Below, piece by piece: positions 1-33,892 of a DNA stretch of 33,892 nucleotides. Both the position numbers and the translations under genes were made by a program. This DNA is from Deltaproteobacteria bacterium. Lineage in GTDB: Bacteria; Desulfobacterota; Desulfuromonadia; Desulfuromonadales; Geopsychrobacteraceae. How positions within the stretch are numbered: position 1 is the first letter of the stretch; each line of letters starts with the position of its first letter. The stretch lies in the NCBI GenBank assembly GCA_024280485.1, contig JAJRQB010000146.1, forward strand, positions 1 through 33,892. The letters are read 5' to 3'. Below the pieces are notes generated by a model. The model saw only the letters and a program-made list of their open reading frames with translations. It did not search any database and was not told the DNA's origin.

Positions 1-5
1 TCCAT
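1..5 (-). CDS. Start of a gene running off the left edge (product unknown)
   Basis: Only the start codon and two further bases are visible. On the minus strand an ATG (complement of positions 3-5) is preceded by GAAGGAGG with a five-base spacer, a near-perfect Shine-Dalgarno sequence. This strongly suggests that the next gene starts here and is transcribed leftward, in the same direction as the PilZ gene. Nothing can be said about its product. Confidence 0.55.
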
Positions 6-90
6 TTAAGCCTCCTTCGCTATCGGGTTTGCTCAGATTGATAGCAGGAGACGGCGCAAGAAACAGTCTGTTTATATATTTATTTTCTCT

Positions 91-109
91 TTAACTTCCG
101 GGGAGTTAA
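91..109. repeat. Small inverted repeat in the left intergenic region
   Basis: TTAACT at 91-96 and AGTTAA at 104-109 form a 6-bp inverted repeat with a 7-base centre. It lies upstream of the left-edge gene start and downstream of the PilZ stop. It could be an operator or a weak hairpin, and there is no adjacent T-run on either strand that would make it a terminator. A second short palindrome, GCCCAT/ATGGGC, lies at 160-174. Functional meaning is unknown. Confidence 0.25.
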
Positions 110-204
110 CTTGGCCTTCAAGTAATATATAACGTTGTTGACTAACGGGAATAAGTTCCGCCCATGATATGGGCCATGACATTCTCGCCGGGATTGTTGA
201 TCTA

Positions 205-846
205 TTAGGAGGAGATACTGCCTCTTCGCATCAGCCATTCCAGCTGTGCGATCTGGCTTGCACTCGCTTCCAGAAACCTGACCCCCATCCCGGGTGGTAG
301 ATCTGCAGTGGACTCTTCTGAAAACCAGCGGATTTCACTCAGGAGCGGGCTGGCATCCTCCAAGCCGTCCAGATTCAGCCAGAGCTTGTCGCCGATCTCC
401 TGTTTGGATGGATTGGTCAAAAAACAGCCGTTCGCTGAGATATTCAGGGCGGTTGCGTCCTGAGGCGCGGCGAAGTCGGCATCGGTTGAAACTCGCGCCG
501 GGAGGCAAAGCTTGGCGCGGGTTTGCTGGCGGATTGATCTGGGGGGGAAACGTTTGCAGGTCTCAAAAAAGGCCGCGAGCCCTGTGCTTTGTGATGGTTC
601 AGAGTCTGAAAGAATTGCCTGGCAGGGGAGCACCTTTTTAAGTCGTTCAAGCTTGACCAAATCGTCAGAACAGCACTGTTCGATAAGTGTTTCTTCGATT
701 AAGACGCCGTTGTAGATCCGTTTGGAGAACGGTAGATGAGCAATGAAGGCAACACTGGCCAGTAGATCAAAATAGATCCGCTTCTTTTGCAAAATACTCA
801 ACAGTGGATCTGCTTTTGATTTGCTGGAAAGTAGCAATAGCCGCAT
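205..846 (-). CDS. PilZ domain protein
   Basis: This 213-residue protein ends in a PilZ domain, the c-di-GMP binding fold. The RxxxR-type arginine motif is at R106-R110 (RQQTR), and the second motif is NISANG at 135-140, matching (D/N)xSxxG. These residues normally contact the c-di-GMP dimer, so binding is likely. The first 100 residues begin MRLLLLSS and alternate hydrophobic and charged segments. They may be a degenerate receiver-like or YcgR-N-like domain, but I cannot assign them. No membrane segment or signal peptide is visible, so the protein is probably cytoplasmic. It lies 170 bases downstream of the M23 peptidase gene on the same strand. The ribosome binding site before this ATG is weak (AAAGG about 13 bases upstream), so the start is less certain than the domain call. 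Confidence 0.8.
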   Translation of the reverse strand: MRLLLLSSKSKADPLLSILQKKRIYFDLLASVAFIAHLPFSKRIYNGVLIEETLIEQCCSDDLVKLERLKKVLPCQAILSDSEPSQSTGLAAFFETCKRFPPRSIRQQTRAKLCLPARVSTDADFAAPQDATALNISANGCFLTNPSKQEIGDKLWLNLDGLEDASPLLSEIRWFSEESTADLPPGMGVRFLEASASQIAQLEWLMRRGSISS

Positions 847-1016
847 GGTGAATCAGTACCTTTTCTAATCCATCTCTGCCCGATAATGCGTGTATGAAAT
901 ACTTGAAAAAAGGGTAAAAACCAGATTTTTTTACTATACAGAAAGGGTGACCAAAACTAAACATTAAATTCAAGTTATTGTTTTTAAAGGGTATTTGTGG
1001 AGAAGCTCATGAGTAT

Positions 1017-1814
1017 TTACTGATGTAGGGGCACCCAGAGTGCTGGATCAAGCCGCTGTTCCAACCAGTTGATCCGCCAGTCGAGATGCGGTCCGGTGAC
1101 ACGACCGCTGGCGCCAACCAGCGCGATCTTTTCTCCCTGTTGGACCTGTTGCCCTTCAGTGACTAGAAGTTTGTTTAGATGCAGAAAGCTTGAGGAGAGT
1201 CCGAGACCGTGATCAATGACCAGAGTTTTACCCGAAAAAAACATCCCTGAGTGGGCCAGACGCACGATCCCGCCAGCTGGTGCGATGACTGGAGTTCCCC
1301 TGGGCGCCGCGATGTCGATACCATAATGTGGGCGGCGCGGTTCGCCATTGAATATCCGCTGACTTCCATAGACTCCGCTGATCCGTCCTTTGAGCGGCCA
1401 GATAAATCGTTCGCTGACGCCGGGGAGTGACGTGACGAATTGTCGAGCTTTACTCACCTGCGTGGCTTCTTGACCGATTCGGATCAGGTCTTCTGCAGAA
1501 GGGTTCATCATCTTTTTACTGATACCCGCAATTCTTTCGATTTTGTAGCTGCGAGGTTTGAGCTCGAGGGAGAGAATGGTCTCCTGATTATCTTCATTGA
1601 TCAGCGTTAGCTGTTGCTGCAGGTCGGCATCGCGATCAAAACCAATCAAAAAGCGGTTGTCGTCGGTTGTTTGCAACGGCCGGTCTCCGAAAAAAACATG
1701 GCTACCAACAGGAGCCTTGCCGAAATAGAAGCCGCCTGGTTGCAGGTTGTTTTTTTGAGCGAAGCTCGTTGAGCAGATGGCAAAAAAGAGCAAAATCAAT
1801 ATGATTATTTTCAT
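1017..1814 (-). CDS. M23 (LytM-type) peptidase with variant HxD motif
   Basis: This is a secreted 265-residue peptidase of the M23 family, expected to cleave peptidoglycan cross-bridges in the periplasm. Residues 1-19 are a signal peptide ending SFA-Q. The catalytic domain covers about 135-260, with H163 and D167 in the HYGID motif as the first two zinc ligands and H212 in FLHLNK as a catalytic-type histidine. The usual closing HxH motif reads GPHLDWR at 242-248: H243 is kept, but the second histidine, normally the third zinc ligand, is D245. I recall this HLDW form from other proteobacterial M23 proteins, so it is probably a subfamily feature rather than a mutation; activity is uncertain. 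The gene starts 8 bases after the DUF748 stop with no clear Shine-Dalgarno sequence, suggesting translational coupling. Confidence 0.85.
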   Translation of the reverse strand: MKIIILILLFFAICSTSFAQKNNLQPGGFYFGKAPVGSHVFFGDRPLQTTDDNRFLIGFDRDADLQQQLTLINEDNQETILSLELKPRSYKIERIAGISKKMMNPSAEDLIRIGQEATQVSKARQFVTSLPGVSERFIWPLKGRISGVYGSQRIFNGEPRRPHYGIDIAAPRGTPVIAPAGGIVRLAHSGMFFSGKTLVIDHGLGLSSSFLHLNKLLVTEGQQVQQGEKIALVGASGRVTGPHLDWRINWLEQRLDPALWVPLHQ

Positions 1815-1822
1815 AGGTTTTA

Positions 1823-4800
1823 TCAGCTGGCTGCGATTCCGAATTCGACCCGTGCCGGTTTTTTATTTTTCTCCGGTGGGGCTGTGATGTCGGTATTTTT
1901 TAAGAATATCCTTGGTTTGAGATCAGGGTTCTGAAGAATCAGGCTCTCTTGCACCGTCGCCGCTCGTGCCTTAGCCAGGGAATTCAGCTCCTCATCCCCG
2001 ACCCGCATGTTTGCCAGCAGTAATTTCTCCAGTTCAAGTGAGGGGAGTTTCTTCTGCATTCCAATGGCGTTACGCGGTTTGGGAAATTTCGCCTGCTTAT
2101 AGACCCGCCATAAATTGTCCTGATATTCCTCAGGAGCTATTTTCTGTTCTGCCCCTGGTTTGGCTCGTTTTTGCCATTCAGAATCGACGAGCAGTCTGAG
2201 CTGTTCCTGACGGTAACCTTCAGGGTCCTCTTCAGGGTCGACTAAAGCGCTGATTTCAAGTTTGAGTGCCGGGCGGTCGTCTAGCATTTGTGCCAGTTTG
2301 CTCAGCAGTTTCTGATTTTCCGCGGTCAGAGCCGCAAGCCCGGGGGCGAAGCTGATCTGACTGAAATCCTCTCCACCACCACCCAGCATTGATGCGAGCA
2401 GGCTGAAAGGTGAGGTGGCTGCTTTGACCAACAGGTTTTTGAGAATGGTGAAGACAGTTCCGGCAATGCTGAAACTCGGGTCGTTGAGATTTCCAGAGAT
2501 CGGTACGTCCAGATGGATTTCTCCGTTACTGTCTTTGAGTAGAGCGATTGCCAGACCTACGGGGAGTGAGGTGGCCTGATCACTTTCGATCGACTCGCCA
2601 AAAGTAAATTGGTCAATCATTATTTTGTTCTGCGCATTAATCTGCTGATGTTCAATGTGGTAGTTCAGGTCGAGATAGAGTTTCCCCTTGTCGATGGCCT
2701 TACCAAGATAGGTTCCGGAATAAGGGGTCATCGGCGCCAGGTCGATATTCTCAAAGCGAATGGTCAGGTCAGAAAATAGATCTTTGCTGAGCGGATTGAT
2801 CTTGCCGCTGATTGAGAGCGGGGAATGATTTTCCAACTGACCGCGCAGATCGACGTCTGCCAACATCTCTTCAGCCGAAGACATGCCGGTAATTCGGCCT
2901 CCCAGATCATGCATGGTGGTGGTGAATGTGTTCGGTAAGTGGCGGTCTGTAAAAGAGACCGTTCCGCCCTGCAGGGTGAGGGCGTCGATACGGATATCGG
3001 GAGGTGTTTCTGTTTGTGTCTCTACGACTTCCGGCGTTTGTTTTACCTTGGTTTCGGAACTATCTAGTTCTTCTGCCGTGACGCTCGTCAGGTTGACCTT
3101 GCCGCTTTGATCGATAAGGATATTGGCCAGATACTGGCTCAGAGCCACCTCTTTGATCCGCAGCGAGAATGGTGCAACCTCGCCCTTGATCCCTTCCAAA
3201 GTCAGGCTTTCCCAGGTCAATAGTTCACCGTCGTTTAAAGGGTCACGTAGATTGAAGCTGCTGACATTGATCCTGCCAGCAAAACTGCCGGCCAGAGTCT
3301 CTGGGGTCTCTTCAAGCTTAACCATCAGGCTGGTGTAGAGTTTCCCGTCCTTAAGGCTGACATTGACATTCTCAGGCAGAAAATCATTAAAGTCGGCCAG
3401 CGGCAAAGCCGTGATTTTGGTTTTTGCCTGCAGGCGTAAAGGGGTGTGAGCAACCTTTCCGGTGGCTGCAAGGATTCCTTTGCGGCCGAGGTTTGCACTG
3501 AAGGAGAAGGGGCTCTGCGTTGACTCGGGATAGGCCAGATCAGCGACCTCCAACCTCAGGTTGTCGATCTTCAGCTGGGGATTTTTAGTCAGACTGGCAT
3601 CTGTCAGTCGCAGGTCAAACTGCTCAAGTGCAAAGGTTGCGACCTTGATCTGCCAGGCGGGGGGCTCTTCCTCGATGTTGGCGGGTGCTGGTGCCTTAGG
3701 TGTATTTTGTTCTTTGAGTAACTTCAAGGGGGAGAGACTGCCGTCGGCCAGGCGTGTAGCCGTCAGTACGCCATTTCTGAGTTTTATCTCCTTAAAGCTG
3801 AGTTGTTGCTGCTGCAGATCGAAACTGCCACCGTTCAGACTGAGTTCGTCGAGGGTGAAGCGATCCTCCTGGCTGAAGGGGAGCAATAGATTGTGCAGGT
3901 TCAGTTGTGCCTGTTGCAGTTGTAGATTGGCATCGGCAGTATAATTAATGCCGCTGGCAAGATTCAAGGTGCCATCAATCGCGGTGGTTAAAAATGGTTC
4001 CAGATAGGGATAGTAGGGTTTTAGTGGGATATCGTTAACCGTCAGGTTGAGCGAGGCGGTTGGCGGATTGGTCCCGAACTCACCACTCAGTTCTGTCGTC
4101 AGGGCCCGCTCGGTCTGCAGTTTAAAGAGCAGCGTGGTTTTTGCATTCTGCAGGGTTGAGAAATTTGACAGGGTCAGATTGATCGCGTGCACCTCTTCTT
4201 GAAAACCACCGGGCACAGAATCATCCTGATAATGGATTTTCCCATCGATCAGTTGTAGCTGTTCAATCTTCAGGAGTGGCAGATTCGTCTGCTGTTTCTC
4301 GGTAGCGTCAAGCGGCTGCTCATTGGTCTGCTGCGGCTGAATCCGATCAAAGTTCCAGACTCCCTGCTGATCGCGATTGAGATAAAGTTGCGGTTCGTAG
4401 ATATCGATGGAGACAAGGTTGATGTCCATCTGCATCAGATCTGCCCAGTCGAGATCGAGAATCAGGGTCGGCATGCTGAACAGTTTACGCCCGTCGAGTT
4501 CACGGATGTCGATATCGGAGAGAGCCAGGTCTCCTCCGATGAGCAATTTTGGTTTGTCTGTCGATGAGACGCGGTAAGAAAAATCTATTTGAGTGTCGAG
4601 AATCCCGGATTTGACTTCGACCGGGAGGCGAACCGGGGAATGAAAGGCGTAAAAAGCCAGATCGACTTCTTCGAGCAGCAGGGTCATTGATGTTTGCAGC
4701 GAGTCATGAAATGGTTTCAACTGGCCGTTGGCGCGGATTTCAGAACCGTTCAACAGCATCCGTAATTGGGGTTCTACATATTCGTCAGTCAGATAGGGGA

Positions 4801-5350
4801 TGTTGCCGATAAAGGGGATTCCCAGACTCAATTCGCTAATCTGATGCTGCGACTTCTTGGCTGAAGTCTGATCAGTAAAGGTAATTTTACCGCCCTTTAG
4901 CAGGATGTTATTGAAGGAGAAATGGAGTGGTTCCCTCGGTTCGTCAGGCGCGGTTGTCGGATTGTCATCGCCCAGACGGGTAAAGTCAGAAAAATTGAAT
5001 TCCTGTTTGCCGAGTAGTTCGATGTTGACGAAGGGATCATCCATCTCGACCCGATCAAGGATAACGGCCAGATCAAAGAGTGAACTAATACTGCCAGAGA
5101 GCATCAGTCTCTTAACGGTAACAAAAGGTTGTTCACTGCTCTGTTCACTCAGCTTGAGTCCTTCAATTTCGACGGTCAGAGTGAAGGGATTGAAAAAGAC
5201 TTTTTCAATGTTCAAGGTACGGTTGGTGTTTTCTACAAACCAGTTACTGCCCTGTTTCTTGATCTGCCAGGGAACGATCAGCATCGACAGCAGCATCAAT
5301 CCAAGAACGACAGCGGTAGTGATCAGAGAATATTTTTTCCAGCGTGGCAT
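1823..5350 (-). CDS. DUF748 (AsmA-like) envelope protein, 1175 aa
   Basis: This is a very large protein of the DUF748 family, in the AsmA-like/bridge-protein superfamily, whose members are implicated in outer-membrane assembly or intermembrane lipid transport. One transmembrane anchor lies at about residues 8-28 (LITTAVVLGLMLLSMLIVPW), followed by a long, mostly beta-strand periplasmic region. The opening module has the family-type segment VKRLMLSGSISSLFDLAVIL, and such amphipathic repeats recur. Near residue 1000, the segment FAPGLAALTAENQKLLSKLA resembles the start of an OmpA-like C-terminal domain, as often seen at the end of DUF748 proteins. The ATG has GGAG 8 bases upstream. The gene sits between uppP (78 bases) and the M23 peptidase (8 bases), an envelope-biogenesis context. 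Family assignment is firm; the exact function is not known. Confidence 0.82.
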   Translation of the reverse strand: MPRWKKYSLITTAVVLGLMLLSMLIVPWQIKKQGSNWFVENTNRTLNIEKVFFNPFTLTVEIEGLKLSEQSSEQPFVTVKRLMLSGSISSLFDLAVILDRVEMDDPFVNIELLGKQEFNFSDFTRLGDDNPTTAPDEPREPLHFSFNNILLKGGKITFTDQTSAKKSQHQISELSLGIPFIGNIPYLTDEYVEPQLRMLLNGSEIRANGQLKPFHDSLQTSMTLLLEEVDLAFYAFHSPVRLPVEVKSGILDTQIDFSYRVSSTDKPKLLIGGDLALSDIDIRELDGRKLFSMPTLILDLDWADLMQMDINLVSIDIYEPQLYLNRDQQGVWNFDRIQPQQTNEQPLDATEKQQTNLPLLKIEQLQLIDGKIHYQDDSVPGGFQEEVHAINLTLSNFSTLQNAKTTLLFKLQTERALTTELSGEFGTNPPTASLNLTVNDIPLKPYYPYLEPFLTTAIDGTLNLASGINYTADANLQLQQAQLNLHNLLLPFSQEDRFTLDELSLNGGSFDLQQQQLSFKEIKLRNGVLTATRLADGSLSPLKLLKEQNTPKAPAPANIEEEPPAWQIKVATFALEQFDLRLTDASLTKNPQLKIDNLRLEVADLAYPESTQSPFSFSANLGRKGILAATGKVAHTPLRLQAKTKITALPLADFNDFLPENVNVSLKDGKLYTSLMVKLEETPETLAGSFAGRINVSSFNLRDPLNDGELLTWESLTLEGIKGEVAPFSLRIKEVALSQYLANILIDQSGKVNLTSVTAEELDSSETKVKQTPEVVETQTETPPDIRIDALTLQGGTVSFTDRHLPNTFTTTMHDLGGRITGMSSAEEMLADVDLRGQLENHSPLSISGKINPLSKDLFSDLTIRFENIDLAPMTPYSGTYLGKAIDKGKLYLDLNYHIEHQQINAQNKIMIDQFTFGESIESDQATSLPVGLAIALLKDSNGEIHLDVPISGNLNDPSFSIAGTVFTILKNLLVKAATSPFSLLASMLGGGGEDFSQISFAPGLAALTAENQKLLSKLAQMLDDRPALKLEISALVDPEEDPEGYRQEQLRLLVDSEWQKRAKPGAEQKIAPEEYQDNLWRVYKQAKFPKPRNAIGMQKKLPSLELEKLLLANMRVGDEELNSLAKARAATVQESLILQNPDLKPRIFLKNTDITAPPEKNKKPARVEFGIAAS

Positions 5351-5428
5351 GGTGGGTGCTCCGGTAGAGTAATAATTTCAGGAACCTTCTGGAAGTTTAG
5401 CATAACCATCGGCCAAGTTTGCACAGCC

Positions 5429-6418
5429 TCACAGCGTTCCGCTCATCATCAGCGCACCCGCGACCAGGGCCAGTCCGACTCGGTAATAGCCAAACGCAGC
5501 CAGACCGTGGCTGTTGAGGTAGCCAACCATCCACTTGACCGACAGAATCGCGGCAAAAAAAGCGAACAGCACGCCGACGGCGAGCGAGATGGCATCAAAG
5601 GTTTGCAGCATGACCTGCCCATGTTTGAGTGTATCGTAGGCGGTGGCCGCGCTGAGGGTGATCAGGCCGAGCAGAAAGCTGAATTCGACCGCCGCAGATA
5701 ACGATAGTCCGACCACCATGCCGCCGACAATCGTCATCAGGCTGCGGCTGACTCCGGGCCACATGGCGATGCACTGCGCAAAGCCGATGATAAGTGCCAT
5801 CCGCCAGCTGAGTGCGATGATCGACAGACCGCTCTGTCTGGTTTTGTCATTTCCCTGGTTGCGCCAACTGACGGCGAGAATCGCGAGTCCGCCAGCCAGC
5901 CAGGCGATGATCACCGGCCAGGTGCCGAACAGATAGGATTTTATCAGTTTATTGAAGAGCAGTCCGATCACTGCGGCGGGTAGAAAACCGGCCATGACAT
6001 TGAACAATATCTTCCGTCCTTCGCTGTCTTTTCCCACCAGTCCAAGCAACATCTGCTTAACCCGTCGGAAATAGAGTCCCAGCACGGCGATGATGGCACC
6101 GGCCTGGATGCAGATGGTGTAGGCATCGACCGCTTCCTTGGTGCGCTCTCGCTCTGCGGAGGAGGCGTCAGGATTCTCACCGATCCCCATCAGCCGTTCC
6201 GCTAGCAGCAGGTGTCCTGTCGAGCTGACCGGCAGGTATTCGGTCAGGCCTTCGACGATTCCGAGAATCGCAGCCTGGCCGAGGGTCAGCGCTTCTCTGT
6301 CTGGTGCCTTTGAATTTTGAGAGGCTGCGCTTTCCTGGGCGATGGCACAGGTGCCGACGAACAGCATAAAACTGCAGAGAACGAACAGGCGGGCAAAAAG
6401 TGCAGATTTGGCGGGCAT
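5429..6418 (-). CDS. uppP: Undecaprenyl-diphosphatase UppP (BacA)
   Basis: UppP dephosphorylates undecaprenyl diphosphate to recycle the lipid carrier for peptidoglycan and O-antigen synthesis, and gives bacitracin tolerance. The protein is a polytopic inner-membrane enzyme. The first signature is GIVEGLTEYLPVSSTGH (residues 53-69, catalytic-type E56 and E60), and the second is PGVSRS with its following glycine-rich helix. I chose the ATG at 6418, which has GGAG 7 bases upstream, over an in-frame ATG at 6475 that lacks a binding site; this gives 329 residues. Oddly for UppP, residues 1-28 look like an extra signal peptide (hydrophobic core LFVLCSFMLFVG, then AIAQE) followed by a short polar linker before the usual first helix. 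Most UppP proteins of about 270 residues lack this extension. Confidence 0.93.
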   Translation of the reverse strand: MPAKSALFARLFVLCSFMLFVGTCAIAQESAASQNSKAPDREALTLGQAAILGIVEGLTEYLPVSSTGHLLLAERLMGIGENPDASSAERERTKEAVDAYTICIQAGAIIAVLGLYFRRVKQMLLGLVGKDSEGRKILFNVMAGFLPAAVIGLLFNKLIKSYLFGTWPVIIAWLAGGLAILAVSWRNQGNDKTRQSGLSIIALSWRMALIIGFAQCIAMWPGVSRSLMTIVGGMVVGLSLSAAVEFSFLLGLITLSAATAYDTLKHGQVMLQTFDAISLAVGVLFAFFAAILSVKWMVGYLNSHGLAAFGYYRVGLALVAGALMMSGTL

Positions 6419-6737
6419 AGCATCTCCAGAATCAGGGTATTGGCGCCAGTTTCCCGATGAGGGAAGGCAGCTCAATATAGGTCTTGGAATCTAGATTTGG
6501 CAACCCGGGTGCGAGGAATTTCTGTTTTGCTCTCCCGGGGGGGGATTGTGTCTTGTGCCGCAGATTCAGGCCCATGTTCATCTCCGGGCAAGTTGATTGG
6601 GACCTTAATTTTTCGTATGAATTAACAATAACAACAAATAAGTCCGGATTATTGTTGTTATTGTTAATTGAACTTGATAATTTTGCAGAGTATCCGCACT
6701 TAACGCCAATCCTTTAACATACTAATTCTAGGGATTT
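6419..6737. other. Divergent intergenic region between uppP and the CDP-alcohol transferase gene
   Basis: These 319 bases separate two divergently transcribed genes. Apart from the inverted repeat at 6620-6669 I see an eight-G run near 6537-6544 and a strongly AT-rich right half. A possible 77-codon reading frame on the plus strand (6484-6717) runs through the inverted repeat and encodes a low-complexity leucine run there, so I do not consider it a gene. Promoters for both neighbours presumably lie here, but I cannot pick convincing boxes. Confidence 0.5.
6620..6669. repeat. 18-bp perfect inverted repeat with 14-base loop
   Basis: Arms 6620-6637 (AATTAACAATAACAACAA) and 6652-6669 are exact reverse complements. 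The 14-base centre contains the palindrome TCCGGA, and a few more bases pair if one bulge is allowed. The element lies about 70 bases upstream of the CDP-alcohol transferase start. It could be a cruciform or hairpin in the 5' untranslated region, an operator for a dimeric regulator, or a miniature repeat. No T-run follows on the plus strand, so it does not look like a terminator. Confidence 0.8.
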
Positions 6738-8057
6738 ATGGAAGTTTACACATCAATCTTGGTTGAGATCGCGATCCCTGTGTTTTTGATGTTGGGTGTG
6801 GAGCGTTTCGCAGTGATCCGATTTCTAAGGACGCCTCGGCAGATTGCCTGGGTCCGCGACCACTTCTGGCTTCATCCCAACTCCATCAGTCGGGCTCGCT
6901 ACCCCATGGGATTTATTTCCGTGGCCTTGCTATACATGGGCTTTCCACGACTCTGTTTTCTGTTCTTTACCTTCTGGATGATTACCGACATCACCGATGG
7001 TGATATCGCCCGCAAGTGCGATCTGCACACAGAAGCGGGGGAGTCGATCGACCCCTTCTCAGATAAGCTCATGTATTTCCCCATGCTGGCCTACATGGCC
7101 TGGCTGGGATGGCTGAGTCCGGTGCTGGTGGGTCTGTTTCTGACCTTCGATGTCATCGGTCAGGTCTCGCGCCACTTCAGCAAGGTAAAAGCCGCGAACC
7201 TGTTCGGCAAGGCCAAGACGTTTCTCGTCGTCGTGTTGCTGATTGTTGTGGGTCTGGTCTTAATCTACGGACCACTCCCCTTTCTTGGTCGTACCATTAA
7301 TCCTCTTCTCTGGATATGCACCTGCCTGGCGTTTTGTTCTACGGCCTTCAAAATTATCCCTAACTACTGGTATGCCAATATCCTGAGCCTTTTGAATCTG
7401 GTGTGCGGACTCGCTGGATGCTGGGTTATTCTCAGCGGGCATCCACCGGTCTACGCGCTTGGGCTTGTGTTCCTGGGGCAGTTTCTTGATCTCTTTGATG
7501 GCCGTGCCGCAGAACGATGGGGGTCTACCCCCAAGGGGGAGCTGTTCGACGACATCGCCGACGGGACGAGCTTTGGACTCACTGCAGGATTGATCGTCAC
7601 GACATCCTTTACGCAGTTGTGGGTTGGGTTGGCTATGGGTGGGCTGTACCTCGGAGCGACGGTGTATCGGCTGATCCGTTTCGTCGTCGAGAAGAGAAAG
7701 CAGGGGATATTGGGGGGGGTGGCAACCTTCTCGGGAATGCCGTCGCCTGCCGGAGCGCTGGTGGTGGGAACCACCTGTGTTCTGATTTCCAATGATATCG
7801 CCGGAGGAGTGATCGTTGCGACAACGGCCCTGTTAATGATCTCTCGGGTCCCCTATGCTCACTTCGGACGCACAATCCTACCGAAAATTCCTAAAGTCGT
7901 ACGGGTTCTAGTCCTGGGTGCATTCCTGTTTCTCTTGGCATTGGGGGTCCATCGTGATCAATATCTTGCGCCCCTCCTCATCGCTTTTATCGCAGCAGTA
8001 ACCTATGGCCTCTCGCCTTTATTCTGGGCCAAGACCAAATCATCTCCTTCTCTATAA
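6738..8057 (+). CDS. Tandem CDP-alcohol phosphatidyltransferase (PgsA-like + PssA-like fusion)
   Basis: This 439-residue membrane protein carries two complete CDP-alcohol phosphatidyltransferase active sites. Domain 1 has D84-I-T-D87-G with AR at 91-92, G101, D105 and D109, preceded by HPNSISRARYPMG (46-58), as in PgsA-type enzymes. Domain 2 starts near residue 209 with YANILSLLNLVCG, typical of type II phosphatidylserine synthases, and has D251-L-F-D254-G, then G267, D271 and D275. It ends with a PssA-like FSGMPSPAGA segment. Both domains have all four metal-binding aspartates. Family members transfer a phosphatidyl group from CDP-diacylglycerol to an alcohol such as glycerol phosphate, serine or inositol phosphate. 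The substrates here cannot be read from sequence. The ATG has AGGGA 5 bases upstream. The gene stands alone, between the divergent uppP and the convergent hydrolase gene. Confidence 0.88.
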   Translation: MEVYTSILVEIAIPVFLMLGVERFAVIRFLRTPRQIAWVRDHFWLHPNSISRARYPMGFISVALLYMGFPRLCFLFFTFWMITDITDGDIARKCDLHTEAGESIDPFSDKLMYFPMLAYMAWLGWLSPVLVGLFLTFDVIGQVSRHFSKVKAANLFGKAKTFLVVVLLIVVGLVLIYGPLPFLGRTINPLLWICTCLAFCSTAFKIIPNYWYANILSLLNLVCGLAGCWVILSGHPPVYALGLVFLGQFLDLFDGRAAERWGSTPKGELFDDIADGTSFGLTAGLIVTTSFTQLWVGLAMGGLYLGATVYRLIRFVVEKRKQGILGGVATFSGMPSPAGALVVGTTCVLISNDIAGGVIVATTALLMISRVPYAHFGRTILPKIPKVVRVLVLGAFLFLLALGVHRDQYLAPLLIAFIAAVTYGLSPLFWAKTKSSPSL

Positions 8058-8088
8058 ACACCTGCTTTTGGTCTTTGTCTCTGAATTA

Positions 8089-8916
8089 TCAGAGAAGACT
8101 TTGTACAAAGTCCCGCCACTGTTGCCAGTATTTCACACTACCTTCGTCGTAAGTATTGTTATGCCCGGCGAACGGGATCGAATAGAATTGTTTCGGTAGA
8201 GGTGCCCGTTCGAAAAGTTCTCTGCCCATCTGCTGCGGGATGATCTCGTCCTCCTCACCGTGAAAGATCAGCAGCGGCGTTTTGAGTTGGTTGATTTTGA
8301 CAATGTTGTCGTAGCGGACATCCAACGCCCAGCCCGCCAGTACCCACAAGATCGGATAATGGTGTTTCCCGATCGCTTCGATCGAGGTGAAGGGTGATTC
8401 AAGTACCAGCCCGGCGGGCGGGTGCTCAATGGCCAACTGTAGAGCGATCGCAGCGCCAAGTGAACGGCCGAAATAGATCATCTGTTGCTCAGACCAACCC
8501 TTTCCCTTCAGCCAATTTAACGCCCCGCGAATATCAGCGTAAGTTCCTGCTTCGGTTGCCTTCCCTTCGCTTTGTCCATAGCCGCGATAATCGAAAATAA
8601 AGACTGAAAGCCCTAACTCATTAAGCAGACGCAGGTTATCGACCCGGTGGGAGATGTTGCCGGCGTTACCGTGGCAGAAGAGGATCAGTGGTTTATCTTT
8701 TTCACCCGGCAGGTACCAGCCGTGCAGCTTGGTGCCATCACTGGCTTGGAATCTTATATCCTCGAACTCCAGACCTATGGACGCGGGAGTCATCACTATC
8801 TCTGTATCCGGGAAATAGAGAAACATGTGCTCCAGTGCCGCGCAGACTGGTGAGGGTATCAACAGGGTGCCAAGCAAGATCGGCAGAGCTTTAAAAAGTT
8901 CGTCTGTAATTCTCAT
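8089..8916 (-). CDS. Alpha/beta hydrolase (BEM46/ABHD13-like serine hydrolase)
   Basis: This is a 275-residue hydrolase with an N-terminal signal or anchor segment (about residues 10-27, ALPILLGTLLIPSPVCAAL), so it is probably exported or membrane-attached. The fold is an alpha/beta hydrolase: CHGNAGN oxyanion region at 81-87, FDYRGYGQSEG at 108-118, nucleophile S152 in GRSLG, acid D223 in GEEDEIIP, and catalytic H252 in AGHNNTY. This arrangement matches the bacterial relatives of BEM46/ABHD13, whose natural substrates are mostly unknown; lipid esters are a guess. It follows the small sensor-like membrane protein gene with an 8-base gap and may be co-transcribed with it. It converges on the CDP-alcohol transferase gene. 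A short TCTCTGA/TCAGAGA hairpin at 8078-8095 overlaps the stop codon. Confidence 0.83.
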   Translation of the reverse strand: MRITDELFKALPILLGTLLIPSPVCAALEHMFLYFPDTEIVMTPASIGLEFEDIRFQASDGTKLHGWYLPGEKDKPLILFCHGNAGNISHRVDNLRLLNELGLSVFIFDYRGYGQSEGKATEAGTYADIRGALNWLKGKGWSEQQMIYFGRSLGAAIALQLAIEHPPAGLVLESPFTSIEAIGKHHYPILWVLAGWALDVRYDNIVKINQLKTPLLIFHGEEDEIIPQQMGRELFERAPLPKQFYSIPFAGHNNTYDEGSVKYWQQWRDFVQSLL

Positions 8917-8924
8917 GATCGTGG

Positions 8925-9650
8925 TTACTCACGTAGGTTGTTGCGTCGCGGCATAAAACTCAGTCTGCGACCCTTCTCACCAGAGGGCTCAGAGTATGAT
9001 CTCAGTCGTGTCATCAGCAGGGTAAGAATCAGCGTCAGGCCCAATGAGATAAAAGTGGTCACTCCGATCCAGAACCGTGCTTTTGCAACGACGGTATTGA
9101 TTTGTTCTCTCCGCATCTGTACTTCGCGCACTTCGTAGCTGATAATTTCATTTGTAACCGCAAGAAAGCCCTGTTCAAAGTCTTCGAACCGGGATTTCAT
9201 CATTAATGAAAAAGAGCCGGACTGACCGGCGGGTAGCTCGATCAGCTCTGTGCTCATCAGAACCAATTGATCGATCTTTGTTTGCATCAGTGGGATATAG
9301 GAACTCTCCTCAGGGAAGTACATTTCGACCAACTTGCGATAGTCCTGCATATCGGCCATAAGCTGTTTTTGGGTGTGTTCGATTTCAGCCCGTTCTTGAA
9401 ACAGGGCCTGACTGGATTCTGGTGTCACATCAAGGGACAAGATTGCAGATATTTCAATTATCTCAGCATGCAGCATGCTGCCTTGATTGCGAATGTCCTG
9501 GATGAGATTAAGAACGGGTAAGTTCTCAGCTGAAAGTCTTTCAAAGCTACGTTCAATCGGCCCCAGAGTTTTCAGGCAGAGGAGGATTCCTCCAGTGAAG
9601 ACCAAGGCCATGAGAAGATAACCAAAGAAAACTTTGTTACGAAAGGTCAT
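8925..9650 (-). CDS. Sensor-only membrane protein (4HB-MCP-like periplasmic domain, no output domain)
   Basis: This 241-residue protein has a transmembrane helix at about 7-27, a periplasmic helical region of about 160 residues, a second transmembrane helix at about 188-211, and a basic cytoplasmic tail of about 30 residues (ending PRRNNLRE). The architecture and the segment SFERLSAENLPVLNLIQDIR resemble the four-helix-bundle sensor of chemoreceptors and histidine kinases. However, the protein stops where a HAMP and output domain would normally begin. It could be an accessory sensor, a truncated receptor, or an unrelated helical membrane protein. A candidate extended -10 promoter lies just upstream (9696-9704). 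The ATG is preceded by GGATG with about a 7-base spacer. Function is not recognised. Confidence 0.6.
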   Translation of the reverse strand: MTFRNKVFFGYLLMALVFTGGILLCLKTLGPIERSFERLSAENLPVLNLIQDIRNQGSMLHAEIIEISAILSLDVTPESSQALFQERAEIEHTQKQLMADMQDYRKLVEMYFPEESSYIPLMQTKIDQLVLMSTELIELPAGQSGSFSLMMKSRFEDFEQGFLAVTNEIISYEVREVQMRREQINTVVAKARFWIGVTTFISLGLTLILTLLMTRLRSYSEPSGEKGRRLSFMPRRNNLRE

Positions 9651-9695
9651 ATGATTTCATCCATTAAAGAGTCTGGAAACTCGGTAGCAGAGGTC

Positions 9696-9704
9696 ATTAT
9701 AGCA
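9696..9704 (-). promoter_or_regulatory. Extended -10 promoter for the sensor-like gene
   Basis: Read on the minus strand this is TGCTATAAT, a consensus TATAAT with the TGn extension. It lies about 46 bases upstream of the ATG at 9650. No good -35 hexamer is visible at the normal distance, which fits an extended -10 promoter. Confidence 0.5.
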
Positions 9705-9747
9705 AAATTCTCAGATGAGAGTCTTTAGCCGGCATCGTAGAAAAATT

Positions 9748-11589
9748 TCATCGATATCCCTCGGCCTGTAGCGAGAAGAGATAGGCATATTGGCCGCCCA
9801 GCTTCATTAACTCTTCGTGGCTACCGCGCTCGACGATCCGCCCCTTCTCAATGACCACGATCTGGTCGGCCATACGTACGGTCGAGAAGCGGTGTGAGAT
9901 CAGGATCGTCATCTTGCCGCGACTGAGATCGCGGAAATGCTCGAAGATGGTCGCTTCGGCGGCAGCATCCATGGTTGCTGTCGGCTCATCAAGCACCAGC
10001 AGATCAGCTTTAACTCGCATGAAGGCTCGCGCCAGGGCTATTTTTTGCCACTGGCCACCAGAGAGTTCACGACCACCCTTGAACCATTTGCCGAGTTGGG
10101 TGTCGTACTTATCCGGGAGCTGTTCGATAAAGGGTTCGGCCATCCCCATCTTGGCGGCTTGTTGCCAGCGTTGCCGATCATCAAAATGGTTCATATCTCC
10201 AGCCCCGATGTTTTCTCCGACCAGAAATTGATAGCGGCCAAAATCTTGAAAGATCACCCCGATTCTTTGGCGCAAGGCATCTGCCTGCCATTGCTGCAGA
10301 TCGAGCCCGTCGAGCAGAATGCGCCCTGAATCAGGCTGGTAGAGACGGGTCAACAGTTTGATCAGGGTGGTTTTACCTGAGCCGTTTTCACCGACCAACG
10401 CCAGACTATCCCCCGGTCTAAGCTGTAAACAGACCTCTTGCAAAGCCGGTTCTTCACTGTCGGGATAAGAGAAGGTGACGTTTTCGAAGCGCACTCCGGC
10501 TCCCGGTTGTGGCCCCTGCTGTAACTGACCCTGTTGATCGGGAACCGGCTGCTCCAGATATTCGTAAAGGTTAGAGAGGTAGAGGTTGTCTTCATACATG
10601 CCGCTGATAGCAGAAAGACTGGCCGAAACTGCCGATTGCCCCTGTTTGAACAACAGTAGGTACATGGTCATCTGACCAAGACTGATGGCCCCTTGAATCG
10701 CTGAGAGGGCAATCCAGGCGTAGGCTCCATAGAACGCGCTGGTTCCGATCAGACCGAGAATAAAGCCCCAGCTGTCACGGCGCAGGGTCAGCCTGCGATC
10801 TTCGGCAAAGAGTTTGTCGAAAATTGCTCGATAGCGTTGCAGCAGCTTCGGGCCGAGGTGGAACAGCTTGACCTCTTTGACGTAATCTTCGCGCGCCAGT
10901 ACGGTTTCCAGGTACATCTGCATCCGCGTGTCTGGTGAGCGCCAGCGGAACAGGCGAAACTTGTCGCCCGAGAACTTCGCTTCGGCAAGGAATTCCGGAA
11001 TCCCGCCAGCGATCAGGATCAGGACCGTCCAGGGGGAAAACTGAATCAGCAACAGCGCGTAACTGAGCAGTGAGATACCATTCTGGACCAGACCGAAGGT
11101 GCGCGTGACCAGACTTAAAGGACGCGTGGAGGCCTCGCGTCGCGCGCGGGTCAGTTTGTCATAGAATTCCGAATCCTCGAAATGGGCAAGTTTCAAAGTC
11201 AGTGCTTTTTCGAGGATCATCAGGTTGATCCGCTGACCCATCAGTGCGCGCAACAGCGCCTGACAGGTCGAGATACCACGCTGTGAACCGGCGATCAACG
11301 CAATGACGCCCGCCTCGGCGGCGACGAACAGCAGGACGAAATTGGTGTCGGCGCTGCCGGTCTGCTGATGCTGGCCCATCGCCGTGACAACGCCATCGAC
11401 GATCAACTGGCCGATCCAGGCAACGGCCGCCGGCAACACTCCGGCGATCAGGGTCAGCAACGCAAAAATCAATGCCAGTCGGCGACTGGTCGTCCAGACC
11501 AGCTCGAGAGCACGGCGGCTGTAGCGGAAGATGTCGAAAAAACGCTTGGGTGGTGGGTTGGTGTCGCTGGCCAAATCTGGATATTTCAA
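9748..11589 (-). CDS. ABC exporter, fused permease and ATPase
   Basis: This is a 613-residue half-transporter with an N-terminal six-helix exporter domain (about 30-330) and a C-terminal nucleotide-binding domain (about 365-605). Walker A is GENGSGKT at 400-407, the Q-loop lies in VIFQDF, the signature is LSGGQ at 509-513, Walker B is LLVLDEP with D534 and E535, and the switch histidine is H566 in ISHRFST. It would act as a homodimer or pair with another half-transporter. Substrate is not evident: the family covers lipids, peptides and drugs, and the relationship to MsbA proper looks distant. The NBD segment FQDFGRYQFLVGENIG is of the type seen in peptide or bacteriocin exporters. The gene is minus strand, with 97 bases and a separate promoter before the next gene. 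Confidence 0.9.
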   Translation of the reverse strand: MKYPDLASDTNPPPKRFFDIFRYSRRALELVWTTSRRLALIFALLTLIAGVLPAAVAWIGQLIVDGVVTAMGQHQQTGSADTNFVLLFVAAEAGVIALIAGSQRGISTCQALLRALMGQRINLMILEKALTLKLAHFEDSEFYDKLTRARREASTRPLSLVTRTFGLVQNGISLLSYALLLIQFSPWTVLILIAGGIPEFLAEAKFSGDKFRLFRWRSPDTRMQMYLETVLAREDYVKEVKLFHLGPKLLQRYRAIFDKLFAEDRRLTLRRDSWGFILGLIGTSAFYGAYAWIALSAIQGAISLGQMTMYLLLFKQGQSAVSASLSAISGMYEDNLYLSNLYEYLEQPVPDQQGQLQQGPQPGAGVRFENVTFSYPDSEEPALQEVCLQLRPGDSLALVGENGSGKTTLIKLLTRLYQPDSGRILLDGLDLQQWQADALRQRIGVIFQDFGRYQFLVGENIGAGDMNHFDDRQRWQQAAKMGMAEPFIEQLPDKYDTQLGKWFKGGRELSGGQWQKIALARAFMRVKADLLVLDEPTATMDAAAEATIFEHFRDLSRGKMTILISHRFSTVRMADQIVVIEKGRIVERGSHEELMKLGGQYAYLFSLQAEGYR

Positions 11590-11639
11590 GCTTGATCCTG
11601 TCGGTTAAAAAACGGGTCGATTCACGTTCAGAGTATTCG

Positions 11640-11804
11640 AGGAGACTGTTGGACTATACGAGCTGCAGCGAAAATTTGGATGGTAGAGGACAGATTTTAG
11701 CCCGTTTGCAGGCTCATAGCCATAGCTATGGGGCAAAAAAGGGCTGGGATATGGGTCCACCAGCCGGATTTGCAGCCAGCTCATGGATAGTCCGACAGCC
11801 TCCT
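11640..11804. repeat. Long imperfect hairpin element (about 165 nt)
   Basis: The outer left segment at 11640-11657 and the reverse complement of 11787-11804 agree at 16 of 18 positions. Pairing resumes further in (GAGCTG at 11660-11665 against CAGCTC at 11777-11782, and GGATGGT-type against ACCAGCC-type segments). The centre is the perfect 12-bp palindrome CCATAGCTATGG at 11720-11731, flanked by GCCCGTTTGC and GCAAAAAAGGGC. The whole block therefore folds back on itself. It occupies the divergent region between the ABC exporter gene and the DUF309 gene and contains no plausible gene. It resembles a miniature inverted-repeat element or a structured RNA. I see only one copy in this window. Confidence 0.65.
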
Positions 11805-11871
11805 AGCTGAGAGCGGAGCTCAAGGTTTTCTGTTAAGGTGAATAAAGCCATGAAAATATGGAGAACCTCGT

Positions 11872-12390
11872 ATGGAGCCGACCTTTACCAATCCTGAATT
11901 GTCGCGGTACACACAGATCTCTTTTCCGTCCTATCGTTATCTCCCCTTTCAGCCTGAAATCCCTCATCCACGTAATGACCCTGCCGGACACTCTTATGGT
12001 CAGGAGGAAGATTACCTCCCCAGCTTTGTACCTGCTGATTGGCGGGATTGTGCCCCTTATCTGTATGGCATAGATCTGTTCAATCACGGTTACTGGTGGG
12101 AAGCCCATGAAGCCTGGGAAACCGTTTGGATGGCCGCAGGGCGCGATACAGGGCATGGCAACTTTGTGCAGGGATTGATTCAGCTCGCTGGAGCACAGCT
12201 AAAACGCTTTACCGGTGTCTCGCGTGGAGCACAGATGCTGACCGAAACCGGGATAGCGAAGCTCTTGTTGGTTGATAGCACCGATGGAATTTATCTGGGG
12301 ATCGAGGTCATGTCATTCATTGACGAATTGAAACGTTGTCTGCGCGAAGACTGTGGAGAGTTCCCACGGATTGAGTTGCACTTCCCATAG
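11872..12390 (+). CDS. DUF309 domain protein
   Basis: This is a 172-residue protein with the DUF309 signature: LFNHGYWWEAHEAWETVW at 69-86 (E77, H79 and E80 are the invariant polar residues), followed by FVQGLIQLAGAQLK at 98-111. DUF309 proteins are small all-helical proteins of unknown activity; the conserved WEAHE-type motif suggests metal or ligand binding, but this is inference. The first 60 residues are proline-rich and family-variable. No signal peptide is visible. The ATG is preceded by GGAG with a 9-base spacer. It converges on the Ada-like gene. An ATG-rich region upstream contains the long hairpin element, which may include its promoter. Confidence 0.85.
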   Translation: MEPTFTNPELSRYTQISFPSYRYLPFQPEIPHPRNDPAGHSYGQEEDYLPSFVPADWRDCAPYLYGIDLFNHGYWWEAHEAWETVWMAAGRDTGHGNFVQGLIQLAGAQLKRFTGVSRGAQMLTETGIAKLLLVDSTDGIYLGIEVMSFIDELKRCLREDCGEFPRIELHFP

Positions 12391-12458
12391 TCAGGACATC
12401 CCGTATGGGTAAACTGATCGGTACCAATACGCAGGACTGGCAAGCGGTGCGGACCGAA

Positions 12459-13316
12459 TTAACGATGGGGGTGATCGGTATTTTCACAAATGGCCGCTTC
12501 TCTGGCGAGGATTGCTCGCTTGCGTGTCGTACCCCAGTGATAACCGCCTATTGCACCGTTGACTCTGAGGACTCGATGACAAGGAATAAGATAGGCGATC
12601 GGGTTATGACCAACAGCAGTGCCAACTGCTCGATGTGCTCCGGGATGACCAACAGCATCGGCCAAAGAGCCGTATGAGACGGCCGTTCCTTCGGGAATGC
12701 GCAGTAGTGCTTCCCATACCTTGATCTGAAAATTTGTTCCCCACAGCACCACTTTAAGTGGTGTCTGAGCTTGATTTTCACTTTGTTTGAAGATTCGGCA
12801 GATGATGTTTATCCCTGCTTCCTGGTTCTCAACGATCGAAGCTGCTTTCCAGGTTTCCAACAATTCATTGAGCGCATCAGACTTGTCTTCTGGTTCAATA
12901 AACCCAAGGCTGCAAATCCCGCGATCTGTGACGGCTAAAAGACATTCCCCAAAAGGGGTCGCATGAAATCCATAACTGACTTGTAGATCCTTGCCTTGAT
13001 TTTTGAATTCTCCCGGGGTCATCGCTTCGGTACTAACAAAAAGATCGTGCAACCGACCTGGTCCACTCAGACCAACATCTAAGGCCGCATCGAGTATTGA
13101 TGTTGACTCGCGCAGCAATTTCTTGGCATTTTCAACCGTCAGGTATTGCAGAAATCGTTTTGGACTGACGCCTGCCCAAGATTTAAACACCCGTTGGAAG
13201 TGATAAGCGCTCAGACCAATATGTTCCGCAACCTCATCAAGGGATGGTTGCTCTGCAACATGTTCTTCCAGATAATTAATTGCTTGTTCTATGCGTCTGT
13301 AGTCAGAATTGTCCAA
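12459..13316 (-). CDS. AraC-type HTH / O6-methylguanine-DNA methyltransferase (Ada-like, lacking the N-terminal zinc domain)
   Basis: This 285-residue protein repairs O6-alkylguanine by suicide transfer to cysteine and probably regulates transcription. Residues 1-105 are an AraC-family DNA-binding domain (LDEVAEHIGLSAYHFQRVFK, residues 26-45). Residues 110-270 are the methyltransferase, with active-site motif IPCHRV at 244-249 (acceptor C246) and the upstream arginine-finger region GAHRAVGTAVGHNP. The classic Ada N-terminal Cys4 zinc domain that repairs phosphotriesters is absent, so the usual methylation-triggered activation cannot operate in the E. coli way. The same two-domain form exists in many bacteria, where it is often annotated Ada or Ogt. 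It is minus strand, convergent with DUF309. Confidence 0.92.
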   Translation of the reverse strand: MDNSDYRRIEQAINYLEEHVAEQPSLDEVAEHIGLSAYHFQRVFKSWAGVSPKRFLQYLTVENAKKLLRESTSILDAALDVGLSGPGRLHDLFVSTEAMTPGEFKNQGKDLQVSYGFHATPFGECLLAVTDRGICSLGFIEPEDKSDALNELLETWKAASIVENQEAGINIICRIFKQSENQAQTPLKVVLWGTNFQIKVWEALLRIPEGTAVSYGSLADAVGHPGAHRAVGTAVGHNPIAYLIPCHRVLRVNGAIGGYHWGTTRKRAILAREAAICENTDHPHR

Positions 13317-13506
13317 ACAGGCACCTCCATGTCTAACTCCTTAGAGATCAATACCTTTGATTCTCAATTTCAGCATAGTGAAGTCTGAACGTAGGAACCA
13401 CCCGTTTCTTGCTGTTGACTTAAAAATACTCTGGCCGAGCATTTTTGTTCGCTCAATACTCATTTTTTCAGATTTATTCTGTTGTTATAAAAACCCTGAT
13501 CAGGGT

Positions 13507-13917
13507 TTAGAAGGAAGCAAAAATTCTCGCCGTCGAGCGTCCCGGCGCTTGCAGGTCGAGATCCAGAAAGTAGCCGAAGGGGGTCTGCCAGATATCGTAA
13601 CCGGCATTGATCAGGCGCTGACTAGCTCGTGACAGTAGTTCGCGGGTGAAATCGGCATCGGCTTTAGTCTCTGCCAGATGCGAAAAGGAGTGCAGCACTA
13701 TTCGCTGGGTGTCGTTTTTGCGTGCTCCCCATTTCAGGTTCTTGATCAATTTCTTTTCTACCCGCCCCGGATCTATTTCATCGGCCGCTTCGGCGTGAAT
13801 CAAGCCGACCACGGCATCTTTGATTTCATCACTATCAGTACAGTCTGGCTCGTTCGCCAAGGTTTTATCGGCAGGGGTGTATGCAAAACGGTCAGTATAG
13901 ATCATCAATAGTTTCAT
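13507..13917 (-). CDS. Stand-alone archaeal-type threonyl-tRNA synthetase editing domain protein
   Basis: This 136-residue protein matches, by motif, the archaea-type N-terminal editing domain of threonyl-tRNA synthetase (tRNA-Thr_ED). It has the opening MKLLMIYTDRFAYTPADKTL, the middle HSFSHLAETKA at 91-101, and the closing GYDIWQTPFGYFLDLDLQ. That domain, structurally related to D-aminoacyl-tRNA deacylase, hydrolyses seryl-tRNA(Thr). In archaea it is usually fused to ThrRS, with some stand-alone versions. Here it is free, with no synthetase domain in this window. Bacterial ThrRS normally uses an unrelated N2 editing domain, so this may be a supplementary proofreading factor or a deacylase with another substrate. 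The assignment rests on recognition of the motifs and is fairly confident; the substrate is inferred. Confidence 0.75.
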   Translation of the reverse strand: MKLLMIYTDRFAYTPADKTLANEPDCTDSDEIKDAVVGLIHAEAADEIDPGRVEKKLIKNLKWGARKNDTQRIVLHSFSHLAETKADADFTRELLSRASQRLINAGYDIWQTPFGYFLDLDLQAPGRSTARIFASF

Positions 13918-13985
13918 TTTATGAGTATAGCTCAGGTCTGCACATTAGTGACGGTGTGTATGCTGAGGGAATCTCTCCTGTTTAT

Positions 13986-14801
13986 TCAGCCCAACGCCAC
14001 ATCAAGCATCATCATCACCGAAAAACCGGTCATCGTGGTCATGGTCACAAAGTCGATATTGGAGTTGATACGTTGCGATTCGGGGATCAACTCTTCAACC
14101 ACGACAAAGATCATCGCTCCGGCAGCAAAACAGAGAGCGTAGGGCAAAATGGATTGCATACTCAGGACGAAAAACGCCCCGCAGACGCCAGCGATCGGTT
14201 CGACTATCCCGGAGGCCTGACCCATAAAAAAGGCCTTTTTTTGACTCATTCCTTCGCGCCTGAGTGGCATCGAAACGGCCGTACCTTCGGGGAAATTCTG
14301 GATGCCGATGCCGATGGCCAGTGCGATCGCACCGCCGATAGTGGCTGAGGGCAGGCCCGCCGCCACCGCGCCAAAGGCGACCCCCACCGCCAAGCCTGCG
14401 GGGATGTTGTGCAGGGTGATGGCGAGCACCAGCAGCGTGCTGCGTTGCCAGGAGGTCTTGACGCCCTCTTTTTGATCCATCTTTAGCCCGGGGTGCAGGT
14501 GCGGCAGAAATTTATCGGTCAGGCGCATGAAGACTCCGCCGCCCATAAAGCCGATTACTGCTGTCAGCCAGGGGGTCTGCCCCATCTGTTCCGCCATCTC
14601 GATGCCGGGGCTCAACAAGGACCAAAAGCTGGCGGCAATCATCACCCCGGCGGCAAAGCCGAGCATACCATCGAGTAGTTTTTGATCGACTTCTTTCTTC
14701 GCAAAGACCAGCGCGGCACCAGCGGCGGTAACCCCCCAGGTGAAAAGCGTGGCCAGAAAAGCCTGCATAACAGGATTTAATCCCATGAAAGCGTCAAACA
14801 T
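13986..14801 (-). CDS. ZIP-family divalent metal transporter (ZupT-like)
   Basis: This is a 271-residue polytopic inner-membrane protein of the ZIP family, expected to import zinc or other divalent metals. The two metal-binding helices are recognisable: HNIPAGLAVGVAFG, about residues 133-146, and QNFPEGTAVSMPLRREG, about 179-195, carrying the family His/Asn/Glu residues. About eight transmembrane segments are visible. A short histidine-containing cytoplasmic loop, KFLPHLHPGLKMD, lies between helices 3 and 4, as is usual for metal sensing in ZIPs. GGAG lies 9 bases before the ATG. It sits 68 bases from the editing-domain gene on the same strand, so the two may be co-transcribed. Metal specificity cannot be inferred. 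Confidence 0.9.
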   Translation of the reverse strand: MFDAFMGLNPVMQAFLATLFTWGVTAAGAALVFAKKEVDQKLLDGMLGFAAGVMIAASFWSLLSPGIEMAEQMGQTPWLTAVIGFMGGGVFMRLTDKFLPHLHPGLKMDQKEGVKTSWQRSTLLVLAITLHNIPAGLAVGVAFGAVAAGLPSATIGGAIALAIGIGIQNFPEGTAVSMPLRREGMSQKKAFFMGQASGIVEPIAGVCGAFFVLSMQSILPYALCFAAGAMIFVVVEELIPESQRINSNIDFVTMTTMTGFSVMMMLDVALG

Positions 14802-15171
14802 TGATTGGTCTCCAGCTCTTTTAGCTATTTAAGTTCATGTGGCAATTGAGGAACAGTTGATTTGTACTAGCAGTCTGATGTTCAGCACAATCCGCAATCA
14901 CTATGCAATGTCGGTATGGAATGGAAGTCTATCATTTTTTAAAAGTTGGCGGTGTGACTGTACAAAAAACAGCGGATTGGTTCTCTGGTTTTTATCGGAA
15001 CTATAAAAAGGTGTGGCATTGCGCAGTCTGTTTAGCGAGATGTAGAGCGAAATGCTACCAGATTCCACGTTTATTTTCTTTGCACGGACCGATATATTGT
15101 CGAACATCAAGGGGTTGTTGTGGCAGACAGGCCTGAGATAGCTTTTTTCATTACAACAAAGCAAAGCTTCG

Positions 15172-15209
15172 CCCCACAGTTACCCTCCTAACTGTGGGGT
15201 ATTTTTTTT
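15172..15209 (+). terminator. Strong intrinsic terminator without a known upstream gene
   Basis: CCCCACAGTTA and TAACTGTGGGG form an 11-bp perfect stem with a 6-base loop at 15172-15199, followed by eight T residues at 15202-15209. On the minus strand no T-run follows, so it acts on rightward transcription. The nearest upstream plus-strand coding gene is DUF309, 2.8 kb away and separated by three opposite-strand genes, so the terminator probably ends an unannotated transcript. Confidence 0.85.
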
Positions 15210-15541
15210 ATGCCTACATGCAGGCTAGGCAAGTGCTCTGTCTTTACTTTAGGAGAGCCTGGAGCCTTCTCTCAGCATCCGACCCGGATTTCGTTGACAA
15301 CCCTTCTGACTGTTATGTCCACGTTCCAATAAGGGTTCATTCCCAAGTTCCATTTAAATCTTTCTGTCCCTCTCGGCTTAAGGGGCCTACACATTGCGGA
15401 GTTGAAAAATCTGCTTTTGTCCTTATCGAATTATAATTTTCTGGTGTGTTTAATGGGTGGAAAAGGTATCTGTCGGGCTAGAGAAAAGATGAAAGTGAGT
15501 TTATGGCGCGAGAATGAATCCCTAGAATATCCGGCTCAGAG

Positions 15542-15569
15542 TTGATATTTGCACCGGGTGTGAGATAAT
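15542..15569 (+). promoter_or_regulatory. Candidate sigma-70 promoter for the sensor kinase
   Basis: TTGATA at 15542-15547 and GATAAT at 15564-15569 are separated by 16 bases, 36 bases upstream of the proposed kinase start. Both boxes match five of six consensus positions. Confidence 0.5.
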
Positions 15570-15605
15570 TATTGGCAGTCTCACATCTTTTCATGTTTGG
15601 TCTTT

Positions 15606-17585
15606 ATGTTAAATGAACGTCAAAAACAGCAGGTTCGTGCAATAGATATCTGGAAAGGGTTCTTCTTGCTTTTTATCCCTCTGTTCGGGATTGCCCTGTT
15701 CGTTCTTTTGACTTTCTATTTTTCTCGTACCACCGCCGCGCATCACATCATCCTTTCTGGCGAAAATGAACGAATATCTCTCCAACAAAAGAACATGGCG
15801 TCCGATCTTGATTCTGTTGTCGGTGATCTACGTTTTCTGGCATCTGACAGACACCTACAGGAAATCACTAACGCTGATGCTGGTCGGTTCAGTGAGCTTA
15901 ATACTGATCTGGCTCAAGAGTATTTGAAGTATTCTTCCGCCAAAAAAATGTATGACCAGATTCGTTTCCTTGATATCTCCGGGATGGAGGTTGTCCGGGT
16001 TAACTTTAACAGCGGCAGTCCTGACATTGTTGCACCAAGTAAACTACAGAATAAAAAGGGGCGTTATTATTTCGACGATACTCTGGCTCTTGGTTCAAAA
16101 GAAATATTCATCTCTCCGTTCGACCTTAACGTTGAGCAAGGTCAAATCGAAAAACCATTGAAACCGATGATTCGATTTGGCATGCCGGTATTTGATTCAC
16201 AGGGAGAAAAAACCGGGATCGTCCTCCTTAACTATTTCGGTGAAATCATGCTAAGACGCTTTCATGATCAGGATAAATTCTCTGAGGGAGTTGCCTCCTT
16301 ATTAAATCGCTATGGTTATTATCTTCACAACGATGACCATGAAATGGAATGGGGCTTCATGTATACAGGACAGAAAAAATCAATAACTTTTGGCAATGAG
16401 CATCCTGATGCCTGGAGCAAAATAATTATCGAAGACAAGGGGCAATTTGGAAATTCGGAGGGTTTGTTTACTTTCGCCACTGTATATCCACTGAGTATTG
16501 GTTTTAAAACAAGCACTGACAACGGCTCATCTCTGGGTAAGAGTTCTGTCCTTCTAGAGCAGAAGGCATATTTCTGGAAACTTGTTTCCTTTGTGCCAAA
16601 TGCAGTGCTTTATAAAGAGAACACTTCGCTCAAGTTTTTATTGGAAGGGGGTCTGCTGGGATTTGCGGTTTTGATAGGATTCGGGTCCTGGAAAATTTCA
16701 GCGGGTCGTGTTCTTCGCAGGTTGGCCCAAGCAAGGCGCGATATTCTGCTCGCAGACCTTGAGCTGGCCCACCAACAATTGAAAGAATCGCAATCTCAGC
16801 TTCTTCAAAACGAAAAGATGGCATCGGTAGGTCAGCTTGCAGCAGGTGTTGCCCATGAAATCAATAATCCGATGGGGTTTATTGCGGGAAATCTTCGCAC
16901 ACTTCAAAAATATGCCGATCGTCTTGGTAATTTTATAACCGCGCAAAAAGCAGCCTTGAGTGCAGGTGCAGGGCACGATGCTTCAGAGCTTAACGCACTC
17001 GAAAAAAAGTTGAAAATAGGGTACCTGCTCGAAGATACCCAGGACTTGATCAATGAATCGTTGGACGGTGCCGAGCGGGTTCAGGTTATCGTTAAGAATT
17101 TGAAGACGTTCTCACGCGTGGATCAGAATTTGACCCAAACTGTTGATCTGCATGAATGCCTGGATAGTACAATCAATATTGTATGGAATGAGCTCAAATA
17201 TAAGGTGGAACTCGAAAAAGATTACGGAGACTTGCCTTTGATTACTTGTCAACCTCAGCAGTTGAGTCAGGTCTTTATGAATCTGCTGATCAATGGTTCA
17301 CATGCGATAGTAGAAAAGGGACGAATGAAAATTGTGACATCAGCAGATGCTGACTCTGTTTATGTTGCTATTTCTGACGATGGTTGCGGTATCGAGGAGG
17401 ACCACCTCAAGCGCATATTTGAGCCATTTTTTACGACAAAAGAGGTTGGTAAGGGAACCGGCTTGGGTTTAAGTATGGTCTTCGACATTATAAAAAGTCA
17501 CCACGGTGAAATTTCTGTGAAATCTGTTCCAGAAGAAGGTACAACCTTTACAATTAAATTGCCGATAGAGAACGAAACTTTATAG
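15606..17585 (+). CDS. Membrane sensor histidine kinase with large extracytoplasmic sensor
   Basis: This is a 659-residue two-component sensor kinase. A first transmembrane helix at about 17-40 is followed by an extracytoplasmic region of about 300 residues that resembles a double-Cache sensor ([20 protein letters not shown], then [14 protein letters not shown]), and a second helix at about 345-362. A coiled-coil linker leads to the dimerisation domain with phosphoacceptor H417 in [12 protein letters not shown]. The ATPase domain has [14 protein letters not shown] (N box), DDGCGI, and [19 protein letters not shown] (F/G2). This ordering is typical of the HisKA class related to NtrB/ZraS kinases. 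No response regulator is adjacent. I prefer the ATG at 15606 to a TTG nine bases upstream; neither has a strong binding site. Its composition looks AT-richer than the 18-25 kb block. Ligand unknown. Confidence 0.88.
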
Positions 17586-17779
17586 TCTTCTGATAGTTGA
17601 AAAACGCTAATTTTAATCACCCCCGAGATGAAACATTGTCTTTTCTGTAGGGATATTTTCTGTTCACTACACTGGCCCAACGATTTTCAGTATCTAAGAT
17701 TGGTTTGATCTTGGCCGGACGATCCGTCTCTATGCTATTCTGCGACGATAAATTTAACCAAACACTATGGGAGGTCACT

Positions 17780-18118
17780 ATGAACATCGACTGGGCATAT
17801 CTACGCAAAGGTTGAACGTCCTGCACAAATGCTCAAGAGTTTCTTGAGAAAGAACAGATTGTTGCCAAAGAAGTTGTTGATGCTCGTAAAGTTCGGATTG
17901 ATGAAGAACAAGCCTGGGCAATGCTGCAATCAGCACAATCGGTTACAGCCGCTAAGGGGAAGAAGATTCAGCGTTTTGAACAGGTAGTGAGCGAGAAAGA
18001 AGCTATCCTGAAGCAGGCGATGGGGCCCAGTGGAAACCTGCGCGCACCCTGTTATCGGGTAGGAGATGATTTTGTCATCGGTTTTAACCCTGATCTTTAT
18101 GCGGACTGGGTGAAGTAA
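17780..18118 (+). CDS. ArsC/Spx-like selenoprotein with in-frame UGA (Sec12)
   Basis: Translation from the ATG at 17780, behind a GGGAGG binding site with 5-base spacing, reads eleven residues (ending YLRKG), meets TGA at 17813-17815, and then continues in the same frame without a stop to TAA at 18116-18118. Reading TGA as selenocysteine gives 112 residues with U12-T-S-C15, a UxxC redox motif in the place of the CxxC at the start of the first helix in ArsC/Spx and thioredoxin-fold proteins. The C-terminal part has NLRAPCYRVGDDFVIGF, the cis-proline-type strand of this fold. A hairpin (17832-17848) suitable as a bacterial SECIS lies just downstream of the UGA. A perfect terminator follows the stop. 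I recall an ArsC-family (seleno)protein group in anaerobic proteobacteria. The downstream part alone would be called as a 65-residue truncation from 17921. The substrate is unknown. Confidence 0.85.
17832..17848 (+). promoter_or_regulatory. Candidate bacterial SECIS hairpin
   Basis: CTCAAG (17832-17837) and CTTGAG (17843-17848) form a 6-bp stem around the loop AGTTT. The apical loop begins 22 bases after the UGA, and G is at the second loop position. Both agree with the general bacterial SECIS rules (apical loop about 16-37 bases after UGA, G near the loop start). The stem is short, and the identification is inference from position and shape. Confidence 0.55.
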
Positions 18119-18120
18119 GA

Positions 18121-18154
18121 AAATGGCCTACCCGATATTTGTGGTAGGCCATTT
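18121..18154 (+). terminator. Intrinsic terminator after the selenoprotein
   Basis: A 12-bp perfect inverted repeat (AAATGGCCTACC at 18121-18132 with GGTAGGCCATTT at 18143-18154) begins two bases after the selenoprotein stop and is followed by CTATTT. It may also work for the convergent flavoprotein gene, because the other strand has flanking T residues as well. Its position supports 18118 as the true gene end. Confidence 0.85.
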
Positions 18155-18211
18155 CTATTTATCGGGTGAGTTTAATTTGTAGAACCCTGGTACTGGCCGA
18201 GGTGCTGATAA

Positions 18212-19201
18212 TTATTCGAACCCTGTCAGACCTTTGATGTACTGCAACCGTTCATAGCTTGCCGGGTCTTCACTTTTGATTTGACTGAGGCGGCCTCTAA
18301 AGTCGTCAAGACTGTTGAAACCCTGAGTTTCCATCCATCCTCGAAGTTGTTCAAGGATTGTTCTAATCTGCAGAAAGCCATTGTTGTAGATGGTAGAGCA
18401 AATCTGGGCCACAGCAGCCCCCGCCAGTAGTTGCTTGGCGACATCCAACCCATCGTGAATTCCTGTGGTCGCCGCTAAGTCAGAGTCGATTTTTCCTGCC
18501 AGCAGAAGAATCCAGCGCAGTGAAGTGTGAATCTCCTCCTGGGTGCTATAAGGGTTGCCAGCGACGACTTTCAAGCTGTTAACATCCACATCAAGGCGGT
18601 AAAAACGGTTAAACAAAACCAAGGCATCTGCTGCCTGTGGCCCTTTCCCTAGCCGATGTGCCAGATGGCTGAAAGAAGAGAAGTATGGCCCGACTTTTAA
18701 GGCCACCGGGATATCGATCCGCGCCTTGACCGATTTCAGAATGTTTTCATAGCGATCTTCAACGACTGTACTCGTTAACCCGGCGGTGTTAGGTAAAAAA
18801 CCGACGTTCACTTCCAGGGCATCGGCACCGGCCTTGGTCAGTTGAGCTGCGTAATCAACCCAACGTTCAGCGGTGACGCAATTGACGCTGGCTATAATCG
18901 GGATATCGACAGCTTGCTTGGCATCGCGTACCAGAGAAAGATATTCGTGAGGGCCGCAGGCATGGCCGTAACCCTCGAGATATTCAAGTGCTTCGGTATG
19001 CATGAAGTCTTCTGAGGCTTCGGTCAGGGCACTGACATCGGCGTTGATCTGTTCTTCGAATAATGACTTGAGGACGATGGCTCCAGCCCCGGCGTTGGCG
19101 CAATTTTGTACGCCTTGTAGCCCCGTGGTCAGCCCACAACTGGCAACAACCAGGGGGTTTTTCAAATCGAGACCCATATAACGAGTAGAAAGATCAATCA
19201 T
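18212..19201 (-). CDS. Dihydroorotate-dehydrogenase-like flavoprotein
   Basis: This 329-residue protein has the FMN TIM-barrel fold of the dihydroorotate/dihydropyrimidine dehydrogenase family. The N-terminal GLDLKNPLVVASCGLT strand, SVNCVTAERWVDYAAQL, ALEVNVGFLP, VALKVGPYFSSF and the C-terminal phosphate-binding AATTGIHDGLDVAKQLLAGA are all family-like. It belongs to the 'dihydroorotate dehydrogenase-like' group that lacks a genomic pyr context, and its natural substrate is unknown. I chose the ATG at 19201 over a TTG three bases earlier because AAGGA lies 8 bases before it. It is divergent from the malic enzyme gene and convergent with the selenoprotein gene. Confidence 0.85.
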   Translation of the reverse strand: MIDLSTRYMGLDLKNPLVVASCGLTTGLQGVQNCANAGAGAIVLKSLFEEQINADVSALTEASEDFMHTEALEYLEGYGHACGPHEYLSLVRDAKQAVDIPIIASVNCVTAERWVDYAAQLTKAGADALEVNVGFLPNTAGLTSTVVEDRYENILKSVKARIDIPVALKVGPYFSSFSHLAHRLGKGPQAADALVLFNRFYRLDVDVNSLKVVAGNPYSTQEEIHTSLRWILLLAGKIDSDLAATTGIHDGLDVAKQLLAGAAVAQICSTIYNNGFLQIRTILEQLRGWMETQGFNSLDDFRGRLSQIKSEDPASYERLQYIKGLTGFE

Positions 19202-19323
19202 CAACTATTTCCTTTTCACCTCCAGACCGTCCCTGATTTCAACTCAACGGAAGGCCGGTTCTATAAAATCTGTTACGCAAGCAACCTATTTAGCCGTTGC
19301 GCCCAATTTTGTAGTGACTATAA

Positions 19324-19352
19324 TTGACAGGTTAATTTTCTTGATATGTTAT
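19324..19352 (+). promoter_or_regulatory. Sigma-70 promoter of the malic enzyme gene
   Basis: A perfect TTGACA at 19324-19329 and TGTTAT at 19347-19352 have a 17-base spacer. The expected start of transcription is near 19359, giving a leader of about 40 bases before the ATG at 19399. Confidence 0.75.
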
Positions 19353-19398
19353 CGCAATAGAAAAATATGAAATTGTATTCTTCGGGAGAATCTGGGCT

Positions 19399-20736
19399 AT
19401 GGAAATTGATCGCGGGACCGGGAATATTGCCAAATGTCTTCGCTTGAAGTTGTACGACAAGCCAGGGAATCTGGCAAGAGTTGCTACCGAAATTGCGAGT
19501 AAGAATGCCCGAATCGGCGATATCCGGCTGGTACGTGCCGGGCGGACTCACAACACGCGTGACATTGTCATCTATGTCGCTTCAGATGAACAGCTGGAAG
19601 AGGTGGTCGACGCGCTGACCCATCTTGAAGGGATCATTGTCGAAGATGTCATTGATCTGGTCCAACAGGTCCATCAGGGGGGGAAGATCGCGACCAAGAG
19701 TCGGGTCGAGATCAACTCCATTTCAGATGTGAGAAAAATCTACACGCCGGGTGTGGCAGCGATCTGCAAGGATATCCAGAAACGCCCGGAACTTGCTTAC
19801 AAGTACACGGCAATCCCGAATCAGGTCGCTATTGTTACCAACGGTACCGCGATTCTGGGTTTAGGTGATATCGGTGCCGTCGCCGGAATGCCGGTCATGG
19901 AGGGGAAAGCCGCGCTGTTTGATCACCTGGTCGGTGTCAGCGGAGTCCCGATCCTGATTCAGAGTCATGATCCGCAAGTTATTATCGATACGGTGCGTAA
20001 CATTGCCCCGACCTTCGGCGCGATCAAGCTGGAGGATATCAAGGCTCCGGAGTGTTTCGAAATCGAAGATATCCTCGACGCTGAACTGGACATCCCGGTC
20101 ATGCATGATGATCAGCACGGCACGGCGGTTGTGGTGCTGGCGGCAATGCTCAACGCGGCGCGTTTTTCGGGTTTGATGCTCAGAAAATCGGTTGTCGGGG
20201 TCATTGGATTGGGGGCTGCCGGGATGGGGATCAGTAAGCTGCTCTCGGCTTATGGGGTCAATCAGTTGATTGGTACAGATTTGAATGTTGATGCCTGTGA
20301 ACGCTTCAAGACGGTGGGAGGAAAAGCCTGCTCTCTGGATGAAGTGATGAAGAATGCCAATATCGTGATTGCAACAACCGGTTGTCCACAGTTGATCTCC
20401 CCCGAGATGGTCCGCAAGGGATCGGTCATTCTGGCTCTTTCTAACCCCAACCCGGAAATTGAACCGGGCCTGGCCATGCAGAGTGGCGCCGCCTTTGCCG
20501 CGGACGGTAAGAGTGTCAACAATGCTCTCGCCTTCCCCGGCTTGTTTCGTGGGGCGCTTAATATCCGGGCGACAAAAATCAATAACAAGATGAAAATTGC
20601 TGCGGCCCAGTGCATCGCCAGATATGCTGAGGAGGTTGAGTTGGTCCCCTCGTTGCTCCATCCTGAAGTCCATCGGGCGGTCACTGCTGCCGTGGAGAGA
20701 GCTGGGCTGGAATCGGGATGTATCAAGCCCTGGTGA
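19399..20736 (+). CDS. NAD(P)-dependent malic enzyme with N-terminal ACT domain
   Basis: This is a 445-residue cytoplasmic enzyme converting malate to pyruvate and CO2. Residues 11-90 are an ACT domain (LKLYDKPGNLARVATEIASK), a likely allosteric amino-acid or metabolite sensor. The catalytic domain has IYTPGVA with Y115, PVMEGKAALF with K170, metal ligands in KLEDI (E212, D213) and HDDQHGTA (D237, D238), and the Rossmann nucleotide-binding GLGAAGMG at 270-277. This is the short bacterial malic enzyme form without a phosphotransacetylase tail. ACT fusions are well known in Geobacter-like organisms and Clostridia. A strong promoter lies upstream; the ribosome binding site is GGGAG followed by an ATG about 10 bases on. 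Cofactor preference cannot be read reliably from sequence. Confidence 0.93.
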   Translation: MEIDRGTGNIAKCLRLKLYDKPGNLARVATEIASKNARIGDIRLVRAGRTHNTRDIVIYVASDEQLEEVVDALTHLEGIIVEDVIDLVQQVHQGGKIATKSRVEINSISDVRKIYTPGVAAICKDIQKRPELAYKYTAIPNQVAIVTNGTAILGLGDIGAVAGMPVMEGKAALFDHLVGVSGVPILIQSHDPQVIIDTVRNIAPTFGAIKLEDIKAPECFEIEDILDAELDIPVMHDDQHGTAVVVLAAMLNAARFSGLMLRKSVVGVIGLGAAGMGISKLLSAYGVNQLIGTDLNVDACERFKTVGGKACSLDEVMKNANIVIATTGCPQLISPEMVRKGSVILALSNPNPEIEPGLAMQSGAAFAADGKSVNNALAFPGLFRGALNIRATKINNKMKIAAAQCIARYAEEVELVPSLLHPEVHRAVTAAVERAGLESGCIKPW

Positions 20737-20774
20737 TGGTCTGACGCGAATCAAGAAGTTTTCAATCTTGAAAA

Positions 20775-21461
20775 TTACGCTAACTCAAAAATCCACAACA
20801 GTGGCACTGCAACAAACACCGCGGGCAGAAGGTTTCCGACGGGCAAGCGTTTAATTCCCATCAGATCCAGGGCGATGGCTACGATCAGTAGCCCTCCAAC
20901 TGCGTTCATTTCAACGATGACCGGTTCAGTCAGAATCGACTTCGTCAGCCCCGTGGCCAAGGTGATGCCTCCCTGATAAAGGGCGAGTGGAACAATCGAG
21001 AAAAGAACACCGATTCCCAGGGTGGAGGTCAGGGCAATCGATGCAATGCCATCTAAAGCTGCCTTGGCGTAGAGAATTGTCGGTTTATCTCCCATCCCAT
21101 CCTGCAGTGCTCCCATAATGGCCATTGCGCCAACGCAATAGAGCAGGCTTGCCGTCACGAACCCCTCGGCAATCTTCCCCATGCCAGAAAAACGTTTCTG
21201 GAGGCCAAGACCAAAGGCTTCGAGGCGTTTTTCAATCCCTATCACTTCTCCGATAAAACCACCTGAAATAAGACTGCCGATAACAATCATCACCTGTTGA
21301 CTCTGAATAGCCAATTTCAAGCCGATGAGTAACACGGCCAAACCAAGTCCGGTCATTAAGGTCTGACGCATCCGCTCGGAGAGATAACGGCCGGCCCAGA
21401 GTCCGACTAAAGACCCCGCGATAATGGTTGTTACGTTGATGATGGTACCCTGCAATATCAT
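20775..21461 (-). CDS. DUF554 membrane protein
   Basis: This is a 228-residue inner-membrane protein of the DUF554 (YdfK/YqgA-like) family, with about seven hydrophobic segments. Recognisable segments are GTIINVTTIIAGSLVGLWAG at the N terminus, GFIGEVIGIEKRLEAFG, SLLYCVGAMAIMGALQDG and DGIASIALTSTLGIGVLFS. Function is unknown; family members are proposed transporters. It is convergent with the malic enzyme and divergent from the PNPOx-like gene. The 38 bases before its stop neighbour contain a weak TCAAGA/TCTTGA hairpin but no clear terminator. Family assignment is confident; role is not known. Confidence 0.88.
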   Translation of the reverse strand: MILQGTIINVTTIIAGSLVGLWAGRYLSERMRQTLMTGLGLAVLLIGLKLAIQSQQVMIVIGSLISGGFIGEVIGIEKRLEAFGLGLQKRFSGMGKIAEGFVTASLLYCVGAMAIMGALQDGMGDKPTILYAKAALDGIASIALTSTLGIGVLFSIVPLALYQGGITLATGLTKSILTEPVIVEMNAVGGLLIVAIALDLMGIKRLPVGNLLPAVFVAVPLLWIFELA

Positions 21462-21774
21462 GGTTGTGACCGCCCTGTTAGATGGAGGGAATTAGATTCG
21501 GACCTTAGTATAAACAAAAAAACGGACTTGCGTGAAATCCCGAACAGGGCTGAGAATGCTGCCGTATTTGGAGCTTTTAGTAATATGCCCTACCCGGTCT
21601 TTTATCGTCCAGCTTGAAATGGGACTGTGCTGCTAACGTTGAGATGTTCCAGCTGTCAAATTCGTCCGTCTTTGAAGCGCTTGTTCCGAAAAGACAGCAG
21701 CGCTATAGTTGAGACTACTTTTATTTGGATCAACCCTGTTGTTCTAAATTTCCTGGTACGAGGAGATGTAAAGC
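21462..21774. other. Intergenic region (DUF554 / PNPOx)
   Basis: These 313 bases lie between divergent genes. The plus-strand promoter candidate at 21681-21709 is the only element I can support. No RNA motif or plausible small gene is seen; the short open frames lack ribosome binding sites and family features. Confidence 0.45.
21681..21709 (+). promoter_or_regulatory. Candidate promoter for the PNPOx-like gene
   Basis: TTGTTC at 21681-21686 and TATAGT at 21704-21709 have a 17-base spacer, about 65 bases upstream of the start codon. The -35 box is weaker than the -10 box. Confidence 0.4.
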
Positions 21775-22233
21775 ATGCGTCGTCGCGAAAAAGCTGTTAC
21801 TGATATTGCTGGTCTCGAACAAATCTTATGGCACGGGAAGGTTTGTCAGTTGGCGATTGCTGATGTGCCGGCCCCCTATATCGTATCGCTCAGTTACGGA
21901 TATCGCGGAGGGGTGCTCTATTTTCATTCCGCTGCTGAAGGACACAAGATCGACCTGCTGCGCTGTAATCCGTTGGTTGGGTTTTCGGTGGTGATCGATC
22001 TGGGGATCGTTGAAGGGGAAGAGGCTTGTAATTGGGGGGCGCGTTTCCGCTCGGTGGTTGGACACGGACGGATCGAATTCATTGGGGACCTTGAATCGAA
22101 ACGCACTGCCTTGAAGCTCTTGATGATGCAGTATGGGGAGGGTGAGTTTGAATTTCCGCAGCAGGCGATTGCCGGAACGACGGTTTTCAAGCTGGTCATC
22201 GCAGAGATGACTGGCAAACAGTCGCGGGTCTGA
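21775..22233 (+). CDS. Pyridoxamine 5'-phosphate oxidase-family flavoprotein (NimA-like)
   Basis: This 152-residue split-barrel flavin-binding protein starts MRRREKAVTDIAGLEQIL, the typical opening of the NimA/5-nitroimidazole-reductase branch of the PNPOx family. It contains PYIVSLSYGYRGGVLYFH and HKIDLLRCNPLVGFSVV, which line the FMN phosphate and ring pocket, and SVVGHGRIEFI in the core barrel. Such proteins bind FMN (or haem in some relatives) and reduce small molecules; the natural substrate is unclear, and antibiotic resistance should not be assumed. A GAGGAG binding site lies about 7-9 bases before the ATG. It leads a plus-strand run through the Gate protein, folA and the SIMPL lipoprotein. 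Confidence 0.87.
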   Translation: MRRREKAVTDIAGLEQILWHGKVCQLAIADVPAPYIVSLSYGYRGGVLYFHSAAEGHKIDLLRCNPLVGFSVVIDLGIVEGEEACNWGARFRSVVGHGRIEFIGDLESKRTALKLLMMQYGEGEFEFPQQAIAGTTVFKLVIAEMTGKQSRV

Positions 22234-22303
22234 AGATGGCAGAGCAGAATTATTCTTTCCTCGTTCAATTCAAAACCGCACTTCGCGAGCTCTTTTTGAC
22301 ACA

Positions 22304-23260
22304 TTGCGTACTTGTGGAGAGCTTTTCAAGATCATTGTTCCGATCAGTATCCTCACTCGGTTGTTGCAGCAATGGGGGGTGGTTGATCAGCTCGGTGTGC
22401 TACTCGGTCCGGTGATGAACCTGGTCGGCCTACCGGGAGAGATCGGATTGGTCTGGGCGACGGCGATGGTCACCAATCTCTACGCCGGGATGGTGGTCTT
22501 TGCTTCGCTTGCTCCGGGGCTTGAACTGAGTGTGGCACAGGTCACGGTCCTGACGACGATGATGCTGGTTGCGCATGGCCTGCCAGTTGAGCTACGGATC
22601 GCACAAAAAGCTGGGACGCGGTTCCGTACACAGGCGCTGATTCGGGTCGGGGGGGCGTTGCTTCTTGGTGGAATGCTGAATCTCGGTTATCGCTGGAGCG
22701 GTACTTTACAGGAGAAGAATAATGCCTTGTGGAATCCCCCCCCGGTCGATCCGACCTGGCTCGGTTGGATGTTGGGAGAGCTGCGTAACCTTGTTTTGAT
22801 AGTGCTGATTATTTTCGTATTGATGGCTTTTTTGAGAATTTTGAAAAAGATTGGTTTGATTGATCTGTTGACGCGTTTGCTTGAGCCACTACTGACGCTG
22901 CTCGGGATTGGACGACAGGCGGCACCGTTGACGATTGTCGGTATTACTTTGGGGCTCAGTTACGGTGGGGGCTTGATCATTCGCGAGGCGCAGTCAGGTC
23001 ACTTGAGTAAGCAGGATGTCTTCTGCTCAATTGCCTTGATGGGGCTTTGTCACAGTCTGATCGAAGACAGCTTGCTGATGATTGTTCTCGGCGGTCATGT
23101 TTCAGGGGTGTTCTGGGGAAGGTTGATCTTTTCACTGGCTGTGGTGTTCCTGCTCAGTCGTTTGCTGAGAGTGCTGCCAAAGACCTTTTTCGAACGTCAC
23201 ATTGTGCGCCCGAACGTGGCTAATAACGCAGGCCAGGATGAGGAGATCCGCTGTTGCTGA
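22304..23260 (+). CDS. Nucleoside-recognition (Gate) domain membrane protein, apparent 5' frameshift
   Basis: This polytopic membrane protein has two Gate domains: about residues 10-75 (ELFKIIVPISILTRLLQQ...) and about 160-270 (AAPLTIVGITLGLSYGGGLI, then GLCHSLIEDSLLMIVLGGH). Relatives include spore-maturation-like and nucleoside-transport-like proteins; substrate unknown. The main frame has no ATG or GTG start. Its only candidates are a TTG at 22304 without a binding site and rarer codons upstream. An ATG at 22236 in another frame, just after the PNPOx stop, encodes a family-like leader of about 22 residues (MAEQNYSFLVQFKTALRELF). That leader would join this frame exactly if one T were added in the CATTGCG segment near 22303-22308. 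So either the gene carries a one-base deletion, the sequence has an error, or the start is non-standard. The end overlaps folA. Confidence 0.75.
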   Translation: MRTCGELFKIIVPISILTRLLQQWGVVDQLGVLLGPVMNLVGLPGEIGLVWATAMVTNLYAGMVVFASLAPGLELSVAQVTVLTTMMLVAHGLPVELRIAQKAGTRFRTQALIRVGGALLLGGMLNLGYRWSGTLQEKNNALWNPPPVDPTWLGWMLGELRNLVLIVLIIFVLMAFLRILKKIGLIDLLTRLLEPLLTLLGIGRQAAPLTIVGITLGLSYGGGLIIREAQSGHLSKQDVFCSIALMGLCHSLIEDSLLMIVLGGHVSGVFWGRLIFSLAVVFLLSRLLRVLPKTFFERHIVRPNVANNAGQDEEIRCC

Positions 23261-23742
23261 TTTCGCTGATAGTCGCGATGTCGACTAATCGCTGTATTGG
23301 CCGTGATGGCCAGCTTCCCTGGCATCTGCCGGACGATCTGCAGCGTTTCAAGCAGTTGACCATGGGCCACAGTCTGCTGATGGGACGTAAAACCTTTGAA
23401 TCGATCGGCCGACCGCTTCCGGGGCGTAGCAGCTATATCCTTAGCCGGACTCCGGACTTTTCAATTTCTGGATGCCACACTGTCAACGACCTGAATGTTG
23501 CTATCGATACTGCACAGAGCGCAGGAGAGACCGAACTCTTTATCTGCGGTGGTGAAGAGATTTACCGTCAGACTCTGCCCTTATGTGACCGGATCTATCT
23601 GACTGAACTTGAGCGAGAAGTCGCAGGCGACCGTTTTTTTCCTGAAGTTCCTCTCGAACAATTCAGCCGGATTCGGCATTTGCATCTCTGTGCCGCTGAA
23701 CAGTGGCAGTTCTCTGTTCTACAAAGAAAACAACGGCTCTGA
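23254..23742 (+). CDS. folA: Dihydrofolate reductase
   Basis: This 162-residue enzyme reduces dihydrofolate to tetrahydrofolate with NADPH. It opens LISLIVAMSTNRCIGRDGQ, followed by LPWHLPDDLQRFK (the acidic active-site residue is in PDD, with the Met20-like loop before it). MGRKTFESIGRPLPGR and FICGGEEIYRQ are the NADPH-binding motifs. I set the start at the TTG at 23254, since AGGAG lies 8 bases upstream and an M-(L/I)-S-L-I-V opening is usual for the family. It overlaps the preceding stop by seven bases, so the genes are probably translationally coupled. No thyA is in the window. Confidence 0.93.
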   Translation: MLISLIVAMSTNRCIGRDGQLPWHLPDDLQRFKQLTMGHSLLMGRKTFESIGRPLPGRSSYILSRTPDFSISGCHTVNDLNVAIDTAQSAGETELFICGGEEIYRQTLPLCDRIYLTELEREVAGDRFFPEVPLEQFSRIRHLHLCAAEQWQFSVLQRKQRL

Positions 23743-23806
23743 TTGTTCGAATTCAGGCAGTGAGATACCCATAAATAAAGTTCTGTCTCTGTCCCGGGAG
23801 GTTGTA

Positions 23807-24535
23807 ATGCGTTTTATCTCTTTTATTTTTTTGGTTTTGCTGCTTGCGGGTTGCTCTCCTCCACACTCTGTGACCGCACAGAATCCTGTCTCTCAATTAG
23901 TGGTGCGCGGCGAAGCGACGATCAAGGCTAAGCCTGATCAAGTTGAGATGTCGCTTGAAGCGGTGACTTTGGCCGAGAATGCCGAGCTGGCCATGTCATC
24001 CAATAGTGAAGCAGTTCTTCAGTTGCAGCAATTGTTGGCAACAGAAGGCTTGAATCCTGAGGATTACCGGACCGGTCAATTCAGTATCCAGCCACAATGG
24101 AGTCGTCCACCACGTCCGGCACCGGCTAACTGGGCTCCAGAGATCATTGGATATCGTGTCACTAACAGCCTGCAGATAACGACCTCAAGAATTGATCTTG
24201 CCGGACGACTGTTAGCGTTGGCGCAGCAAGCGGGGGTCAACAAGGCGGGTAATTTACGCTTCTCTCTGGCAGATCCTGAAGCAGCCAGTCGTCAGGCCAT
24301 TGCCGCGGCAACTAAAAAAGCCCGTCTGCGGGCCGAAACCCTGGCGCAGGCCGCAGGGGTGAGTCTGGGTAAACTGCTAGAGGCGCGGGTTGAAGAGTCT
24401 GGTTCGGGAAGACAGCCGCGTTTGATGATGGCTGAAGTGAGTTCAGCCAGATATGCGGTGAACAATGTTCCGATTACTGCCGGTGAGGTAGAAGTGAGTG
24501 CGGCAGTGGTGCTGCGCTATGCGCTTGGCGAATAA
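23807..24535 (+). CDS. SIMPL (DUF541) domain lipoprotein
   Basis: This is a 242-residue envelope lipoprotein. The start at 23807 has GGGAGG 6 bases before it; the frame is open upstream but that part overlaps folA. A lipoprotein signal ends at LLLAGC16. The rest is one SIMPL/DUF541 domain: VRGEATIKAKPDQVEMSLEA near the N terminus, the middle GYRVTNSLQITT and the alpha-helical AIAAATKKARLRAETLAQAA, then EVSAAVVLRYAL at the end. SIMPL proteins (such as BP26 and YggE) are periplasmic and often linked to oxidative stress; biochemical function is unknown. It lies 64 bases after folA and may share its transcript. Confidence 0.88.
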   Translation: MRFISFIFLVLLLAGCSPPHSVTAQNPVSQLVVRGEATIKAKPDQVEMSLEAVTLAENAELAMSSNSEAVLQLQQLLATEGLNPEDYRTGQFSIQPQWSRPPRPAPANWAPEIIGYRVTNSLQITTSRIDLAGRLLALAQQAGVNKAGNLRFSLADPEAASRQAIAAATKKARLRAETLAQAAGVSLGKLLEARVEESGSGRQPRLMMAEVSSARYAVNNVPITAGEVEVSAAVVLRYALGE

Positions 24536-24548
24536 TGGACTTTTAGCT

Positions 24549-25100
24549 ATGAAACTTGGCAAAAGCGCAGCTATTTTTCTCGGGCTGGTACTTATTCTTT
24601 CCGGCTTCTATTTTGTCTATGCGTATTTTACGCTGCCACCGACTAAGGAAGCCGATGGATTTTTCGGCGAACTCGGAGAAGGGGTGGGCAGTTTTGCCAT
24701 CTGGGGTTTGGTGCTGCTCTATTGCCGAGGGCTGCTGAAGTTGCTGGCGAACGAGGGTCCTTGGTTGCAGCGATTTTTGCCTCAGGAGTATTCCGAAATG
24801 ACGCAAAGTTTGGGGCTGCGATTTTTGCAGTTGCTGAATAGAAGCCATCCGGCGTTGGGAATTTTAACCATCGCTTTGCTTGCAGGGCATGCTGGATTGA
24901 CCAGCAGCAACAATATGAATCTGTTTTTGGTTCTGACGATGGTTGTGGTCTTCTGGCAGGGCGGTTTCGGGCTGTTTCTGAAGACGCGCTTGACACCACT
25001 TTCACTGCGCAAATATACCTATGCGGTCCATGCTCAACTTGTCAGCGGTGGGCTAATTCTGATCTTTGCCGGGTTTGGTCACCTTCTGGTGGGAGACTGA
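24549..25100 (+). CDS. Small membrane protein with paired histidines on helices (b-type cytochrome-like)
   Basis: This 183-residue protein has four or five transmembrane helices. The N-terminal helix (LGKSAAIFLGLVLILSGFYF) is followed by a loop and helices that carry paired histidines: HPALGILTIALLAGH in one and VHAQLVSGGLILIFAGFGH in another, each pair 14-16 residues apart. Such spacing can hold two haems b across helices, as in ferric-reductase-like or cytochrome b561-like membrane domains. This is inference; I recognise no exact family. Start at 24549 (MKLGKS) is chosen because upstream alternatives overlap the SIMPL gene without a binding site, but its own binding site is also weak. A strong terminator follows at 25156-25190. 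Confidence 0.6.
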   Translation: MKLGKSAAIFLGLVLILSGFYFVYAYFTLPPTKEADGFFGELGEGVGSFAIWGLVLLYCRGLLKLLANEGPWLQRFLPQEYSEMTQSLGLRFLQLLNRSHPALGILTIALLAGHAGLTSSNNMNLFLVLTMVVVFWQGGFGLFLKTRLTPLSLRKYTYAVHAQLVSGGLILIFAGFGHLLVGD

Positions 25101-25155
25101 GCAGTGAAGGGAACTGGTGAATTTGCAGAATTAAGCCTGTGTATATTTAGCGAAG

Positions 25156-25195
25156 ACGAAGGCCGATGCAATGGCATCGGCCTTCGTTGTTTTTA
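25156..25195 (+). terminator. Intrinsic terminator ending the plus-strand run
   Basis: ACGAAGGCCGATGC (25156-25169) and GCATCGGCCTTCGT (25174-25187) form a 14-bp perfect stem with an AATG loop, followed by TGTTTTT. It ends the folA/SIMPL/membrane protein run, 55 bases after the last stop. Confidence 0.92.
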
Positions 25196-25336
25196 AAGTA
25201 GTCGTTCAATATGCATCTCGCCTGGTCTGTTTTGTCGCGACCTTTAAAAGCTATTCTAGCCTTTACCCCTCTCGATGTTTTATAGTCTTATTTTTTTGAA
25301 TCATCGTTCCTACTCTCCAAAACTTGCGAGGTTGCC

Positions 25337-25966
25337 ATGATAGCGCGGTTTAGAAGATATTTTATTATTGCTGCGATCTTTTTAGGGGGGTGCGCCACTC
25401 TAAACCAGTCTGAATGTCTGAATGCAAATTGGCAAATGATTGGCCTGGAGGATGGTTCAAAAGGGCAGGCGCTCTCCTACATTGGAAATCATCGTAAGGC
25501 CTGTGCAAAATTCAACATCAGCCCTGATCTAGAACAATATCAGCGCGGCCACACACAGGGCCTTCAGCAATATTGTACTTATGATCGTGGGTTTCAGCGG
25601 GGGGTTCGTGGCCAAAGTTTCAACAATGTTTGCCCCCCGGAGTTAGAGAGTTATTTCCGTTCAGGCCATCAACGCGGTCGTGAAATCTACAGGTTAAATG
25701 TAGAGATCAAACAAACGAATAGATCAATCAAAGAGAGTTACAACCTGCTGGACGATCTGGCAGATGACGTTATTGAAATGAAAGACTTGATAATCAGTAG
25801 AGATACACGCAAAGCTGAGAAGGCTCTACTCTTGATTGAACTCTTAGAGGCGCATAATGACATCGGGCTTCTGGAGGCGGATGTTGAATTACTCGAACAA
25901 CAGAAGGCAGAAGTCATCTACGAGCGGAACCTTCTTAGACAGCGATATCAAGCAGGTCCGGGTTGA
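25337..25966 (+). CDS. DUF2799 lipoprotein
   Basis: This is a 209-residue protein with a lipoprotein signal (IIAAIFLGGC19, lipobox). It is a DUF2799 protein: CLNANWQMIGLEDGSKG, HRKACAKFNISPDLEQYQRG and QYCTYDRGFQRGVRG are clear family segments, with conserved cysteines. From about residue 120 the C-terminal part is a charged coiled coil (EIKQTNRSIKESYNLL onwards) that ends near 203. Function is unknown; it is expected in the outer or inner membrane leaflet facing the periplasm. AGG lies about 7 bases before the ATG. It is convergent with the sensor kinase gene. Confidence 0.87.
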   Translation: MIARFRRYFIIAAIFLGGCATLNQSECLNANWQMIGLEDGSKGQALSYIGNHRKACAKFNISPDLEQYQRGHTQGLQQYCTYDRGFQRGVRGQSFNNVCPPELESYFRSGHQRGREIYRLNVEIKQTNRSIKESYNLLDDLADDVIEMKDLIISRDTRKAEKALLLIELLEAHNDIGLLEADVELLEQQKAEVIYERNLLRQRYQAGPG

Positions 25967-26000
25967 TTTCTCGTCCTTCTGATATTTATGCTCTAATCAA

Positions 26001-27992
26001 CTACGCGCCGAAGTGAAAATAAAATGTTGCGCCTTGGCCCTCTTCCCCCTCCGCCCAAATCTCTCCACCGTGACGGTGGATGATGCGTTGAACCGTTGCA
26101 AGTCCGATCCCTGTTCCGTTAAAGCCTTTGGCAGAGTGTAGCCGACCAAAGGTTTTGAACAATTGATCGGATTTCTTCATGTCAAACCCGACGCCATTGT
26201 CCCGGATATACCATACAGCCTTTCCGCCTCTTTCTTTTGCTCCGAATTCAATTCTTGGTTCGAGTGATTTACCACTGTATTTCCAGGCGTTGCTCACTAA
26301 ATTTGTCATGACAATCTCAAGCAGATTCTTATCTCCATTCGCTTCCGGGGCCTGATGAATGATCAGGTCAACCTTACGATGCTCCTCGGTCGCAGAGAGT
26401 TGAGCTATATTCTTTTTCACCATTTCACCAAGGGGTACCGATTCACGAGCCATTTTTTTATGGCTGGCCTGTGATAAAGACTCAAGTGCGGATACGATTC
26501 TCGACATGTCATCACAGGCTGTCATGACATTGTTCACGATCTCTAAAATTTGAGGCGGTCCGTTTTTGATGTGCTTTTCATGAAGGATTTCACTGTAGCC
26601 ATAGATCACTGTCAAAGGGTTACGCAGATCATGTGAAACCATGGCATTAAACGCTTCAAGGTCGCGGTTTGCTGTGACCAATTGTGAGGTCCGGTCCTCG
26701 ACGCGTTGTTCAAGTTCAGTTGTCAGTTGTTCGAGAGATGCTTGAGTCTGGCACAAGCTGTCCATCATCGTATTAAATGTTTGAGCGAGATTCCCGATGA
26801 AATCATCATTTTTTAAATTGATGCGATGCGCAAAGTCTCCTGAATGGATTGCCTTCATCCCTGAGTTGAGGGTCTCTGCCGAGCCGAGGATGTCTCTGCT
26901 CATCCGGATAGAAAAAAGACTGCTAGCGCCAAAAAACAGCAGCAACAAGATGAACCCTGCTGTGAGCCGGGCATTTGTTGCGGACACAAGAATGCCAGCT
27001 CCTTCCTGAATCGCAAGAGATGTGCCGTCATGAAGGTCGGCAATCAGGAGATCCTGGTCGATAATCAGGTCTAGAGCCTCGGCGGTCCGCCCGGCTTTTT
27101 TAAATTCGATTGCGGTGGCTGCCTGTTGTAGAAAACGTTGAAAGCTGGCATCAACAATTGTAACCAGAGGGGAGAAATCGCCGGGGGGGAGTCCATAGAG
27201 GAGGGCTTTTTTTTGGGTTGCCCGGGTCCAAAAAGAGAGAGCTTCACGGCTAACGGCCAGACTGTGCTCGTAGTTCAACAGACTTTTTTCGTGGCCCTGG
27301 AGGAGATAGTCGATGAGATGAGAAAATTGACGATTAATGCTGGCGTTGACGCTATTCCCGCCGACAAAAAAATCCATGCTGGTATGAATAATTTCGAGTT
27401 GTTCCGCATAGTTACTTGCCCCCCAAGGGCTGCCGCCAACCGCTAGAATCAGGGCATGATAGGTATCTTCAGCTTCAATCATCCCGTCATTGAGAGCAAC
27501 ATCGAACGCTGGAAGAAGTCGTTGATTGAGAGAGTTCTCCCCCAGAATTTGGAACTTCCCCAGAGCAAGGGCCCAGCTCCCACGTTCTGCAAGTTCAAAA
27601 ATTTCGATTAAAGATTCTTGCCAGTGTTGGTAATCTAGATAGGTTCTGTCAACTAACTCGAGATCCTCATGTTCGCCCTCGACGCCGAGCATCTGTTGTT
27701 GGATTGCCGCCTTTTTCCAGCGATGAAAGCTTTGTTCAAGCTCAAGGCTAATGGTGGCGAATTCCCGTTTGTTGAGTTCTTCCTGTGATATCAGATAATC
27801 GAAAACTTCCTTGTTCTGTCGAGTCAGGGCTGAATGTGTCGCTGATATCCCTTCCAGATAGTTGGACAACGGGACAAAAAGTTGGACTTGTTCTTTGATC
27901 GATCTGGCACTGGAAAAGAGCTGCCAGACTGCTCCAGCGGCAAGCAAATTCACCAGAACGACCAGTAATATAAGTTTAGTTCGAAAGCCCAT
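26001..27992 (-). CDS. Membrane sensor histidine kinase with HAMP domain
   Basis: This 663-residue sensor kinase has transmembrane helix 1 at 7-27 and a long extracytoplasmic helical sensor region (about 28-340, 4HB/CHASE3-like). Helix 2 is at 343-362, HAMP at 363-415 and a coiled coil at 415-445. The HisKA domain has phosphoacceptor H454 (MVSHDLRNPLTVIYGY). The ATPase domain has TNLVSNAWKYSG, RDNGVGFDM and GTGIGLATVQRIIHRHGG. The FNAMVSHDLRNPL and FKTFGRLHSAKGFNGTG forms are typical of phytochrome-like kinases in delta- and cyanobacteria. No receiver domain or response regulator lies nearby. The signal is unknown. It is minus strand, convergent with DUF2799. Confidence 0.9.
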   Translation of the reverse strand: MGFRTKLILLVVLVNLLAAGAVWQLFSSARSIKEQVQLFVPLSNYLEGISATHSALTRQNKEVFDYLISQEELNKREFATISLELEQSFHRWKKAAIQQQMLGVEGEHEDLELVDRTYLDYQHWQESLIEIFELAERGSWALALGKFQILGENSLNQRLLPAFDVALNDGMIEAEDTYHALILAVGGSPWGASNYAEQLEIIHTSMDFFVGGNSVNASINRQFSHLIDYLLQGHEKSLLNYEHSLAVSREALSFWTRATQKKALLYGLPPGDFSPLVTIVDASFQRFLQQAATAIEFKKAGRTAEALDLIIDQDLLIADLHDGTSLAIQEGAGILVSATNARLTAGFILLLLFFGASSLFSIRMSRDILGSAETLNSGMKAIHSGDFAHRINLKNDDFIGNLAQTFNTMMDSLCQTQASLEQLTTELEQRVEDRTSQLVTANRDLEAFNAMVSHDLRNPLTVIYGYSEILHEKHIKNGPPQILEIVNNVMTACDDMSRIVSALESLSQASHKKMARESVPLGEMVKKNIAQLSATEEHRKVDLIIHQAPEANGDKNLLEIVMTNLVSNAWKYSGKSLEPRIEFGAKERGGKAVWYIRDNGVGFDMKKSDQLFKTFGRLHSAKGFNGTGIGLATVQRIIHRHGGEIWAEGEEGQGATFYFHFGA

Positions 27993-28087
27993 GAAATGAG
28001 ATATCTCTTTTCGGACGATCCAAAGGTAATCGGCCGATATTTTAATGAGTTTCTAGCGTAAACTACGAGCCAATCTCTGTCACGGTT

Positions 28088-28537
28088 TTATTTTGCGGTC
28101 GCTCCCGTTGCGAATTTTTTCAACGCCCCGGTAATCTTCTTCAAGGCTTCTGCGCATCCCTTAATTTGATGACGATCTTTCAGGTAGGCGGGATCATTGT
28201 AGGAAAGCGAGACCTGACCTTGCTCATCTTGGGAGATCAAGGCTTTTTGCGGCAGATCGAGGCCAGCAGACTGGCTGCATTTCATCAACGGGCTACCGAC
28301 CTTGGGGTTACCAAAGATGATCAGGGTGGTTGGACGAAGGTCAATGCCGACCTTATGCGCTGCGGCAGCATGATCGATCCGTGAGAAAACGGTCATCCCT
28401 TTGTTCTCTAGCAGGTTGACTAGGCGATCACTGGTATCACTGACCGAATGATGGCTGGGCAGGCTGATGATTCCATCGGTAGCCAGTGCGGGAATAACGA
28501 AAGTTATGGCCAAAAAACAGCTTAGAAGTATGCGCAT
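28088..28537 (-). CDS. DUF302 periplasmic protein
   Basis: This 149-residue protein has a signal peptide (MRILLSCFLAITFVIPALA) and one DUF302 domain. VSDTSDRLVNLLENKGMTVFSRIDHAAAA, FGNPKVGSPLMKCSQSAGLDLPQKALI and the closing YNDPAYLKDRH are family features. I selected the ATG at 28537 because GGAGGAG lies 5 bases upstream; the longer frame to 28630 has no binding site and would overlap the TatD start. DUF302 proteins are often found in anaerobes; function unknown. It is minus strand, about 90 bases from the divergent TatD gene. Confidence 0.88.
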   Translation of the reverse strand: MRILLSCFLAITFVIPALATDGIISLPSHHSVSDTSDRLVNLLENKGMTVFSRIDHAAAAHKVGIDLRPTTLIIFGNPKVGSPLMKCSQSAGLDLPQKALISQDEQGQVSLSYNDPAYLKDRHQIKGCAEALKKITGALKKFATGATAK

Positions 28538-28628
28538 TTGCTCCTCCTTTTTCGGGTAGGTTGCCATTATAACAGTTTGGTCGTTACAGAGCATTGCCCT
28601 GCCTGTGCGGAGGAAGTAGGATGCGGCC

Positions 28629-29378
28629 ATGATCTTCAGTGATACGCATATCCACCTGCTGGCGCCAGAATGGCGGGATACTGTGCCGCGACGGATAGAG
28701 AGAGCGACTCAGGCAGGGATCGAACTGCTCTTGCAGCCTGGAGTGGGCTCTGCCGACTGGGATAATCTCATCGAGCTTGCGCGTCTACAGCGGTCTGTCT
28801 ATGCTGCGCCGGGCCTGCATCCGATGTGTGCTGCGGAGTGGAGTGCTTCTGTCGCCGAGCAACTACGTGAGTTATGCTGTCTGCCTCAGGTTGTTGCGGT
28901 TGGCGAAATCGGTCTTGATGCAGTGCTTGAAGTCGATCAGCAATTGCAGGAGAATGCATTTCGCGGGCAGGTTGAGGTCGCGATCTCTGCCGGACTTCCG
29001 GTGCTGATCCATTGTCGCAAGAAAATTGCCGAAGTCCTGAACATTCTCCGCCAGGCAGGAGCTGGAGAGGTCGGCGGCATTTTGCATGGGTTTTCCGGTA
29101 GCGTTGAAACGGCACGACAAGCGATCGAGATTGGCCTTTTGATCGGGGTTGGACCGGTGTTGTTGCGTGAAAATGCTCGCAAGCTACCCGCTGTGGTTGA
29201 GCAGATTCCCGCTGAGATGCTGGTGCTTGAGACTGATGCTCCAGACATGGCGACCGGGCCTGAGGTGTTGATCGATGTCGCGCGCAAGCTGGCCGAATTG
29301 CGGGGATGGAGCATGGAAGAAACGGCGAAAATAACAACGGCGAATGCCCGCCGCCTTTTGAAATTACAGGATAAATAA
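28629..29378 (+). CDS. TatD-family metal-dependent hydrolase
   Basis: This 249-residue amidohydrolase-fold protein is related to TatD, a metal-dependent DNase/phosphoesterase. Metal ligands are visible: H7 and H9 (SDTHIHL), E93 (VGEIGLD), H128 (PVLIHCRK), H153 (LHGFSG) and D203 (LETDAP). The enzyme is cytoplasmic and may work in 3'-end DNA processing or D-aminoacyl-tRNA hydrolysis; this is family knowledge. An AGGA-type site lies upstream. The next gene, tcdA, begins just after it (GTG at 29381, two bases after this stop), so they are probably co-transcribed. The pairing with a tRNA-modification gene is suggestive only. Confidence 0.9.
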   Translation: MIFSDTHIHLLAPEWRDTVPRRIERATQAGIELLLQPGVGSADWDNLIELARLQRSVYAAPGLHPMCAAEWSASVAEQLRELCCLPQVVAVGEIGLDAVLEVDQQLQENAFRGQVEVAISAGLPVLIHCRKKIAEVLNILRQAGAGEVGGILHGFSGSVETARQAIEIGLLIGVGPVLLRENARKLPAVVEQIPAEMLVLETDAPDMATGPEVLIDVARKLAELRGWSMEETAKITTANARRLLKLQDK

Positions 29379-29380
29379 GA

Positions 29381-30148
29381 GTGAGTGAACATAGATTCAG
29401 TCGGATGAAGTTGTTGGTTGGCGCGGCCGGGATGAAAAATCTGAAAAGCGCCAGAATTGCAATTTTTGGCATTGGCGGGGTGGGCAGTTATGCCGCCGAG
29501 GCCTTGGCACGGGCCGGGGTCGGACATTTGACCCTGATCGATTTTGATGAGATCTGCGTGACCAACGTTAATCGACAGATTCACGCTTTGACCGGCACCA
29601 TCGGGCAGAAAAAGGTTGAAGCCATGGCCGAACGCTGTCGCCAGATTAACCCGAACGCGCTCGTTGTTCCGATCCACCGTTTTTATGATGCCGAGGCGAG
29701 CGACGAGCTACTAGGGTCGGGTTACGATTACGTGCTCGATTGTATCGACCATATTACCGCCAAGCTGCACTTGCTCGAAAGCTGTGTGCAGCGCAAATTA
29801 CCGATTATCAGTTCAATGGGCGCGGCGAACAAGGTTGATCCGACTCAAATCAAGATTGCAGATATCAGCAAAACCGAAAAATGTCGGTTGGCGCGGATTA
29901 TCCGCAAGGAACTACGTAAGCGCAGAATTTCAAAGGGGGTGCAGGTTGTGTTTTCAACCGAGGAGTTCCGTCCCTTAAGTGATGAAACTGTAGTCTGTGC
30001 CGAGAATTGTGTGTGTCCCAACAAAGAGGAGCAGCGTTGGAGTTGTGATGATCGCCGGGTTATCCTCGGGAGTTCTTCGTACATCCCGCCGATCTTTGGT
30101 TTGACCATGGCAGGTGAGGTCATCCGCAAGCTGAGTGAAGTCGACTGA
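29381..30148 (+). CDS. tcdA: tRNA threonylcarbamoyladenosine dehydratase (TcdA/CsdL)
   Basis: This is a 255-residue E1-like enzyme that cyclises t6A37 of tRNAs to ct6A. It begins with MSEHRFSRMKLLVGAAGMKN, typical for TcdA, followed by the ATP-binding FGIGGVGSYAAEALARAGVG, LIDFDEICVTNVNRQI, and the metal or sulphur-relay cysteine region CAENCVCPNKEEQRWSC; the C-terminal SYIPPIFGLTMAGEVIR is conserved. The start is GTG with AGGA about 9 bases upstream. It sits two bases after the TatD gene and 8 bases before the TauE-like gene, so these three genes probably form an operon. Confidence 0.93.
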   Translation: MSEHRFSRMKLLVGAAGMKNLKSARIAIFGIGGVGSYAAEALARAGVGHLTLIDFDEICVTNVNRQIHALTGTIGQKKVEAMAERCRQINPNALVVPIHRFYDAEASDELLGSGYDYVLDCIDHITAKLHLLESCVQRKLPIISSMGAANKVDPTQIKIADISKTEKCRLARIIRKELRKRRISKGVQVVFSTEEFRPLSDETVVCAENCVCPNKEEQRWSCDDRRVILGSSSYIPPIFGLTMAGEVIRKLSEVD

Positions 30149-30156
30149 GGTTCTAT

Positions 30157-30912
30157 ATGGATCCTTTATTCTGGCAAATCCCGCTTCTTTTTGCAGTAGG
30201 CATTGTCGCCGGCATTCTCAATGTTCTGGCCGGAGGGGGTTCGCTGTTGACTCTGCCGCTGCTGATCTTTATGGGGTTGCCGTCCGCTGTTGCCAACGGG
30301 ACTAATCGCATCGCGATCTTTTGTCAGAATATCTTTGCCATTCGGGGATTCCGCCAGAAGGGGGTCATGCCGTTGGAACTGGCGCTCCTCTGTACCCCGC
30401 CCGCTCTGCTCGGCAGTTGGCTGGGGGCCAATATGGCGATCAACCTTGATGACCTGATGTTCAAACGAATCCTGGCTCTGGTCATGCTCGGGGTGCTGAT
30501 CTTTACAGCCGTCGATCCGATGAAACGCTTCCGCCAGCAAGAGGTGACCTTCGGCCCGCTGCGCAAGCTGATTCTGGTGATCAGCTTCTTTGGCGTTGGG
30601 GTTTATGGTGGTTTTGTCCAGGCCGGAGTCGGTTTTATTGTTATCAGCGCGCTACTGGTTCACGGTCTCGACCTGGTCCGCATTAACGCAATCAAGGTGT
30701 TCGTTATTTTTGCCTACACCTTTATCGCCCTCGGGGTTTTTATTTATCATGGACAGGTGAATTATCTACTCGGCTTTGCCCTGGCTGCCGGCAACTCAAT
30801 CGGTGGGGCGATCGGTCCGAAACTGGCGGTTGCCAAGGGGCATGACTGGATCAGGAAGGTCGTGACGGTGACCGTTGCGGTCTTTGCTTTAAAGCTACTT
30901 TTTTTCCCCTGA
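30157..30912 (+). CDS. TauE/SafE family sulfite/anion exporter
   Basis: This is a 251-residue membrane protein with about eight transmembrane segments. The duplicated TauE/SafE motif is visible in both halves: GIVAGILNVLAGGGSLLTLP (N-terminal) and GVYGGFVQAGVGFIVISALL (C-terminal). Family members export sulfite, sulfoacetate or related organic anions, but many are of unknown substrate. AGG lies 7 bases before the ATG. It is the last gene of the TatD-tcdA-TauE cluster; a promoter for def follows within 20 bases. Confidence 0.88.
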   Translation: MDPLFWQIPLLFAVGIVAGILNVLAGGGSLLTLPLLIFMGLPSAVANGTNRIAIFCQNIFAIRGFRQKGVMPLELALLCTPPALLGSWLGANMAINLDDLMFKRILALVMLGVLIFTAVDPMKRFRQQEVTFGPLRKLILVISFFGVGVYGGFVQAGVGFIVISALLVHGLDLVRINAIKVFVIFAYTFIALGVFIYHGQVNYLLGFALAAGNSIGGAIGPKLAVAKGHDWIRKVVTVTVAVFALKLLFFP

Positions 30913-30930
30913 ATCGTGGGGTTGCTGCTG

Positions 30931-30959
30931 TTGACTGACACCAGACTCCCACGTATCAT
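30931..30959 (+). promoter_or_regulatory. Sigma-70 promoter for the def operon
   Basis: TTGACT at 30931-30936 and TATCAT at 30954-30959 are 17 bases apart. The transcript would start near 30966 and carry a leader of about 105 bases before def. The leader contains a TCCCCGG/CCGGGGA stem with a long loop (around 30977-31015) whose role is unknown. Confidence 0.65.
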
Positions 30960-31071
30960 GAAGTAATATAGTAATCTCCCCGGGACGCGTGATTTTTTAA
31001 TATCATAACCGGGGATTTCTGTGTCGGTTGGGCTGAACGGTCCGACCGGATCGTGAAAGGATGAGTCGGCC

Positions 31072-31587
31072 ATGGCCGTGCGTACAATACTCCGTTATCC
31101 AGAACCGCTCCTGAAGCAGGTTTCGAAGCCAGTGACCGAGTTTGATGCTGGGTTGAAGCAACTGGCCGAAGACATGGTCGAGACCATGTACGATGCCCCG
31201 GGTGTTGGTCTGGCAGCGCCTCAAGTCGGAGAGCTGAGGCGCTTGATCGTTATGGATTGCTCCGGCAAAGAGAATTCGGCCGATTTGATTGTCGCCGTAA
31301 ATCCTGAAATTGTTGAAAAAGATGGGGAATCCTACGAAGAAGAGGGTTGTCTTTCAGTCCCCGAATACTATGCCCCAGTTAAGCGTTTCAGCCGGGTAAC
31401 AATGTCCTATCAGGACGCTGAAGGTAAGTCGCTTCTGCGGCAGGCCGAAGGTCTGTTAGCGGTGGCGATGCAACATGAAATTGATCATCTGCAGGGAATC
31501 CTCTTTGTCGATCACCTCTCTCCTTTGAAAAAATCGATTTTCCGCAAGAAATACAAGAAACTGATGCAGGAGAAAGCAGAAGCATGA
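31072..31587 (+). CDS. def: Peptide deformylase
   Basis: This 171-residue metalloenzyme removes the formyl group from nascent N-terminal methionine. All three signatures are intact: GVGLAAPQ at 44-51, EGCLSVP at 91-97 with metal ligand C93, and QHEIDHL at 134-140 with H135, catalytic E136 and H139. It overlaps fmt by four bases (ATGA), a classic translational coupling of the enzyme that removes the formyl group to the enzyme that adds it. The C-terminal extension of about 20 basic residues is common in the proteobacterial form. Confidence 0.96.
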   Translation: MAVRTILRYPEPLLKQVSKPVTEFDAGLKQLAEDMVETMYDAPGVGLAAPQVGELRRLIVMDCSGKENSADLIVAVNPEIVEKDGESYEEEGCLSVPEYYAPVKRFSRVTMSYQDAEGKSLLRQAEGLLAVAMQHEIDHLQGILFVDHLSPLKKSIFRKKYKKLMQEKAEA

Positions 31588-32525
31588 TTCCTCAGGATAT
31601 TCGTACCGTCTTCATGGGAACCCCTGGTTTTGCTCTGGACACCATGCGCGGCCTGATAGAGGCCGGAGTGCAGATGGTCGGAGTCTATACTCAACCGGAT
31701 CGGCCCAAGGGGCGGGGCAAGAAATTAACTCCACCACCAGTCAAGGAATTGGCATTGCAGCATGCTATTCCGGTTTTTCAACCCCAGAAACTGCGTGACC
31801 CTGTGGCTGTTGAAGAGCTGAAAGCGCTCAACCCTGACCTGATTGTGGTGGTCGCCTACGGCCAGATTCTGCCGCAGGTGGTACTCGATATTCCGCAATA
31901 CGGCTGCATCAATGTACACGCTTCACTCTTGCCGAAATATAGAGGAGCGGCACCGATCAATAAGGTGATTGTCGACGGCGGAACAGAGACTGGCGTCACG
32001 ACCATGTTGATGGATATTGGTCTCGATACCGGCGACATGCTTGTCAAGCGGACCCTGACCATCGGTGCTGATGAAACCGCTGGTCAGTTGCATGACCGTA
32101 TGGCCCCGCTGGGGCGCGAGGCGATGGATGAGACTTTGCGTCAGCTCTGCGCCGGAACACTCAAAGCTGAAAAACAGGATGATGCCGAAACTTGCTATGC
32201 TTCGATGATGAAAAAAGAGGATGGTCTGATCGATTGGAGCCTGCCCGCCGTGCAGATACACAATCTGGTGCGGGGTCTCGATCCTTGGCCAGCGGCTTAC
32301 TCAAGTCTTGGAGGCGAAACCCTTAAAATTTCCAGAACTTCAGTTGAAACCGGAGCAGGCGAAGCGGGATCGGTCGTCAGCGCCGCGGAAACCGGAGTGA
32401 GGATCGCTTGTGGAGACGGTGTCCTGCGGATTGGCGAGCTGCAACTGCCAGGGAAACGCAAGATGGAGGTGGCTGATTTTTTGCGCGGCCATAGCCTGCC
32501 TGTTGGTAGTAAATTGGGGACGTAG
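31584..32525 (+). CDS. fmt: Methionyl-tRNA formyltransferase
   Basis: This is a 313-residue enzyme that formylates initiator methionyl-tRNA. The N-terminal domain begins RTVFMGTPGFAL, has the SLLPKYRGAAPIN motif, and carries catalytic residues equivalent to N110, H112 and D148. The C-terminal OB-like domain ends PGKRKMEVADFLRGHSL. It overlaps def by four bases, and DUF116 follows after 9 bases. The def-fmt-DUF116 order is known from Geobacter-like genomes. Confidence 0.96.
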   Translation: MIPQDIRTVFMGTPGFALDTMRGLIEAGVQMVGVYTQPDRPKGRGKKLTPPPVKELALQHAIPVFQPQKLRDPVAVEELKALNPDLIVVVAYGQILPQVVLDIPQYGCINVHASLLPKYRGAAPINKVIVDGGTETGVTTMLMDIGLDTGDMLVKRTLTIGADETAGQLHDRMAPLGREAMDETLRQLCAGTLKAEKQDDAETCYASMMKKEDGLIDWSLPAVQIHNLVRGLDPWPAAYSSLGGETLKISRTSVETGAGEAGSVVSAAETGVRIACGDGVLRIGELQLPGKRKMEVADFLRGHSLPVGSKLGT

Positions 32526-32534
32526 GTAGAAGTT

Positions 32535-33314
32535 ATGGCCGGATCTGAACATATTCAGCAGCCGCGTAAGCGGCTGTTTATTCTTCTACTGGCGATCGGT
32601 GGACTGTTGGTGCTGGTGCTGGCTTTTCTACTCTGGTGGGTGCCGAGTGTCGGGCTGGAGAATATACATCCGGTGCTGCCGGTTGTATTCGGCGTTTTTC
32701 TGATGATCCTGGTGCTCTTTATTGTTGGCAGCCTCGGTCTGTTGGTTTTGACCCTCTTGACCGGGCGTGACCTGTTTTTGCTTCAGTCATTGCGCGGGCT
32801 GGTGGTCCGCTATCTCTTCCCGGCGATCACCTCCCTCGGTAAGTTGTTCGGTGTTGACCGCGATATTTTGCAGCGTTCATTTATTGTTCTCAACAATCAA
32901 CTGGTCCATACCCGCAGGTTACGCGTTCCTGCCGAGCGGACCTTGATTCTGTTGCCGCACTGTATCCAGATGTCTGACTGTGCAATCAAGATTACCGGCG
33001 ATGTTGAAAAGTGTGTGAGGTGTGGCAAATGCGATATTAGCGGTCTGCTCGAGCTCGCTCAAAAATTCGGCATCGAAATGGCGGTTGCCACGGGAGGGAC
33101 TCTGGCTCGCAAACTTATTGTTGAGAAGCGTCCGAAATTGATCGTGGCGGTTGCCTGTGAGCGAGATTTAACTTCGGGTATCCGTGATGCCTACCCGCTG
33201 CCGGTAGTTGGTATCCTCAACAAGCGCCTGAACGGCCCTTGTTTCAATACCACTATCCTGCTCCCCGAGGTTGAGCAGGTGTTGGAGGAGTATGTCATCC
33301 CCGCAGTAGGGTGA
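32535..33314 (+). CDS. DUF116 membrane protein with Cys-rich motif
   Basis: This is a 259-residue protein with two N-terminal transmembrane helices (about 14-36 and 45-77). A cytoplasmic DUF116 domain contains LPHCIQMSDC, CVRCGKC and AVACERDL, so six or more cysteines suited to an iron-sulfur cluster. Other family segments are EMAVATGGTLARKLI and PVVGILNKRLNGPC. DUF116 proteins occur mainly in anaerobes and archaea; function unknown. Location after def-fmt suggests, but does not prove, a role near translation or membrane-protein biogenesis. Confidence 0.87.
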   Translation: MAGSEHIQQPRKRLFILLLAIGGLLVLVLAFLLWWVPSVGLENIHPVLPVVFGVFLMILVLFIVGSLGLLVLTLLTGRDLFLLQSLRGLVVRYLFPAITSLGKLFGVDRDILQRSFIVLNNQLVHTRRLRVPAERTLILLPHCIQMSDCAIKITGDVEKCVRCGKCDISGLLELAQKFGIEMAVATGGTLARKLIVEKRPKLIVAVACERDLTSGIRDAYPLPVVGILNKRLNGPCFNTTILLPEVEQVLEEYVIPAVG

Positions 33315-33363
33315 TTTTCACAGTCTCAGAAAAAGAAATAATGGAAGATAAAGGTATAGCAAG

Positions 33364-33892
33364 ATGAATACAGCAAAAACTGTCATGCTGATGACCCTCC
33401 TGACTCTGGTGCTGGTCTTTTTGGGTGGTGCCCTTGGTGGACAGGGCGGTGCCCTCATTGCTCTGGTGATGGCCGCAGTAATGAATCTCGGTTCCTATTG
33501 GTTTTCCGACAAGATCGTGGTCAAGATGTATCGCGGAAAAGAGGTTCTGAGCGGAACTTTATACGAAGTTGTTGCCGAGCTTTGCCAACGTAACCAGTTG
33601 GCCATGCCAAAGGTCTACGTCCTGCCGCAACCTACTCCCAACGCCTTTGCTACCGGGCGCAATCCTGAACATGCTGTCGTTGCTGCGACCGAAGGGATTC
33701 TGCAGGTTCTCTCGCGCGACGAGTTGATGGGGGTCATGGCGCATGAACTGGCCCATGTGCAGAACCGCGATATTCTGATCGGCTCGATCGCAGCGACCAT
33801 TGCTGGTGCGATCAGTTGGCTGGCTCATATGGCTCAATGGTCGATGATCTTTGGTGGTGGGCGCGATGATGAAGACAGCAACCCGCTGGCGA
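33364..33892 (+). CDS. htpX: Protease HtpX homologue (partial, cut by right edge)
   Basis: This is the first 176 codons of an M48 membrane zinc metalloprotease. The N-terminal hydrophobic helices are at about 5-24 and 28-45, then SYWFSDKIVVKMYRGKEV. The peptidase part includes MPKVYVLPQPTPNAFATGRN, a strong HtpX signature, and the zinc motif HELAH at 127-131 (H127, E128, H131). HtpX is an inner-membrane protease that degrades misfolded membrane proteins. AAAGG lies about 9-10 bases before the ATG at 33364. It follows the DUF116 gene by 49 bases. The frame is open at the window end. Confidence 0.94.
   Translation, partial: MNTAKTVMLMTLLTLVLVFLGGALGGQGGALIALVMAAVMNLGSYWFSDKIVVKMYRGKEVLSGTLYEVVAELCQRNQLAMPKVYVLPQPTPNAFATGRNPEHAVVAATEGILQVLSRDELMGVMAHELAHVQNRDILIGSIAATIAGAISWLAHMAQWSMIFGGGRDDEDSNPLA

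Follow-up and report, generated by a model that had tools for sequence, protein, structure and literature searches.

An in-frame UGA very probably read as selenocysteine in an ArsC/Spx-fold protein of the catalogued NF041106 family

Selenocysteine (Sec)-containing proteins related to arsenate reductases have been catalogued before. In the portion of its Table 1 covered here, a 2026 review lists an 'Arsenate reductase-like protein', NF041106, with the motif UxxC and the grade 'Predicted with high confidence' (PMC13188914), and for this family it cites the 2008 GOS ocean survey (PMC2398784). The part of that survey considered here contains the entry 'Arsenate reductase 2, cd03032, UxxC', with 42 sequences in 21 samples and 238 Cys homologues (PMC2398784). 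From the shared motif and the similar name, we infer that this row corresponds to the NF041106 family. A literature search covering listings and the beginnings of abstracts found no paper characterising an NF041106 member. Here we describe a gene on the forward strand at 17780-18118 of a 33,892-nucleotide stretch of DNA from a Geopsychrobacteraceae genome (hereafter the window), which is a new member of this already catalogued family. A sequence-only reading of the window had presented the gene as a 'hidden' selenoprotein; that description has to be dropped, since the family is curated as NF041106 and tabulated in the 2026 review (PMC13188914). The analysis confirmed a recoded gene that a plain ORF listing cuts to a fragment, and it sharpened the question on the family's substrate, as Sec was kept in all relatives examined and the ArsC arginines were absent.

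The reading frame starts with an ATG at 17780, which follows a Shine-Dalgarno-like GGGAGG (17769-17774) at a distance of 5 nt, reaches a TGA at 17813-17815 and then stays open to a TAA at 18116-18118. The product has 112 residues with the motif U12-T-S-C15, and this layout, including the ribosome binding site and the frame continuing beyond the TGA, is as the sequence-only reading had laid it out. GGAG-like letters were also present within 20 bases 5′ of the ATG in many relatives. The conventional ORF list of the window contained only a 65-aa piece of the gene (17921-18118), which is the 65-residue fragment that had been anticipated. A changed genetic code was rejected, because TGA terminates 12 of the 24 large ORFs of the window and is therefore an ordinary stop here. 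Within the window, no Rfam match at gathering scores and no tRNA were found, and the sigma-70 promoter scan likewise returned nothing. A search with the protein gave no match among 72,556 plasmid records.

When searched with Cys in place of Sec, the protein matched the NCBIfam model NF041106.1 (ArsC_rel_Se_1) with 127.8 bits (E 2.4e-37), 42.8 bits above the cut-off of 85, and the match was full length, with residues 3-107 lying on profile positions 1-107 of 107. In Pfam, only glutaredoxin-like matches were obtained, all of them below their cut-offs. NF041106 was found above its cut-off in 30 of 60 genomes, one of them the source genome, and a scan of 395 phylum genomes gave 28 with the family; two genomes, the window's own and G014, were counted in both sets. 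Each of these 58 matches (30 + 28) carried an internal TGA.

We then considered the conservation of the UGA codon among relatives. From 138 loci put into the alignment, 136 were aligned, and TGA stood at codon 12 in all 136, including those of the isolates Malonomonas rubra DSM 5091 and Desulfuromusa kysingii DSM 7343; the two unaligned loci (L077 and L078) are members of another group. There were 104 distinct sequences among the aligned loci, and one further locus was too short for use. The codon is thus not a random disrupting stop in the relatives examined; a stop of that kind had been named beforehand as something that would speak against a selenoprotein. The nearest relative, 95% identical, came from a deltaproteobacterial metagenome-assembled genome, and the next among the best 80 of 297 were records of Desulfuromonadales, Geopsychrobacter, Desulfuromonas and Malonomonas. 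Purifying selection was evident on both sides of the UGA: the uncorrected dN/dS-like ratio was 0.04-0.14 on the 5′ side in seven of eight comparisons, the eighth being without change, and 0.16-0.38 on the 3′ side in all eight. The residues before and at the UGA were among the most conserved parts of the protein. As the sequence-only reading had expected, homologues aligned upstream of and through residue 12, which corresponded to a Cys in more distant homologues and to the first Cys of the Spx CxxC motif. Cys forms of NF041106 itself were not seen among the relatives examined, which in one search were the best 80 of 297. In one Geopsychrobacter-type relative (L037, G002:C189), the Sec codon is soon followed by an additional TAG in frame, which reflects either decay of the gene or an assembly error.

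A hairpin was identified downstream of the UGA at 17832-17848, with a 7-bp stem (17832-17838 paired with 17842-17848), the loop GUU at 17839-17841 and a spacing of 23 nt from the UGA to the loop. The sequence-only reading had been right about the hairpin and the G in its loop, whereas its 6-bp stem and its distance of 22 bases from the UGA needed correction. According to the part of the review considered here, the bacterial SECIS model has an apical loop of 3-9 nt, an upper stem of 4-16 bp and a G at one of the first two positions of the loop (PMC13188914), and the hairpin of the window agrees with it on each of these points. Taken alone, this hairpin was unexceptional when compared with dinucleotide shuffles (z -0.74; 50 of 200 shuffles did as well). 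Of 100 free synonymous recodings of the window's own gene, 2 reached its real value. Over the 104 distinct genes, the best hairpins had a mean energy of -6.7 kcal/mol, compared with -3.5 kcal/mol after within-column exchange of synonymous codons (sd 0.27; minimum over 100 shuffles -4.05 kcal/mol) and -1.6 kcal/mol with free synonymous choice. In 69 of the 104 genes, the 3-nt loop began at offset 26, counted from the T of the UGA, with the loops GUU (50), GGU (11), GGC (6) and others (2). A subclass of 13 of the 104 genes (for example L061, L071 and L154) had the loop at offset 23, that is 3 nt or one codon nearer to the UGA, with GGC in 7, GGA in 3, GUC in 2 and GGU in 1; therefore a single register does not fit all genes.

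The pairing was further assessed in 88 rows of the alignment. Paired cells amounted to 82.1% (74.4% after shuffling and 60.4% in the best slid position), the covariation score was 0.254 (shuffled 0.142, best slid 0.165), and cells with both sides changed numbered 38 (shuffled 8.3; best slid 33, at slide -2). The number of pairs with a two-sided change was not above that of the shuffles in these 88 rows (4 versus 3.4; 223 of 500). In L039, which has an Ala codon GCC and a change from Glu to Gly in the facing codon, the stem pair was kept, and the protein changed in step with the stem. As judged from these comparisons, the conservation of the hairpin across relatives goes well beyond the effect of codon choice, and on this sequence evidence the hairpin marks UGA12 for Sec.

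The source genome (4.14 Mb, 96% complete) carries selA, selB and selD consecutively on contig C153 within about 4.3 kb, each above its cut-off, and the selD gene has one in-frame TGA. A tRNA-Sec was found on contig C30 with 66.9 bits, compared with a cut-off of 47. The sel genes that the sequence-only reading had proposed to look for are thus all present. In the set of 60 genomes, selB was above its cut-off in 55, comprising 26 of the 30 that carry NF041106 and 29 of the 30 without it; because 29 of the 30 genomes without the family carry selB, this gene alone is no predictor of NF041106. The four NF041106 genomes in which no selB was found above the cut-off (G008, G015, G022 and G036) are all fragmented, with 240-590 contigs, and G015 has a partial SelB.

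An AlphaFold2 model built with 16 sequences (mean pLDDT 93.8) predicted an Spx/ArsC-type fold in which Sec12 and Cys15 occupy the CxxC site. The three Foldseek matches below E 0.001 were Spx (6gho and 6ghb) and SMU.1142C (3l78), the last of which was named Spx in the sequence-profile search of the PDB. VIA-align 2 gave a Z of 8.8 both to 3gkx (ArsC-related) and to 3ihq (Spx), each with an rmsd of 2.7 over 88 aligned residues; these values are moderate, and the true ArsC entries 3f0i and 3rdw (Z 7.4) and NrdH (7.3) came lower. The best match of the sequence-profile search was the glutaredoxin 3ic4 (0.00068), followed by Spx (0.0022), and in the alignment with Spx positions 12 and 15 fell on the CxxC motif and LRAP fell on LRRP, with a loosely aligned middle part. 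The model, both structure searches and this alignment bear out the earlier proposal of an ArsC/Spx-like fold with a UxxC motif.

Cys15 (codon TGC, 17822-17824), the presumed resolving cysteine, was Cys in 102 of the 104 distinct relatives and Ser in the other two (L072 and L142, UxxS by their codons), and is therefore not absolutely kept. The codons for Arg88-Ala89-Pro90 lie at 18041-18049, at the site of the Spx Arg-Arg-Pro motif. Arg88 and Pro90 were each present in 103 of the 104 relatives with one gap, and position 89 was Ala in 102 and Val in one, with one gap. Position 102 was Phe in 96, Tyr in four and Trp in three, again with one gap, and never Arg. Besides Arg88, several basic residues were strongly, though not wholly, conserved in the 104 genes, namely R9 (104), K10 (101), R36 (94), K59 (84, with Arg in 16) and K62 (93), and this conservation points to a substrate that is anionic as a whole or in part.

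Within the window, a histidine kinase gene of the same strand lies upstream across a gap of 194 nt, and the downstream neighbour is a dihydroorotate dehydrogenase-like gene on the opposite strand. The ORFs surrounding the gene in the window and its counterparts at 80 loci (81 places in all) were clustered over up to 6 kb per side, many of these regions being shortened by contig ends. No constant neighbour emerged over the 81 places: the widest cluster, of sigma-54 activators, was present at 14 of them at varied distances, and the second widest, of histidine kinases, at 11. The most widespread Pfam family occurred in seven of the 120 nearest-neighbour proteins, and no arsenic-resistance family was among the 25 most frequent of the 136 Pfam families. 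An arsenic operon or another fixed partner was rejected, because no neighbour was constant over the 81 places, and the gene acts as a unit of its own. In five Desulfobulbus-type loci (L146, L147, L152, L154 and L157), a BioF-like gene lay 2-9 nt downstream and was followed by a BioG-like gene, in an arrangement that resembles a biotin operon and extends from the match to about +2200; the BioF-like gene scored 410 bits with TIGR00858, below the cut-off of 426.45. We regard this tight, lineage-limited pairing as local operon membership, because it was not seen in the remaining loci. Other pairings, with DNA polymerase IV, Mg-chelatase-like genes, gyrase A with NFACT, and DUF815, were likewise each limited to a few loci.

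The TAA of the gene is followed by an exact 12-bp inverted repeat (18121-18154; arms 18121-18132 and 18143-18154) with a 10-nt loop, no clear T-run and a fold z of -4.79. The sequence-only reading had called it a terminator with a 12-bp stem. The perfect repeat stood up, and its role as a terminator is plausible only, as it went unrecognised by the terminator scan, which admits loops of 3-8 only and found nothing. The repeat sits between two convergent genes and may serve both.

Sec was also found in other Spx-like groups of the phylum. The weak matches of the NF041106 search in the 395 phylum genomes led to a second Spx/ArsC-like group (P0002; L078:1486-1829, L077:1468-1809 and L159-L165), which has an in-frame UGA and the motif UTTC, USTC or UNTC. 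All seven close matches of P0002 in these genomes (identity 52-99%; the query's own genome is among them) had TGA at the same place. In four of them, the minimum-energy fold had a GUU loop of 3 nt with unchanged spacing; two had a 5-nt loop containing GUU, and one folded differently. P0002 reached no curated cut-off, L077 passed the general TIGR01617 model (80.0 versus 75.05), and none of the three members tested (P0002, L077 and L167) passed a Sec-specific NCBIfam model. In a further Spx-like clade (L166-L172), TGA for Sec was found in L167 and L170, and Cys with the same motif in L166, L168, L169, L171 and L172, which by sequence appears to be a direct Sec/Cys exchange at the active-site position. 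In a 34-row tree, NF041106 formed one group (100/100) on a long branch apart from the other Sec groups, and the other groupings were weakly supported. The portion of the 2026 table covered here has no Spx-type Sec entry (PMC13188914), and the 2008 class 'Arsenate reductase 2' may include these Spx-like Sec groups (PMC2398784).

Taken together, the NF041106 match, the sel genes, the TGA at every aligned locus and the conserved hairpin support the functional selenoprotein that the sequence-only reading had proposed, and UGA12 is very probably read as selenocysteine. That the UGA is instead a genuine stop or arose by misassembly, so that the 65-aa downstream ORF alone, or nothing, is made, would fit the plain ORF listing, which ends at the UGA, and the ordinary folding energy of the window's hairpin by itself; yet the codon recurs in isolates as well, the residues before it are among the best conserved, and selection is purifying on either side of it, so that this explanation appears exceedingly improbable. 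The function of the protein leaves more room for debate. An arsenate reductase with Sec in place of the arsenate-attacking cysteine would agree with the ArsC-type fold, with the similarity to 3f0i and 3rdw and with the published name 'arsenate reductase-like' as given in the part of the review considered (PMC13188914). However, TIGR00014, the model of glutaredoxin-dependent arsenate reductases (curated cut-off 106.05 bits), gave no match up to E 1. The catalytic arginines of ArsC, which we take to be the Arg before Pro and the Arg of the GRP motif, were compared using a reference ArsC of the same phylum (L173; TIGR00014 138.4 bits): they are replaced by Ala89 and Phe102, positions at which the 104 relatives never have Arg. 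The 25 most frequent Pfam families of the nearest-neighbour proteins likewise speak against an arsenic context. The protein has the predicted ArsC-type fold but does not pass as an ArsC, and it is probably not an arsenate reductase; as a full account of the gene we regard this reading as very unlikely.

A redox switch in the manner of Spx, binding RNA polymerase and sensing oxidation through a Sec12-Cys15 bridge, draws on the Spx entries, which rank first in Foldseek and joint first in VIA-align 2, and on the position of UxxC on the Spx CxxC. Against it, the TIGR01617 (Spx/MgsR) score was 19.6 bits, far from the cut-off of 75.05, the alignment with Spx is loose in the middle part, and Sec in all relatives examined would suit catalysis better than a switch, so we consider such a role unlikely. 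The protein is most likely a selenol/thiol reductase, and we hold with considerable confidence that it is a stand-alone, 112-residue selenoprotein of NF041106 with an ArsC/Spx fold of the thioredoxin superfamily, in which Sec12 would attack and Cys15 would resolve. While the recoding machinery, the recoding signal and the conservation are read from sequence and the fold is a predicted one, we infer nucleophile, resolution and recycling as follows. Sec12, which opens the first helix and takes the position of the catalytic cysteine of Spx/ArsC, would be the attacking selenolate that reduces an oxidised substrate. Cys15 would then release Sec12 by forming a Sec12-Cys15 selenenylsulfide, which a thioredoxin- or glutaredoxin-type system, the presumed partner, would reduce again. 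The protein would thus act as a stand-alone cellular redox protein and not as part of an arsenic operon.

In comparison with the known systems, the protein shows the same UxxC motif as NF041106 and matches it over its full length, and no difference was found, which makes it a member of that family. With ArsC (TIGR00014) it shares the fold and the position of the nucleophile, and it differs from L173 at both arginine positions, the Arg just before Pro corresponding to Ala89 and that of GRP to Phe102, and in having UxxC where L173 has CSKS. With Spx/MgsR (TIGR01617; B. subtilis Spx, PDB 1z3e, 3gfk and 7f75) it shares the fold and the CxxC/UxxC position, and it differs in having LRAP where Spx has LRRP and in its separation from the TIGR01617-like rows of the tree. 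Tentatively, NF041106 might represent a separate class of Sec-dependent enzymes built on the ArsC fold, namely selenol reductases acting on an anionic substrate, which lost the ArsC arginines and kept Sec without a return to Cys, in a phylum where the ArsC/Spx fold took up Sec in several separate groups; we put this forward as a possibility that is still rather doubtful.
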